Part shown: positions 1 to 64,000 of the stretch, one piece after another
How the letters are laid out: every line of letters begins with the position of its first letter
How positions within the stretch are numbered: the stretch's first letter is position 1
From: Candidatus Nitrosoglobus terrae
GTDB taxonomy: Bacteria; Pseudomonadota; Gammaproteobacteria; Nitrosococcales; Nitrosococcaceae
Reading direction: 5' to 3'
Assembly: GCF_002356115.1 (NCBI RefSeq)
Contig: NZ_AP014836.1
Coordinates: forward strand, 992,001 to 1,056,000
Length of the DNA stretch: 64,000 nt
The notes under the pieces: generated by a model
Told to the model about the DNA's origin: nothing
The model's database searches: none
What the model saw: only the letters and a program-made list of their open reading frames with translations
Translations under genes and position numbers: made by a program

Positions 1-233
1 ATCAATTACAACTTGAGAACGCTGCTGATTGCCCTTTAGCGATGACTGGTGTAATAGCGGCTGCCATGATTGATCTGGGTTTTAGTATTCCCCAGGGGGA
101 AATGCTCTATCTTTTGCTCCGACTCCCAGGCGCTGCAGTCCATGCCTTAGAGCAGGAAAAATACGGTTGGCGGCGCTATCCGTTTTTTGCTGCTGGCTTA
201 GAATTAGAAAACGCTTCTGCGGTAACAAATTAG
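1..233 (+). CDS. Citrate synthase/citryl-CoA lyase family protein, C-terminal part
   Basis: This is the 3' end of a gene that begins before the window; the frame is open from base 3 to the TAG at 231. The residues GVIAAAMIDLGF, LLYLLLRLPGAAVHALEQ-like and EKYGWRRYPFF match the last helices of the citrate synthase superfamily, where a small-residue helix is followed by the lid segment R-x-PG-x-x-AHxxEQ. In citryl-CoA lyases this end is very similar. The complete gene 36 bases downstream belongs to the same superfamily, so the two may form one heteromeric enzyme or be diverged paralogues. The substrate (citrate, citryl-CoA or methylcitrate) cannot be told from this fragment. Confidence 0.7.
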   Translation, partial: QLQLENAADCPLAMTGVIAAAMIDLGFSIPQGEMLYLLLRLPGAAVHALEQEKYGWRRYPFFAAGLELENASAVTN

Positions 234-269
234 GCTATTTTACCTTCTACCAATTTAAGGAAGCATGCT

Positions 270-1073
270 ATGAAGGGTTATAAATCTCTGATAGAAAGCG
301 AACATCGTTGGATCTCCCGTATGGGAGCGTGGTTTCCAGAAGAAGGACGCGTTGTCTTTCGAGGTAAAGATCTGTTTCATGAACTTAAAGATCTCTCCTG
401 GATGGCGCTGCTTTTTTATGGTATGACCGGTCGGATTTTTAATGAAAAGCAAATGCGCCTGTTTGAAGGTATTTGGACTTTGTGCACTAGTTATCCTGAG
501 CCAAGAATATGGAATAATCGTATTGCAGCTTTGGCAGGGACTACTAGAAGTACAGCTACACTGGCAATTAGTGCAGCTACTGCGGTTTCAGAGGCCACTA
601 TTTATGGTCATCGACCCATTGTCCAAGCGATTGATTTTTTATTTAGGGCTCAGGAAAAGCTAGAAACAGGGGTTAATCTTGAAGAATTCATTCGGCTAGA
701 GCTGAAACAATATAGAGTGATCCCTGGCTATGGCCGTCCTGGTCCGCGCAAAGACGAGCGGATAGAACCGGCTATGGCGTTGGCCTCAGAATTAGGGTTT
801 GCCAGTGGCCCGTACGTTAAGTTAGCTTTTGATATTCAAAAAATTTTATCCCAAGGGCGCTGGCGTTTGGATATGAGTATTGCGGCGCTTTCTGCAGCAT
901 TACACGCCGATCAAGGCATATCTACCCAAGAATATCGTCTTTTTGCCGTTTTAAATTTTTCCGCTGGAATGTTTCCTTGTTATCTCGAAGCTTCAGAGAA
1001 AACAGTAGGTACTTTTTTTCCACTGTCCTGTCATCGTATTCAATATGAAGGTAAACTTCACCGCGTTTGGTAG
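270..1073 (+). CDS. Citrate synthase-superfamily protein with altered catalytic motif
   Basis: A 267-residue protein with the small-type citrate synthase/citryl-CoA lyase fold signature. Around residue 112 an IYGHRP motif sits where citrate synthases have GPLHGG. Around residues 153-165, PGYGRPGPRKDERI replaces the GFGHxxxxxxDPR motif, so the second active-site His is Arg. The segment LDMSIAALSAAL near 206 matches the NVDFYSG region and keeps its Asp. Citrate synthases are usually 370-430 residues, so this one lacks most of the N-terminal part. It follows another member of the superfamily by 36 bases in the same direction, and the next gene starts inside its last codons. I infer a modified acyl-CoA lyase or synthase, or a non-catalytic partner subunit; the true reaction is unknown. 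Confidence 0.6.
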   Translation: MKGYKSLIESEHRWISRMGAWFPEEGRVVFRGKDLFHELKDLSWMALLFYGMTGRIFNEKQMRLFEGIWTLCTSYPEPRIWNNRIAALAGTTRSTATLAISAATAVSEATIYGHRPIVQAIDFLFRAQEKLETGVNLEEFIRLELKQYRVIPGYGRPGPRKDERIEPAMALASELGFASGPYVKLAFDIQKILSQGRWRLDMSIAALSAALHADQGISTQEYRLFAVLNFSAGMFPCYLEASEKTVGTFFPLSCHRIQYEGKLHRVW

Positions 1074-3229
1074 CTAAAGTAAGGTCAGAGTTTATCATTC
1101 TATTTTTTTACATGGGGTCAATTGCTCGCGTTATATTGTGTTTATGGGTGGCATCTATAGGGAATGTAATGGCACAAAGTTTGGGAAAAGAAGAAGAAGC
1201 GCTTTTAGGCATCTATGGGGATGAGGAGATGATTAGTCTGGCTACGGGCAGTAAAAAACCCATATCCCAAGCCCCGTCAGCTGCTACGGTGATTACGGCA
1301 AGAGAAATTAAAGAAATGGGGGCGACTGAGCTGGATCAGGTACTGGAAACAGTGCCTGGACTCCAAGTATCAGTCAATGCTTTAGGTTACGATCCGATTT
1401 ATACTTTCCGAGGAATGTATTCTCAATATAATCCTCAAGTGTTGATGTTGGTTAATGGTATTCCGATTACCAGCGTTTATTTAGGCAATCGAGGTCAAGC
1501 ATGGCCCGGGATGCCGGTGCAGTCCATCGCTCGAATTGAGGTGATTCGAGGGCCAGGTTCAGCCCTTTATGGTGCCAATGCTTTTGCTGGGGTGATTAAT
1601 GTAATTACAAAAACTAAAGAGGATATTGACGGCACTGAACTTGGGGGTCGTGCTGGGAGTTTTAATACTTGGGATGGCTGGGCCCTTCATGGAGGCACTT
1701 GGGGAGGCTTTGATGTTGCGTTTATGGCGCAGTACCATAATACTGGGGGTTCGGGGCAAATCATTAATGCGGATGCCCAAACGCTTTTTGACCAAGCCTT
1801 TGGTACTCATGCCTCTCTGGCCCCGGGTCCAGTAAATTTACAGCGACAAAATATTGATGTCCGCTTGGATATCTCTCGACAATACTGGCGCTTTCGCGCC
1901 GGTCTGCAGCGGTTACAAAATGCTGGGGACGGAGTAGGTTTAGCCCAAGCCTTGGATCCCGTAGGTCAGTTTGGTAATAATCAGGTCAATGCGGATCTCA
2001 CCTATCATAATCCGGAATTTAGTAAAAACTGGGATATGACTGCTCAGTTAAGCTATTTTAGGACTGACGTACTGGCTGATCAATTGGCTCAAGTTTATCC
2101 CCCAGGAGCATTTAATAATACTTTTCCCGCAGGAGTGTTTGATGGCCCCGAGACCTTTGAAAATCATGTTCGCTTAGGTGTGGAAGGGGCTTATACAGGA
2201 TTTGATAGCCACCGGATTCATGGGGGTACGGGAGTTCGCTATGCCGAACTTAATGCTCAAGAAACCAAAAATTATAGCATTAATGGGATAACTGGATTAC
2301 CTCAGCCTCTTCCTACTGGACTAACTAATGTAAGCAATAATCCTGGCCAAGTTTTTATGCCCTCAGGGAAATTCCGTATTAATTATTATGCTTTTTTGCA
2401 AGATACTTGGAATCTTGCCCGAGACTGGGAGTTTACGGCAGGATTACGCTATGATGAGTTTTCAGATTTTGGCTCCACCCTCAACCCTCGAGTAGCTTTA
2501 GTTTGGCTCACTCGGTATAATCTGACGACTAAGCTGCTCTATGGCCGCGCCTTTCGTGCCCCTTCCTTTGCTGAGCTATATGGTATTAATAATCCAGCGA
2601 TTTTGGGTAATCCCCATCTTCAGCCAGAGACAGTTAATACCGTGGAGTTGGCTTTTAATTATCGGCCTGTGGAGAAGCTGAGTGTGGATCTCAGTTTATT
2701 TCATTATATCTGGAATAGTATGATTCAATTTGTTCCAGATTCTAGTAATCTGAATTCAATTATCAATATTGCTCGAAATGTGGGTGGGCAAACCGGATCG
2801 GGGTTTGAGCTGGGGGCGGAGTGGAAAATTAGGTCGAATCTTCGATTACTGGGGAATTACTCTTTTCAATATTCCACCAACGATCAAACTGGTGGGTTGG
2901 CAGCTAATGCCCCCCAAAATCATATCTATGCCCGTCTAAACTGGGAATTTTTACCTAATTGGCATTTCAACCCACAGGTTAATTGGGTTGGATTTCGACC
3001 CCGTGCAGCTGGCGATCCTCGCCCATCGTTAGGCGGTTACACTATTTTTGATTTTACTCTACGCCGGATGATGGCTGGAAATCGTTGGGAAGCGGCCTTT
3101 TCCGTACGGAATCTATTTAATGACAATGCTCGGGAGCCTAGTCTATTGAGTGGTTCAAATGTGTTGGTTCCCAATGATTTGCCCCTACTGGGAAGAAATT
3201 TTTATGGGGAGATTAGACTGCACTTTTAA
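1067..3229 (+). CDS. TonB-dependent outer-membrane receptor
   Basis: An outer-membrane beta-barrel receptor for energised uptake of an unknown ligand. A plug domain spans about residues 60-175, with DQVLETVPGLQVS, FRGMYSQ, VLMLVNGIP and the strongly conserved IEVIRGPGSALYGANAFAGVINVITK. The rest is barrel, ending in IRLHF with the terminal Phe typical of barrels. The TTG at 1067 overlaps the upstream stop and has AAGGTAA about 13 bases before it; the in-frame ATG at 1112 gives a cleaner signal peptide (MGSIARVILCLWVASIG) and may be the real start. The YGDEEMISLATG stretch before the plug is common in receptors encoded beside ABC_sub_bind and GGDEF proteins, as here, which suggests a signal input role as well as transport. 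Confidence 0.92.
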   Translation: MVAKVRSEFIILFFYMGSIARVILCLWVASIGNVMAQSLGKEEEALLGIYGDEEMISLATGSKKPISQAPSAATVITAREIKEMGATELDQVLETVPGLQVSVNALGYDPIYTFRGMYSQYNPQVLMLVNGIPITSVYLGNRGQAWPGMPVQSIARIEVIRGPGSALYGANAFAGVINVITKTKEDIDGTELGGRAGSFNTWDGWALHGGTWGGFDVAFMAQYHNTGGSGQIINADAQTLFDQAFGTHASLAPGPVNLQRQNIDVRLDISRQYWRFRAGLQRLQNAGDGVGLAQALDPVGQFGNNQVNADLTYHNPEFSKNWDMTAQLSYFRTDVLADQLAQVYPPGAFNNTFPAGVFDGPETFENHVRLGVEGAYTGFDSHRIHGGTGVRYAELNAQETKNYSINGITGLPQPLPTGLTNVSNNPGQVFMPSGKFRINYYAFLQDTWNLARDWEFTAGLRYDEFSDFGSTLNPRVALVWLTRYNLTTKLLYGRAFRAPSFAELYGINNPAILGNPHLQPETVNTVELAFNYRPVEKLSVDLSLFHYIWNSMIQFVPDSSNLNSIINIARNVGGQTGSGFELGAEWKIRSNLRLLGNYSFQYSTNDQTGGLAANAPQNHIYARLNWEFLPNWHFNPQVNWVGFRPRAAGDPRPSLGGYTIFDFTLRRMMAGNRWEAAFSVRNLFNDNAREPSLLSGSNVLVPNDLPLLGRNFYGEIRLHF

Positions 3230-3424
3230 ATATGCTACAAATTACAGAAAACAGGATAATTGATTCAGCGTATAAAAAATTAATCGTTAAATTAGGAAAT
3301 TAATAGAGGGTTCCTAGTTATTTCTATGGATCTCTTATTAAACCCGCTAAAAGTGTCAAACTAAAAATACAAGATTATTTTTAGAAACTAGCGCGCTTTA
3401 TAGGTCTTAATAAGAGCTACTCAA

Positions 3425-4372
3425 TTGTGTATTAAAATTACAAGGGGCGCAATTGTCTATTTTCTTTTATGGCTCACTTTAATTGGACTAGGCATAGGGG
3501 AGGACGCCATATCATCTCCATTAACTGTAGCAGTGCTCTATCCGGATATTCGAGAGCCTTATCGAAGTATTTTTCGTACTATCATGAACGGTATTGAAGA
3601 GAGATTAGGGGAATCGGTCAAAAAATATGCGCTGGAGGAGAACGATAATAGCCAAAAAATCAGTATTTGGCTTAAAAAAGAGCAGATTAAGGCGGCTATT
3701 TTTCTTGGAAGCCGTGGATTATTATTAGCAAAGAAATTAGAGGCTGAATTTGAGATAGTTGTAGGATCAGTATTAACTGCTCCAGATGAGAATAATCTTA
3801 CCGGTATTTCATTGACACCGGATCCAGAAGCGCTTTTTCAAACCCTTAAGGAGATCGCTCCCCAAACTAGGAGAATTACGGTAATTTATAACCAAGAATA
3901 TAGTCGTTGGCTTATCGATAGGGCTCGGATCAGCGCTAAAATTTATGATTTTGAGCTTAATGAATTTCCAACCCAAGATGTGCGTGAGGCGGCTATTTTG
4001 TATCGGGATATCTTAAGTAGAATGGAAAGTGGAGTAGATTCAATTTGGATACCCCAAGATCCCTCCTTTGATGAGAAAACGGTTCTACCTCCCACTTTAA
4101 AGGAGGCTTGGGATCGAAACCTACTGATATTTTCCAGTAATCTTGCTTATATAAAAAATGGGGTTTTGTTTGCGCTTTACCCGGATAATAAAAGTATGGG
4201 TCGTAGCCTTGCTGAGCTTACCTTAAATAAAATTCATAATGATAAAAATCTGGGTATTCTCCCGTTACATGATCTTTTAATGGCGGTTAATATACGTACC
4301 GCTGATCATTTAGGGCTTAAATTGACAAGTTCGATGAGACGGAAGATTAATTTAATTTTTCCGCCTAAGTAG
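3425..4372 (+). CDS. ABC_sub_bind family periplasmic binding protein
   Basis: A 315-residue protein with a hydrophobic export signal (residues 8-25) followed by a two-lobed periplasmic binding fold of the ABC_sub_bind (TrpX-like) family: VAVLYPD at the first strand, IFLGSRG, a hinge region near ITVIYN, and SIWIPQDPS and LIFSSNLAYIKNG in the second lobe. The start is TTG at 3425; no better start is seen. No ABC permease or ATPase is adjacent. Instead it sits between a TonB receptor and a sensor kinase, with nine bases to the latter. I infer that it presents a periplasmic ligand to the sensor rather than to a transporter. Confidence 0.82.
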   Translation: MCIKITRGAIVYFLLWLTLIGLGIGEDAISSPLTVAVLYPDIREPYRSIFRTIMNGIEERLGESVKKYALEENDNSQKISIWLKKEQIKAAIFLGSRGLLLAKKLEAEFEIVVGSVLTAPDENNLTGISLTPDPEALFQTLKEIAPQTRRITVIYNQEYSRWLIDRARISAKIYDFELNEFPTQDVREAAILYRDILSRMESGVDSIWIPQDPSFDEKTVLPPTLKEAWDRNLLIFSSNLAYIKNGVLFALYPDNKSMGRSLAELTLNKIHNDKNLGILPLHDLLMAVNIRTADHLGLKLTSSMRRKINLIFPPK

Positions 4373-4381
4373 GAGCGTATA

Positions 4382-7300
4382 GTGAAAAGGTGGTTACAGA
4401 TTTTTTATCGCCCAGTAGGATTTCGGCAGCAATTAGTGCTTACGTTTACTATTGGAATTATCTCCTTAGCATTAATCTCCTCGCTTGCCATTTCCACCCT
4501 ATCGAGCAGTACGGCTCGTAAAATGTTGCTTGATCAAGGACGAAATATTACCGCAAACTTTGCTGCCCAAAGTACTCTCACTTTACTCTATCAAAGCGCA
4601 GATAATGCGCAGGATATTGCCCAAGCCGCTTTAAATTTTCCTGATATTAAAGGAGTGGTCATTTATGATCAAGCCTATCAGGTGCTGTTTTCAAAAGGTA
4701 AAAATATCCTTTTGCCCGAGGCGTTTTTACGACAACAGCCAGAATCCCTCGCATTAGTGCGAGAAACTAAGGACTCTTGGTATTTTATTGCCCCTGCTTA
4801 TACTCACCGAGATGGCGCTGAGTTGGAGGATTCACCGTTTGTAGTAGAGCCTCCTAAATCTGAACTTATTGGTTTTGTGCAAGTAGCCATGAGTAAAGAT
4901 ACGTTAAAAACGTTAAGAGAAGGTATTTGGAAGGGAAACCTATTGATCTCTGGTACCTTAGCTGGAGTATTGCTCTTGCTTTTACTCATTATTACTGCGC
5001 GCATGACAACGCCACTCAGAAATTTGGCAAAAAAAATGCAGCAGGCAGAGCTTAGCGGCAGGAAAGTGCGGGCTGAAATTGGCGGTCCTAAAGATATTCG
5101 GGATATGGGGATCGCTTTTAATACCATGATGTTAATGTTGGAAACCCGGGAGCAAGAGCTGAAAAGAGCTTGTGATGCAGCTCTAGAGTCTGCCCGTATT
5201 CAAGGGGAATTTGCAGCGAATGTAAGCCATGAGATTCGTACTCCGCTTAATGGAATGATAGGCATGTTAGAGCTACTACGTAATATGGAATTAACAGTTA
5301 AGCAGCGGGAGTATGTAAAAGCAGCGTGTAGCTCAGGGGAAATTTTACTAGAACTTATCAGTAATATTTTGGATTTTTCCCGTATTGGATCGGGAAAACT
5401 CAGACTTGATCCCACTGATTTTAATTTACGGGAGGTTTTGGACGATATCATAGGTTTATTGGCAGGTCAAGCACGCCGGAGAAACTTGGATTTAGGCTAT
5501 GTAGTGGCTAAAAATACGCCTGAGTTTTTACAAGGTGATGCAGCTAGGATTCGGCAAATCCTGATAAATTTAGCCGGCAATGCGCTTAAATTTACAGAGC
5601 AAGGGGAAATCTCTATAGAAATTCAAGCTGATGAGAGATTAGCTGATAAAGTAGTACTCCGCTTTGAAGTCACAGATACGGGTATTGGGATTCCAGTAGA
5701 GGCGCAACAGCGTATTTTTGAAGCATTTTCTCAGGCGGATAATTCCACTACCCGTAAATATGGAGGCACTGGTTTAGGTTTGGCCATCTGTCGCCAGTTG
5801 GTTGAGTTAATGGGGGGAGAGATTGGGGTAAATAGCGAGAGTGGTAAAGGCAGTATATTCTGGTTTACGGTGCCGCTAGCAGAATCAGTAGCCCAGCAAA
5901 ATCAGGATAACACTATTAACAAAGCGGGTATAGAAGGATTACGTGTATTGATTGCGGATGATAGTAGCATTAATCGTCGTTTTTTAGCACAGACTTTTAG
6001 TGCTTGGAATATGGATTATAGCAGCGCTGAGAGCGGAGCAGAAGCTATACAGATGTTACATACTGCTGTAACCCCTTATGATTTTGTCCTGATAGACGAG
6101 CATTTACCGGGCATGGAGGGGAATGGGCTGGTCGATAAGATTATTAAAGATCCGGTAATACAGGTAAAAATTATAGTGATGGGTTATCAGCGCGAACCTG
6201 AATCTGAACATGGCAGGATCTATCGTATTAGTAAACCCGTGCGTCAATCTATCCTATATGACAGTATCATGACAACGATGAGTCAAGATGAGAGACTAGA
6301 AATAAAGGCTACGCTGGATGATCAGGCTGAACAATTAAATCGGTTTTTAGGCTATCAGATTTTAGCTGTAGAAGATAATGCAGTTAATCAGCAAGTCGTT
6401 ACTGGAATGTTAGAGCGACTTGGTTGCCAGATTGAGATAGCAGCTAATGGAATAGAAGCGTTAGCGGCGATAACACATAAACACTATGATTTGATATTAA
6501 TGGACTGTCACATGCCACAGATGGATGGTTATGAAGCAACTCGCCGGATCCGAGCCTTGGAAGTGGTTGAAAAAAGAGAAATACCTATTATCGCCATGAC
6601 GGCTAATGCGAGTGAAGGAGAGGTAGATAAATGCCTCGCTGCCGGTATGGATGATTATTTACCTAAACCGCTACGATTAGCTTTGTTGCAGGGTAAGTTA
6701 CAACATTGGCTGGACTCCTCAAATCCGCTAGAGGCTAAATTAGAAGCTGAAATACCTATAAAGATGCAGAAAGAGATAGAAAAATTAGAAAACCATAATA
6801 CGCCAGTAGATAGAGAAATACTGAAGAGGCTTCAAGCTAATGTGGGTAGCGCCTTCTTTAAAATGATTGAAATCTTTCTTGAGGATACACCGACCTATCT
6901 CGATTTACTGCCAAAAGCAATTGCAGAGGGCGATACTAAAGAATTACGAGAAATAGCCCATAGTATTAAAGGAAGCGCGAAAAATTTTGGAGCTACTCGA
7001 TTTGCTTTTATTGCTAAGGAGTTGGAGGATTTAGGGTGTGCTTACTCTGTTGAGGGCGCTAATGATTTGTTGACTGCATTAACTGCAGAATATGCTTTGG
7101 TTAAAGAGGCGCTACAGCAGGAAAAACGGTGGGATAAAGGATCATCCTGTATTCCTATGGAAAAGAGACGCTCGAGAATTTTAATTGTAGATGATGATCG
7201 GGCTATGCGTATGGCACTGCGTAACGTCTTAGAAGCAGGTAATTATCAGATTGAAGAGGGCGTAAATGGTGATCAGGCGCTAGCCGTTTGTGAGCGGCAA

Positions 7301-8893
7301 ATGCCAGATTTGGTTTTGATGGATGCTATGATGCCTATTTTGGATGGCTTTGAGGCTTGTGCTCAAATACGGAATTTGCCAAGTGGCCAGCACACGCCAG
7401 TGTTGATTATTACCGCATTGGATGATGAACATTCAATTGAGCGTGCGTTTGCTGTAGGTGCTACTGATTATATCTCCAAACCGGTAAATTTTGCTGTACT
7501 GCGGCAGCGAGTTGCCCGTTTACTAGACGCTAGTCACGCTGAGAAGAATATTTATCAGCTTGCCTATTATGATCCGCTTACGGGTTTGGCAAATCGGACG
7601 CTATTTAAAAAATATCTTGAGGAATTAATGGCTAATCCTCTCTCCGAAGATGAGCTATCAGCCGTCCTGTTTCTCGATCTGGATCGTTTTAAATTAGTGA
7701 ATGATACTTTAGGTCATGATATAGGGGATTTGCTACTTAAAGCCGCTGCTGATCGTATTGTTCATTGTCTTCGATCGGGAGATAAAGTTGCTCGGCTGGG
7801 AGGGGATGAATTTACCATTATTTTGGAAGGTATTCGCTCCCGTGAGATTATAGCAAATATAGCTACTAAGATTTGTAATGTGCTTTCTAAACCTTTCTCA
7901 TTTATGGGACAGGAAATATATATTGGTGTCAGTATTGGAATCTCGTTATACCCGGGGGATGGTGAGGACGTAAGTACATTGATTAAACATGCAGATACGG
8001 CCATGTTTAGAGCTAAGGAACGGGGTAGTGATTACCAGTTCTATGAAAAAGGTATGGGTATGGCAGCGGCTAATCAACTGGCGTTGGAAGCTGATCTACG
8101 TAAAGGTTTTGATCGGGGTGAGTTCCTTCTTTACTATCAACCTCAAGTGGATCTTTACACTGAAAAACTGGCGGGTATGGAGGTGTTGATACGGTGGCAG
8201 CACCCAGAGCGCGGTCTTATTTTACCTTCAGAATTTATTCCCCAGGCAGAAGAGACAGGGCTTATTCTTCCTATCAGTGAGTGGGTACTACATGAGGCTT
8301 GTAGTCAGATGCAGGCTTGGTTACAAGGAGGAATAGATCCTTTTTATATCTCGGTCAACGTATCAGGTCGAGAGCTAGAGGAAAGAGGTTTTGTGGATAA
8401 AATTCTCGCCGTATTAGAGAAAACTGGCTTACCTCCCGAGTGGTTAGAGCTTGAAATTACGGAGAGCTTGGCGATGAAATCTGCAGAAAAGGTTATCCCC
8501 AAGCTACAAAAGCTAAGAGAGAAAGGGGTTAATCTAGCGATTGATGATTTTGGTACAGGGTATTCATCATTAAATTATTTGAAAAATCTGCCTATCCACA
8601 CGTTAAAAATTGATCGCTGTTTTGTGCAGGATATTATTAATAATCCAGGGGATGCTACGGTCATTACGGGTATTATTGCGCTGGCTCATAGTTTAGGATT
8701 AAAAGTAGTTGCTGAAGGGGTAGAAACTTATGAGCAGAAAGTTTTTCTTAAAGACCATCGATGCGACTTGATTCAGGGCTTTTATTTAAGCCAGCCTTTG
8801 CCGGTAAGTATTATTGAGCAAACTATTATCCGTGATCATAAGGAAGGGCGTTTATTTTCGCCAAAAATTTATCCATTTCGTATCAAGGGATAG
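4382..8893 (+). CDS. Hybrid histidine kinase with three REC domains, Hpt, GGDEF and EAL
   Basis: A 1503-residue inner-membrane sensor joining a phosphorelay to c-di-GMP turnover. In order: TM1 about 20-42, periplasmic sensor to 183, TM2 184-205, HAMP to about 258, HisKA with [10 protein letters not shown] (His283), HATPase with NALKF, DTGIGIP and [12 protein letters not shown]1 from about 519 (Asp572, [13 protein letters not shown], diverged), REC2 from about 659 (Asp708, [11 protein letters not shown]), Hpt with [12 protein letters not shown] (His860), REC3 from about 932 (Asp981, LMDAMMP), an intact GGDEF at 1140-1144, and an EAL domain whose signature reads EVL at 1267-1269, with DDFGTGYSS near 1388. 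GTG start with TAGGAGCG just upstream. Both cyclase and phosphodiesterase domains look complete. Its place after the binding protein and receptor suggests that these supply the stimulus. Confidence 0.93.
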
Positions 8894-8908
8894 CCTAAGT
8901 TTTGTAAG

Positions 8909-11461
8909 TTATTCACTCCTTAATCCGGTAGCTGGAGCAGTTTGCGCCATACCCCAAGCAGGATAAAGACCCGCTAGTATCGCTGCAATTAAAGCAAGAG
9001 CAATTCCTTGGAGTAGATCTAGCGAAGAGATGGAAAGTGCCATGCTCCAGCCAAAGGAGCGATAGTTGATGACATAAATTAAACCTGCGGCGGAAGCTAG
9101 CCCTAAGGGGAGAGAGAGCAGACCGCAGACTAATCCCATCAATCCAGTTTGCCCTACCATCAGATACCATAGCTGCCGAGGGGTTAGCCCAATAGCACGT
9201 AATATTCCAAACTCTTGGCTCCGTTCTAGCTGAAGCGCCATCAAAGCACTAAAGATGCCGATAAAAGCCACTAATCCTGCTAATGTACGCACTACTTCAG
9301 TAATTGCGAAGGTGCGATCAAAAATTTGTAGCGATAGTTCCCGAATAGCTCGATTAGTGTTAATTTGGATGGGGTGATCGGGCTGTATTTTTTGCCATAA
9401 AGTTTGGCGGATTAGCTCAATATCTGCATCGGATCGAGCGTAAATACCTATACCCGAGATCTTAGTATCAAGCCAATAATGGGCATAAGTATGGCGATGA
9501 ATAGTGACCACTCCTCGATCTGATCCATAGCTTTGATAAACTCCGGCTACAGTAAAAGTATGATCTCCATGATCGGTACGCAGCGTTAGGTTTGAGCCTG
9601 GGGATAGATGATGGTGATAGGCGTAAGGCTCAGAGATAAGTACTGCCTCATCATGGATGAAGGCTTGCCATACCTGTTTCGGATCGCCAGCGATAAACCG
9701 AAAGCTAGCAAGGCTTTGTAGGGCTGGCTGGAAAATAACCATATCGATAAAGCCTTTTTTATCCTCAAGCCGTATCCAGTGGGTAGTACTAATAGCGGCT
9801 ACTTCGGGCATGGAAGTGATAGTCTCAATTAAACTTAAATCCAGAGAGCTATGAGCCGGGCCGGTGTGGGCACCGGGGACAGAGACGTAAAGATCGGCTT
9901 GTAAGGTCATTGATAGCCATTGGCTTACGGAGAGCCGAAAACTGTTTATCATGATACCAATACCTACAGTTGCTGCAATTGCTAAGGTTAATGCCGCCAT
10001 AGCTATACCGGTGCGACTCAGGCTAGCGATGATACCCCGAACCGCCAATTGGCCTAAAATCCCAAAGCAATAACGTAGGGAGGGTTGGATAAGGATAAGG
10101 AAAAAGGTGCCTAGAACCGGTGCCAGTAAAGCTCCCCCTATCTGAAGGCCAGTTAAGCCCACAAAACCTAAGATAATGCTTTTATTTGCTATGAGTAAGA
10201 TTAGAAACCCAGTAATTAATAAGCTTCCGCCGATGAAAGTAGCCCATTTCAACCAGTAACGCGCTTGGGTCTCCAGCGGAGATCGCCGCAAATTAACACT
10301 TGGAGATACATAAGTAAGTTCCAGTGCTGGGACTATAGTAGCCACTAATGTAGCGCCTAAGCCTAGTAGGATACCTTTTACTAAAGAGCCTGGGGAGATA
10401 AATAAAGCTTGGATTTGGGCTGAGAAATAAAGATCGTTAAAAGTTTGACTCACTAATCCAATAAATCCTTGTCCAAGCATAATTCCAAGGAACACGCCGC
10501 CTATCGAGCCTAGTACTCCAAGGGCTACCGCTTCTGTGACTAGTAGTAAAAATATTTGCTTTTGTGTAACGCCTAGTACCCGTAACAAACCCATGAGGCG
10601 GCGACGTTGTAGCCATAGAAAGGCCACGGTATTAAAAACAATAAAGCTGCCTACTAATAACGCTAATAAACTTAAGGCGGTCAGATTAAGCTGAAAGGCG
10701 TGGGTCATCTCAGTGATTGCTTGACTACGAGTACCGGCTGGAATGAGGGTTGCTTCAGGGGGTAATTCTTTTTGCAGTTGATTTTGTAGGGCAGTACCTG
10801 CCTTACCTGTAGGTAAGATCAGATCAATCCGGCTTATTCTGCCTACTTGATCTAGTACTTCTTGAGCAGTAGCAATATCAGCAATCAATAGATTAGCTAG
10901 ACCGTGTTGCGCTAGCTCATTTCCTTGAAAAATACCTATGATAGTTAATTGGGTAATATGAGATCCTATATAGACGGCAATCTGATCATTTAATTTAAGT
11001 CCAAGCTGCTGCGCGGTTCTATACTCGATGATAACGGTGTTAGGCTGGGTTAATAGGGCAGCTATATTTATAGTTGATTCTGTATCTATGTTGCTGAAGT
11101 AGTCACGAAATGGGCTTTCAGCAAAGGGATCAATACCTAATAATCGTAATTGTTTGCCCTTATCATGGGGCAGATAAACTTGGCCTTCTATAATTGGGGC
11201 AGAAGGGTATAAAGGGTAATCTAAGCGTAGTTGAGTATAGAATGCTTCAGGTAAACCATTAGGACCGCTAATAATTTCGTGAGTTGTTCGACCTGCTAAA
11301 GTTTTGGCAGCAAGGTTAAAAGATCGATAAGCACTTGTATTGGCCAGATCAATGGCAATGACTATAGCAACGCCCAAAGCAATACCTAAGAGGGTCAAGG
11401 CAACTTGCCAGGGGTGTTGTTTTAAACCTCTCCAATTAGCCCGCCATAGGATTGGAATCAT
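8909..11461 (-). CDS. FtsX-type ABC transporter permease with two FtsX domains
   Basis: An 850-residue inner-membrane permease of the MacB/LolC/AttFG kind. An N-terminal TM (about 18-38) is followed by a large periplasmic domain, a first FtsX core around 250-375 (FNTVAFLWLQRRRLMGLLRVLG), a central cluster of membrane segments at about 400-500, a second periplasmic domain, and a second FtsX core around 725-845 (LERSQEFGILRAIGLTPRQL). This is the fused layout seen in AttF-AttG type exporters, which extract lipids or lipoproteins from the membrane rather than move solutes through a pore. The ATPase gene ends at the base just before this start, so the two are translationally coupled. Substrate unknown. 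Confidence 0.88.
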   Translation of the reverse strand: MIPILWRANWRGLKQHPWQVALTLLGIALGVAIVIAIDLANTSAYRSFNLAAKTLAGRTTHEIISGPNGLPEAFYTQLRLDYPLYPSAPIIEGQVYLPHDKGKQLRLLGIDPFAESPFRDYFSNIDTESTINIAALLTQPNTVIIEYRTAQQLGLKLNDQIAVYIGSHITQLTIIGIFQGNELAQHGLANLLIADIATAQEVLDQVGRISRIDLILPTGKAGTALQNQLQKELPPEATLIPAGTRSQAITEMTHAFQLNLTALSLLALLVGSFIVFNTVAFLWLQRRRLMGLLRVLGVTQKQIFLLLVTEAVALGVLGSIGGVFLGIMLGQGFIGLVSQTFNDLYFSAQIQALFISPGSLVKGILLGLGATLVATIVPALELTYVSPSVNLRRSPLETQARYWLKWATFIGGSLLITGFLILLIANKSIILGFVGLTGLQIGGALLAPVLGTFFLILIQPSLRYCFGILGQLAVRGIIASLSRTGIAMAALTLAIAATVGIGIMINSFRLSVSQWLSMTLQADLYVSVPGAHTGPAHSSLDLSLIETITSMPEVAAISTTHWIRLEDKKGFIDMVIFQPALQSLASFRFIAGDPKQVWQAFIHDEAVLISEPYAYHHHLSPGSNLTLRTDHGDHTFTVAGVYQSYGSDRGVVTIHRHTYAHYWLDTKISGIGIYARSDADIELIRQTLWQKIQPDHPIQINTNRAIRELSLQIFDRTFAITEVVRTLAGLVAFIGIFSALMALQLERSQEFGILRAIGLTPRQLWYLMVGQTGLMGLVCGLLSLPLGLASAAGLIYVINYRSFGWSMALSISSLDLLQGIALALIAAILAGLYPAWGMAQTAPATGLRSE

Positions 11462-12136
11462 TTATCGGGATTCCTCAGCGACTAATCCACCAGATTCTAC
11501 GCGAAGAATTCGATCAGCTTGTCCAACAACTTCTAGACTATGGGTAACCATGATGAGAGTTTTTCCAGCCTGTTTAGTAAGACGATCTAGTAGGGTTAAA
11601 ACTCGGCGACCAGTTTCCAGATCTAGGTTTCCCGTAGGCTCATCAGCCAATATGAGTGATGGAGCATGGACTAAGGCTCGCGCAATGGCCACTCGTTGCT
11701 GTTCTCCGCCTGGGGCACTATGGGATCGCGCTAATAAACCCACTTCCTGAAGTAAGTTTCGGACATATTCTCGATTCACTGAGTTATTCTGACCGTTAAG
11801 TTCCAATGGTAGTAATAGGTTCTCTTCTACCGTCAAGGTTGGGATAAGGTTAAAGGATTGAAAGATAAAGCCGATATAACGGCGACGGAGTAAAGTTCGA
11901 GTCTCCTCTGAGAGTTGGGTGATCTCTATCCCGTTAATGTTAATTTTACCGCTATCCGGAAAGTCAATACCCGCTATTAGATTAAGTAAGGTAGATTTAC
12001 CTGAGCCGCTACGCCCAAGTAATACAACACATTCGCCTTGCTGTATAGTGGCTGTAAGATCGTAAAGTACCCGATGTTTTTTCCCTCCCTCCCAATAGGA
12101 TTTGCTAAGCTTGATCAGCTCTAGTGCGGGTGTCAT
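11462..12136 (-). CDS. ABC transporter ATP-binding protein (LolD/AttE type)
   Basis: A 224-residue cytoplasmic ATPase pairing with the FtsX permease directly downstream (no gap). Walker A is GRSGSGKSTLLN (about 42-53), the Q-loop is FIFQSFNLIPTL, Walker B with D-loop is LILADEPTGNLD, and the H-loop is MVTHS. The signature, normally LSGGEQQR, reads APGGEQQR and seems to have lost a few residues before it. The remaining conserved residues argue for a working enzyme, but the signature Ser that contacts ATP is Pro here. The family powers lipoprotein or lipid extraction from the inner membrane. Confidence 0.9.
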   Translation of the reverse strand: MTPALELIKLSKSYWEGGKKHRVLYDLTATIQQGECVVLLGRSGSGKSTLLNLIAGIDFPDSGKININGIEITQLSEETRTLLRRRYIGFIFQSFNLIPTLTVEENLLLPLELNGQNNSVNREYVRNLLQEVGLLARSHSAPGGEQQRVAIARALVHAPSLILADEPTGNLDLETGRRVLTLLDRLTKQAGKTLIMVTHSLEVVGQADRILRVESGGLVAEESR

Positions 12137-12241
12137 TTCTATAAATACCCTCTGAGGTTAAATTTTTTATATTAACAGTTCCTGATATTTATTAGCCATG
12201 ATGTTTTTTTATATAACTATTATTGATATGGGTTTTGATAC

Positions 12242-12925
12242 ATGATAAGTCGGCAACAAGCTTGGATTGATATCGCGCTTGCTCTACTTTTGGTAGGCAT
12301 TAGTACAATTGCAGTTAGATTGGTAAGTAGAGCTATCATTGAGAATCGATTCTCTTTTTTATTGGTATTACAGGGGGTTATTATTCTTCTTGGACTGCGA
12401 TTTTTACTCGTTATACGCGGGCAAAGCTGGCGACATTTAGGGTTAGGAGTCTTTTTTTTAAAGGATTTTGGTCGGATATTGCTTGTATTTTTTAGCTGTA
12501 TAGGGGCTAATATAGTACTCACTACAGGAGTATCTGCTATAGATCCACAATTACTTAAACAGCATCTTAATCAGCTTCAATTTATTGCTGATCAATTTAG
12601 TGATGAGATATCGTTTATTGGAATTGCAGCAATGATGTTCTTTGTCGGAGTTTATGAGGAAATAATGGCGCGAGGCTTTCTGTTGAATCGATGCCAAATA
12701 GCCTTAGGCAGTAGATGGAAATCCATACTATTATCGTCATTTCTGTTTGGTTTAGGTCACCTATACCAAGGATGGATAGGGGTAGTACAAACTACCCTTT
12801 TTGGTATTGTGCTTGCCCTCTTTACCAGCTATTGGGGTACGCTATGGCCAGGGATTTTTGCTCATGCTCTTATGAATACACTTTCATTGGCAGTACTGGC
12901 ATATTTCACCAATGGCTACCTGTGA
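12242..12925 (+). CDS. CPBP family intramembrane metalloprotease-like protein
   Basis: A 227-residue protein with about six membrane segments and the CPBP (CAAX protease/bacteriocin-immunity, Abi) motifs in order: YEEIMARG (EExxxR, about 139-145), FGLGHLYQ and HALMN near the C-terminus. These Glu and His residues form the metal site of the family. It stands alone between two oppositely oriented transcription units. Its substrate cannot be predicted; family members process prenylated peptides, give bacteriocin immunity, or have regulatory roles. Confidence 0.85.
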   Translation: MISRQQAWIDIALALLLVGISTIAVRLVSRAIIENRFSFLLVLQGVIILLGLRFLLVIRGQSWRHLGLGVFFLKDFGRILLVFFSCIGANIVLTTGVSAIDPQLLKQHLNQLQFIADQFSDEISFIGIAAMMFFVGVYEEIMARGFLLNRCQIALGSRWKSILLSSFLFGLGHLYQGWIGVVQTTLFGIVLALFTSYWGTLWPGIFAHALMNTLSLAVLAYFTNGYL

Positions 12926-12952
12926 GATCTAGAGTTAAAGGCTGAATTTATT

Positions 12953-13600
12953 TTATGCTGAGCCCTCATTTCCTTCAGAGAGGTACTGAATAAGTATCTG
13001 TGTCTCTTGTGAGAGTTGACGGCTATAAAGTAATAGGTGAAGCCGGCTGCCTCCCGTTTGTCGCCAAAGTACGGCTGATCGGATACTGGCTAACAATAAC
13101 GCTCGCACGCGTTCAATATTTTCTGGTTGCTTCAGATGAGTTTCTTCTCCCCTGATTTGAATTCTTGGAGTCATGGTGCTGATGGTGTTTAAGTATATAT
13201 CTGCAAGTTGAGCAATTGTATCAGGCTGAATAGAGCGGATATCTTCAGTTTGTTGTTCAAGTAGCTGAATTTTATACGTGATCTCCCCTAATAGTTTAGG
13301 GTGATTTCTGAGTTTTTGCTCTAGATACATGATATTAATCAGATAACGTAGCAGTTCAGGATCAGCCCGGTAGCGCTTTTTATTAAGCTGTTGATTTAGG
13401 ATCTGCAGGCCAGTAGAGAGTTTACCTATACCCCCATAGACATCTTCTGCACTTTCTGGGTTGAGTTTAAAAATGCTGGCTAAACTTGCAGTAATTGCAT
13501 CCGTCGGAGCGTTGCCATAACGGGCAATCTGCTGAACTGAGTGTAATGCTTGAAGTATACCAGCTAGAGCTAATGCTCTATTTTGCCAAATGTTTTTCAT
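12953..13600 (-). CDS. hflD: HflD-like lysogenisation/high-frequency protein homologue
   Basis: A 215-residue helical protein of the HflD family, a peripheral membrane protein that in E. coli affects lambda CII stability. It is recognised from MKNIWQNRALALAGILQAL at the N-terminus, VYGGIGKLSTGL, RYLINIMYLEQKL and RSAVLWRQTGGSRLHLL. I start it at the ATG at 13600, which overlaps the mnmA stop as ATGA; a longer in-frame extension to 13651 runs into mnmA and is not typical of the family. The mnmA-hflD pair is a standard gammaproteobacterial arrangement. Confidence 0.9.
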   Translation of the reverse strand: MKNIWQNRALALAGILQALHSVQQIARYGNAPTDAITASLASIFKLNPESAEDVYGGIGKLSTGLQILNQQLNKKRYRADPELLRYLINIMYLEQKLRNHPKLLGEITYKIQLLEQQTEDIRSIQPDTIAQLADIYLNTISTMTPRIQIRGEETHLKQPENIERVRALLLASIRSAVLWRQTGGSRLHLLLYSRQLSQETQILIQYLSEGNEGSA

Positions 13601-14700
13601 AGTAATAATCCTAGTGCATTCGTGGTTATGATAGTGCCCCCACCTAGGCATTCATCGTTTTGGTAGAAAACAATGGCTTGCCCTGGAGTAGCTGCGTATT
13701 GAGTTAAGTCAAAAGTCACTTGTATGCTGTCATGAGTGATTTCGGTAAGCGTGCAAGCTTGATCGGCTTGGCGATAGCGAATTTTAGCGGCGCAACGATA
13801 AGGAAAAGCAGGTGATTTTCCAGCGATCCAGTGTAGCTGATTTGCCTGAAGAGTTTGGCTTCTTAGCCAGTAATGGGGGTTATCTTCGGCTACATATAAG
13901 GCGTTTTGCATTAAATTTTTGCCAACTACGAACCAAGGATTGCCGCTACTGTTTTTACGACCACCAATTCCTAACCCTTGTCGCTGTCCTAAAGTGTAAT
14001 ACATAAGCCCATCGTGTTTTCCGATAAATTCTCCTTCTGGAGTGAGAATATCCCCAGGCTGTGCGGGGAGATAGCGGCTGAGAAACTCTTTAAAGCGGCG
14101 CTCACCGATAAAGCAAATACCAGTACTATCTTTTTTATTATAATTGGGAAATTGTGCTGTAGCTGCAATATGGCGAACTTCAGGTTTTTTCAGATCTCCA
14201 AGTGGAAATAAGGTATGGGAAAGTTGTTTTTGATTCAATGTGTACAAGAAATAACTTTGATCTTTATTCTTATCTTGTCCTTTAAGGAGATGGTAACGTT
14301 CTTTTGAATGCTCAATTCGGGCGTAGTGTCCAGTGGCAATGAGGTCATATCCAAGTGCTAGGGCGTAATTAAGGAACACCTTAAATTTAATTTCCCGGTT
14401 ACACAGAATATCTGGATTGGGGGTATGTCCTCTACGATATTCATCCAGAAAATGCTCAAATACTTGATTCCAATATTCGGTTGAAAAATTCGCTTCATAA
14501 AAAGGAATCCCAAGTAAATGGGTAATAGCTTGGGCATCTTGGCTATCTTGGATGGCCGTACATTCCGATTCATCAGCAAAATCTATCCAGTTTTTCATAA
14601 AAAGGCCGCTAACTGGATAGCCCTGCTGCTGTAGCCGTAAAGCCGCTACAGAGGAATCAACTCCTCCGGATAAACCAACAACAATTTTGAGCCTGCTCAT
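13597..14700 (-). CDS. mnmA: tRNA-specific 2-thiouridylase MnmA
   Basis: A 367-residue enzyme that adds sulfur to U34 of tRNA-Lys, tRNA-Glu and tRNA-Gln in the cytoplasm, receiving sulfur from the Tus relay. The PP-loop SGGVDSSVAAL (11-21) binds ATP. The nucleophile Cys100 is in NPDILCNREIKF and the persulfide Cys196 in GICFIGERRF. Length is normal for the family. The stop codon overlaps the hflD start by ATGA, so the genes are translationally coupled. Confidence 0.97.
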   Translation of the reverse strand: MSRLKIVVGLSGGVDSSVAALRLQQQGYPVSGLFMKNWIDFADESECTAIQDSQDAQAITHLLGIPFYEANFSTEYWNQVFEHFLDEYRRGHTPNPDILCNREIKFKVFLNYALALGYDLIATGHYARIEHSKERYHLLKGQDKNKDQSYFLYTLNQKQLSHTLFPLGDLKKPEVRHIAATAQFPNYNKKDSTGICFIGERRFKEFLSRYLPAQPGDILTPEGEFIGKHDGLMYYTLGQRQGLGIGGRKNSSGNPWFVVGKNLMQNALYVAEDNPHYWLRSQTLQANQLHWIAGKSPAFPYRCAAKIRYRQADQACTLTEITHDSIQVTFDLTQYAATPGQAIVFYQNDECLGGGTIITTNALGLLL

Positions 14701-14792
14701 GTAAGTTTATTTTGCCCAATCTGTGTTTTAGTAGATAAAAATAAGTACTAAGATCATAATCATAGAAGATTATCAAGTAGTTAGGTCTTATA

Positions 14793-16088
14793 TCAATATC
14801 TTGTAGGTAATAATGCCTGACGGGCTAATAAGGCGCTACCATAAGCGGCTTCAGTTTCTGTGGCGATAGTGACTTGGGTTTTAATGATTTGTTCTCGGAT
14901 TTTAATCCAAGGAAGATTCTTTGCTCCGCCTCCGGTGGTTCTTATCAAGTTAGGGAATGGAGCGCCAAGGGTTTGAAGTAACCGGTATCCTTGCGCTTCA
15001 ATACGGGCAATACCCTCAAGCATAGCTTGGAAAAAAACAAGATTATTATTAGGGCGCGGATTAAGGTAGCTAAGATAATAAGGATCAGAAATGGGGAAAC
15101 GTTCTCCTATGCTTGGTAAGGGGTAATAATTAAGACCAGTGGGTTGATCAGGTTTTAAGTGAGGAGTCATTTCGTCAAGCTGGGCTTGGGTAAAATACTG
15201 TCTTAATACTGCACCGCCACTATTAGAAGCGCCTCCAACAAGCCAGAGAGAGCCTAATCGATGGCTGTAGATTCCGAGCTTAGAATTAAATAAAGGGCGA
15301 TCAGAAGCCACCTTAAGCACTAGGGTAGAACCTAAAGAGGTCACTGCATCGCCGGGTTTCCCAGCACTAGTGGCGATAAAGGCTGCAACACTGTCTGTGG
15401 TTCCAGCCACTATAAGCGTTTCAGGTGAGAGGCCAAAAATTTCACTAGCTATTGGGTTAACGGTACCAATAGGGGTTCCAGGAGAGACTACTTTTTTAGG
15501 GAGTAGTGGCCGTTGCACTCCTACCTGATCAAGCCAAGGCGGCCATTCTCCCTTGTTGGGATCATATCCGCTTTTAAGGCAATTATTTTCATCACTGACC
15601 CCCAGGGGGGCGCCTAGGCGAGAGGCAATCCAATCTGCTTGATGTACTAAATGAGCCGCTTGGCCAGCTTCTTGATAGGTCTGTAAATGAAGAAGTTTAG
15701 CTAAGCCAGAAGTAGGACCAGAAGCGCCATTGGTGAGTGATCCGTATTTGGCAATGATTTGAGCTTCAGTATGGCTGCGACTATCATTATATAGGAAGGC
15801 GGGAGTGAGGGGATGGCCTTGAGTATCTACTAATAGCACAGTTCCAGAAGTACCATCAATAGCAAGAGATTTAACTAGATGAGGAGGGGCTATATGAAAT
15901 AAATTGCTAAGCGCTTGCGTGACCGCCTGCCACCAGTGTTTGGGATTTTGTTCGATAGCTTCCCCATGACGAGAGGGGGAAGGTAAGGGAGCGTTACCCC
16001 AACCAGCAATCTTGCCAGTTTTGGTGATGGCAACCGCTCGGCACCCGGAGGTACCCAGATCAATCCCAACAAATAGATCTTCGGCCAT
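14793..16088 (-). CDS. FGGY-family carbohydrate kinase (D-ribulose/xylulose kinase-like)
   Basis: A 431-residue sugar kinase with an actin-like ATPase fold: FVGIDLGTSGCRAVAI (phosphate 1 motif), WWQAVTQAL, IDGTSGTVLLVD and the ATP-binding TTGGGAKNLPW near the C-terminus. It is shorter than classical xylulokinases (about 480-500) and resembles the xylulokinase-like D-ribulose kinase group also found in cyanobacteria. Its ATG directly follows the stop of queF, so the two are co-transcribed. Ribulose or xylulose is a family-based inference. A link to carbon salvage into the pentose phosphate or Calvin route is plausible but not shown by the neighbours. Confidence 0.82.
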   Translation of the reverse strand: MAEDLFVGIDLGTSGCRAVAITKTGKIAGWGNAPLPSPSRHGEAIEQNPKHWWQAVTQALSNLFHIAPPHLVKSLAIDGTSGTVLLVDTQGHPLTPAFLYNDSRSHTEAQIIAKYGSLTNGASGPTSGLAKLLHLQTYQEAGQAAHLVHQADWIASRLGAPLGVSDENNCLKSGYDPNKGEWPPWLDQVGVQRPLLPKKVVSPGTPIGTVNPIASEIFGLSPETLIVAGTTDSVAAFIATSAGKPGDAVTSLGSTLVLKVASDRPLFNSKLGIYSHRLGSLWLVGGASNSGGAVLRQYFTQAQLDEMTPHLKPDQPTGLNYYPLPSIGERFPISDPYYLSYLNPRPNNNLVFFQAMLEGIARIEAQGYRLLQTLGAPFPNLIRTTGGGAKNLPWIKIREQIIKTQVTIATETEAAYGSALLARQALLPTRY

Positions 16089-16478
16089 TTAAGGTAATTG
16101 GACAATTTTAGGGGTATTCCAGTTAGGCTGGCGGTATTCAGCAATGACTGTGGTATAGATGCCACCACGAACACTGAATTCTGCAGTTAGGCGTATGAAT
16201 CTAGGGTTACAGACGGCTATTAAATCGTCCAAGATCTGATTAGTTACGGCTTCATGAAAAGCGCCTTGGTTTCGATAAGACCAAATATAAAGCTTGAGCG
16301 CTTTTAATTCCACACAGTTATGATCAGGCACATACTCTAGATGTAAGGTGGCAAAGTCGGGTTGCCCCGTTTTAGGACATAAACAAGTAAACTCCGGAAT
16401 CTTGATTCGAATAGTATAATCCCGATTGGGAAAGGGATTACTAAAGGTTTCAAGCTCTCGACTCGGTTGACTAGGCAT
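16089..16478 (-). CDS. queF: NADPH-dependent 7-cyano-7-deazaguanine reductase QueF
   Basis: A 129-residue type I QueF that reduces preQ0 to preQ1 in queuosine synthesis. The catalytic Cys34 and Asp41 lie in [12 protein letters not shown], and the NADPH/QueF motif is [14 protein letters not shown], with the E-x-K-S-L-K pattern slightly altered (KAL for KSL). Length fits unimodular QueF. It is the first gene of a two-gene unit with the FGGY kinase and is divergent from smc with only 73 bases between the starts. Confidence 0.95.
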
Positions 16479-16551
16479 CTTGTTATCCCTATGTTAGCGT
16501 GCGCACTTCAAATTGATTTTTCAATTTTTTATTATCGCCTAAATTTACGTT

Positions 16552-19500
16552 ATGCGTCTAAAAAAAATTAAGCTTGCAGGCTTTAAATCCTTTGTGGATC
16601 CCATTTATCTACCTTTGCTGAGTAATCGTATGGTGATTGTGGGGCCTAATGGTTGTGGTAAATCTAATATTATTGACGCAGTTCGATGGGTGATGGGGGA
16701 GAGTTCTGCTAGGCATTTACGCGGTGATTCAATGACCGATGTCATTTTTAATGGTTCCTCTACCCGTAAACCTGTAGGGCAATGTTCCGTAGAGCTTGTA
16801 TTTGATAATAGCGAGCAGAGTTTAGGTGGGCAGTATGCGGTCTATAATGAGATTGCTATTAGACGGCAGGTCAATAGAGAAGGGCAATCCCATTATTTTC
16901 TTAACGGTACTCGCTGTCGTCGTCGTGATGTAACCGACATCTTTCTGGGTACCGGTCTTGGGCCTCGAAGCTATGCCATTATTGAACAAGGGATGATCTC
17001 TCGTCTCATTGAAGCTAAGCCGGAGGAGTTACGCATTTTTCTGGAAGAGGCGGCGGGTATATCAAAATATAAGGAACGGAGACGGGAAGCCGAAGCTCGC
17101 ATGCAAAATACAACAGAAAACCTTAACCGTATTTGTGATTTAAAAGATGAAGTTGAAAGACAGCTCAACACATTAAAACGTCAAGCTAAAAGTGCTGAGA
17201 AATATCGAGAGCTTAGGCAGCTGGAGCGGAAAATTAAAGCAAAAATCCAAGCACTACGGTGGCAGCGGCTAGATAAAGAGGCACAGCAGCGGAAGCAGGA
17301 AATTACCCAGAAAGAGCTTACGTTAGAAGCTTTAATGGCTGAGTTGCGGCAACTGGAGGCGGCGCTAACCCAGCAGCAGGAAGCTTTTCATCTAGCGAGG
17401 GATAAAACAGATGAAATACAAGTCCTTTATTATAGCCAAGGCATTGAAATTGCCCGAGTGGAACAGGAGATTCGTCACGAACAAGAACAGTATACGCGCT
17501 ATCAACAAGAACAAGGGCAGATAAAACAGCGTTTAATACAAATACAGCAAACCCAAGATGAGAAAGGGACAGTGATTAGCCAAACGGAGCAAGTACTTGC
17601 TGATCAGAGGCAGCGCCAGGAGCAAGTACAACAACTACTCCAAGAGGCGTTAGGATTTATGAGAACTGCTGAGATGGCCATCCGAGATTGGCAGCTTACT
17701 TGGGAGGACTTTAATCAACGGGCGGCAAAACCTATTCAGAATGCCCAAATAGAACGAGCCTATCAGCAACAGCTAGCACGGCAACGGCAGCAACTTCAGC
17801 AACGAAGCGTACGCTTAGAAGAGGAATCTAGACGATTAGCTGAGAAAGAAGAAACGGCATCCCTTGAGGTTTTACGAGAAGAGATGCTCAACTTGGAGCA
17901 ACACATTGCTGAGCGGCAACTATCCCTTACTGCTGGTGCTACGGAGATTTCCAGCTATAGAGAGCAAGAAAAACAGATCTCTCAGGATCTTCATAACCAG
18001 CAAGAGCATTGGCATCATTTACAGGGGCGTTTAAGTTCTTTACAAGAGTTACAACAGGATATCAGCGCTAACCCGAAGATAGATGCTTGGTTAGAACAGC
18101 ATGGATTAACAGATAATTTACGGCTGAATGAAGGGTTGAAGGTTGAATCAGGATGGGAGCTCGCAGTAGAGCGTATTTTGGGGGATCGATTAAAGGCTAT
18201 TTGTGTAGCAGATTTGGAAGAATTAGCTCATCAGCTTCCCAATTTAGAAGAAGGATCTCTGATCTTGTTTGATACGGCCTCCCCCCCTGTAAACCTATCT
18301 AAAGTGGAGGTTTCCTTGTTGAATAAAGTGCATGCTCCTTGGTCTCTAGATTCCTTACTAGGAGGAGTCTATGCGGTAGAGACTTTAGCTGAAGCGTTCG
18401 CTTTGCGTGGCCAACTTTCTTTGAGAGAGTCGGTCATTACCCGTGACGGTATCTGGTTGAATTCATGTTGCCTGATCCTTGCCGACCATCTTGATGCAAG
18501 CTTGGGGATTCTTGCTCGAAAACGAGAGATAGAACGGTTGCAACAAGAGAGCACCCAGTGCCAACAACAGATTGATAAATTTAATCAGCAGCTAAAAGAG
18601 ATCTATAGCTATCTTCAGTCTTTAGAAGATAAACACGCTCATTATCAAAGCACTATGGGAGAGTTGCAGCAAAAGCAGCAGCAGCAGCAGTCTACGTTAG
18701 TGCGCACTGAGGCCGAACAAGCGCAATATCGTTTCCGTCGGCAGCAAATCAGTAGCGATCTGGATGAGATTAAAATCCAAGATGCTGAAAACGCCCAAGA
18801 GCAGGAAGGAGCTGAAGATCGGCTTCAAGCGGCCTTAATGGCTATGGAAAGTGTTGAGCAGGAACGGAAGCAACTTATGGCAGAGAAAGATCGATTATGG
18901 AAAGCGGTTGATCAGGCCCGTAATGAAGCGGATAAAGTAAAGGATAGAGGACATCAATTAGAGATGGCGCGCCAAGCTTCTCAGGTTGCTCAGAAAGCTG
19001 CAGAAGAAGCCATTGCCCAAGCCCAACGTGAATATAGCGCCCTGATCTGGCGCCGAGAAATTGTAGAAACAGCCTTAACTGATGGACGAGGGCCTTTGCA
19101 AGCACTTCAGAATCAACTGGATACTCAACTCCAACAGCGATTAGTTACTGAGCGCCAGCTCAATGAGGCTCGTGAGCAAATGGCTACTTTGGAAGAACAG
19201 TTACGTACTTATGAGCAGGAGCGGCATCGGATTGAAAAAATGGCTCTGGATCAACGTGATACCTTGGGGCAACTCCGAGTGGATGGACAAGCTGTTTGGG
19301 TGCGGGTTCAGGAGCTGCGCGAGCAATTGGCTGAAGAAGATCTTAGCCCTGAAGAAATATTACAGGATAATACATCGGGCTTAAGTGATGAGTTATCTGT
19401 TTTGGAAATAGAAAGAGAGGAAATAGCTAATAGTATTCAGCGTCTTGGCCTGGTTAATTTAGCAGCTATCGAGGAGTGCCAGATTCAGATGGAGCGTAAA

Positions 19501-20058
19501 CAATATCTAGATTCTCAATATAACGATCTCACGGAGGCGATGAAAACGTTAACCCATGCTATCCAACGCATTGATCGTGAGACTCGTAATCGTTTTCGTG
19601 AAACGTTTGATAGTGTCAATGAAAGTTTACAAGCGCTATTTCCTAAATTATTTGGCGGGGGTAAAGCTTATTTAGAGCTTAATAATGATGATTTATTGAA
19701 TACAGGCGTTAAAATTATGGCGCGCCCTCCGGGTAAACGGAATAGTACTATTCATTTGCTATCCGGGGGAGAAAAAGCGCTGATCGCAATAGCACTGGTA
19801 TTTGCCATTTTCCAGCTTAATCCAGCGCCTTTTTGCATGCTTGATGAGGTGGATGCCCCGCTTGATGAGGCCAATGTAGGACGTTTTTGTCAATTAGTGC
19901 ACGAGATGTCAGAAAAAATACAGTTTATTATTGTGACCCATAATAAAACAACCATGGAAATCGGGCATCAGTTGGCCGGGGTAACTATGCATGAACCAGG
20001 CGTTTCACGCTTAGTTGCGGTAGATATAGATAAAGCAGTGCAATTGATTGCTGTTTAG
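16552..20058 (+). CDS. smc: Chromosome segregation protein SMC
   Basis: A 1168-residue SMC ATPase that forms the condensin core. Walker A is GPNGCGKSNIIDAVRW (about 31-46). Long Gln/Glu-rich coiled coils run at about 170-490 and 660-1000, separated by a hinge at about 500-640. The signature LLSGGEKALIAIAL lies near 1070 and Walker B CMLDEVDAPLD near 1096. An SMC rather than MukB is expected in gammaproteobacteria outside the enteric lineage. No scpA or scpB is adjacent. The gene is followed 17 bases later by zipA and then ligA, a conserved gammaproteobacterial order. Confidence 0.97.
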   Translation: MRLKKIKLAGFKSFVDPIYLPLLSNRMVIVGPNGCGKSNIIDAVRWVMGESSARHLRGDSMTDVIFNGSSTRKPVGQCSVELVFDNSEQSLGGQYAVYNEIAIRRQVNREGQSHYFLNGTRCRRRDVTDIFLGTGLGPRSYAIIEQGMISRLIEAKPEELRIFLEEAAGISKYKERRREAEARMQNTTENLNRICDLKDEVERQLNTLKRQAKSAEKYRELRQLERKIKAKIQALRWQRLDKEAQQRKQEITQKELTLEALMAELRQLEAALTQQQEAFHLARDKTDEIQVLYYSQGIEIARVEQEIRHEQEQYTRYQQEQGQIKQRLIQIQQTQDEKGTVISQTEQVLADQRQRQEQVQQLLQEALGFMRTAEMAIRDWQLTWEDFNQRAAKPIQNAQIERAYQQQLARQRQQLQQRSVRLEEESRRLAEKEETASLEVLREEMLNLEQHIAERQLSLTAGATEISSYREQEKQISQDLHNQQEHWHHLQGRLSSLQELQQDISANPKIDAWLEQHGLTDNLRLNEGLKVESGWELAVERILGDRLKAICVADLEELAHQLPNLEEGSLILFDTASPPVNLSKVEVSLLNKVHAPWSLDSLLGGVYAVETLAEAFALRGQLSLRESVITRDGIWLNSCCLILADHLDASLGILARKREIERLQQESTQCQQQIDKFNQQLKEIYSYLQSLEDKHAHYQSTMGELQQKQQQQQSTLVRTEAEQAQYRFRRQQISSDLDEIKIQDAENAQEQEGAEDRLQAALMAMESVEQERKQLMAEKDRLWKAVDQARNEADKVKDRGHQLEMARQASQVAQKAAEEAIAQAQREYSALIWRREIVETALTDGRGPLQALQNQLDTQLQQRLVTERQLNEAREQMATLEEQLRTYEQERHRIEKMALDQRDTLGQLRVDGQAVWVRVQELREQLAEEDLSPEEILQDNTSGLSDELSVLEIEREEIANSIQRLGLVNLAAIEECQIQMERKQYLDSQYNDLTEAMKTLTHAIQRIDRETRNRFRETFDSVNESLQALFPKLFGGGKAYLELNNDDLLNTGVKIMARPPGKRNSTIHLLSGGEKALIAIALVFAIFQLNPAPFCMLDEVDAPLDEANVGRFCQLVHEMSEKIQFIIVTHNKTTMEIGHQLAGVTMHEPGVSRLVAVDIDKAVQLIAV

Positions 20059-20075
20059 AGTTAGAGGGAGAATAT

Positions 20076-20984
20076 ATGGATAGTTTACGCTTAGCATTGC
20101 TTGTGGTGGGCGTTTTAATTTTTATTGCGATTTATTTTTATAGCCAATGGGAGGCTAAACGAAAAGGAATTCGCGATCAGGAGCTAGAGCGTAGACGGAA
20201 GCAAACATTGGATGCTTATGATAAGGATTTAATCTCTTCAAAAAAACCAGATCCTGTTAATGAAGAAGTGGCTAAAGAGACCACAGTGCTATTAGAATCT
20301 GGTCTGAGAGCCACACCTCAGCATATTGAAGAGGCTCAAGGGCTAAGAATGCAAGAAGAGCCTCTGTCAGCAAATCTGGGTGACTTCTCTGTATTGTTAG
20401 AGGAAGCTGAAAAGCGCCAATCTGAGAAAAAACCAGAGCAGCATTATTCTGAAAGCCTCTCGGTGGATGAATCCGAGAAAAATCATTTTGTTCGTCCTAA
20501 AAAATGGTTTAAAACAAAACCTAAGCCTGATGTTCCAGCGCCCCCTAAAGAATCCTCAGGGTCGAATCTGATCATTGCACTTACAGTGATTGCGCGAGGA
20601 AAAGGGGTATTTCGAGGTAGAGAGGTTGTCCAAATTTTAGAAGATAAAGGTTTGCAATTTGGAGAGATGGATATCTTTCATGCTTATTCATCTGGGGGGC
20701 GACCTATATTCAGTGTTGCCAATATAGTGGAGCCTGGATCATTTAATTTAGGGCAGATAGATCAGTTTTCTACGCCTGGACTGGCTTTATTTTTGTGTTT
20801 ACCCGGTCCTGCTGGAGGATTTGCCGCCTTTGATGGAATGCTAGAGGTTGCTAGATTGTTGGCGGGTAAATTAAGTGGAGATATTCGCGATGATCGGCGT
20901 AATGTGCTTACAACTCAAGCGATTCAACAGATTCGAGAGCGTATTCTTACCTTTAATCGTGCTTGTCGCTCCTTAGGGGGTTAA
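20076..20984 (+). CDS. zipA: Cell division protein ZipA
   Basis: A 302-residue membrane-anchored FtsZ-tethering protein of the divisome. One N-terminal TM (residues 5-24) is followed by a charged stretch and a flexible linker to about 160. The globular FtsZ-binding domain runs from about 165 to the end, with IALTVIARG, FRGREVVQILEDKGLQFG, FSVANIVEPGSF and PGLALFLCLPGP. The ribosome site GAGGGAG precedes the ATG. It lies between smc and ligA, as in related genomes. Confidence 0.95.
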   Translation: MDSLRLALLVVGVLIFIAIYFYSQWEAKRKGIRDQELERRRKQTLDAYDKDLISSKKPDPVNEEVAKETTVLLESGLRATPQHIEEAQGLRMQEEPLSANLGDFSVLLEEAEKRQSEKKPEQHYSESLSVDESEKNHFVRPKKWFKTKPKPDVPAPPKESSGSNLIIALTVIARGKGVFRGREVVQILEDKGLQFGEMDIFHAYSSGGRPIFSVANIVEPGSFNLGQIDQFSTPGLALFLCLPGPAGGFAAFDGMLEVARLLAGKLSGDIRDDRRNVLTTQAIQQIRERILTFNRACRSLGG

Positions 20985-21053
20985 GCCGGTTTATGATCGG
21001 CGCTAGTAGGGATTATGCCCGTTGTTTTATGGAAAATATTCATTAAGGTATAG

Positions 21054-23084
<2,031 letters not shown>

Positions 23085-23123
23085 GTAATAGCCTTAATTT
23101 TCTTATAAATTAAAAATTACTAT

Positions 23124-23138
23124 TGACAATCATTATCA
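23124..23138 (+). promoter_or_regulatory. Fur box upstream of bfd
   Basis: The sequence TGACAATCATTATCA is a 7-1-7 inverted repeat that differs from the consensus TGATAATnATTATCA at one base. It ends 47 bases before the bfd ATG and overlaps a TTGACA that could serve as a -35 element. Fur with Fe2+ would repress bfd when iron is plentiful, as known for bfd in other bacteria. Confidence 0.85.
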
Positions 23139-23185
23139 TTTATAATTAGATGAATATTAGTTGAATAAAGGATGGTGTGATTGTT

Positions 23186-23380
23186 ATGTATGTATGTGTA
23201 TGTAGCGCTGTAACTGATAAGCAATTGCAAACAGCTATTTCTCAGGGAAACTGTAAAATTCGTGATTTAAGACGTCAGCTTGGAGTGGTGAGTGGGTGTG
23301 GTAAATGTGGTCGTTGGGTGCAGGAGGCGTTACAGCAGTCGCAACAAGTTGCCGTAGCTAAAGTTGATCATGTTGCCTAA
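23186..23380 (+). CDS. bfd: Bacterioferritin-associated ferredoxin Bfd
   Basis: A 64-residue [2Fe-2S] ferredoxin that passes electrons to bacterioferritin to release stored iron. The four ligands are the CxC near the N-terminus (MYVCVCSAVTD) and the CxxC in SGCGKCGRWV. I start at the ATG at 23186, since family members begin MYVCxC; an in-frame GTG at 23177 is possible because AAGGA lies at 23168-23172. No bacterioferritin gene is adjacent. The Fur box upstream fits induction under iron limitation. Confidence 0.93.
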   Translation: MYVCVCSAVTDKQLQTAISQGNCKIRDLRRQLGVVSGCGKCGRWVQEALQQSQQVAVAKVDHVA

Positions 23381-23461
23381 TTTTTTGGTCAGTCACCTAC
23401 GCTATATTTTCTGGTCTAAGTTTATTTGAATCTCGGGTATTTTCTAGGCAAGATATAGGCT

Positions 23462-23878
23462 ATGGTAGTTCAGGAACGATTAGAAATTACTACCCGAAAT
23501 CGCGAGATGATAGAAATTACCGCGCAAGTACAAGGAATCGTTGCTGCTAGCGGTATCAAAACTGGCTTATGCCATCTTTTTATTCATCATACCAGTGCCT
23601 CGTTAATACTTTGCGAGAATGCTGATCCGGATGTACAGCGTGATCTAGCCGCTTATTTGAATCGGCTGGTGCCTGATGGAGATCCATTATTTATCCATAC
23701 TCAAGAGGGAGTGGATGATATGGCAGCCCATGTGCGTACGGTTCTTACTCATTCAGATCTAAGTTTACCGGTCGCTGATAGCTGTTGTAGCTTGGGTACT
23801 TGGCAAGGTATCTACATTTGGGAGCATCGTTATTTAGGGCATCGGCGGCGGGTAACGGTGACGATCTATGGCGAGTAA
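23462..23878 (+). CDS. YjbQ/UPF0047 family protein
   Basis: A 138-residue small cytoplasmic protein of the YjbQ family, annotated elsewhere as secondary thiamine-phosphate synthase. Family motifs are present: GLCHLFIHHTSASL (two adjacent His that bind metal), ENADPDVQRDL, EGVDDMAAHVRTVL and GTWQGIYIWEHR. Length is typical. It is convergent with the lipase-like gene at 23890, with 11 bases between stops. The physiological role of the family is not firmly settled. Confidence 0.9.
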   Translation: MVVQERLEITTRNREMIEITAQVQGIVAASGIKTGLCHLFIHHTSASLILCENADPDVQRDLAAYLNRLVPDGDPLFIHTQEGVDDMAAHVRTVLTHSDLSLPVADSCCSLGTWQGIYIWEHRYLGHRRRVTVTIYGE

Positions 23879-23889
23879 TGCTGGTGGCC

Positions 23890-24558
23890 TTATCTTGTAA
23901 AATAGCCATGACGTAGAAAAGTAATAATACGCTGCACCACTGTTGAGGAAAATGGTAACCCGTTGTGATGGGTATTCACTAAGCAGTGGTCATGCATACC
24001 TGATAGTTTTGTTTCTGTAACACGGACTATACCATCGTGGGGCGGGGGCAGATGTACTATTAACCGACCGATACCTAAACCCCGAATCCCAGCAATAACG
24101 CCTAGCGCTTGGGTAAACTCCCAAGTGGGCAGACTTTTAATGAGAAGGTCTTCTTTAATACTTTTCCCTAAAAGATAGCGGCCTAGAGGATGGGCATAAA
24201 GTCGCTGGGCGACGATACTGCCATTAAATGGGCTTCCGAGAGCAACTACTCGACCCGGTCTTTGCTGAGGGTACAGTGTTAATAAATGTTGCACTAAAAG
24301 CCCACCTAAACTATGCCCTACAAAGTGAATAACCTCCGCTTCTAAACCCATTATAAATTGATTTAAACAGGTCACCGTCTCACTAGGGGTATCCTGAAGA
24401 GAGCGGTAATTAAAGCAAATGGTTCGATAACCTTGGACTCTAAGGCGTTTAGCAAGCAGATATAAATAGCCCCCTTTCATCCAGAGACCATGGAGGAGGA
24501 TAATAGTTTCTGGTGTTTTAGTAGTAAAAAAAGAAGGGTTAGCAGTATCTGTGATCAT
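23890..24558 (-). CDS. Alpha/beta hydrolase, lipase/acyltransferase-like
   Basis: A 222-residue alpha/beta-hydrolase. IILLHGLWMKG gives the oxyanion-hole strand, FVGHSLGGLL the nucleophile elbow with Ser at about 82, and PPHDGIVRV and MHDHCLVNTHHNG supply acid and base candidates near the C-terminus. No signal peptide is evident, so it is probably cytoplasmic. It resembles short triacylglycerol lipase-like esterases; the substrate is unknown. It stands alone on the minus strand. Confidence 0.8.
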   Translation of the reverse strand: MITDTANPSFFTTKTPETIILLHGLWMKGGYLYLLAKRLRVQGYRTICFNYRSLQDTPSETVTCLNQFIMGLEAEVIHFVGHSLGGLLVQHLLTLYPQQRPGRVVALGSPFNGSIVAQRLYAHPLGRYLLGKSIKEDLLIKSLPTWEFTQALGVIAGIRGLGIGRLIVHLPPPHDGIVRVTETKLSGMHDHCLVNTHHNGLPFSSTVVQRIITFLRHGYFTR

Positions 24559-24584
24559 AAAATTTTACCTATTCGCACGTCATA

Positions 24585-25103
24585 TTGTCGCGCGACATCA
24601 AACAGCTTAATACATTAAAGTTCGTCCCTGTATATGTTCGATCTACAGGCGACAAGTCCCTTGGACTCGATGAGCTTAGGAAAAAAGGGGCAATACTTTG
24701 GCCAAATCCTCAGAACACTGAATCCTTCGAAGATGTTTTTAGCGTGGAAGTACGAGCTTCCATAGCGCCACAACAAGGAGATTTGTTAGCATTACCTGCA
24801 ACAGATGTGCCGATAGTTAATCCCGCTCAGCAGGCTATCCGCGTAACTTCAACTATGTCAGATGTACATGGTGGTGCCGAAGTGAAACAGCTTCCTGCGG
24901 ATGAATTGTTCATGGTGGCACGAAAATTGATATTACAGTTGCTTACAGATACACCGAAAAAGGATAAGGAAATTGCAAGGGAACTCGGCATAAATTCTGC
25001 CCAAACTAAGGCATGGCTGGAGCGTCTCGTTAACGAAAAAAAGATCGAGAAGCGCACTTGTCCGGTAAGTTATACTTTGAGGAGCGTGCACGATTACAAG
25101 TGA
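24585..25103 (+). pseudogene. 5'-truncated DprA-like protein (C-terminal remnant)
   Basis: The 172-residue frame starts with a weak TTG and no ribosome site; an in-frame TAA lies at 24558. Residues LKFVPVYVRSTG, LGLDELRKKGAILWPNP and a C-terminal winged helix (KDKEIARELGINSAQTKAWL) look like the end of a long DprA/Smf-like DNA-processing protein, from the last strands of the Rossmann domain through the winged helix. The nucleotide and ssDNA-binding Rossmann core is absent. The breakpoint lies within about 25 bases of the start of the divergent hydrolase gene. Base composition seems somewhat richer in G+C than its neighbours. It could still be a short DNA-binding protein; I read it as a decaying fragment. 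Confidence 0.55.
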
Positions 25104-25191
25104 ATTTACAATCGAGTGGGCTTATTAATTGTATGATTAAATTACTAGGGAATCATTAAAAATTAATTCTTCAGCTATTGGAGTATATAAG

Positions 25192-25659
25192 ATGAAAACG
25201 CCTACACTTGAAAAAATAAATTACCTTGAACGTCGCAATAACAGTGATCGGCGTGTAAACTCCATCCCTAATTTTAAGTACTGGGGTCAACGGGGTCGAC
25301 GATGCCAAGTAAGGCGGCAAGGGGAGCGGGTAGGTATTTATTTGGATAGGTACCCTAACTCTCTTTTATGGGTAGCTTCACTGATTTTATGCCTATGTTT
25401 TATGGATGCTGTTTTTACTTTATCTTTAATTCAGCAGGGAGCGGTAGAAATCAATCCTTTTATGGCTATATTGGTTGATACGAATACTTCGTTATTTATG
25501 GGGGTAAAAATAGCGTTGACTACCTTAAGTTTGGCTTGGTTAATTGTTCATTATAATTTTACAGCTCTACGTTTATTTCGTGTACAGAGGTTAATTTATA
25601 GTTTTTTATTGTTTTATGTAGGGCTGATTATCTATGAGCGTTTTTTACTCTCGTTTTAA
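25192..25659 (+). CDS. DUF5658-type small membrane protein
   Basis: A 155-residue protein with a basic, Arg-rich N-terminal tail (about 1-50) and three or four membrane segments from residue 57. The segment MDAVFTLSLIQQGAVEINPFM, at about 66-86, carries the D-x-x-x-T and E-x-NP pattern of the DUF5658 family, followed by ALTTLSLAWLIVHYN. GGAG lies about 10 bases before the ATG. Function is unknown. It precedes two envelope proteins but with a 134-base gap. Confidence 0.7.
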   Translation: MKTPTLEKINYLERRNNSDRRVNSIPNFKYWGQRGRRCQVRRQGERVGIYLDRYPNSLLWVASLILCLCFMDAVFTLSLIQQGAVEINPFMAILVDTNTSLFMGVKIALTTLSLAWLIVHYNFTALRLFRVQRLIYSFLLFYVGLIIYERFLLSF

Positions 25660-25793
25660 TTCAATGCAAGTGATTGCTTTGTGGCCATATAGGGTTATCT
25701 ATTTTGCTTCTATACTATGCAGATAGGGAATATCTTCAAAAAGACCATGATTAACTTTTGGAATAAAAAATAACATATGAGAAGGTTACGGTT

Positions 25794-26327
25794 ATGTTAT
25801 GGAAAATAAGTTTTATTATCGCTATTTTCATTCTCGAAGGTTGTGCAAGCCAAGTACCATCAACCATCCGTGAATCTTTACCAAAAAATCCGAGTCTGGG
25901 CGCTGTTCAGAATAATATTTCCCATTACCAAGGAACCCGTGTTCGCTGGGGAGGGGCAATTGCCGGTATTCAGAATAAAGAGAAAAGTACCATCATAGAA
26001 GTCGTGGCTCTGAACCTAGGAGATGAGGGCCGACCTAAAGAAGAGGATAGTAGTCCTGGTCGTTTTTGGGCGGAGGTGGATGGATTCTTAGATTCAACGA
26101 TTTACCGTAATAACCGGAAAATTACAATTTACGGTACGGTCAAGGGAGTGGAAGGAGGGCATATTGGAGAGCATGCTTATTTATTTCCTGTTATCCAAGT
26201 AGATACTTACTATCTGTGGGAGACTGTAAAAGCTGCTAGACCGTATTATTATCCACCTTATGGTTTTGGTTATGGTCTCTATAGTCCCTACTATTACGGT
26301 GGTTTTTACCCCTTTTGGAATTGGTAA
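25794..26327 (+). CDS. Slp family outer-membrane lipoprotein
   Basis: A 177-residue lipoprotein with lipobox LEGC (Cys17). The Slp core is visible: LGAVQNNISHYQGTRVRWGGAIAGIQN, GRFWAEVDGFLD and ITIYGTVKG. The C-terminal tail is unusually rich in Tyr, Pro and Gly (YYYPPYGFGYG). Slp proteins are starvation- and stationary-phase-induced outer-membrane lipoproteins in enterics. A ribosome site, GAGAAGG, precedes the ATG. The next gene, also exported, starts 41 bases later. Confidence 0.88.
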   Translation: MLWKISFIIAIFILEGCASQVPSTIRESLPKNPSLGAVQNNISHYQGTRVRWGGAIAGIQNKEKSTIIEVVALNLGDEGRPKEEDSSPGRFWAEVDGFLDSTIYRNNRKITIYGTVKGVEGGHIGEHAYLFPVIQVDTYYLWETVKAARPYYYPPYGFGYGLYSPYYYGGFYPFWNW

Positions 26328-26368
26328 GGAATTTTTTAATTAAAGGGGTTTGCTAGTAGGAGATCAAA

Positions 26369-27010
26369 ATGTTTATTACTTGGCGTTCAATATTGTTACT
26401 AATAATGTTTTTAGCCTGCTCTATGATTACGACAGTTCATGCAGCTGGAGGCCAAAATACAATTAAATCTGAAAACAAAAACACAGCTAAGGCTGAAGAC
26501 CCAAGTGCAGGTGAAGATGTTTACACTAAGAGTGAAATTCTAAATAAGGCGACAGGGTTTTTTGGAGCTACCAGTAAAGGGCTTGCTGATGGGGTAGATA
26601 AGATTGTAGAGAAGGCTTTTAAAGAAAAAGGCCGCCCTAATGGTTATATTGCGGGTACAGAAGGCAGTGGCGCTTTTTTTGTGGGCCTTCGTTATGGTAA
26701 GGGTGTTTTATACACTAAAAGATGGGGAGCAGAGCAGGTTTATTGGCAGAGTCCTTCGGTGGGGTTTGATTTTGGCGGCAATCTCTCTAAAGTTTTTATT
26801 TTAGTTTATCATCTTAAAAATCAAAGTGAGCTTTTTCAGCGAATCCCTGGGATAGGAGGGAGTTTTTATTTTGTAGCGGGGCTGGGGATGACTTACCAGC
26901 AAACCGGTGATCTTATCTTAGCCCCTGTTCGTACGGGTGTTGGTCTGCGCGCTGGCGTAAATGTAAGCTATATGCACTTTACCCGTGATAAATCTTGGAT
27001 TCCTTTTTAA
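26369..27010 (+). CDS. DUF1134/EipA family periplasmic protein
   Basis: A 213-residue exported protein: a signal peptide (1-26, ending VHAAG), a low-complexity Lys/Asn/Glu linker to about 50, then the DUF1134 domain with NGYIAGTEGSGAFFVGLRYG, GVLYTKRWG, VGFDFGG, and GLGMTYQQ and GVGLRAGVNVSYMHF at the end. Members (EipA in Brucella) are small beta-barrel periplasmic proteins linked to envelope integrity. TAGTAGGAGA precedes the ATG. The gene is likely expressed with the Slp lipoprotein upstream. Confidence 0.85.
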   Translation: MFITWRSILLLIMFLACSMITTVHAAGGQNTIKSENKNTAKAEDPSAGEDVYTKSEILNKATGFFGATSKGLADGVDKIVEKAFKEKGRPNGYIAGTEGSGAFFVGLRYGKGVLYTKRWGAEQVYWQSPSVGFDFGGNLSKVFILVYHLKNQSELFQRIPGIGGSFYFVAGLGMTYQQTGDLILAPVRTGVGLRAGVNVSYMHFTRDKSWIPF

Positions 27011-27032
27011 TAGGTAAAATAAAATTTACCTA
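27011..27032 (+). terminator. Hairpin directly after the EipA-like gene
   Basis: TAGGTAAA at 27011-27018 pairs with TTTACCTA at 27025-27032 around a six-base loop, starting at the base after the stop codon. No U-run follows, so it may be a weak terminator or an mRNA 3'-end stabiliser. Confidence 0.35.
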
Positions 27033-27083
27033 AGATAAAAATAATTAGTTAGAGTTTTTTATTAAAATAAACGAGGCAGTTTA

Positions 27084-28757
27084 ATGGCTCAATATGTCTA
27101 CAGCATGAATCGGGTGAGCAAAGTGGTGCCCCCAAAGCGGGTTATTTTGCAGGATATCTCTTTATCTTTTTTTCCGGGGGCAAAGATTGGGGTACTGGGG
27201 ATCAATGGAGCAGGGAAGTCAACGGTGCTCAAGATCATGGCTGGGATTGATAAGGAGATAGAAGGTGAAGCAATCCCGCAAAAAGGGCTTAAAATTGGCT
27301 ATCTTCCACAGGAGCCTCGGTTAAACCCGACTAAGAATGTGCGAGGTAATGTGGAAGAGGGTGTAGCTGAGACTAAGGCGATGTTGGATCGCTTTAACCA
27401 AATCAGCCTCTCATTTGCCGAGCCGATGAGTGATGAGGAGATGAATAGCTTACTTGAGGAACAAGCTCAGCTTCAGGATGCAATTGACGCTGTGGATGCG
27501 TGGAATTTAGATTATAAGTTAGATAGCGCTGCTGAAGCGCTACGTCTTCCGCCTTGGGAAGCGGATATTAGCCATCTCTCAGGGGGGGAGCAACGGCGAA
27601 TTGCCCTTTGTCGGCTGCTTTTATCTGCGCCGGAGATGTTGCTGCTAGATGAGCCTACTAACCACTTAGATGCAGAATCAGTGGCTTGGTTGGAACGCTA
27701 CTTGGAAAATTACCCCGGTACTGTAGTTGCCGTTACCCATGATCGCTACTTTTTAGATAATGTAGCAGGCTGGATTTTAGAACTCGATCGTGGTCGGGGT
27801 ATCCCTTGGGAGGGAAACTATTCCTCATGGTTAGCGCAGAAAGAAAAGCGTTTGGCTACTGAAGAGAAACAGGAAAATGCGCGGGCTAAAGCCATGAAAG
27901 CTGAGCTTGAATGGATTTCTGCAAACCCAAAGGGGCGGCACGCCAAAAGTAAAGCACGTCTTGCGCGCTTTGATGAATTAACCTCGCAAGAGTACCAGCA
28001 GCGCAATGAAACTAATGAGATTTATATTCCTGCAGGGCCGCGCCTTGGTAATCAGGTCATTGAGGCGAAAAACTTATGCAAAAGTTTTGGAGATCGCCTA
28101 CTGATTGATAACCTAAGCTTTAGTTTACCACTAGGCGGGATTGTCGGCATTATAGGGGCTAATGGCGCTGGAAAAACCACCTTATTTAGAATGATTGTGG
28201 GTCAAGAGCAGCCGGATTCTGGTGAAATTACCCTTGGAGAAACGGTTAAGCTTGCTTATGTAGATCAGAGTCGAGATCAGTTGGATCCGGTTAAAACGGT
28301 ATGGGATGAGATTGCAGAGGGTCAGGATATTATCAAAGTAGGAAACTATGAGACTCCTTCTAGGGCATATGTATCTCGGTTTAATTTCAAAGGATCTGAT
28401 CAGCAAAAACGTATTGGAGATCTCTCTGGAGGAGAACGTAATCGAGTGCATTTGGCTAAAGTGCTTCGCGCAGGCGGTAATGTACTCTTGTTGGATGAAC
28501 CTACTAATAATTTGGATGTTGAAACGCTAAGGGCCTTGGAGCAGGCGCTTCTTAATTTTCCTGGATGTGCAGTGATTATTTCTCACGATCGCTGGTTTCT
28601 AGATCGAATTGCTACCCATATTATTGCATTTGAAGGGGATAGCCAAGTGATCTGGTTTGAGGGTAATTATGCTGATTATGAAGCTGACCGCCGTCGACGT
28701 TTAGGAGAGGCAGCCGATCAGCCCCATCGTATTTGGTATAAGCCTTTATCCTCGTAA
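27084..28757 (+). CDS. ettA: Energy-dependent translational throttle protein EttA
   Basis: A 557-residue ABC-F protein that acts on the ribosome E site in response to ADP/ATP ratio. It has two ATP-binding domains: Walker [10 protein letters not shown] with signature LSGGEQRR and Walker [12 protein letters not shown], then GANGAGKTT with LSGGERNR and [11 protein letters not shown]. Between them is the charged linker (about 245-310) with [20 protein letters not shown], the P-site tRNA interaction motif typical of EttA. Length matches the family (about 555). It is transcribed on its own, with a promoter probably in 27033-27083. Confidence 0.97.
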
Positions 28758-28792
28758 AATTAAGGGATATCAAGGATGTTATCGCTGAATGG

Positions 28793-28804
28793 GTGATTAA
28801 TCAC
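28793..28804. promoter_or_regulatory. 12-base palindrome GTGATTAATCAC upstream of yoaA
   Basis: A perfect palindrome lies in the ettA-yoaA gap, 56 bases before the ATG I use for yoaA. It looks like a dimeric repressor or activator site, but I cannot name the protein that would bind it. Confidence 0.3.
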
Positions 28805-28860
28805 TCATAATTAGTATTAATCGCTGATATTTTGTGCTTTTTGATTATGAGTTGTCTTCT

Positions 28861-30762
28861 ATGGCTGATCTTTTGGGTGAAGAGGGTCCTCTTGCTACCC
28901 ATATAAAGGGTTTTGCCCCCCGCCGCCCGCAGCAAGAAATGGCTGAAGCGGTGAGGAAGGCTTTAAAAGAAAAACAAATCTTAGTGACCGAGGCGGGCAC
29001 TGGAACGGGTAAAACATATGCTTACTTAGTGCCAGCGCTGCTATCAGAAAATAAAATTATTATTTCAACTGGAACTAAACACCTTCAGGATCAGCTCTAT
29101 CATCGAGATTTACCCTTAGTGAAGGCAGCCTTAGGCGTTTCTGCTCAGACTTGTCTTCTGAAAGGCAGAGCTAATTATCTGTGCCTTCATCGTTTATATC
29201 TTTTGGTACAGGAAAGAAGCATAGAAGAAGGTGCGCTAGCGGCAAATTTAGCCAAGATACAACAATGGGCGCGCCGAACGCGTACTGGGGATATCAGCGA
29301 ATTAAGTAAAATCCCAGAAAATTCACCTCTTTGGCCTCGGGTAACTTCCACGGTAGATAACTGCTTTGGCCAAGATTGCCCAGTTTTCTCTGAATGCTAT
29401 TTTATGGTCGCTCGCCGGCAAGCTCAGGATGCTGATATCTTGGTGATTAATCATCATCTGCTGTTATCAGATATTGTTCTACAGGAGAAGGGCTATGGTG
29501 ATGTATTGCCCATGGCTGCAGCCTATATTATCGATGAAGCACATCAGCTCCCTGAGGTAGCTTCCCGTTTTTTTGGACAACAGGTCAATAGCCGCCAATT
29601 GTTAGAATTAATTCATGACAGTAGAGCTAAATATTTAGATGACCCTTCTGGGATGGCCAATATCCGTGATATTTGCCATCAGCTAGAGCAAGTCACTGTG
29701 GATTTTCAGGCTACTTTAGGCGCTAAAGAGCATCGCTTTGCTTGGCGGGAAGCTATAGATACTCGATCCGTGGCGCTGGCTTTAGAGAATTTAAGCACTA
29801 CCTTAGCAAATCTGGAGCTAGAACTGAAATTGGTCGCAGATCGGGATAAAGGCTTGGAAAATTGTTATAAACAAGCAGGTAAGTTACAAGCGCAGCTTGC
29901 AGTATTTTCTCAACAGCCTAATGATGATTGGGTTTATTGGTTTGAAACACGGAGCCGATCTTTTATCCTCAGCGCTAGCCCGTTAGACATAGGAGAAAAT
30001 TTTCATGCCTATATGGCGCGCCAACAAGCTAGCTGGATATTTACCTCAGCAACCATCGCAGTGGGTGAGTGCTTTGAGCACTTCAACCAGCAGTTAAATT
30101 TGGTTCCTACCGTAACTTACCGCTGGGAAAGTCCTTTTGATTTCCGGCAACAAGCGCTTTTATATCAGCCTGCTGGATTACCTGATCCTCATGATCCTCA
30201 CTATATTGATGCTGTTATTGAAGCGGTTCTACCCGTCCTTATAGCTAGTCAAGGTCGAGCTTTCCTGCTTTTCACCAGTCATCAAGCGTTAAAGAAAGCT
30301 TATGATTTGCTTCGAAATAAAATTCTATTTCCTCTGCTGGTACAGGGCAGTGCGCCCCGTAGTGAATTACTCACCAGTTTCCGTAGCTTAGGGAATGCAA
30401 TTTTATTGGGCACTAGCAGCTTTTGGGAGGGGGTGGATGTCCGGGGGAGTGCTTTATCTTGCGTGATAATTGATAAACTGCCTTTTGCCTCTCCAAGTGA
30501 GCCACTATTACAGGCGAGAATTGATGCTATTCGTCGTCGAGGAGGTAATCCTTTTATGGATTATCAACTTCCCCATGCGATTGTTCAACTCAAGCAGGGG
30601 GTAGGGCGACTGATTCGTGATGCCCATGATCGAGGATTATTAATGCTATGTGATCCGCGCCTGCATAATAAATCCTATGGCTGGTTATTCCTAAAAAGCC
30701 TTCCAAATATGCCTAGAACTCAAGATATCGCTGATGTTAAAGCATTTTTTGCTAAAGTTTAA
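28861..30762 (+). CDS. yoaA: DinG-family ATP-dependent DNA helicase YoaA
   Basis: A 633-residue superfamily 2, XPD-like 5'-3' helicase involved in repair of damaged forks. Q-motif RPQQ lies near 24. Walker A is EAGTGTGKTYAYL (about 44-56). Four Cys of a [4Fe-4S] cluster follow (LKGRANYLCL, NCFGQDC and FSECYF). DEAH is in IIDEAHQLPEVA, and the C-terminal motifs include TSSFWEGVDVRG and QGVGRLIRD. I choose the ATG at 28861 because YoaA proteins start close to this point; an in-frame GTG at 28834 would add nine residues. Neither has a strong ribosome site. Confidence 0.92.
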   Translation: MADLLGEEGPLATHIKGFAPRRPQQEMAEAVRKALKEKQILVTEAGTGTGKTYAYLVPALLSENKIIISTGTKHLQDQLYHRDLPLVKAALGVSAQTCLLKGRANYLCLHRLYLLVQERSIEEGALAANLAKIQQWARRTRTGDISELSKIPENSPLWPRVTSTVDNCFGQDCPVFSECYFMVARRQAQDADILVINHHLLLSDIVLQEKGYGDVLPMAAAYIIDEAHQLPEVASRFFGQQVNSRQLLELIHDSRAKYLDDPSGMANIRDICHQLEQVTVDFQATLGAKEHRFAWREAIDTRSVALALENLSTTLANLELELKLVADRDKGLENCYKQAGKLQAQLAVFSQQPNDDWVYWFETRSRSFILSASPLDIGENFHAYMARQQASWIFTSATIAVGECFEHFNQQLNLVPTVTYRWESPFDFRQQALLYQPAGLPDPHDPHYIDAVIEAVLPVLIASQGRAFLLFTSHQALKKAYDLLRNKILFPLLVQGSAPRSELLTSFRSLGNAILLGTSSFWEGVDVRGSALSCVIIDKLPFASPSEPLLQARIDAIRRRGGNPFMDYQLPHAIVQLKQGVGRLIRDAHDRGLLMLCDPRLHNKSYGWLFLKSLPNMPRTQDIADVKAFFAKV

Positions 30763-30772
30763 TATTTTTTAA

Positions 30773-31894
30773 ATGAAAACGGCATTAATTACCGGTATTA
30801 CAGGTCAAGACGGTATGTATTTGGCTGAGCTCTTGCTTAAAAAAGGCTATAAAGTGCATGGCATTAAGCGGCGCTCTTCCTTGTTTAATACTGATCGTAT
30901 TGATCATCTCTATCAGGGTCCTCATGAATTGAATCGGCATTTTATCCTTCACTATGGCGATTTAACTGATGCCACTAACTTAATTCGAATCATTCAAGAG
31001 GTACAACCGGATGAACTATATAATTTAGCGGCTCAAAGCCATGTAGCAGTTTCCTTTGAGACACCAGAGTATACAGCTAATGCAGATGCGCTGGGAACGT
31101 TGAGATTATTAGAGGCAATCCGCATTTCGGGATTAGAAGAAAAAACTCGATTTTATCAAGCTTCTACCTCTGAGCTTTACGGTAAAGTAAAGACGGTTCC
31201 TCAAAATGAACAGACCCCTTTTTATCCTCGATCTCCTTACGGCGTAGCTAAGCTCTACGCTTACTGGATTACGGTAAATTATCGAGAAGCTTACGGGATG
31301 TACGCTTGTAATGGAATTTTATTCAACCATGAATCTCCAGTACGGGGGGAGACTTTTATTACCCGTAAAGTGACCCGTGGGTTGGCTCGGGTTGCCTCGG
31401 GATTACAGGATTGTTTATATGTGGGCAATCTTGAAGCGCGACGAGATTGGGGGCACGCACGGGATTATGCTAAAGCTCAATGGTTAATGCTACAGCAAAA
31501 GAACCCGGATGATTATGTTATTGCTACTGGCGAGCAGTACTCTGTACGAGAATTCATTGAGCAGGCCGCGTATGTGCTGGGTTTTTCCTTAAGCTGGAAA
31601 GGAAAAGGAGTAGATGAGGTAGGAATAGTGGCCGCAGCTGAAGCAAAATCTCATGAATATGATGGCATTAAAGCTGGAGATATTATTATTCGAGTAGATT
31701 CTCGTTATTTTCGTCCTACTGAGGTGGAAACTTTGCTAGGTGATGCCAGTAAGGCGCGGAAAATGCTTGGCTGGACTCCCCAAGTGAGTTTTAATAAGTT
31801 AGTGCACGAGATGGTAGTAGAGGATTTAAAATATGCCCAACGGGATGAGCTTTGTCGTCGGGAAGGTTATCGAACCTTTGATTATTATGAGTGA
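30773..31894 (+). CDS. gmd: GDP-mannose 4,6-dehydratase
   Basis: A 373-residue short-chain dehydrogenase that converts GDP-D-mannose to GDP-4-keto-6-deoxymannose, the branch point to GDP-fucose, rhamnose or perosamine for surface polysaccharide. NADP-binding [15 protein letters not shown] (about 8-22), [15 protein letters not shown], the catalytic TSELYG and the [10 protein letters not shown] Tyr-Lys pair are all present. Length is standard. It starts ten bases after yoaA. No downstream sugar-nucleotide gene is adjacent, so the final sugar cannot be deduced. Confidence 0.97.
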
Positions 31895-31936
31895 TAATTA
31901 TGGTACTTTTACTATCAGTAGAAAGAGAGGAAGCCT

Positions 31937-32536
31937 ATGAAAAAATCTAATTTTTATCTTTTTATGCTACCTGCTAATTTTGTGAGCATCGGCTTCCATC
32001 TGAGTGTCTTGTTAATATTATTAATTATCAGCAGTATCATGACTATTGCCAGAGGAGATGCCCCCATGGAGCTAGTTCTTACCTCTCCTGCATTTAATCA
32101 TCAGGGAGAAATCCCCGTTGGGTATACCTGTGATGGGGAAGATATTTCCCCTGAATTGTCTTGGTCTTATATCCCCACTGGGACTAAGAGTTTGGCATTG
32201 ATTATGGAAGATCCAGATGCACCTGATCCAGCAGCGCCCAAAATGACTTGGATTCATTGGATGCTTTATAATATTCCGTTATCAGCTACCGGCTTACGTC
32301 GAGATATCAATCCTGTGTATCTGCCTATTGGAACTCGGGAAGGTTTAAATAGCTGGGGTCGAACAGGCTATGGCGGCCCTTGCCCTCCCATAGGACGTCA
32401 CCGTTATTTTTATAAGCTTTATGCCTTAGATATAGTGCTGCCTGATTTAAACATGCCAACAAAAAATGCCTTGGAGGAAGCTATGACTAGCCATATACTT
32501 GCGCAATCAGTACTTATGGGAACTTATCAACGTTAG
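31937..32536 (+). CDS. YbhB/YbcL family PEBP-like protein
   Basis: A 199-residue protein with an N-terminal hydrophobic segment (about 20-42) that would export or anchor it, then the phosphatidylethanolamine-binding fold: SPAFNHQGEIPVGYTCDGEDISPELSW, IMEDPDAPDP (the anion-binding DPD), FIHWMLYNIP-like and GYGGPCPPIGRHRYFYKLYALD. Bacterial members are of unknown function, and some are linked to stress. GAGAGGAAG precedes the ATG. Likely periplasmic. Confidence 0.92.
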   Translation: MKKSNFYLFMLPANFVSIGFHLSVLLILLIISSIMTIARGDAPMELVLTSPAFNHQGEIPVGYTCDGEDISPELSWSYIPTGTKSLALIMEDPDAPDPAAPKMTWIHWMLYNIPLSATGLRRDINPVYLPIGTREGLNSWGRTGYGGPCPPIGRHRYFYKLYALDIVLPDLNMPTKNALEEAMTSHILAQSVLMGTYQR

Positions 32537-32614
32537 TTATTTAAATAATTGAATAGCTTGATCCTATTTGCCAAGTCGATAGTTATTCATTATAGGACAG
32601 GGTTGATATTGATC

Positions 32615-32998
32615 TTAGGACGAAAGTGTTCGCACGAACACCATTCCAACATAAAGAGCACCTAGGCCGACCACCACTGAGCCGATAACATACAGCGTGG
32701 CATCGATAATCTCCCCTCTAGAGTTTAGCAGTGTGATCTGAAGTATAAAGGTCGAAAAAGTGGTGAAGCCGCCGATGATTCCTGTTGCTATGAATAGCTG
32801 TCCCTGTTGCGACATACTGTTCTTGAGCACCCAATACTCGATCATCACACCCATGAGGAAAGAACCTAGCACATTGATACAGAACGTGCTGACTAGATAT
32901 TGAAATTGAACGCCTAGGAGTCGTAGCGATAAGACATTGATACCGTGCCGCATCGCCGAGCCGATACCACCGCCTACAAACACAAGAAGAAATTCCAT
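32615..32998 (-). CDS. crcB: Fluoride exporter CrcB/Fluc
   Basis: A 127-residue protein with four membrane segments that forms a dual-topology dimeric fluoride channel. Motifs: GGGIGSAMRHGI at the N-terminus, TFCINVLGSFLMG with the pore Asn, and GIIGGFTTFSTF with the pore-lining Phe residues. AGGTAGGA sits directly before the ATG. A fluoride riboswitch lies about 100 bases upstream on the same strand. The gene is visibly richer in G+C (close to half) than its neighbours, which suggests that the riboswitch-crcB unit was acquired. Confidence 0.95.
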   Translation of the reverse strand: MEFLLVFVGGGIGSAMRHGINVLSLRLLGVQFQYLVSTFCINVLGSFLMGVMIEYWVLKNSMSQQGQLFIATGIIGGFTTFSTFILQITLLNSRGEIIDATLYVIGSVVVGLGALYVGMVFVRTLSS

Positions 32999-33006
32999 CC
33001 TACCTA

Positions 33007-33095
33007 TTGCCCTTGTTGATTAAGAACTGTGGGCAACAAGAACCCGTTGGCGGCAGGTTACTGGACATCTATCGCGGACGGGTTAGCGCACCCGT
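33007..33095 (-). promoter_or_regulatory. Possible expression platform of the crcB riboswitch
   Basis: Reading the minus strand from the aptamer to crcB: ACGGGT (33090-33095), ACCCGT (33078-33083), a second ACGGGT (33042-33047), TTGCCC (33031-33036) and GGGCAA (33007-33012), just before the ribosome site. The middle ACCCGT could pair with either ACGGGT copy, and TTGCCC/GGGCAA forms a stem next to the ribosome site. No U-run follows, so control of translation is more likely than termination. This is inference from base complementarity only. Confidence 0.45.
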
Positions 33096-33099
33096 TTCA

Positions 33100-33155
33100 G
33101 TAGGAGCCATCAGCTTTTACGAGCGGTTATTGGGAAGCTCCATTCCCATTACAAG
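33100..33155 (-). ncRNA. Fluoride riboswitch (crcB motif)
   Basis: On the minus strand the leader contains GGGAATGGAGCTTCCC (33132-33147), then AATAACCGCTCG, then AGCTGATGGCTCCTAC (33100-33115). This matches the known crcB RNA: a first stem with AUGGAGUUC, the AUAAC-GCU joining region, and the diagnostic CUGAUGrCUCCUAC end that forms the pseudoknot around the fluoride/Mg2+ site. It precedes crcB in the same direction, which agrees with fluoride-induced expression. A TAGAAT at 33161-33166 (minus strand) could be the -10 box. Confidence 0.92.
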
Positions 33156-33269
33156 AGCCTATTCTAGCAGTTAATTAATAGGTATATCTACTAAATAGAG
33201 CTAGGAATTTGATACTGATTAACTCTTCTGATTCGATGGTATTCAAAGTTATCTAGATTTATTAATTAT

Positions 33270-34853
33270 TTAAATAACTTGCTCTCCCTGCTGAGAGAAA
33301 TAGCGCTCTAGATATTTTTGGAAAGGAAGATGGTCAGCGGCTTCTATAGCTTGCTGCTGCGTCCAAGACTCCTGCGCTAGATGAGTGAAATATTGGTATT
33401 GTTCTTTTTTTAAAGGCAATTGCTTGAAATAATTGGCATGAGCTTGGGAGAGTTCCATAGCAAGATCTTGAAAAGAGATCTGTTTCTCTCGCATCTGGGT
33501 AAGCATGCGAGCAGAAGGGGTCAAATCGCTTCTGGAGATAACCTCTAATTGCATGGTAAGCGCTTGGGTATAAGGACGATCAGATTCTTCTTGATCTAAT
33601 AACTCACATATTCCTCTCATTTCATCGCAGATCTCCTGTGCCCATTCTTGAAGTGGTCTAGCCTGCCCTCCATGCTGCAATTTTAAGTGGGGATCGCGCC
33701 CGCAGCAGGCTGCAGTTTTTTGGTTATACTCAACTTCTCGACGCTCATCCGTATTGAGCATTGGGCCGGCTTTTAAAAGACATAAAATCAGTAAAGCTTC
33801 CAGAAAATATAGCTGTTGTTCATTTGTACCCAGCGGATCATAGGCGCTGATATCTAAAGCTCTTACCTCTACGTATTGCACTCCTCGACGTTTAAGCGCC
33901 AGCGTGGGTTTTTCGCCAGCGTGGGTAGTTTGCTTGGGTCGTATAAAACTATAGTATTCATTCTCAATCTGAAGGATGTTAGTACTAAGCTGGCGATATT
34001 CCCCGTTGACAATAACACCGATATCTCGATAGGGCATAAAAGGGGTTTCCATTGCTCGAGTAAGATCGGTAATGTACTCTGAAAGGGTATTATAGGAAAT
34101 ATCCATATTGGCTTGAGTTTTATTTTTATAGCCAATATCACTCATACGTAGTGAGGTAGCGTAAGGCAAAAAATAGGTGCTTTGATCGAAGCTAAGAAAC
34201 CCTTCTGGTTTTTCTTTCAGGAAAGATTTACAAACTGTAGGAGAGGTACCAAATAGGTAGGGAATTAACCAACCAAGGCGATGGAAGTTACGAAGGAGAT
34301 GAAAATAGCTGTCGTTAATAAACTCAAATAGGGATCGGCTATCGCTTTCCTGCTCTTTAAATATGGGCCAGAAAGTTTCAGGGAGTGAGTAGTTAAAATG
34401 GATACCAGCAATGGCTTGCATCCGCCGTCCATAGCGATAACCTAGCCCTCGCCGGTAAATATGCTTCATTTGTCCAACATTAGAATGGCCATAGTAAGCG
34501 ATAGGAATATTAAGATCATCTCTTATCGCGCAGGGCATGCTTGTAGCCCAAAGGAGCTCTTGATCCAGTTGCTGGTAGGTAAATTGATGAATAAGCGATA
34601 AGAAGGTGAGCATTTCCCGCATCTCAGCGTAGGGAGGGGTTACAAACTCTAGTAAGGATTCTGAATAGTCAGTGGTAATGTAAGGATGGGTGAGAGCCGA
34701 TCCAAGGGCGCATGGATGAGGCGTTTGAGCTAGATCTCCCTTAAGGGTAATGCGTAAGCTTTCTTTTTCTATGCCTTTCTTACCTCCCTTAAGCAGTTCT
34801 TTATAAGAGGAACGGGTGAGCCACCGTAGGCGCTGCTGCAAGATCTTATCCAA
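33270..34853 (-). CDS. gshA: Glutamate-cysteine ligase (gamma type)
   Basis: A 527-residue enzyme that makes gamma-glutamylcysteine, the first step of glutathione synthesis. The gammaproteobacterial GshA signature is clear: GKKGIEKESLRI, ALTHPYITTDYSESLLEFVTPP, GIHFNYSLPE, PYATSLRMSDIGY and YVEVRALDISAYDPLG. Length is close to the 518 of E. coli. It lies 43 bases after a small membrane protein and downstream of glutathione reductase on the same strand, so synthesis and recycling of glutathione appear co-transcribed. No gshB is seen here. Confidence 0.97.
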   Translation of the reverse strand: MDKILQQRLRWLTRSSYKELLKGGKKGIEKESLRITLKGDLAQTPHPCALGSALTHPYITTDYSESLLEFVTPPYAEMREMLTFLSLIHQFTYQQLDQELLWATSMPCAIRDDLNIPIAYYGHSNVGQMKHIYRRGLGYRYGRRMQAIAGIHFNYSLPETFWPIFKEQESDSRSLFEFINDSYFHLLRNFHRLGWLIPYLFGTSPTVCKSFLKEKPEGFLSFDQSTYFLPYATSLRMSDIGYKNKTQANMDISYNTLSEYITDLTRAMETPFMPYRDIGVIVNGEYRQLSTNILQIENEYYSFIRPKQTTHAGEKPTLALKRRGVQYVEVRALDISAYDPLGTNEQQLYFLEALLILCLLKAGPMLNTDERREVEYNQKTAACCGRDPHLKLQHGGQARPLQEWAQEICDEMRGICELLDQEESDRPYTQALTMQLEVISRSDLTPSARMLTQMREKQISFQDLAMELSQAHANYFKQLPLKKEQYQYFTHLAQESWTQQQAIEAADHLPFQKYLERYFSQQGEQVI

Positions 34854-34896
34854 AGTTTTGGTTTTCCTAATTAGGGCGTTATTGCGAGAGTGAGCT

Positions 34897-35217
34897 TTAG
34901 GCCTGCAACAAGCGAATAACTAAAGGTTTCCAAGCGGTGATTAAAACGATAATCAGCACTAATTCTAATCCTATAATACGCCAATAACGTGTACGTTCAG
35001 TCCCTTCAGTATCGGTCATAAATATACGGCTCATCATGATATCAAGGGCTATAACAAACAGCATAATAATGGTTAGCGCTGGGGCAACGTTACCTACTAC
35101 AGCGCGCCAACCTCCGAAGGGAGGGGCATCCGTAGCAATGGGGGCTAATCCAACAAGAATAGCTGTGAATACAGCTAATGCAATACGCATAATGCCAAAA
35201 TAATTAATAAATTTCAT
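34897..35217 (-). CDS. Small three-helix membrane protein of unknown function
   Basis: A 106-residue protein with hydrophobic segments at about 8-26, 42-63 and 83-104, and a short polar stretch (MTDTEGTERTRYW) between the second and third. GGAGAG lies just before the ATG. I do not recognise the family. It sits between gor (44-base gap) and gshA (43-base gap) on the same strand, so it is very probably co-expressed with glutathione metabolism. Confidence 0.65.
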   Translation of the reverse strand: MKFINYFGIMRIALAVFTAILVGLAPIATDAPPFGGWRAVVGNVAPALTIIMLFVIALDIMMSRIFMTDTEGTERTRYWRIIGLELVLIIVLITAWKPLVIRLLQA

Positions 35218-35261
35218 AGCTCTCTCCTGATATTAAGATCTTAGGTAAGAAATAAGAGGCC

Positions 35262-36620
35262 CTATTGTTCTACTATGGGATCCCGTAAAGTAACAAATTC
35301 TTCAGCAGCGGTAGGATGAATTCCAATAGTGCTATCAAATATAGATTTGGTAGCTCCGGCTTTAATGGCGATTGCAATGCCTTGAATAATCTCTCCAGCA
35401 TCAGGCCCGATCATATGGGCACCAATAACTTTTTGAGTAGCTTTTTCTACAATAATTTTGACTATCGTTTGCTCATCGCGACCGCTTAAAGTGTGCTTTA
35501 AGGGGCGAAAGTAGGAGCGATAAACTTGGATGTCATGATAGCGTTCTCGTGCTTGATCTTCAGTAAGTCCTACGGTAGCAATACTAGGCTGACTGAAGAT
35601 ACAGGTAGGAATATTGTTGTAGTCTAACCGAGTATGCTGCCCTCCAAAGAGATTACGCGCTAACACCATGGCCTCAGCTATGGCAACTGGTGTTAGATTA
35701 AGGCGATGGGTAACATCCCCAATTCCATAGATGGAAGGAACCGTACTTTGATAGTCATCATTGACTACGATAGCGCCATTTTGCTTAAGCGTAACCCCTA
35801 ATTTTTCTAATCCTAATCCTGCAGTTTGAGGTGCCCGTCCAGTGGCATACATCACTTTATCAACTTTAAGATTCTCTCCATGATGGAGTGTGAGAGTAAA
35901 TTCTTGTCCTATTTTCTCAATAGAGGCTACTTCTGTATTAAAGCGAAGCGCAATATTTTCTTTGATCATCTGTGTGGCTAAACTTTGCCGCAGATCCGGA
36001 TCAAACCCTCGAAGAAAAAGCGGTCCCCGATCCAATAGAGTTACCTGACTCCCTAGCCCATTAAAAATGCTAGCAAACTCCACCCCAATATAACCACCCC
36101 CCACAATAGCAATTCGTTCTGGAAGCATATCAAGAAAAAAAGCCTCATTTGAGGTAATAACATGCTCATGGCCTAGAATCTTGGGAACAACGGGTTGACC
36201 GCCAGTAGCGATTAAAATTCGTTCTGCTGTGTAACGCTGATGGTTAATTAAAAGGCTATAAGGGGTTTCTAGCTGCGCATAACCGCTTACTAGTGTGACG
36301 CCTGCTTTTTTTAATAAATCTTCATAGATTTTGTTAAGACGTTTAATTTCTGTATTCTTGTTCTGGATGAGAGTTGTCCAATCAAAATGGTATTGATTTA
36401 TAGACCAGCCAAAGTTAGTTGCATCCGCAAAATCTTTAGCAAAATGGGCAGCGTAAAAGAGCAATTTTTTAGGAATACAGCCGAGATTGACGCAAGTTCC
36501 TCCCAGATCTTGTCCCTCAGCAATGGCTACCCGAGCCCCAAAAGCAGCTGACATTCGCGCGGCCCGCACCCCTCCAGAGCCTGCGCCAATGACAAAAAGA
36601 TCAAAATCGTAGGAAGCCAT
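35262..36620 (-). CDS. gor: Glutathione-disulfide reductase
   Basis: A 452-residue flavoprotein that reduces GSSG with NAD(P)H. The FAD site is GAGSGGVRAARM (12-23). The redox-active disulfide is Cys43-Cys48 in GGTCVNLGCIPKK. The nucleotide-binding motif GGGYIGVEFASIF follows, and the C-terminal catalytic His-Glu is in HPTAAEEFVTLR. The segment after the GGGYIG motif should set the NADPH/NADH preference, but I cannot settle it by eye. It follows the cytochrome lipoprotein gene by 21 bases. Confidence 0.95.
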   Translation of the reverse strand: MASYDFDLFVIGAGSGGVRAARMSAAFGARVAIAEGQDLGGTCVNLGCIPKKLLFYAAHFAKDFADATNFGWSINQYHFDWTTLIQNKNTEIKRLNKIYEDLLKKAGVTLVSGYAQLETPYSLLINHQRYTAERILIATGGQPVVPKILGHEHVITSNEAFFLDMLPERIAIVGGGYIGVEFASIFNGLGSQVTLLDRGPLFLRGFDPDLRQSLATQMIKENIALRFNTEVASIEKIGQEFTLTLHHGENLKVDKVMYATGRAPQTAGLGLEKLGVTLKQNGAIVVNDDYQSTVPSIYGIGDVTHRLNLTPVAIAEAMVLARNLFGGQHTRLDYNNIPTCIFSQPSIATVGLTEDQARERYHDIQVYRSYFRPLKHTLSGRDEQTIVKIIVEKATQKVIGAHMIGPDAGEIIQGIAIAIKAGATKSIFDSTIGIHPTAAEEFVTLRDPIVEQ

Positions 36621-36641
36621 GATAAATATAACTCCTTTAGC

Positions 36642-38072
36642 CTATAAGGTTTTCAAATATTCTAGGATTTGTTGCCTCTCTTCTGTAGTCAAACCATCTC
36701 CAAAAGTATGACCGCTATTAGAGTACCCTTGTAATGTTGTGTCATAGAGGCGTTTACGTTGTTCTGGATCAGAGGTGTCAGCTTTACCATAGGCTAGCTT
36801 AGTGTAATTCCAACCTAAGGTTTGTTCGTTATAGTCTTTAGAATTGTCAAAATTACGAGTCCAGTACTGAGGCCGCGCTGCACTATTTAACAGCGCTTCA
36901 ATCGTAGGAATAGAGCCGTTATGCAGGTAAGGTGCAGTTGCCCAGATACCGTCTAAGGGAGGTGCTAGATAGCCTGGAACCCATTCTAAGTGTGAGTGTT
37001 CCCCATAAAAAGATTGTGCCAACCAAGAGCCAAATTGTTTGAGTTGTTTTCCTAATGCTGCGGTGATGTACTCAGGATCAGTACCAATCTCCTTAAATGG
37101 AATAACTAAATTGGGATAATGCCCGTTATTACCATAAGTGCCATGGCAACGGGCGCAATAGTTGTCAAATACCTGCTTACCTTGGCTAGCAAGTTCTTGG
37201 TTAATAGAAAATGGATAGACGGGGGGTGCTATAGAGGCAATATAAGCGCGAATATCGGGCGCGTAAGAGTCAATGGATTGCGCCTCCTCTACGGTGTCCG
37301 TACAAAGCGTAGAAGCCAAGATTTCAAGCCGAGCATGATCACCGCGACCAGAAGCTGAGTAAAACATAGCGTTTACTTTTTGCATTCGCCACCAAGGGGG
37401 CACGCTTACAGGTAGAGGTTTTTTAGAGGGAGGATCTATAAGCGGTTTGTTAGACCAATTCAGTGTTTTTGGATCTCGATGGGCAAAGAGCGCCCAAGTC
37501 ATGTTAACGGCCGAGTTGACCCCTATAGTATCTGTTCTAATATAAGGGCTAATGGCGCTCACCCGATCGGCCCATCTACGCCATTCAGCTGTTTCTTGTT
37601 CTCCTTCCACATAAACCCCTATGCTTTCCACGTTCGCTGCAAAGTCTTGGGTAAGATCCAAAGATTCATTGCCAAGGCCGATAATTAACTGATCATTAAA
37701 GGGGCTAGCGTGACAAAATAAGCAATTATTGACAACCAGATCAACGTTCTCTTTTTGGTAATACGTTTGATAGTAGGGTAATTGAGTATTTAGCTTATTT
37801 CTTCCAGCTAGCGTGTATTTAGGGGGATGGTAAAGCCCACTTTTCTTATAAGCAGAGTAAGGTATGCCACAGGTTACGTAGGCCTTGTTAATGAGTGCAT
37901 CATAACCAGTTTTAGGGTCTCCGGATCGCTGAGGGCTGCTAGGGATAAATCCAGTTGGAGATTTCGCTATTGTTAGCGTTTTACCTGCTTGAGGTGTTTC
38001 ATCTGATCCGCAGGCAGTTAATAAAAGAATAAGACTGGCCATGGCCGCTATCCATTGTTTAGGCTGCTGCAT
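36642..38072 (-). CDS. Diheme c-type cytochrome lipoprotein (RoxA/di-heme peroxidase-like)
   Basis: A 476-residue exported protein with lipobox LLTAC (Cys21) and two heme c sites, CLFCH at 117-121 and CARCH at 306-310. Between and after them are segments typical of large di-heme oxidoreductases, such as PPPKYTL-like, QLIIGLGNESLD, PPWWRMQKVNAMFYSASGRGDH and, near 376, LDGIWATAPYLHNGSIPT. The length and the two widely spaced hemes suggest a member of the RoxA/MauG-like superfamily, lipid-anchored on the periplasmic face. Substrate unknown. It heads the unit with gor, a small membrane protein and gshA, so a role in peroxide or redox stress is a fair guess. Confidence 0.75.
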   Translation of the reverse strand: MQQPKQWIAAMASLILLLTACGSDETPQAGKTLTIAKSPTGFIPSSPQRSGDPKTGYDALINKAYVTCGIPYSAYKKSGLYHPPKYTLAGRNKLNTQLPYYQTYYQKENVDLVVNNCLFCHASPFNDQLIIGLGNESLDLTQDFAANVESIGVYVEGEQETAEWRRWADRVSAISPYIRTDTIGVNSAVNMTWALFAHRDPKTLNWSNKPLIDPPSKKPLPVSVPPWWRMQKVNAMFYSASGRGDHARLEILASTLCTDTVEEAQSIDSYAPDIRAYIASIAPPVYPFSINQELASQGKQVFDNYCARCHGTYGNNGHYPNLVIPFKEIGTDPEYITAALGKQLKQFGSWLAQSFYGEHSHLEWVPGYLAPPLDGIWATAPYLHNGSIPTIEALLNSAARPQYWTRNFDNSKDYNEQTLGWNYTKLAYGKADTSDPEQRKRLYDTTLQGYSNSGHTFGDGLTTEERQQILEYLKTL

Positions 38073-38134
38073 CTCTTTCTCCTATTATTTAATGGAACGA
38101 CTTAGAATTTAAACACATATTGAACTTTAAATGA

Positions 38135-38169
38135 AACCAAGTGCTGATAAGCTATGGCTTTTCTTGGTT
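38135..38169 (-). terminator. Possible terminator after the AttH-like gene
   Basis: AACCAAG (38135-38141) and CTTGGTT (38163-38169) form a seven-base-pair stem with a long loop, 25 bases past the stop of the minus-strand gene. The U-run is short, so support is weak. Confidence 0.3.
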
Positions 38170-38193
38170 ATTTTAAGCGCTGAAATATTCATC

Positions 38194-39354
38194 TCATGGG
38201 TCATAACCGATTAGCTCGATATAGCCTTGCCCCTCTACTGTTTCTCCATAGTCTTTACCAGTAGCTTTTACTATTCCTCCCCAGTAACGAAGCGTAAGGT
38301 TAAGTTCCTGATTGTTTACATAAGGAATTAAGCTCAAATCAAGCCCTTGATCAGGTACTCTAAGTTGCCAGCGGGAAGGGTAGTTAATTTTACTGCTAGG
38401 ACTTTGCCAGTAGTTTAGTACTTCGATAGTAAAATTATCCCGATCCAAGATCTGGATTTTACCGTTCTGATCTATGAGAAAGCCACTATTGATAGGAACG
38501 CCACTACCATCTCGTCGACGAAGTCGAAAACCCAGTAAATCTCGGCCATCTTCAAGCTGTAACAGGAAACGATCCCAAACTACAGGTCCAGTAGGTATGG
38601 GTATTGCCCCCCAGGCGTGATCCAGCCAAGCTAGACCTTCCACTGGATAAGTGTTTTGATTAATTTGGACTTTTCCTTGGGCACGTAAGCGGGGGAGCTG
38701 GTAGGCATAAAAAGTACTTCTCTGTTTAGCCGGATCCTGACCGGAGAGAAACGGAGGTTTAAGGTTATGTAGCGTAAGATCAATACGCATATTGTGAGCG
38801 GTTGCCTGTAGATGAAAGCTGTTGGAATTTTCTCCCTCTAACGCTTGGAAATACCAGTTTTCCAGCCATATTTTGGGCGGATATAGAGAGGATCCACTGA
38901 GTTTTAGGGCTGATCGACTAAAGCGTTCAGAGACTTGGAAATGACTTTGATTAATATCAGTTAAGGAGAAATGCCCGCGATATACTTCTCTAGTGTCCCA
39001 TAAAGAAGGCCGATGGGCAGTTTTTGGAGGTTTGAGGCCAACACGAAAAAAACTGAGCTGAAAACCAAAGCGTTTTCCCTGTTTTGAGTCTAAGCTACCG
39101 GTGAAATACCATGATTCAGTTTGATAATGAGGGTGGGCACTATGATCTCTGGGGAAGGAAAATTGCCAAGGAGCCTCTACCTGAGTAAATGCCTCTGCGC
39201 TCGTTTTTAGTAGCCCCATAAGGGGGAAATCAGCTTGTAGTTTTAAGTTAGGCTTGTCTTTCTGTAGCCAGAGAGCGCTGCCAATTCCTATGGCCGTGAT
39301 CACCAGTAGCCCCGTGATCATAGTTTTTCTTGGACGCATGAGTTTTTCCTGCAT
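38194..39354 (-). CDS. AttH/CrtC-like lipocalin-domain protein
   Basis: A 386-residue protein with one N-terminal TM or signal (about 12-32), then a double lipocalin-like fold of the AttH/carotenoid 1,2-hydratase-like family: PWQFSFPRDHSAHPHYQTES with WYFTG, FGFQLSFFRVGL, STFYAYQLPRLRA, GLAWLDHAWGAIP and WDRFLLQLEDGRDLL. AttH proteins are periplasmic partners of FtsX-type exporters (AttEFG) and may carry a lipid. That exporter is encoded here at 8909-12136, 27 kb away. A second start, Met7, is possible. Confidence 0.85.
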   Translation of the reverse strand: MQEKLMRPRKTMITGLLVITAIGIGSALWLQKDKPNLKLQADFPLMGLLKTSAEAFTQVEAPWQFSFPRDHSAHPHYQTESWYFTGSLDSKQGKRFGFQLSFFRVGLKPPKTAHRPSLWDTREVYRGHFSLTDINQSHFQVSERFSRSALKLSGSSLYPPKIWLENWYFQALEGENSNSFHLQATAHNMRIDLTLHNLKPPFLSGQDPAKQRSTFYAYQLPRLRAQGKVQINQNTYPVEGLAWLDHAWGAIPIPTGPVVWDRFLLQLEDGRDLLGFRLRRRDGSGVPINSGFLIDQNGKIQILDRDNFTIEVLNYWQSPSSKINYPSRWQLRVPDQGLDLSLIPYVNNQELNLTLRYWGGIVKATGKDYGETVEGQGYIELIGYDP

Positions 39355-39411
39355 GTTGTTGTCTACATAATATTATGCATAAGGCTTATTCCTTGTTTTA
39401 GTTTATAGGTA

Positions 39412-39433
39412 TTGCCGAAATAAAGAACGGCAA
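39412..39433 (+). other. Small hairpin in the leader of GWWWN protein copy 1
   Basis: TTGCCG (39412-39417) pairs with CGGCAA (39428-39433), 22 bases before the start codon and just before the GGGGAGG ribosome site. Possibly a leader hairpin affecting translation or mRNA stability. Confidence 0.3.
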
Positions 39434-39455
39434 GAAAAGTTAGGGGAGGATAGAA

Positions 39456-40406
39456 ATGGCGAATAATATATTCAAGATAATAGGTTTTATGGCGTTGTTA
39501 GTCATCAGGCCGGTATTTGCAGTCGATCCGGAAAATGGTTGGTGGTGGAATCCTAGTCAGGCTGGAGTAGGTTATAACCTTGAAGTACAAAACAATACCG
39601 TATTTGTAGCCGTATTTATCTATGACAATAACGGCAACCCAACTTGGTATTCGGGATCGGGGAATATCAATCAAAACTTAAATCAAAATAACGATAATGT
39701 CACCATCAATTTACAACAGTCCACTGGCGGGCCTTGCTTAGGGTGTACTTATACCGCCCCTCAGACCAGTACTACGGATAAACAGCTTGCGCTAACCTTT
39801 GATCAAAGTGGCTCAACAGGTACGGCTGTTTTAGATGGCGTAACGACTCAAATCAAGCGGTTTAATTTTAATTTAGGCAGTGGCGCACAAAAGCTTGTAG
39901 GGGCGTGGACTATTGTGAGTTTACCGGTAGCTAGTGCATCAGGCCAGGCGGCTACGGGGGCGGGCACCAGTAACTATATTGTTTGTAGTAGTGTGAGCGA
40001 TCAGGGCGTAGTGAGCTGCACTGATGCGGCTAATAACCCCATTACTTTTTCCTCTAATGGAAGCACTAGCTTCCCCAGCTACCAAGGGGTGATTCCAACC
40101 TCTGGAGGAGAGAGTATCGCCTATCTTCTTAGGTTCCAAGGGCTTAATCATTTAGTGGGGGTTTCCGCGATGGTAGATCCAAATGCCTCTGTTGATGAGG
40201 TTGGTAATGTATTAAAAAATAGTACTAACTTAGCCTTAGCTCGGGGTTTTAGAGATGAAAGTGCAACCAGCTCTGCGCCAGCCTTTACTACAAACCCTCA
40301 GCCATCTCAAGATAATAACAATGGTTCTACTGGAACCATTAATGGCTTTACCTCTAATGCGGATGCAGCGTTGTCGAAAGCTTTCCAAGATGCCAATCAA
40401 TTTTAA
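39456..40406 (+). CDS. Secreted GWWWN-repeat family protein, copy 1
   Basis: A 316-residue exported protein: signal peptide (1-22, ending VFAV), an N-terminal beta-rich domain with NGWWWNPSQAGVGYNLEVQ and NPTWYSGSGN, a Cys pair in GGPCLGCTY, a middle beta domain, two more Cys in YIVCSS and VVSCTD, and an Asn/Ser/Thr-rich C-terminal tail. The W-rich motif with PTWY is found in many secreted proteobacterial proteins of unknown role. Residues about 24-143 are encoded by DNA identical to copy 2 at 43921-44886; the C-terminal 60 residues differ. GGGGAGG precedes the ATG. Likely surface or periplasmic; function not known. Confidence 0.8.
   Translation: MANNIFKIIGFMALLVIRPVFAVDPENGWWWNPSQAGVGYNLEVQNNTVFVAVFIYDNNGNPTWYSGSGNINQNLNQNNDNVTINLQQSTGGPCLGCTYTAPQTSTTDKQLALTFDQSGSTGTAVLDGVTTQIKRFNFNLGSGAQKLVGAWTIVSLPVASASGQAATGAGTSNYIVCSSVSDQGVVSCTDAANNPITFSSNGSTSFPSYQGVIPTSGGESIAYLLRFQGLNHLVGVSAMVDPNASVDEVGNVLKNSTNLALARGFRDESATSSAPAFTTNPQPSQDNNNGSTGTINGFTSNADAALSKAFQDANQF
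39525..39883 (+). repeat. Inverted repeat arm 1 (about 359 bp, identical to 44459-44817)
   Basis: By direct comparison these 359 bases are identical to the reverse complement of 44459-44817. The first 69 coding bases before it and the bases after it diverge, mostly at silent sites first. The arms lie inside two paralogous genes and flank about 4.6 kb. Confidence 0.9.
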
Positions 40407-40549
40407 AAACCCTAGATTTAAATTATGAGCAGGAGGGTTAGATTTTGTAACTTAAAAAGAGCCAATTCACATTTCCGCATAGTGATCCCAGTAGATTGTG
40501 CTTAAAAGGCGCTTTCTGTGCTCCGCCACGCAACATCCTTGTTGCTCTT

Positions 40550-41407
40550 TCAAAGTTGATTTAGGGGTAATTTAAGATAAGAGATACCGTTATCTTCTGG
40601 TAGGGGTAATTCTCCGCCTTGAATATTAATTTGTAGTGAGTGCAAAATTAACGGCGGTGGAGACGATATACGATCTCTTTCCGTCCTTTTTTGAATAAAT
40701 GTTTCCTTGCTTATTCGGCTATTAATTAAGAGATTGCAAGCTTTTTGCTCAGCTACCGTACTTTCCCATCGAGGTTGCCGTCCACTAAGCAGGTAGTCAT
40801 GGCCGGTAAATAGCCGAGTCTCTTCTGGGAGTTTGTAAATACGCTGAATTGAATTATACATTGCTTCTGCGCTCCCGCCAGGAAAATCTGCCCTAGCGGT
40901 GCCATAATCTGGCATCAGTAAGGTGTCTCCAACAAAAGCTACATTGGCTATAACGTAGGTAACACAAGCTGGGGTATGTCCTGGGGTGTGGAGGACCTGA
41001 GCTTCAAGAGAGCCAATTTGGAAATGCTCTTCATCAGCAAAAAGGTGATCAAATTGAGATCCATCTGTTTTAAACCCTGCGCCTAAGTTGAATAATTGAT
41101 TAAATCTTTTCTGAACTTGAATAATGCAATTACCAATACCAGTGCGGCCTCCTAGTTGTTTTTTTAAATAGCCGGCAGCGCTTAGATGATCAGAATGAGC
41201 ATGAGTTTCAAGAATCCACTCAACACTTAAATTATTTTTATCAATATAGTCAATCATTCGATTAACTATTATTGTGCTTGTTCTAGCTATTGCTGGATCA
41301 TAGTCAAGAATAGGATCAATAATAGCGCAATTATTATTAGGTTCGCAGATGATATAAGAAATAGCGGAGGTGTTGGGATCGAAAAAAGCCTGTATATTGG
41401 GTTTCAT
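40550..41407 (-). CDS. MBL-fold hydrolase, persulfide dioxygenase-like (Blh type)
   Basis: A 285-residue metallo-beta-lactamase-fold protein. Metal ligands: ETHAHSDHLSAAGYL (about 66-80), TPGHTPAC with His at about 138, the Asp in VAFVGDTLLMPDYGTARADFPGG and the late His in LFTGHDY. The DYGTARADFPGG motif marks the persulfide dioxygenase/Blh branch, which oxidises glutathione persulfide to sulfite with one Fe. That fits a cell with its own glutathione genes. No sulfide:quinone reductase or rhodanese is adjacent. It lies between the two inverted GWWWN genes. Confidence 0.87.
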   Translation of the reverse strand: MKPNIQAFFDPNTSAISYIICEPNNNCAIIDPILDYDPAIARTSTIIVNRMIDYIDKNNLSVEWILETHAHSDHLSAAGYLKKQLGGRTGIGNCIIQVQKRFNQLFNLGAGFKTDGSQFDHLFADEEHFQIGSLEAQVLHTPGHTPACVTYVIANVAFVGDTLLMPDYGTARADFPGGSAEAMYNSIQRIYKLPEETRLFTGHDYLLSGRQPRWESTVAEQKACNLLINSRISKETFIQKRTERDRISSPPPLILHSLQINIQGGELPLPEDNGISYLKLPLNQL

Positions 41408-41533
41408 AAGCGGTTTTTATCCTAACTTTTAGCTGTCAGCTTTCAATATTAAGATTAATATCATTATTAACAATTTTTTTCTACCTTTTTATATATGAGA
41501 TATTTTATATCTCTTTCATTTTCATTAATAAAT

Positions 41534-41573
41534 AAAAAAACAAGAAGAGGCAGCCCCATAAAGGCAAGCTGCC
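41534..41573 (-). terminator. Rho-independent terminator of tal
   Basis: On the minus strand GGCAGC (41568-41573) pairs with GCTGCC (41549-41554), followed after about eight bases by seven T (41534-41540). It begins 21 bases after the transaldolase stop codon. Confidence 0.65.
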
Positions 41574-41593
41574 AGCATAAACACCTTATTTCT

Positions 41594-42700
41594 TCATTTC
41601 TTCTTATTACTAATCCCAGCCAAAAGCGTATTATACGCATCAATAAATTTCTGAACCCCTTCCTTTTCGAGCTGAGCCGTCACTTGCTTAAAATCAACTC
41701 CTACTTGCGCAAGATCTGCAATAGTTCTTCCAGCCGCCTCTAAATCTTTCTCTATGGTTTCAGCAGCAACTCCATGATCAGCAAAAGCAGCAATAGTTTC
41801 TTCAGGCATCGTATTAATGGTATGGGGACCAATAAGAGGCTCGACATACATAACATCCCGATAGTTCGGATTTTTAGTACTGGTACTCGCCCAAAGCATT
41901 CTTTGCGCTTGGGCACCCTTAGCTTGTAGTTTTTTCCAACGATCGCTTTGAATAATAGATTGAAAACTTTGGTAAGCAAGCTTAGCATTTGCAATAGCCA
42001 TTTTTCCTTGTAGGGATTTTAGTTTGGCTATCAAAGCACTCTCTTTTTCATGGGAAATTCGCTGATCAAGCAGCTGATCAACCAATACATCAATTCGACT
42101 GATAAAAAAACTCGCTACTGAAGTAATATTATTTACAGATCGACCCGACTCAATGCGCCGTTCCAGTGCTCTAAGGTAAGCTTGAGCCACTGCTTCATAA
42201 CGTTCAACAGAAAACAACAGGGTAACGTTAATACTAATACCTTCAAATAATAATTCCTCAATAGCAGGGATACCCTCAGCTGTACCTGGGATTTTAATCA
42301 GTAAATTAGGACGAGAAACTTCTTGCCAAAGCCGGCGAGCTTCCTTAATAGATCCCTGAGTATCGTGAGCCAAATGAGGAGACACCTCAAGACTAATAAA
42401 ACCATCTTGACCCGATACCTTATCATAAAGGGGCTGGAGAAGAGTGCAGGCATCATGAACATCAGTGGTCACTAGTGCCTCATAAATTTCAGTAGGTGAG
42501 CGACCCTCTTGAATCAACGGATAAATCTGATCATCATAATCATGACTACCTGTAATTGCCTTATTAAAAATACTGGGGTTAGAAGTTACTCCTCGTAAGC
42601 CTTGTTTTTCAACACGCTGCTTCAGTTCTCCATTTTTAATCATGCTACGCGTAAGATCATCAATCCAATAGCTTTGTCCAAATTCAAGCAATTTTAGCAT
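41594..42700 (-). CDS. tal: Transaldolase
   Basis: A 368-residue enzyme of the non-oxidative pentose phosphate pathway, which exchanges dihydroxyacetone units between sedoheptulose 7-phosphate and glyceraldehyde 3-phosphate. LRGVTSNPSIFNKAI (about 35-49), the Schiff-base Lys136 in NLLIKIPGTAEG and INVTLLFSVERY are conserved. It belongs to the longer (about 360-370) class also found in actinobacteria and cyanobacteria, not the 317-residue TalB class. Its start codon overlaps the PAP2 stop by one base (TAATG), so the two are coupled. Confidence 0.95.
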   Translation of the reverse strand: MLKLLEFGQSYWIDDLTRSMIKNGELKQRVEKQGLRGVTSNPSIFNKAITGSHDYDDQIYPLIQEGRSPTEIYEALVTTDVHDACTLLQPLYDKVSGQDGFISLEVSPHLAHDTQGSIKEARRLWQEVSRPNLLIKIPGTAEGIPAIEELLFEGISINVTLLFSVERYEAVAQAYLRALERRIESGRSVNNITSVASFFISRIDVLVDQLLDQRISHEKESALIAKLKSLQGKMAIANAKLAYQSFQSIIQSDRWKKLQAKGAQAQRMLWASTSTKNPNYRDVMYVEPLIGPHTINTMPEETIAAFADHGVAAETIEKDLEAAGRTIADLAQVGVDFKQVTAQLEKEGVQKFIDAYNTLLAGISNKKK

Positions 42701-43389
42701 TACTCTTCTCCTCGTCTATTCTGATACTTAAGCTTAAATATTACCTGAATAAGGGTATCAAGACTAAAGACCCATATCAAGGCAACTAAAAAACCTCCCA
42801 AGACATCAGAAGGATAATGGGCTTGAAGATAAAGTCTTGAGCTAGCAACCAAAATGACTAGGGCACTCAAAAATATCGTTACTGGCCATCGCCAATGGGG
42901 CCAAGGCCAAATACGGCTGATGATTAGAAAGAGGCAGAGTGCAAAAGCTGTAATCTCAGAAGTATGCCCACTGGGAAAAGAGAAACCCGTATACTTTTGT
43001 AAAGGAGGAAATAAATCGGGGCGTTCTCTGTGTATAAAAAACTTTATTTTATGGTTGATAAAGCCAGCTCCACTAAAACCTACACTTAGGAGTATAGCTT
43101 CCAGATAGTAAGCATAGCGAAGCAGAAACCCAAAGATTACAATGCCCAGCGGAAAAAGAACAATATCAGATCCTAATGAAGTGACTATAAGAAAAAAATA
43201 AGTAAAAACGTCCGTTTGATGAGCAGCAAAAAAGGAAAGAATAGGTACATCAAACCAAAAATTTTCATGCTGATACACCGCGTAAGCGAGAATAACAAAA
43301 ACCCCTATCCCTAAACTAACAGCAGCGCCATGGACAAGATTAGGGATAATACGGTAAGAAGGTGGTTGCTTATGATATCTTTTTCTCAT
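42700..43389 (-). CDS. PAP2-family membrane phosphatase
   Basis: A 229-residue inner-membrane protein with about six membrane segments and all three PAP2 motifs: KFFIHRERPD (KxxxxxxRP), FPSGHTSE (PSGH) and SRLYLQAHYPSDVLGG (SRxxxxxHxxxD). The active site would face the periplasm and remove phosphate from a lipid phosphate, such as undecaprenyl-PP or phosphatidylglycerol phosphate. It heads the two-gene unit with tal. The substrate is not determined by sequence. Confidence 0.93.
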   Translation of the reverse strand: MRKRYHKQPPSYRIIPNLVHGAAVSLGIGVFVILAYAVYQHENFWFDVPILSFFAAHQTDVFTYFFLIVTSLGSDIVLFPLGIVIFGFLLRYAYYLEAILLSVGFSGAGFINHKIKFFIHRERPDLFPPLQKYTGFSFPSGHTSEITAFALCLFLIISRIWPWPHWRWPVTIFLSALVILVASSRLYLQAHYPSDVLGGFLVALIWVFSLDTLIQVIFKLKYQNRRGEE

Positions 43390-43440
43390 GTTACAGCTAC
43401 CTAGTATTGAATTAACAACAATTAATGACTGGAGGGAAGT

Positions 43441-43815
43441 GTGAAAAAAACAGAAAAATATCTAAATTTAGCTATTGTTACCGTATTAGCATTATCCTTA
43501 ACGGTAGGTTGTACTCGGGTTAGGAGAGAGAAACCAGAGAACTATGTCTCCGATTCTTGGATTACCGCTAAAGTTAGAGGTGCTTTAATGAAAAATACAC
43601 TGATTAACACAGCGAATATTCAAGTACTCACCTATAGACGGGTAGTACGACTAGGAGGTTCTGTAGATGATCAAGCGCAAGCTGATGAAACTATAAAAAT
43701 AGCTAAAGGTATTTTAGGGGTAAAAAGTATTAAAAATAAGATGGTTATAAAAAGTAAAGATAACAATAAAAATAGTAGTAAAGAAAACAATAATAAAGAG
43801 CATAGTAAAAAATAA
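43441..43815 (+). CDS. BON-domain lipoprotein
   Basis: A 124-residue lipoprotein with lipobox LTVGC (Cys24) and one BON domain: YVSDSWITAKVRGALMKN, NIQVLTYRRVVRLGGSV, DDQAQADETIKIAKGILGVKSIKNKMVIK. The C-terminus is an Asn/Lys-rich tail of about 20 residues. BON domains bind phospholipid and support envelope stability (OsmY, DolP). GTG start with GGAGGG directly upstream. It is divergent from the PAP2-tal unit, with about 50 bases between the starts. Confidence 0.9.
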   Translation: MKKTEKYLNLAIVTVLALSLTVGCTRVRREKPENYVSDSWITAKVRGALMKNTLINTANIQVLTYRRVVRLGGSVDDQAQADETIKIAKGILGVKSIKNKMVIKSKDNNKNSSKENNNKEHSKK

Positions 43816-43853
43816 GAACCCTAGCTAAGGAAGAAAGAAGGAAGAAAGGAAGA

Positions 43854-43893
43854 AGAGAAGCAGATAAGTTATTAAACCCCTAACTGCTTCTCT
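43854..43893. terminator. Bidirectional terminator between BON gene and GWWWN copy 2
   Basis: AGAGAAGCAG (43854-43863) and CTGCTTCTCT (43884-43893) form a perfect ten-base-pair stem in the gap between converging genes. An almost pure purine tract (43827-43860) precedes it. T-rich flanks are poor, so its strength is uncertain. Confidence 0.6.
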
Positions 43894-43920
43894 AAATTAT
43901 AAAATTTAACCTACTAACGC

Positions 43921-44886
43921 TCAAAAACCAAAAAACCCTTCTAAAGCATTCTTTACGGTAAGATAACCATTTGATATAGCTGTGCCTGCATCATCCGCTA
44001 CGTTACCAACAGTTACACCGGTATTACCCTGATTATTCTGAGGTGATTGAGGATTCGTAGTAGAAGTGGGTGCAGAGTTGGTTGCACTTTCATCTCTAAA
44101 GCCCCGGGCTAAGCTGGTGCTACTTGCTAATGCGCTAGTGATCTCACTGGTAGAGGCATTTGAATTTACCATCGCGGAAACCCCACTTAAATGATTAAGT
44201 CCTTGAAATACAAAAAGATAAGCGATACTCTCTCCTCCAGGGGTTGGAATCACTCCTTGGTAGCCGGTGGTTCCATTACTTGTAGAGGAGGAAAAAGTAA
44301 TGGGGTTATTAGCCGCATCAGTGCAGCTTACTACGCCCTGATCGCTCACACTACTGCAAACAATATAGTTACTGGTGCCCGCCCCCGTAGCTGTCTGTCC
44401 CGATGCGCTAGCTACCGGCAAACTCACAATAGTCCACGCCCCTACAAGCTTTTGTGCACCACTGCCTAAATTAAAATTAAACCGCTTGATTTGAGTCGTT
44501 ACGCCATCTAAAACAGCCGTACCTGTTGAGCCACTTTGATCAAAGGTTAGCGCAAGCTGTTTATCCGTAGTACTGGTCTGAGGGGCGGTATAAGTACACC
44601 CTAAGCAAGGCCCGCCAGTGGACTGTTGTAAATTGATGGTGACATTATCGTTATTTTGATTTAAGTTTTGATTGATATTCCCCGATCCCGAATACCAAGT
44701 TGGGTTGCCGTTATTGTCATAGATAAATACGGCTACAAATACGGTATTGTTTTGTACTTCAAGGTTATAACCTACTCCAGCCTGACTAGGATTCCACCAC
44801 CAACCATTTTCCGGATCTGCAGCAAAAACTGGTCTGATAACTAACAACGCCATAAAACCTATTATTTTGAACATATTATTTGCCAT
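43921..44886 (-). CDS. Secreted GWWWN-repeat family protein, copy 2
   Basis: A 321-residue exported paralogue of the protein at 39456-40406 on the other strand: signal peptide 1-22, the same NGWWWNPSQAGVGYNLEVQ domain and Cys pairs, and the same middle domain up to about residue 200. The last 90 residues differ and end in a different helical tail (AISNGYLTVKNALEGFFGF). DNA at 44459-44817 is identical to copy 1. GGAGGGG precedes the ATG. It is followed upstream, in tandem, by a decayed third copy. Likely secreted; role unknown. Confidence 0.8.
   Translation of the reverse strand: MANNMFKIIGFMALLVIRPVFAADPENGWWWNPSQAGVGYNLEVQNNTVFVAVFIYDNNGNPTWYSGSGNINQNLNQNNDNVTINLQQSTGGPCLGCTYTAPQTSTTDKQLALTFDQSGSTGTAVLDGVTTQIKRFNFNLGSGAQKLVGAWTIVSLPVASASGQTATGAGTSNYIVCSSVSDQGVVSCTDAANNPITFSSSTSNGTTGYQGVIPTPGGESIAYLFVFQGLNHLSGVSAMVNSNASTSEITSALASSTSLARGFRDESATNSAPTSTTNPQSPQNNQGNTGVTVGNVADDAGTAISNGYLTVKNALEGFFGF
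44459..44817 (-). repeat. Inverted repeat arm 2 (identical to 39525-39883)
   Basis: The counterpart of the arm in copy 1. The first mismatch lies at 44458 (opposite 39884); beyond it the genes differ by scattered substitutions. Confidence 0.9.
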
Positions 44887-44895
44887 TTTTCCCCT

Positions 44896-44909
44896 CCTAA
44901 TATATTAAA
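44896..44909 (+). repeat. Direct repeat CCTAATATATTAAA, unit 1
   Basis: This 14-base sequence, just upstream of copy 2, recurs exactly at 45774-45787, just upstream of copy 3. It supports a tandem duplication of gene plus leader. Confidence 0.55.
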
Positions 44910-44995
44910 ATTTAGAATTTTGGTCTCTTTTATTAATAACTTACCTGTTTAGTGAGCTATCTAAATCTCCTCAAATTCTTACTTAGATTTAGTGT

Positions 44996-45731
44996 TTATA
45001 AGTTATTAAAAAATGACTTAAACTTTTTATCAATAAATACCTTTATATTTTTGAAAATATTCAACAACGCTGTATCAGTATTAAGGGTTACAGAAGTATT
45101 GACTCCGCTTGTATCTCTAAAACCAAGCGCTACGACAGAGCTACTTTTTATGGCACGATTAATCTCAAACGGAGTTGCACTAGGGCTTACCTTTGCAGAA
45201 AAACCTACTAAGGCATTTAACCCTTGGAAACTAAGAAAATAAGCTATACTTTCTGTTCCAGACACTGAAATATTTCCTTGGAAACCAGTCGCCCCGTCAA
45301 TGGAAGAAAAAGTAATCTGGTGATTTCCTATATCTGTGCAGCTCACTCCTTCATTTACCCCCCCCTATAGTTTTATTAATAGTGCTACAGACGATATAAT
45401 TACTCATCTCTGCCCCAGTATCAATATTCCCCGATGAGTCATCAGGGACAGGTAAGCTAACGATAGTCCAAGCGCCTAGTAATCTTTGAGCCCTAGTACC
45501 TAAGTTAAAATTAAACCGCTGTATCCGAGTAGCTACGCCATCTATAGTAGCCGTAGCCGTTGATTCCTGACGATCAAATGTCAATACTAGTTGTTTACCA
45601 ATATCGCTTGTTTGGGGAGTTATATAACTACAGCCTAGACAAGGCCCACCTATAGATCGTTGTAAATTAATGGTGGCATTACTGCTATTTTGATGAGCTA
45701 TAAAGCTCATAACTTTGAATACATTATTCAT
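44996..45731 (-). pseudogene. Secreted GWWWN-repeat family protein, copy 3 (degenerate)
   Basis: Two frames together match copies 1 and 2. 45351-45731 gives MNNVFKVMSFIA, then jumps straight to ATINLQRSIGGPCLGCSY, so about 70 residues (end of the signal peptide and the whole W-rich domain) are deleted in frame. The frame then breaks at a run of eight G (minus strand; C at 45358-45365), giving a stop. 44996-45346 continues as SCTDIGNHQITFSS to the end. One G fewer would restore a 244-residue frame. Without a complete signal peptide it is unlikely to be secreted. Confidence 0.8.
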
Positions 45732-45773
45732 TGTTTTTCTCTCTTACAGTAACTTACTATGATGGTAACAACA

Positions 45774-45787
45774 CCTAATATATTAAA
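45774..45787 (+). repeat. Direct repeat CCTAATATATTAAA, unit 2
   Basis: Second exact copy of the repeat at 44896-44909. It lies between the third GWWWN copy and the start of the AddB-like gene. Confidence 0.55.
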
Positions 45788-45790
45788 GCG

Positions 45791-48511
45791 ATGAGAGTTA
45801 TATCATCTTTTCCGTTAATTAACCAAGCTAATACCTTCTCTGCATTAGAATTTGGGGCTCTTTTGCTAACCGTAAACAATCGCTTATCTCGAGAGTTTCA
45901 TCAATACTATGATCTTGCTCAGCAGGCAAAAGGGTTAACTGTCTGGGAAACACCTCAGATTTTCCCTTGGCAAGTTTGGTTACAACGTTACTATCATCAA
46001 GTTTTAACACTCACTCATCCAGATGATAATCCTTCCACTCTGCTTAATTTTCCGCAAGAGCAGAGTTTATGGGAGCAGATTATCTATGAATCTCCGTATC
46101 GTGATACGTTACTACAAGTTCCAGCAACGGCGAATACCGCTCAAGAAGCGTGGAAACTCTGGCATGCTTGGCGTCTACCATTAACACATCAATCTTCTCT
46201 AATCGCCGAGGATACTCAAGTTTTTTTAAAATGGGCGCAGGTTTTTAAAGCGTATTGCCAGAAAAATAACTGGTTAGATAATGCTCGGCTACCTGATGAA
46301 GTTGCTCGTATATCAATAAGTACCCGTAAAAAAATACCTATACCAAGAACAATAATCTTAGCTGGGTTTGATGAATATACCCCCCAACAACAGGAGTTTT
46401 TTACTCTACTTACTCAACAAAAAACTGAGATTCGATTATTTAGCGCTAAGCGGGAAATAAAGCAGGCAGTACGAATAGCACTATCCGATACGGCTAAGGA
46501 AATTACCATAGCAGCCCGATGGGCAAAACAGAGATTGGAAACCAATCTAGCAGAGAGAATAGGGGTCGTTATTCCTGATTTAGAACTCTTACGAGATAAG
46601 GTTGTGCAGATTTTTGATGGCATTTTTCATCCTGAAGCTATATTACCTGGGTACTACACACCAGAACGAGCCTATAATATTTCCCTAGGTCAACCTTTAG
46701 TTCATTACCCCTTAATCTATACGGCTTTATTAATTTTAGATTTTACAGGTGGTACGCTTTCCTTAACCAAGATAGGAGCACTCCTACGTTCTCCTTTTTT
46801 AGGAGAAGCAGAGCAAGAATATTATTCACGGGGAATCTTAGACGCTTATCTTCGTAAATATCGAGAATCTACAGTAGCTTTAGATCGTCTGTTAGCAGCG
46901 GCCATGGTGGAGGAAGCTCGGTATTATTGTCCTGCTTTAAGCTATCGGCTCCAACAATTTAAAGCCGCACTTGAGCAGCTACCCATTAAACAACCTCCCA
47001 GTAGTTGGGCACAACGCTTTACCCATTGGCTTTATTTGCTAGGTTGGCCTGGGGAACGATCTCTCAATAGCGAGGAATATCAAGTAGTCTTAGCTTGGCA
47101 TAAAGCGGTGCAATCTTTTGCCAGCTTAGATCAGATACTGCCATCATTAAAACGCAATACTGCCCTCAATAAGCTTCGACGTATCTTAGTGGGTACTTTA
47201 TTTCAGCCCGAAAGCGCTGCTGAGGTGCCTATACAAATTATGGGAGTTTTAGAGGCTAATGATGCAAATTTTGATGCCATCTGGATATTAGGACTTCATG
47301 ATGAGGTTTGGCCATCCCCCCCTTCGCCTAACCCACTATTACCCATAGAACTTCAACGTCACTATGGGCTACCCCATGCCTCTGCTGAACGAGAGTTAGC
47401 TTTTGCCCGTACTATCACCAAACGGTTGCTTACTAGTGCACCTACTATTGTTATCAGCCATCCTTGTCGGAAAAAAGATAGCGATCTTAGACCTAGTCCT
47501 TTAATTATGCACTTAGAACCTATTCTGCTAGAGACATTAAATATTGCGCTTGTTCACCCTTATGCAGCCCAAATACAACTTACCTCTAATGTGGAAGCCA
47601 TCGTCGATAACTATGGTCCTTCCCTTGAGACAAGAATCCCAATAAAAGGCGGTACTGCGTTACTCAAAGATCAGGCAGCTTGTCCTTTTCGAGCCTTTGC
47701 TAAGCATCGTCTTGAAGCTAAAGGACTTGAAGAACCTAGCACCGGTCTAGCCGCTCTAGATCAAGGATCTTTAGTTCATGATGCTTTACGTTTCCTTTGG
47801 GAACAGCTAAAAGATCAGCACACTCTTGTAACCTGCTCTGAGAAGGATTTACAAAATCGAGTCGCTAAGGCTGCAAGTAAGGCGATTGATGTTCAAACTA
47901 AAAGCCGACCTCAAACCTTCACTGCAAAATTTAAAGCCATTGAACAAGAGCGATTAGAAAAATTACTTCTAGAGTGGTTGATACAGGATAAGCAGCGTTC
48001 TACTTTTAAAGTGCTACATTTAGAAAAGTCCCAGCCCTTAACTATCGGGGGTATTCATCTGACAATCCGAGCAGATCGGATTGATCAACTTGAAAACGGT
48101 CATCAGGTTATTATTGATTATAAGACCGGAAAGCTTAGCCTTAGGCAATGGGAAGGGGATCGCCCTGAGGAACCTCAACTACCTTTATATTATGTCGCTC
48201 ATCAAGCGGGAGCAATAGACGCAATACTCTTTGCTCAAGTACGTCGAGGAGAGATGAAATATTTAGGGATAGCTAAAGAGCAAGGATTAGCGCCCAATAC
48301 TGCTGCTAAAAGCTTAGCCCATTGGGATCAGCAAGTAGTTCAGTGGCAGCAGATTCTTAATAAGCTTGCTACAGAAGTCGCTCAAGGGTATGCCGCTGTA
48401 ATCCCTAGAGACTCTAAAAGCTGTAATTCTTGTCCTCTCCCTAGCTTATGTCGAGTGGGAGAGATTGAAGAGGATGTATCGAAAGATAGGGATGATCATG
48501 AAGCATCTTAA
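45791..48511 (+). CDS. AddB-like PD-(D/E)XK nuclease (probable DNA repair protein)
   Basis: A 906-residue protein of the TIGR03623-type probable DNA repair family, related to AddB/RexB. The N-terminal two thirds is a degenerate UvrD-like helicase domain (LLTVNNRLSREF, ILAGFDEYTPQQ, VMGVLEANDANFDAIWILGLHDEVWP-like). The C-terminal nuclease carries VIIDYKTGKLSL (about 775). A [4Fe-4S] staple is suggested by Cys at about 632 (ACPFRAFAK) and three Cys in SCNSCPLPSLC (about 880-890), the AddB arrangement. Its 3' end overlaps the AddA-like gene. The pair should process double-strand ends for RecA-dependent repair in place of RecBCD. Confidence 0.88.
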   Translation: MRVISSFPLINQANTFSALEFGALLLTVNNRLSREFHQYYDLAQQAKGLTVWETPQIFPWQVWLQRYYHQVLTLTHPDDNPSTLLNFPQEQSLWEQIIYESPYRDTLLQVPATANTAQEAWKLWHAWRLPLTHQSSLIAEDTQVFLKWAQVFKAYCQKNNWLDNARLPDEVARISISTRKKIPIPRTIILAGFDEYTPQQQEFFTLLTQQKTEIRLFSAKREIKQAVRIALSDTAKEITIAARWAKQRLETNLAERIGVVIPDLELLRDKVVQIFDGIFHPEAILPGYYTPERAYNISLGQPLVHYPLIYTALLILDFTGGTLSLTKIGALLRSPFLGEAEQEYYSRGILDAYLRKYRESTVALDRLLAAAMVEEARYYCPALSYRLQQFKAALEQLPIKQPPSSWAQRFTHWLYLLGWPGERSLNSEEYQVVLAWHKAVQSFASLDQILPSLKRNTALNKLRRILVGTLFQPESAAEVPIQIMGVLEANDANFDAIWILGLHDEVWPSPPSPNPLLPIELQRHYGLPHASAERELAFARTITKRLLTSAPTIVISHPCRKKDSDLRPSPLIMHLEPILLETLNIALVHPYAAQIQLTSNVEAIVDNYGPSLETRIPIKGGTALLKDQAACPFRAFAKHRLEAKGLEEPSTGLAALDQGSLVHDALRFLWEQLKDQHTLVTCSEKDLQNRVAKAASKAIDVQTKSRPQTFTAKFKAIEQERLEKLLLEWLIQDKQRSTFKVLHLEKSQPLTIGGIHLTIRADRIDQLENGHQVIIDYKTGKLSLRQWEGDRPEEPQLPLYYVAHQAGAIDAILFAQVRRGEMKYLGIAKEQGLAPNTAAKSLAHWDQQVVQWQQILNKLATEVAQGYAAVIPRDSKSCNSCPLPSLCRVGEIEEDVSKDRDDHEAS

Positions 48512-51500
48512 TAATATTCAAGATATCAATGCCCGCCGACAAGCATTGGCGCTGGATAAATCTTTTATTGTTCAGGCACCAGCCGGATCAGGTAAAACAG
48601 AGCTACTCATTCAGCGATATTTAGCGCTATTAGCTAAGGTTGAAGCACCAGAAGAAATTATTGCGATTACCTTTACTCGCAAAGCGGCAGCACAGATGCG
48701 CTATCGGGTGATTGAAGCCCTCATCAGCGCTCGGGAAAGTCAACCACCGCTTCTTGATCCAGCTAGAACCACTTGGGAGCTAGCCCTCGCCGTACGTCAT
48801 CAAGACATAAAAAAACACTGGGAGCTTGAATACTATCCCGCTAGGTTACGGATACAAACGATTGACTCTCTTTGCTTAAGCTTAACCCGACAAATGCCAT
48901 TGCTATCTCGTTTTGGTGCTCAGCCAAGGATTAGTGAGAAAGCTGATAATCTTTACCACCAAGCTGCCCATGCTACGTTAACTGAGATTGAAAGTGACGC
49001 TAAATGGTCTATTAGCGTAGAGACTGTATTGCGTCATTTAAATAATAATTGGAGCAACATTGAAAATCTGCTTGTAGCGATGCTCAAACGCCGAGATCAA
49101 TGGTTACGACTGCTAGGCGATAGCCAACAATTACAGCAAGAAATTTTAGAGAAAACGTTAGCGACCGTAGTGAGAGATCAGTTAAAACGAGTAAGTGCCT
49201 ACTGCTCAGATACAATGATGGGAGAGTGGTTAAGTTTTGCCCGATTTGCAGCAAGCAACATAGCTAATATCAATTCTCCTATTAAAGCTTGCCAAGATCT
49301 CTATAATCGACCTGTAATTAATTCTAGTGTACTACCTCAATGGGAAGGATTAGCTTGGCTCCTATTATCGGATAAAGGTGAATGGCGGAAAAAAATAGAC
49401 AGAACCGTTGGATTTCCTGCTCCAAGTAGTGCTACCAATACAAAGGAAAAGCAGCTTTTTCAACAGCAAAAAGAGTCATTTCTAGGGTTTCTTGAATGCT
49501 TAAAAAAGGAAACCGATTTTCGTTGCGCTTTACATCACTTACGTGGTTTGCCTTCGATTTATTACCCAGAATATCAGTGGAAAGTCATAGAAGCGCTTTT
49601 TCAATGTTTACCTTTAGCTGTGGCTCAATTGCAATTGGTGTTTCAAGAACAAGGGGAGGTTGATTTTACTGAGGTTTCCTTACGGGCGCTAGAGTCTTTA
49701 GGCTATAGCGAGGCTCCTACTGATTTAGCTCTTGTTTTAGATTATCAAATTCGACACTTATTAATCGATGAATTTCAAGATACCAGCCTAAGTCAGTATC
49801 GGCTACTGGAAAAACTCATCAGTGGCTGGGAGGCTGGGGATGGGCGGACTTTATTTATTGTTGGCGATCCAATGCAATCTATCTATCGTTTTCGCGAAGC
49901 AGAAGTAGGGCTTTATTTACGGACTTGGCAACAAGGAATAGGAGAATTAAAATTAACCCCGTTAACCTTAACGGTAAATTTTCGCTCCCAACAAGGTATT
50001 GTTGATTGGGTTAATGAATCCTTTAGTCAAATTTTACCCACTACAGAGAACATCGCTATTGGTGCTGTACCCTATAGCCTATCCCATGCTTTTCATCCTT
50101 CTTTAGGAGAGAATGCCGTACGAGTACACCCTATTTTTGAAAAAGATTTCACTAAAGAGGCAGCGATTGTAGTAGATATCATTCAGAGCATAAAATGCAC
50201 AGAGCCAAATTCCACTATTGCTATTTTAGTCCGTAGTCGAGGACATTTAACTAAAATTATCCCTTTTTTAAAAAAAGCAGAACTACATTTTCGTGCTTTA
50301 GAAATTGAGTCGCTGGAAACGCGTCCCACAGTGCGGGATTTATTAGCACTCACTAAAGCATTATTTCACCCTGCTGATCGCTTGAGTTGGCTGACCATAT
50401 TGCGCGCTCCGTGGTGTGGTTTGATATTAGCTGATCTTTATATGCTGGCTGGCGAAGATTTTCAAGCTTCAATCTGGAGTCGTGTTCAGGATCAGGATTG
50501 TGTTAAGCACCTAAGCTTAGAGGGTCAGAGGCGCCTTACTAGGATTCAAGCGATTTTTAAGGGGGCGCTGGAAAATCGGCGCCGACTCTCACCGCGTCAA
50601 TTAGTGGAAGGGGTATGGTTAGCCTTGGGGGGACCTGCGTGTATTACGAGTACTACTGCGTTAGAGGAAGCGGCTATCTATCTAGACTTGTTACCGCAGC
50701 AAACAGTAGCGGGGGATATTCTTGATTTTAAGGCGCTTGATGAGGCCGTTGCCCAATTATATACCCCCCCAGATCCTACGGCTGATGAGACTTTGCAGAT
50801 TATGACTGTTCATCATGCTAAAGGGTTAGAATTTGATACCGTGATTATCCCAAGTTTAGGATGCTCGCCCCCTGCCGAAGATCAAGCATTATTACTTTGG
50901 GCAGAACGATCGGATTCTAATCAACTATTATTAGCCCCTATTGCTGAAACGGGTACACCGCAAGAGCCTATTTATCAATATATTAAAACGCTTAATAAAG
51001 AAAAGGAACATTTTGAAAGTGGTCGTTTGCTCTATGTAGCGGCTACTCGGGCAAAAAACAGATTACACTTACTTGGGCATGTAAATCTTGATGAAAACGG
51101 TAGGCTCAAAGCACCTACAAAACGATCTTTGCTAATCTCCTTATGGCCAGCGGTAAAAAAAGAGTTTGAGCTAGCGGCAAAAAATCTGAATCTCTCAGCT
51201 GTTAAGCAAAAAAAAGCTAATAATGATATCCAAACTTCAGCTTCAAATTTTTTTTTACGATTAAGCGTGGATTGGCAATGCCCTGAACCTTCTCTTAAAA
51301 TAAGGGTAAAATCCTCATCTGTCCCTGAAATTATTCCTATTTCCAATGATCCCATTGAATTTAACTGGGCAGGAGAGAACGCTAGACATATGGGTACGAT
51401 TATTCATCGCTACTTACAAGCGATGGCTCAAGAGGGTCTTGAGCACTGGAATCAAGATCGAATCACGGCGCTTGAGCCTGTGCTTTGCCGCGATTTAGCT

Positions 51501-51911
51501 GGGCAGGGGATAGGTATTCATGGGCTAGAGAGTACTTTACAGCGTACTCAAAATATCCTTAATCGGATTATTAAAGATCCTAGAGGGTGCTGGATTTTAT
51601 CTTCCAATCACCGAGACGCTCGGAATGAATATCCTTTAAGTGGTATCTTAAAGGGTCAAATTATCCGCGTTATTATCGATCGTACTTTTATTGACCAAGC
51701 GGGTGTACGTTGGATTGTGGATTATAAAACCAGTCCCCATGAAGGGGGTAATGTAGAAGAGTTTTTAGACAGCGAGCAAGCACGCTACCGCTCCCAGCTT
51801 GAGCGCTATGCAGCGCTGATGAGTATGCAAGATCCTAAAGCGACTCAGATAAAATTAGGGCTTTATTATCCGCAGCTTTGCGGCTGGAGAGAGTGGTGCT
51901 GGCTTAAATAA
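48498..51911 (+). CDS. AddA-like UvrD-family helicase/nuclease
   Basis: About 1137 residues with a full superfamily 1 helicase core: Walker A APAGSGKTELL (about 27-37), AITFTRKAAAQM, the Walker B box LLIDEFQDTS (about 421), GDPMQSIYRFREAE, TVNFRSQQGIVDW, TVHHAKGLEFD and YVAATRAKN. The C-terminal PD-(D/E)XK nuclease has WIVDYKTS (about 1070). I place the start at the ATG at 48498 with AGGG six bases upstream; longer in-frame starts reach 48465. Overlap with the AddB-like gene shows translational coupling. The two would form an end-resecting complex. Confidence 0.9.
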   Translation: MKHLNNIQDINARRQALALDKSFIVQAPAGSGKTELLIQRYLALLAKVEAPEEIIAITFTRKAAAQMRYRVIEALISARESQPPLLDPARTTWELALAVRHQDIKKHWELEYYPARLRIQTIDSLCLSLTRQMPLLSRFGAQPRISEKADNLYHQAAHATLTEIESDAKWSISVETVLRHLNNNWSNIENLLVAMLKRRDQWLRLLGDSQQLQQEILEKTLATVVRDQLKRVSAYCSDTMMGEWLSFARFAASNIANINSPIKACQDLYNRPVINSSVLPQWEGLAWLLLSDKGEWRKKIDRTVGFPAPSSATNTKEKQLFQQQKESFLGFLECLKKETDFRCALHHLRGLPSIYYPEYQWKVIEALFQCLPLAVAQLQLVFQEQGEVDFTEVSLRALESLGYSEAPTDLALVLDYQIRHLLIDEFQDTSLSQYRLLEKLISGWEAGDGRTLFIVGDPMQSIYRFREAEVGLYLRTWQQGIGELKLTPLTLTVNFRSQQGIVDWVNESFSQILPTTENIAIGAVPYSLSHAFHPSLGENAVRVHPIFEKDFTKEAAIVVDIIQSIKCTEPNSTIAILVRSRGHLTKIIPFLKKAELHFRALEIESLETRPTVRDLLALTKALFHPADRLSWLTILRAPWCGLILADLYMLAGEDFQASIWSRVQDQDCVKHLSLEGQRRLTRIQAIFKGALENRRRLSPRQLVEGVWLALGGPACITSTTALEEAAIYLDLLPQQTVAGDILDFKALDEAVAQLYTPPDPTADETLQIMTVHHAKGLEFDTVIIPSLGCSPPAEDQALLLWAERSDSNQLLLAPIAETGTPQEPIYQYIKTLNKEKEHFESGRLLYVAATRAKNRLHLLGHVNLDENGRLKAPTKRSLLISLWPAVKKEFELAAKNLNLSAVKQKKANNDIQTSASNFFLRLSVDWQCPEPSLKIRVKSSSVPEIIPISNDPIEFNWAGENARHMGTIIHRYLQAMAQEGLEHWNQDRITALEPVLCRDLAGQGIGIHGLESTLQRTQNILNRIIKDPRGCWILSSNHRDARNEYPLSGILKGQIIRVIIDRTFIDQAGVRWIVDYKTSPHEGGNVEEFLDSEQARYRSQLERYAALMSMQDPKATQIKLGLYYPQLCGWREWCWLK

Positions 51912-51922
51912 ACGAGGGAAAA

Positions 51923-52126
51923 ATGAAACAATTTGGCATATATATTACTTTACAGGCAAATGACACCATGCGAGCACCCCATTTACTGGGTGATGGCTGG
52001 GATTCTTACCGCTGGTATCAGACAGCAGAGGCACGAGATAAAGCCTTTGAGCATATGCAATGGAAGCTTCCCTACTATCAACGCGGGGATAATCCTAATT
52101 ATATCTTAACAAAGATTAATAAATAG
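51923..52126 (+). CDS. Small hypothetical protein
   Basis: A 67-residue polar protein with no signal peptide or membrane segment. It is rich in aromatic residues (GDGWDSYRWYQTAEARDKAFEHM, KLPYYQRGDNP). GAGGGA lies just upstream of the ATG, and the start is 12 bases after the AddA-like stop, so translation is plausible. I do not recognise a family. It could be co-transcribed with the nuclease-helicase pair. Confidence 0.6.
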   Translation: MKQFGIYITLQANDTMRAPHLLGDGWDSYRWYQTAEARDKAFEHMQWKLPYYQRGDNPNYILTKINK

Positions 52127-52155
52127 ATATTTTAAAACTTTACTTTTAGGAGAAA

Positions 52156-52746
52156 ATGATGGCACGAACTGAGTCTACGATGTTAGCACTAGGTACCCAA
52201 GCACCGGATTTTAAGTTACCTGAGCCTAAGACAGGGAATATAATTTCGTTAAGCAATTTTAATGATTCTCTTGCCTTATTGGTTATTTTTATATGCAACC
52301 ATTGCCCTTATGTGAAGCATATTGGTAAAACCTTGGCAAAATTTGCCCAAGAATATCAACCTAAGGGGTTAGCTACAGTAGCTATTAACGCCAATGATGT
52401 ACCAAATTACCCCGATGATAGCCCAGAAAAAATGATTGAAGAAGCCAAAATACAGGGATATGGGTTCCCGTATCTTTATGATGAATCCCAGCAAGTAGCT
52501 AAAGCTTATAAAGCCGCTTGTACTCCTGATTTTTTCCTTTTTGATAGCCATCGCAAACTGGTTTATCGCGGTCAGTTTGATGATAGCCGACCAGGTAATG
52601 ATCTACCTGTAACTGGCAAAGATATTAAGGCGGCTGTAGATGCTCTACTTAATCAGCAACTCATTCCTGAAGATCAGCAGCAGCCTAGCGTAGGGTGTAA
52701 TATTAAATGGAAACGGGGAAGCGCACCGGATTATTTAGGGCAATAG
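52156..52746 (+). CDS. Thioredoxin-fold AhpC/TSA-type protein
   Basis: A 196-residue cytoplasmic peroxiredoxin-like protein. ALGTQAPDFKLPEPKTG opens the fold. The redox motif CNHCPYVKH (about 47-55) marks the PRX_like1 group, followed by VAINANDVPNYPDDSPEKM, FPYLYDESQQVAKAY and TPDFFLFD with the cis-Pro. A C-terminal Cys (VGCNIKW) is also typical. AGGAG precedes the ATG. Family members act in thiol-based redox or peroxide metabolism; the exact role is unassigned. Confidence 0.87.
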   Translation: MMARTESTMLALGTQAPDFKLPEPKTGNIISLSNFNDSLALLVIFICNHCPYVKHIGKTLAKFAQEYQPKGLATVAINANDVPNYPDDSPEKMIEEAKIQGYGFPYLYDESQQVAKAYKAACTPDFFLFDSHRKLVYRGQFDDSRPGNDLPVTGKDIKAAVDALLNQQLIPEDQQQPSVGCNIKWKRGSAPDYLGQ

Positions 52747-52756
52747 TTTCATCTTA

Positions 52757-52797
52757 GAGATAAAAGACTCATCTATTACTAGACGGGTCTTTTATTA
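52757..52797. terminator. Terminator after the thioredoxin-fold gene
   Basis: ATAAAAGAC (52760-52768) pairs with GTCTTTTAT (52787-52795), nine base pairs with an 18-base loop. The T-rich arm ends the transcript of the plus-strand unit, and the A-rich arm could serve the phage remnant on the minus strand. Confidence 0.65.
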
Positions 52798-52844
52798 ATT
52801 AATGAAGGTATTCAGTACCATTTAAGTTTAAGTTACTCCGTGCT

Positions 52845-53510
52845 TCAGGGTTGATGTTTTTCAGGTAATCTGAGCAAGCATCTTCCAAAGAAACAACGGT
52901 AGATATTGGAATGAGACAATCTATTCATAACGACTAGGTATTGTCTACGAACATCTTCACAATAGTTAGGATGCGTACCAAAACAATCATGAACTGCCTG
53001 AATAGAATAAAGAATAAGTCTTTTCAGGTAATTCATTGATAAGGTTTAGCAGTATGTCCCTAGGAAGATTTCTTATATTACTCTTGTTGACATGATATAA
53101 GATTTCATAGGAATAACAGCCTAATCTATTACCAATCTCTATTAACTTTTCTGCCTTGTCGTTAACAGGTTGGCTAGCCTTGTTAGTTCCTTCTAACATT
53201 CTTGCCTTGCTGGCAAGCAGGTCTAAGAAGTTAGACTTCTTAAGATGAGCAGCTCTAACTACTTCAGCCATGACAAAGCTATCATAACTGTGAGCAAAGT
53301 TAGCTGCTAATCCTCTATAGCCAGTTGCATCAACCACCTTGTTCCTTAAAGCGCCTACCTGAGTACCTAAGAGAGCAGCTATCCCTCGTTCCTCTGATTG
53401 GTGAATACTTGAAGCTATAAACCCATCAGGTCTAATCCAGGTTTCATCATCCTTGCTGAAGGTCTCATCAAGTCTAGGAAGCTTTCAATTGCAGGTTTGG
53501 GTTCTTGGGG
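52845..53510 (-). pseudogene. C-terminal remnant of a T7-type single-subunit RNA polymerase
   Basis: On the minus strand an open frame at 52987-53486 reads DETWIRPDGFIAS, then GLAANFAHSYDSFVMAEVV, matching the W-x-TP-x-GF and APNFVHSxD segments of phage T7 and mitochondrial RNA polymerases. It ends in a TGA that overlaps the next motif. The neighbouring frame (52845-53036) supplies VHDCFGTHPNYCEDVRR, the motif C HDSFGTH with its catalytic Asp. About 85 residues separate the HS-x-D and HD motifs, against about 13 in T7. A further shift near 53487 and probably another near 52925 are seen, and the N-terminal three quarters are missing. So this is a broken phage or plasmid gene, not functional as read. 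Confidence 0.78.
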
Positions 53511-53958
53511 TAACTATGTGGGTTAGGTTGTAGTCAGTAATACAACTGATAGGAGATACTCAATGTACCTTGATAGGTTCCCTGTGATAAAAAAAAGAGA
53601 GTAGATGTTACTCTACCCTCTCAGTGAAGTGAGTTGCTTAGCAGGTTTGTCTTCCAACATACGTTGCGTTGCTTAATGATATTAATATACTTAATACACT
53701 TCATAATCCGTGTCTTGTATAACTTAGTATTAGTAAAGTAATTACGTATTGTACTTATTAGTCGTGCCTATAAACATTTGTTTAAATATGCTAGTCATTG
53801 TTCTCACCTTTTAGGTATAACGATTCTACTACCCATTTTAGGTTGGGTAGTTGAGCTATCTTTTACCGTGAAATGAACGACTGTTAAGGAGACAGAGAGT
53901 GTATTGAGCTTACTTTCTACATCCTTGGGGTTGATAAAGTAACTGCCAAGGAAGGCCG
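53490..53958 (-). other. Phage-derived non-coding/degenerate stretch between the RNA polymerase remnant and pyk
   Basis: This 469-base stretch carries no intact gene. On the minus strand it holds, from pyk outward: the tail of a phage-like gene (listed separately), an 18-codon frame (53742-53798, MTSIFKQMFIG) preceded by AGGTGAG, a 27-codon frame starting MKCIKYINII that ends just before a terminator, and then the broken 5' side of the RNA polymerase remnant. The short frames have the spacing of small phage early genes but are too short to call. Confidence 0.5.
53587..53622 (-). terminator. Rho-independent terminator inside the phage remnant
   Basis: On the minus strand GAGAG-GG-TAG (53613-53622) pairs with CTACTCTC (53597-53604), with a two-base bulge and an eight-base loop, followed by eight T (53589-53596). 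Confidence 0.7.
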
Positions 53959-53960
53959 TT
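53804..53960 (-). pseudogene. 3' fragment of a phage-like gene abutting pyk
   Basis: The minus-strand frame from the pyk stop to the TGA at 53804 reads AIITAFLGSYFINPKD, then SLTVVHFTVKDSS and a basic end MGSRIVIPKR. It has the look of real protein, but no start codon of its own. Its upstream side runs into the pyk coding sequence in another frame. I infer the end of a phage gene cut off by the integration or rearrangement junction near 53960. Family unknown. Confidence 0.45.
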
Positions 53961-55404
53961 ATGATAGCAGGTAGAGCTTTAGGAGATAGGACTCTTTAGC
54001 CTCAGGCTCTTCCTCCCTTGCAATAATCACAATTGAAGCATTGATATTGGCAATATCTTGCTCCCGTAATTGTTTAAGCGCGTGATCTATAAGATTTTCT
54101 AGCTTTTTCTTATGGGGTATCACGATAAGGGAGTGCCCTCGATATAGGAGTAGTTTTCGCAGTAAGGACTCTTCACCGACTACCCCATAGACGGGAATAT
54201 TTCCTCTGGCTGCTGCAAGGGCTTTTAAGGTTTTGCCAGAGGAAGAGAAGGCAAGAATGCAGCATGCTTTAACGTTATGAGCTAAATTAACGGCTGAAGC
54301 TGCTATTTTATCCCGCATATTTTCCTGACTACGTACGGGAATTTCAATATATGTGCTCCGTAATTCTCTTTCAGCTTCACGGCAAATACGATCCATTTCC
54401 TGCACTGCCCGCACCGGATGATGACCTGAGGCAGTCTCTCCAGAGAGCATCACCGCATCTGAGCCGCTGATCACGGCACCATGGACATCACTCACTTCAG
54501 CGCGTGTGGGTTTATCATGATAGGTCATACTCTCAAGCATTTGGGTGGCAGTAATCACTGGAATACCAAAAGCATTCGCCTGTTGAATAATGTTTTTCTG
54601 AATTCCTGGCACTTTTTCTCGTGGCAGCATCACTCCTAGGTCTCCCCTAGCAATTAAGATGGCATTAGCTACCGGTAGGATTTCACCCAGATTTTCAAGC
54701 CCTTCCCGATCTTCAATTTTAGCAATAATGAATGGATCTTCTTTCCCACACGCAGCAAGTCGTAAACGCATCTCAACAATTTCTGTCGCTGAGCGAACAA
54801 AAGACATGGCTAGCATATCCACACTTAGAGATACTCCAAAACAGGCATCTGCCTCATCTTTTGGATCGAGCAGGGGAAAGTCTAAGCGAGAATCAGGAAA
54901 TACAACGCCTTTTCGGCTCTTAAGCTCCCCCCCCAAATTTACCTGACAATGGATATCCTTACCAGTAATGGTAAGAACTTCTAATTCAAGAGATCCATCA
55001 TCAAGGAATATATGCTGCCCAGAGGTGACATAGTGAGTGATATTTTGATAATCAATACCAATGCGTTCAGTAGAAACGCGTTCGCCAAAGCCTAAATAAA
55101 TTTTTTGACCCTCATGAAGGACAATAGGTTTTTCAGCTTCGGTATGGCCTACTCGAATTTTGTGTCCTTGAAGATCTTGAAGGATAGCAACAGGGCGAGT
55201 GAGTTGTTGGGCAATTTTTCGAATTTTATGGGCGATGGCTTCATGGCTTTGGTAGCTACCATGGGAGAAATTTAAGCGAGCAATATTCATCCCAGATAGT
55301 ATCATTTCTTTTAAAGTGGCGGTGGCAGCACTTGCAGGGCCTATGGTGCAGATGATACGACAGGCTCGAGGATCTTTGTCAAAATTAAAAACAGAATAGC
55401 TCAT
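53959..55404 (-). CDS. pyk: Pyruvate kinase
   Basis: A 481-residue enzyme that makes pyruvate and ATP from phosphoenolpyruvate and ADP. CTIGPAS, the metal/PEP-binding MNIARLNFSHGSYQSH, IAKIEDREGLEN (catalytic Lys), ARGDLGVMLP and the signature TQMLESMTYHDKPTRAEVSDV are all present, and the C-terminal allosteric domain follows to residue 481. The stop codon lies exactly where phage-like sequence begins on the downstream side. A sigma70-type promoter is predicted 51 bases upstream of the ATG. Confidence 0.96.
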   Translation of the reverse strand: MSYSVFNFDKDPRACRIICTIGPASAATATLKEMILSGMNIARLNFSHGSYQSHEAIAHKIRKIAQQLTRPVAILQDLQGHKIRVGHTEAEKPIVLHEGQKIYLGFGERVSTERIGIDYQNITHYVTSGQHIFLDDGSLELEVLTITGKDIHCQVNLGGELKSRKGVVFPDSRLDFPLLDPKDEADACFGVSLSVDMLAMSFVRSATEIVEMRLRLAACGKEDPFIIAKIEDREGLENLGEILPVANAILIARGDLGVMLPREKVPGIQKNIIQQANAFGIPVITATQMLESMTYHDKPTRAEVSDVHGAVISGSDAVMLSGETASGHHPVRAVQEMDRICREAERELRSTYIEIPVRSQENMRDKIAASAVNLAHNVKACCILAFSSSGKTLKALAAARGNIPVYGVVGEESLLRKLLLYRGHSLIVIPHKKKLENLIDHALKQLREQDIANINASIVIIAREEEPEAKESYLLKLYLLS

Positions 55405-55439
55405 GGGGAATTTATTAACGTTTAAAAAATATTAAAAAT

Positions 55440-55489
55440 CTAAAAATATCATTAACCATACCGGACCACCCAATATAATCCAAGACAAA
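55440..55489 (-). repeat. Promoter-region repeat, copy in front of pyk
   Basis: These 50 bases are about 76% identical to 57122-57171, in the same orientation and at the same distance (36-37 bases) from the next start codon. They contain the predicted promoter below. Confidence 0.6.
55455..55483 (-). promoter_or_regulatory. Predicted sigma70 promoter of pyk
   Basis: On the minus strand TTGGAT (-35, 55478-55483), a 17-base spacer and TATGGT (-10, 55455-55460) lie 51 bases before the pyk ATG. The spacer GTGGTC region resembles that of the nth promoter. Confidence 0.5.
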
Positions 55490-55565
55490 TTTTAATAGCT
55501 ACGCTTATGGTGTTGGCTGCCTTAGAAGCGGCGAAATCCACTCTCTGCAACAGCCTCATGCATTG

Positions 55566-56453
55566 TTAAACGGCTGAGGCATTTATTTTATTTGAAATCC
55601 ATTCTCTCATTATTTGATTGACTTGCGCCGGAGCTTCTTGCTGCACAAAGTGGGAGGCGTGGGGAAGATAATGGAGGGTAAGATCATGGACGTAATTTTT
55701 CGTTCCATAGGTAGTTTCTTTCCCCAATGCGGGATCTTGTTCACCCCAAATCATTAGTGTAGGTACTTTAATAATGGGCAAATTGCCTCTATATTTTTTC
55801 CATGAAGACTCTAGAAAAAGGGCACGATAATAATTGATCATTGCTCGAAGTGCACTAGGCTGGGCTGCCTGATCACGATAGATATCAAGTACTTCATCGG
55901 GAAATCTGTTTTTGTCAACAGCAATATCCTGTATAGCTTTACCCACGAGCCAAGCATGGTTTATTTTATAGAGCCACTCTGGGAGCCAAGGAATCTGAAA
56001 AAAGAATATATACCAAGACTTTTTCAGCTGCTTCCAAGTTTTTAAAGACTTGATGAACGGCGTGGGGTGGGGTACGTTCATAATGATCAGACCTTCAAAT
56101 GGGAGAGTTGTATCCATAGCGAGTAGCCAAGAAAGTGCTGCTCCCCAATCATGACCAATTAGTAATACTGAATAACACTTAGAAGCTTCTATGATTGCGG
56201 TTATATCTTTTAGGAGATGGTTAATACCATAATCCCTAACGCTTTTGGGTCGGCTACTACGCCCATAACCTCGTAGATTAGGTGCCCAGACCTGATAGCC
56301 TAATTCTGCTAAGAGCGGCATTTGGTATCGCCATGAGTAATTGCACTCAGGAAATCCATGTAAACACAGCGCTAGCCGGTTGCCGCTACCACACGTTAAG
56401 ACCTCAAAACATAGGCCATTAGCCTGAATAAAGTCAGTTGTGATGCTAGTCAT
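55566..56453 (-). CDS. Epoxide hydrolase-like alpha/beta hydrolase
   Basis: A 295-residue alpha/beta-hydrolase of the soluble epoxide hydrolase group. LHGFPECNYSWRYQ carries the HGFPE oxyanion motif. The nucleophile is Asp102 in LIGHDWGAALSW (GHDWG, not Ser). A cap domain follows (about 125-215), then the acid Asp in MIWGEQDPALG and the base His in LPHASHFVQQEAP. It could also be a related dehalogenase; the HGFPE motif favours epoxides. It overlaps the nth stop by ATGA, so it is translated from the nth message. Confidence 0.88.
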   Translation of the reverse strand: MTSITTDFIQANGLCFEVLTCGSGNRLALCLHGFPECNYSWRYQMPLLAELGYQVWAPNLRGYGRSSRPKSVRDYGINHLLKDITAIIEASKCYSVLLIGHDWGAALSWLLAMDTTLPFEGLIIMNVPHPTPFIKSLKTWKQLKKSWYIFFFQIPWLPEWLYKINHAWLVGKAIQDIAVDKNRFPDEVLDIYRDQAAQPSALRAMINYYRALFLESSWKKYRGNLPIIKVPTLMIWGEQDPALGKETTYGTKNYVHDLTLHYLPHASHFVQQEAPAQVNQIMREWISNKINASAV

Positions 56454-57085
56454 TTGCTATGCTCCCGATAATAATCACAAAAATCATGGATTAGGCATTC
56501 TTGGCAGCGGGGGTTGCGAGCCGTACAAGTATAACGGCCATGAAGTAAGATCCAGTGATGGGCATGATATTTAAATTTATCTGGAATGGCTTGGTTTAAT
56601 CCCTCTTCTACTTGCCATGGAGTTTTTCCAGAAGCCAGTCCTAGTCGATTTGAAACCCTAAAAATATGAGTATCTACCGCAATAATAGGTTCTTTAAACA
56701 CGGTATTTAAAATCACATTAGCCGTTTTTCGTCCTACCCCAGGCAAGGATTCTAATGCAGCGCGATGATTTGGGATCTCTCCCCCATGTTGTTCTAACAA
56801 GAGACGGCAAGTTTGTAGGATATTTTTAGCTTTATTATTAAATAAGTTAATGGTTTTAATGTACTCTTTTAGCCCTTCTTCCCCAAGTTTGATAATTGCC
56901 ATGGGCGTGTTAGCCACAGGAAAAAGCCGAGCAGTGGCTTTATTCACCCCTTTATCAGTGGTTTGAGCCGATAAAATAACGGCAATTAGAAGCTCAAACG
57001 GGGTGCGATAGTTAAGTTCGGTAGTGGGATTTGGATTCGCTTGCTGGAAACGGAAAAATAATTCGTAAATTTTTGCTTTATCCAT
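56450..57085 (-). CDS. nth: Endonuclease III
   Basis: A 211-residue bifunctional DNA glycosylase/AP lyase that removes oxidised pyrimidines. The helix-hairpin-helix LPGVGRKTANVIL contains the catalytic Lys120, and Asp138 is in AVDTHIFRVSNRLG. The [4Fe-4S] ligands are in CTARNPRCQECLIHDFC near the C-terminus. Length and residue numbers match E. coli Nth. As in E. coli it follows the rnf operon on the same strand, but here a 135-base gap with its own predicted promoter separates them. Confidence 0.98.
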   Translation of the reverse strand: MDKAKIYELFFRFQQANPNPTTELNYRTPFELLIAVILSAQTTDKGVNKATARLFPVANTPMAIIKLGEEGLKEYIKTINLFNNKAKNILQTCRLLLEQHGGEIPNHRAALESLPGVGRKTANVILNTVFKEPIIAVDTHIFRVSNRLGLASGKTPWQVEEGLNQAIPDKFKYHAHHWILLHGRYTCTARNPRCQECLIHDFCDYYREHSK

Positions 57086-57121
57086 AGCACAGATTTTAGC
57101 ACCGCTTAATGACTAAAGAAG

Positions 57122-57171
57122 CTAAAAACATAATTAATAATATCTGACTACTCCATATAACCCAAGATAAA
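57122..57171 (-). repeat. Promoter-region repeat, copy in front of nth
   Basis: Counterpart of 55440-55489; 38 of 50 aligned bases are the same. Confidence 0.6.
57137..57165 (-). promoter_or_regulatory. Predicted sigma70 promoter of nth
   Basis: On the minus strand TTGGGT (-35, 57160-57165), a 17-base spacer and TATTAT (-10, 57137-57142) lie 52 bases before the nth ATG. Confidence 0.5.
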
Positions 57172-57220
57172 AAATATTTAAAAAATGACATAGAAAGTAA
57201 GGATAGATTTTTTCGTCTCA

Positions 57221-57937
57221 TTAAGATTGGTTAATGACTAAGGATTCCTTAGCTTGAGGTTGTTTAGCAATTATTTTTCTGGCTTGAGCATGCTGTATTA
57301 GTTTGTTATCAATAGTCTTCTTAAGGGCGATGAGTAACCCTAACCCAATAAAAGCCCCAGGCGGCAGGGCGGCTAACAAAAAGCCATGATAGTTTTCGAT
57401 TAAGACGAATTTAAAATGATGGGCAATTTCGCCAAACATCAGATCAGCGCCATCTAGCAAGGTTCCTTGGCTGATAAGCTCTCGTAAACTGCCTAAGATT
57501 ACTAGTACTAAGGTAAATCCAATACCCATAGTGAGGCCATCCACAAAGGCTCGTCCCACATTTTGGCGAGAAGCAAAGGCTTCTGCTCGGCCAACGATGG
57601 CGCAATTGGTAACAATTAGGGGAATAAAAATACCCAAAACACCGTATAAGTCGTACCAGTAAGCTTTGATGAGCAATTCGATAGCGGTAACTGTTGAGGC
57701 GATAATTAGCACAAATACGGGTAGGCGCACCTCAGTAGGTATCCAGTGACGCAGCAACGCAACCAAAGTATTAGAAATCACTAGGGTCAGGAGGGTAGCC
57801 AAACCTAAGCCTAAGCCGTTAATGACAGTGTTAGAGACGGCAAGTAAAGGGCATAGACCTAGTAACTGTCCTAGGGCAACATTATGACTCCAGAGTCCTG
57901 CTTGGCTAATTTGACCGTAACTCATAGGGGATGGCAT
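57221..57937 (-). CDS. rnfE: Electron transport complex subunit RnfE
   Basis: A 238-residue integral membrane protein with six membrane segments, homologous to Rnf[46 protein letters not shown] (with a conserved half-membrane Cys) and [18 protein letters not shown] are diagnostic. Together with RnfA it forms the membrane core that holds an intramembrane [2Fe-2S] cluster. It starts 32 bases inside rnfG and ends the rnfABCDGE order. Confidence 0.96.
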
Positions 57938-58547
57938 TTAAATTCTCCTCATTTTGAGAAAAAAGAAACTCCCGGTGATTCTTAAAATACTGAAGACAAT
58001 TATAAATTGCGCTAACAATCGCTCGAGGGGTAATCGTTGCGCCAGTAAACTGATCGAAAGTCCCTCCGTCTTTTTTTACTTTCCAGTTAGAGAGCATGGG
58101 ATTATGGAGAGAGCGATCATTGAAGGCTAAAATCCAATTGGATTTCCCAATCTCGATTTTATCCCCTAACCCTGGGGTTTCATGATGGCTCATCACCCGC
58201 ACACCCGTGAGCTTCCCATCATAGCCAATGCCTATAAGCAATTGGATAGCACCATTGTAACCATCAGGAGCTATTGAAGTAAGGACTACAGCAATCGGGC
58301 GATTGTCTTGACGGGCTCGATAAATAGTCACGGGATCCTTCGTACCAAGTAATGGATCCGTCACTTGAAGTGTATCTGTTAAAATAGAGTTATTGTAGCT
58401 GTTAGCAGGCAGTATGGCTTCAATACTCTGGCGTAAAGCGGCTTGCTCATTCGATTTAATTTTTCTCTGAGTAAAATGCTCAGTGATGGTTACCAGACCA
58501 ATCCCAATGATTGAAAATAGCCCCAACAGCAACGCGATGCGAAACAT
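57906..58547 (-). CDS. rnfG: Electron transport complex subunit RnfG
   Basis: A 213-residue protein with one N-terminal TM ([18 protein letters not shown]) and a periplasmic FMN domain. FMN would be bound through a phosphoester to the Thr in [14 protein letters not shown], the S/T-GAT-x-T motif. I start at the ATG at 58547, ten bases after rnfD; an in-frame extension to 58607 would overlap rnfD and lacks family support. It overlaps rnfE by 32 bases. Confidence 0.95.
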
Positions 58548-58557
58548 TGGATATATT

Positions 58558-59598
58558 TTATGAATCTTTCTTATGGCCAAAAACTGGCGGTTGGGTGTAA
58601 TAATCAATCACTGGGACAGCCATATTCATCAGGAGTACACTAAAGGCTATCCCATCCGGATATCCCCCCCAAGTACGGATGATATAAGTTAAACCGCCAA
58701 TTCCAGCGCCGTAAAATAACCGACCTCGTGGACTCGCCGCTGCTGTTACCGGATCGGTAGCAATAAAAAAAGCTCCTAGCATGGTGCCTCCACTAGTAAG
58801 ATGGAATAAGGCAGACGGGTAATAATTAGGAACAAGAAAATGGAACATAGTACTCATCGCCAATAAGATTCCCAGTACTGCTGAAGGGATATGCCAGCTA
58901 ATAACCCGTTTATAGAGGAGCCACATGCCCCCTAAAAAAAACCAGCCATTGATCCACGCCCAACCTTTACCTCCCAATCCGCCAAATAGAGGGTGGCTAC
59001 GAATCTCATCTATAGCGCGGCCTAGTCTTAATTGAGTTTTAGTATAATCCAAAGGGGTAGCCCCAGAGAAAGAATCGACTTCTGGAGCTATATGGGTAAA
59101 TACTAATTTTAGACTTTCCTTTAAATCTAAAGGAGGATTGATCATCAAATCTTTAACCGGTAGCCAAGTGGTCATTTCTTTGGGGAAGGAAATCAGCAGC
59201 AAAACATAACCTACCATGGCGGGATTAAACGGGTTGTAACCTAGACCTCCGTAGAGATGCTTGGCAAATATCATGGCAAACGCTGTACCAATTACCGGTA
59301 TCCACCACGGTGTAAGTGCAGGTAAGCAGAAGGCCAATAAAGTGCCCGTCACTACAGCGCTACCATCGGCAAGAAAAATATTAAGAGGTTGCCCTCGCGC
59401 CGCTAACATTAAGGCTTCAGTAATCACCGCAGTGATCACTGTCAAGGTGATATTAATCAGAATTCCGTAACCAAAATACCAAATATAAGCTAGCAATGCA
59501 GGTATCAACGCATAGATGACCTGAAGCATCAGTTGAGAAACATTTGTCCCTTGATGGATATGGGGAGCACTAAAGAAAGGAAAGGGCATAGGGAGCAA
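58558..59598 (-). CDS. rnfD: Electron transport complex subunit RnfD
   Basis: A 346-residue membrane protein with nine or ten membrane segments that forms the likely ion pathway of the Rnf complex. A covalent FMN attachment motif is seen in FSGATPLDYTKTQLR (about 178-192). GGLGYNPFNPAMVGYV and RLFYGAGIGGLTYIIRTWGGYPDGIAF are also conserved. A second start (Met4) is possible. It lies 19 bases after rnfC. Confidence 0.96.
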   Translation of the reverse strand: MLPMPFPFFSAPHIHQGTNVSQLMLQVIYALIPALLAYIWYFGYGILINITLTVITAVITEALMLAARGQPLNIFLADGSAVVTGTLLAFCLPALTPWWIPVIGTAFAMIFAKHLYGGLGYNPFNPAMVGYVLLLISFPKEMTTWLPVKDLMINPPLDLKESLKLVFTHIAPEVDSFSGATPLDYTKTQLRLGRAIDEIRSHPLFGGLGGKGWAWINGWFFLGGMWLLYKRVISWHIPSAVLGILLAMSTMFHFLVPNYYPSALFHLTSGGTMLGAFFIATDPVTAAASPRGRLFYGAGIGGLTYIIRTWGGYPDGIAFSVLLMNMAVPVIDYYTQPPVFGHKKDS

Positions 59599-59617
59599 AA
59601 ATTAGAAGAGAAGTGCC

Positions 59618-61147
59618 TTAATTTAGCTTTTCTTTCTGGGCTATTCGTTTTGATCGCGCTCGTTCTACAGCCGCCTGAATGAGTGCTCTTTTTTTATCCT
59701 CACTAGCAGAAGGAGACAGTGAAGCCTTTTGCATTTGCTGGCGCGCTGCCTGCTCCTGCTGTTCCTGTTCTAGTCGTCGATGCCGAAATTCATATCGTTG
59801 ACGCGCTCGATGAGCCTGTTCTTGTTCCTGTTTTTGAGCTTGAATTTCACTTTTAGCATAACGATAATAATGAACTAAGGGGATATGGCTAGGGCAAACG
59901 TAAGCACAACAGCCACATTCAATACAATCAAAGAGATGATAGTCTTGTGCTTTATCCAGTTCCTTGGCTTTTGTATACCAATAAAGCTGTTGTGGAAGTA
60001 AGTGGGCTGGGCAAACTTCAGCACAAGCACCACAACGAATACAGGGCATCACTGGAGTGGATTTATTGGGTTCTGGAATGCCTACCAATAAACAATTGGT
60101 GGTTTTTACCACGGGTAAATTGATATCGTTAAGGGTAAATCCCATCATAGGACCCCCGATAATGAGGTGATTGATCCGGCGCTGATCCACCCTACACTGA
60201 TTTAGGAGATGATAAATAGGGGTTCCGAGTAAAACTTCCAGATTTTTTGGGCGATCAATAGCGCTGCCAGTGACAGTAATGATACGGGAGGTGAGGGGTT
60301 GACCCAAGTGAATAGCACGATAAACGGCAGCCGCAGTTCCCACATTGTGACAAACAACTCCAATATCAATCGGTAAGCCACGGCTAGTAACTTCTTTGCC
60401 TGTTAACGTTTTAATAAGCTGTTTTTCACCGCCTGCTGGGTAGCGGGTTGGAATCTTTATGATCTCAATCCCTGTAGTAACTGCGGCCGTTAATGCCGCG
60501 TAAGCTTCTGGTTTATTATCTTCAATACCCATGAGGCAATGGCAAGCTTGTAGTGCGTGACGTAGGATGGCAATCCCTTGGATAATCTCATGGGCACGCT
60601 CTCGCATTAATAGATCATCGCAACTGATATAAGGCTCAGATTCAGCTCCATTGATAATTAAAGTTTGAACCTGAGCCTTAGCACCAGAATTAAGCTTAAT
60701 AAAAGTGGGAAATCCAGCGCCCCCAAGACCAATGATTCCCATCTCACGAATAAGATTACGTAGATAACTAGGATCAAGTTGCTGATAATCTTTGAAAGGA
60801 TAACGATCTATCCATGTCTCCTTACCATCGGTTTCAATAATAATACATGGAGCTTGTAACCCAGAGGGATGAAGAATCGGTAGATTTTCAATTCCTATCA
60901 CTTTACCGGAGCTTGACGCATGAACTGGAACACTCAAATTATCTTGAGCCTTAGCAACTACCTCGCCTTTAAGCACAATATCTCCGATTTTGACTACGGG
61001 TATTAGCAAATTACCTGTAGGTTGCTGTAGGGGAAATATTAAGTATTCCGGTAAATCTGCTTGAGTAATAGGAACTTGGGTAGATTGATTTTTACCATCG
61101 GGTAGCGTAAGACCGCCAAAAAATGACCAAAGCTGGCGCGCTTTCAT
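59618..61147 (-). CDS. rnfC: Electron transport complex subunit RnfC
   Basis: A 509-residue peripheral cytoplasmic subunit that would take electrons from NADH with FMN. An N-terminal barrel-sandwich domain (about 1-120) is followed by GLGGAGFPTFIKL and INGAESEPYISCDDLLM of the flavin/NADH domain. Two [4Fe-4S] motifs are CIRCGACAEVCP and CIECGCCAYVCP (about 365-415). The C-terminal 80 residues are a Gln/Glu/Arg-rich helical tail, as in other gammaproteobacterial RnfC proteins but fairly short. Confidence 0.96.
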   Translation of the reverse strand: MKARQLWSFFGGLTLPDGKNQSTQVPITQADLPEYLIFPLQQPTGNLLIPVVKIGDIVLKGEVVAKAQDNLSVPVHASSSGKVIGIENLPILHPSGLQAPCIIIETDGKETWIDRYPFKDYQQLDPSYLRNLIREMGIIGLGGAGFPTFIKLNSGAKAQVQTLIINGAESEPYISCDDLLMRERAHEIIQGIAILRHALQACHCLMGIEDNKPEAYAALTAAVTTGIEIIKIPTRYPAGGEKQLIKTLTGKEVTSRGLPIDIGVVCHNVGTAAAVYRAIHLGQPLTSRIITVTGSAIDRPKNLEVLLGTPIYHLLNQCRVDQRRINHLIIGGPMMGFTLNDINLPVVKTTNCLLVGIPEPNKSTPVMPCIRCGACAEVCPAHLLPQQLYWYTKAKELDKAQDYHLFDCIECGCCAYVCPSHIPLVHYYRYAKSEIQAQKQEQEQAHRARQRYEFRHRRLEQEQQEQAARQQMQKASLSPSASEDKKRALIQAAVERARSKRIAQKEKLN

Positions 61148-61169
61148 TTAAATTTTGCTTTTAAAATTC

Positions 61170-61757
61170 CTAATATTTTAGAGAGATGAGTCTCACGTCT
61201 TTTTGAGATTTTTGTGCTTGCTCAATATTGGGATTGGGATAAGGCCATTTCCAAGTTGTGCTTTGGTTGGTGATTGGAACCATATCAATACAATCGATAG
61301 GACAAGGCGCTACGCATAATTCACAGCCTGTGCATTCAGCGACAATGACTGTATGTAGATATCGAGGGGCTCCCAAAATGGCATCTACAGGACAAGCTTG
61401 AATGCAAAGGGTGCAGCCAATACAAAGATTTTCATCAATAACGGCTAATGCCTTAGGTTTTTCTTCTTTTTGCGGATCTAAGGGTTTAGGATCACGAACC
61501 AGCAAATTGGCTAAGGCAATAATAGTGGCTTCTCCTCCAGGCGGGCAACAATTAATATCGACTTCATCAGCGGCAATGGCTTGAGCATAGGGCTGGCAGC
61601 CTGGATATCCGCATTGACCACATTGGGTTTGAGGCAGCAGAGCATTTATTTGATCAACAATAGGATTGCCTTTTACCTTAAAGTGAAGGTGGGCGTAGCC
61701 TAAAATAAGGCCACAAAATACAGTAAGTGCTGATAATGTTACAATAGCAACTAGCAT
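61170..61757 (-). CDS. rnfB: Electron transport complex subunit RnfB
   Basis: A 195-residue ferredoxin-type subunit with an N-terminal TM (about 2-22), a four-Cys cluster domain with [14 protein letters not shown], and two [4Fe-4S] motifs [12 protein letters not shown] and [12 protein letters not shown]. It would exchange electrons with a soluble ferredoxin or the next electron carrier. The stop of rnfA and the start of rnfB share one base. Confidence 0.97.
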
Positions 61758-62338
61758 TATCCTTTGGTAAGTCCAGTAAAACCCATAAAAGCCATAGACA
61801 TTAATCCAGCGGTAATTAGCCCAATAGCCGGCCCTTGAAAAGGGCGAGGTACCTCTGATACAGCAATCCGCTCACGCATCGCGGCAAACAATACTAATAC
61901 TAGAGAAAACCCCATGGCAGCCCCAAAACCGTAGATAGCAGATGATAAAAACCCATGATGCTGCTGGGAATTAAGTAGGGCTACCCCCAGCACCGCACAA
62001 TTAGTCGTAATTAAGGGTAAAAATATTCCTAGTACTTGATGTAAAAGCGGGTTGGCTTTATGGAGTAGTATCTCAGTAAATTGCACCACAAAAGCAATGA
62101 CTAGAATAAAAGCAATCGTGCGTAGATATTCAATGCCTAAGGGAATTAATAAATAGTTGTTAATTAAATAACTACATACCGAAGATAGAGTAAGCACAAA
62201 AGTAGTGGCCATCCCCATACCGATGGCAGTTTCCAGTTTGCGAGAAACCCCCATAAAAGGGCAGAGGCCTAAAAATTTAACCAGCACAAAGTTATTTACT
62301 AATACGGTACTAATTAAAATTAGTGCATATTCCCTCAT
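61757..62338 (-). CDS. rnfA: Electron transport complex subunit RnfA
   Basis: A 193-residue membrane protein with six membrane segments. [19 protein letters not shown] and [19 protein letters not shown] contain the conserved Cys residues expected to hold the intramembrane cluster shared with RnfE, and [22 protein letters not shown] follows. It is the first gene of the operon, 24 bases after metG, so it may be transcribed from the metG side. Confidence 0.97.
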
Positions 62339-62362
62339 AGAAATTTAGCCAGTAGATAATTT

Positions 62363-64000
62363 TTACTTTACCCGCATCCCTGCCTGAGCACCTTCATCTG
62401 GATTGAGTAAATAAATCTCTTTACCGCCGGAGCCAGCTGCCAACACCATACCTTCAGAGACTCCAAAACGCATTTTTCGGGGTGCTAAATTGGCAATCAT
62501 AACCGTTAGGCGGCCTACTAGATTCTCAGGCGCATAAGCGGCTTTAATGCCAGCAAAAACTTGGCGGGTCTCACCGCCTATCTCTAACTCCAAGCGCAAT
62601 AGCTTTTCAGCGCCTTCTATTGCTTCTGCTTTTAATATTTTAGCCACTCTAAGATCGAGCTTAGCAAAATCTTCAAATTGAATTGTTTCAGCAATAGGGT
62701 TTGCAGCTAGGAAGGTGCTGGACTGAGGAAAATTTTCATTTTTTTTCAAGTGTTCTTTAGAATCTTCAAGCATAGTATTAATTTTAGCTTTTTCCACACG
62801 AACCAGCAGAGGTTCAAAATGATGAATAGCATGATTAAGCAAAGGTACGTGAGCATCAACCCAAGTAAGAGGCTTGCAATTGAGGAAGCTCTCGGTTTTT
62901 TTTGCCGTCATAGGCAGAACCGGTTTAAGGTAGAGTATTAATTGCCGAAAGAGGTTAAGGCCCAAGGTACAAATTTCTTGGACTTCTTGCCCTCGCTCTG
63001 GATTTTTAATGACTACCCAAGGTTTATGATTATCAATATAGCGATTGGCTTTATCCGCAAGTGCCATAATTTCCCGCATTGCATAGCCAAATTCTCGATT
63101 TTCATAAGCTTGGGCTAATCGATCATTGGCTATTGCAAATTCTGTAAACAAGTCCTCGTTAATTAAGCGATTTGAAAGCTGGTTACTAAAATGTTTATTA
63201 ATAAAGCCTGCACAGCGGCTAGCGATGTTTACTATCTTACCCACAAGATCCGCATTGACTCGAGCCATAAAATCTTCGAAATTAAGATCCAAATCTTCAA
63301 TTCCACTACTAAGCTTGGTGGCGAAATAATAACGTAAATATTCTGGGTTTAAATGATCTAAATAAGTACGAGCTTTAATAAAAGTTCCCCGAGATTTGGA
63401 CATTTTCTGGCCATTGACCGTTAAAAAACCATGGGCAAAAATAGCCGTGGGTAAACGAAAACCAGCACTGTGGAGCATAGCAGGCCAGAATAAAGCATGA
63501 AAATAAAGGATATCTTTGCCGATAAAATGATAAAGCTCAGCGGTACTTTCTGGGGTCATAAAAGCATCAAAATCAAGTCCTTTACGCTCACACAGATTCT
63601 TAAAGCTTGCTAGATACCCAATGGGTGCGTCTAACCAAACATAGAAGTATTTATCGGTAGTATCAGGAATTGGAAAGCCAAAATAAGGGGCATCGCGAGA
63701 GATATCCCAGTCTTGTAACCCAGTCTCAAACCATTCGTTTAATTTATTTGCCATTTCGTGCTGAAGATGACCATCTTCTCCCGTCCAAGATCTTAATAAG
63801 GACTCAAAATGACTTAATTTAAAGAAGTAATGTACTGATTCTCGTTCTACCGGTGGCATACCAGAGAGCACTGAGACAGCCTCTTTCAAATCAGTGGGAG
63901 AGTAAGTTGCTCCGCAAATTTCACAACTATCTCCATACTGATCAGGAGCTGCACAACGGGGACAGGTACCGCGAATAAATCGATCGGGTAAAAATATCCT
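62363..64000 (-). CDS. metG: Methionine-tRNA ligase (N-terminus outside the window)
   Basis: The frame is open to the window edge, so the start and the HIGH motif are missing. Visible parts: the zinc knuckle [18 protein letters not shown] at the very N-terminal side, [13 protein letters not shown], the [12 protein letters not shown] loop, the anticodon-binding helical domain, and a C-terminal tRNA-binding (Trbp111-like) domain with [20 protein letters not shown] and [13 protein letters not shown]. This is the long, dimeric, E. coli-type enzyme. metG next to rnfA is common in gammaproteobacteria. Confidence 0.97.

Follow-up and report, generated by a model that had tools for sequence, protein, structure and literature searches.

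Recent partial gene conversion as the likely source of an identical tract in two inverted secreted-protein genes of Candidatus Nitrosoglobus terrae

Two paralogous genes for a secreted GWWWN protein lie on opposite strands of the 64-kb window (the whole stretch of Candidatus Nitrosoglobus terrae DNA that was analysed) and share a single identical tract of 359 bp within sequence that has diverged on both sides. This mosaic is best explained by a recent gene conversion of the RecA type between inverted paralogues of old origin, an explanation that we regard as very likely, based on comparisons of the sequences of the two genes, a third copy, and an orthologue in a related genome (G002). The evidence for conversion comes from one assembled genome of the genus. 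The copies and their segments are as follows.

39456 to 40406, plus strand: copy 1, secreted GWWWN protein, 316 aa (open reading frame; alignment with 10 relatives; AlphaFold model)
39525 to 39883, plus strand: putative converted tract in copy 1, 359 bp identical (realignment, dS, segmentation)
39884 to 40054, plus strand: putative older or partly converted layer in copy 1 (segmentation; 9 of 171 sites differ; pS about 0.2)
43921 to 44886, minus strand: copy 2, inverted paralogue of copy 1, 321 aa (open reading frame; alignment with 10 relatives)
44459 to 44817, minus strand: putative converted tract in copy 2, reverse complement of 39525 to 39883 (realignment; genome search for the tract)
44996 to 45731, minus strand: copy 3, degenerate paralogue, absent from the list of the first-pass annotation (open reading frames; alignment; pS)

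The first-pass annotation described two GWWWN genes on opposite strands that share an identical tract and are separated by about 4.6 kb. Realignment agreed, giving a tract of 359 bp and a distance of 4,575 bp between the inner ends of its two occurrences. The complete arms form a 791-nt inverted repeat that is 92% complementary and, besides weaker matches from the same gene family, is the sole long inverted repeat in the window. Both reading frames are intact, and their proteins are 82% identical. Copy 1 consists of a signal peptide (residues ≈1-22), two beta domains (≈28-155 and ≈172-266), and a disordered tail, where the two domains come from an AlphaFold model of low confidence (mean pLDDT 64.6). 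A good Shine-Dalgarno-like sequence precedes each gene (GGGGAGG for copy 1 and GGAGGGG for copy 2), so that neither copy looks silent. A promoter scan gave a result at chance level.

The exact tract occurs at only two places in the genome, and a further partial match of 72% corresponds to copy 3. In copy 1, the tract starts about one codon past the predicted start of the mature protein, with the likely cleavage site (VFA before V/A-D-PENGWWW, judged by eye) just ahead of it, and covers most of domain 1. Maximum-likelihood segmentation placed breakpoints at 39525, 39883, 40054, and 40316, where five- and six-segment solutions were equal by BIC. The earlier statement that the copies are diverged at both ends was confirmed: differences number 17/85 on the 5' side (39440-39524) and 0/359 in the tract (39525-39883), followed on the 3' side by 9/171 (39884-40054), 59/256 (40055-40316), and 68/124 beyond 40316. 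This stepwise climb in divergence on the 3' side, which begins with a single mismatch followed by another 38 identical bases, is absent from the first-pass annotation. The segment from 39884 to 40054, with about 5% divergence, appears to be an older layer of conversion or the margin of an earlier event that reached further. When the 128 differences were shuffled 20,000 times across the 942 aligned coding sites, runs without a difference reached at most 101, compared to the 359 observed. Moreover, the run takes in 41 of the 89 codons at which copy 1, copy 2, and the G002 orthologue show synonymous variation (P ≈ 1e-4).

Synonymous divergence, calculated by the Nei-Gojobori method, is strongly non-uniform along the pair. 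Between copies 1 and 2, dS is 1.02 in the 5' (signal-peptide) part, which comprises only 23 codons, 0.013 in the tract (120 codons), and 0.56 in the 3' part (114 codons); the sole difference behind the value of 0.013 sits in the codon at the tract edge. By contrast, comparison of copy 1 with the G002 orthologue gives a dS of 1.36 for the tract and of 1.41 for the 3' part, and copy 3 against copies 1 and 2 gives pS values of 0.59 and 0.54-0.60, respectively. Because divergence from both the orthologue and the third copy is high in the tract, the tract is not slow-evolving, and copies 1 and 2 were homogenised recently. Two signatures of gene conversion are present, namely a sharp-edged local collapse of synonymous divergence between the paralogues and no slowdown of the same tract relative to an orthologue or a third paralogue. 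The earlier reading of the mosaic as a mark of recent gene conversion is well supported by this profile, whose sharp edges and lack of constraint at synonymous sites are direct observations.

The same comparisons bear on other ways in which the tract could have arisen. If the DNA or protein of domain 1 were under strong constraint, the tract could have stayed identical without recombination, and no other part of the protein family is as well conserved as domain 1; however, at synonymous sites the tract has diverged from the relative and from copy 3 as much as other parts have, and we rejected constraint as the cause, leaving it a negligible probability. Recent duplication of the whole gene was likewise rejected, because alignment of the sequences outside the two genes is just ≈40-55% identical. 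In favour of a recent duplication followed by replacement of the 3' end from another paralogue, the family is multi-copy, and the genome carries several fragments and three other paralogues with open frames. This scenario is nevertheless very unlikely, since the copies are diverged yet homologous on both sides of the tract, including ≈24 bp past the stop codons, and since their 3' parts are mutually closest (pS of 0.28, compared to 0.54-0.63 to copy 3 or the relative's orthologue). The latter result implies that copies 1 and 2 arose as sisters in an old duplication and that neither has a foreign tail. Finally, one arm might have been over-written by the sequence of the other during assembly, and 359 bp does exceed common short-read lengths. 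The graded older layer past the clean tract is not expected from over-writing, and the genome is assembled in two contigs and is 99.98% complete; we judge an artefact to be slightly less probable still than replacement of the 3' end.

In the gene-conversion model, an old inverted duplication of a gene for a secreted beta-rich protein would have produced copies 1 and 2. A recent homologous recombination event would then have copied at least 359 bp from one copy into the other, possibly by strand-annealing repair or through a RecA-type event that left no net crossover, and an earlier, longer stretch ending near 40054 was probably also copied. The outcome would be a pair of genes in which most of the mature N-terminal domain is identical, while the signal-peptide codons, upstream regions, and C-terminal parts are still diverged.

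The arms enclose the following genes.

40550 to 41407, minus strand: MBL-fold sulfur/persulfide dioxygenase-like protein (PF00753; C-terminal part of NF040641, 395 bits, under the cut-off of 625)
41594 to 42700, minus strand: transaldolase (PF00923; NF002881 above cut-off)
42700 to 43389, minus strand: PAP2-superfamily phosphatase (PF01569)
43441 to 43815, plus strand: BON-domain lipoprotein-like protein (PF04972)

Domain searches agree with the four gene identities proposed earlier, with the dioxygenase falling below the NF040641 cut-off. To the left of the arms are crtC-like, cytochrome, and pyridine-nucleotide oxidoreductase genes, and to the right are addB/addA-like nuclease-helicase genes. 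The adjacency of the PAP2 and transaldolase genes is common to three larger-genome relatives. G002 contains the order addA-addB / TAL-SDO-SDO / crtC-cyt-lpd in the same relative orientations as the window; this block lacks a GWWWN gene, and the G002 orthologue is located elsewhere in that genome. It is probable that family members arrived or multiplied at this site in the lineage of the window. G002 has two tandem copies of the MBL-dioxygenase gene (L069 6932-8935), compared to a single one at this place in the genome of the window, which carries a second, 52% identical gene at G000:C1:1492379. Two S8-like protease genes in tandem (L054 15330-19545; 685 and 679 aa) also lie in the G002 block; their proteins have long identical stretches, and they are likely another conversion or recent duplication pair.

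Besides conversion, the first-pass annotation proposed that the arms could recombine and invert the enclosed segment, and the geometry of this proposal is correct: the 3' ends point inward, the tract lies in the same frame in both copies, and a crossover would swap the C-terminal parts. Inversion is mechanically possible: a reciprocal crossover in the tract would flip the enclosed genes and yield two hybrids behind the two upstream regions, and the sequence itself makes plain that both would be in frame. A stronger claim is that the arms also recombine reciprocally, such that the segment is inverted at a detectable level in the population and the C-terminal parts are swapped. Population inversion is compatible with conversion. 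RecA-dependent recombination between long inverted repeats is generally known to invert DNA, and the 359 bp of perfect inverted homology in one frame, with the 5' ends outside and the 3' ends inside, would leave the swapped proteins intact. On the other side, no inverted junction was observed; the TAL/SDO orientation relative to addAB and crtC-cyt-lpd is the same as in G002, which indicates that no net inversion took place; the neighbouring genes examined included no recognisable recombinase gene; and Shine-Dalgarno-like sequences on both copies do not fit a silent-cassette design. We consider population inversion unlikely. A fixed inversion was rejected by the synteny with G002, and the assembled orientation of the segment is ancestral, because it matches that of a block without family members. 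More speculative, and distinctly less probable, is a slow RecA-driven shuffling device, in which conversion would keep domain 1 identical and the arms recombinogenic, and repeated inversion would exchange C-terminal domains between two differently controlled secreted proteins. If inversion did occur, the pair would be a device for surface variation, something not expected of a free-living nitrifier.

The GWWWN protein had no hits in Pfam or NCBIfam, a best E of only 0.013 in PHROGs, and no sequence relative in the PDB. Fold comparison assigned no fold, where the best PDB match had E of 2.3e-3 and TM of 0.16 and partial matches to avidin-like barrels had E > 0.03. Each of the other five genomes in the taxonomic family had matches to the protein (only short and domain-level ones in G005), as did one other among 274 sampled gammaproteobacterial genomes and two further contigs; a plasmid search returned no relative. 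Three other members with open frames are present in the genome of the window, along with several fragments interrupted by stops. Decayed fragments, some with several stops, lie at G000:C1 1141831, 522748, 322095, and 447589 (L004, L009, L010, and L011). In G002, four members form a direct cluster (L037 8400-14550; G002:C1 ≈1734388-1740472), one of them within a 1103-aa open frame that carries a long C-terminal extension. Copy 3 has lost the signal peptide and GWWWN core in frame, and its frame break lies beside a run of eight G (45358-45365). This run could in principle slip, but a phase-variable gene is unlikely given the missing secretion signal. Thus, this is a narrow birth-and-decay family, in which conversion is unsurprising.

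As the evidence stands, the tract reflects ordinary genome evolution, a routine process in a little-studied family. The pair clearly exemplifies partial gene conversion where inverted copies lie close together, in a narrow family of secreted proteins from ammonia oxidisers that are probably acid-tolerant; identical arms of this kind can mislead assembly and orthology calls.

Several known systems resemble parts of this arrangement. NpdA S-layer proteins have been reported in Nitrosococcus and Nitrosoglobus, with npdA genes beside gsp genes (PMC10765051). Like the GWWWN proteins, NpdA is exported and probably belongs to the same bacterial group. A link was not adopted, in that the neighbours here are crtC-like, MBL, TAL, PAP2, BON, and addAB-like genes and no gsp genes adjoin. 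In the surface-layer genes slpA/slpB of Lactobacillus and sap of Campylobacter fetus, inversion switches which gene stands behind one promoter. Those systems share with the present pair inverted gene copies whose common identical block flanks a segment, and inverted identical arms in two genes are present here as in such switches. Unlike them, both copies here have ribosome-binding sites, and only the assembled orientation is seen, also in G002, the one relative with the syntenic block. An on/off switch is argued against by the good ribosome-binding sites of both copies together with the lack of a recognised recombinase gene nearby.

Bacterial paralogues are well known to undergo gene conversion, and outer-membrane genes are often involved in short-term cases (PMC6053082). 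Conversion of the tufA-tufB type likewise affects old duplicates with a tract of near-zero synonymous divergence; however, the genes in that study were homogenised over their full length, whereas conversion here is partial and concerns close inverted copies in a narrow secreted family. Antigen cassettes undergo the same process, which usually alters the variable part (PMC4534519). The silent-cassette conversion of vlsE and Anaplasma (PMC4534519) resembles the present case in being segmental and in acting on a surface or secreted family with decayed copies. In contrast to those systems, it is the conserved domain that is homogenised here and not the variable end, both main copies look expressible, and the setting involves no host immunity.
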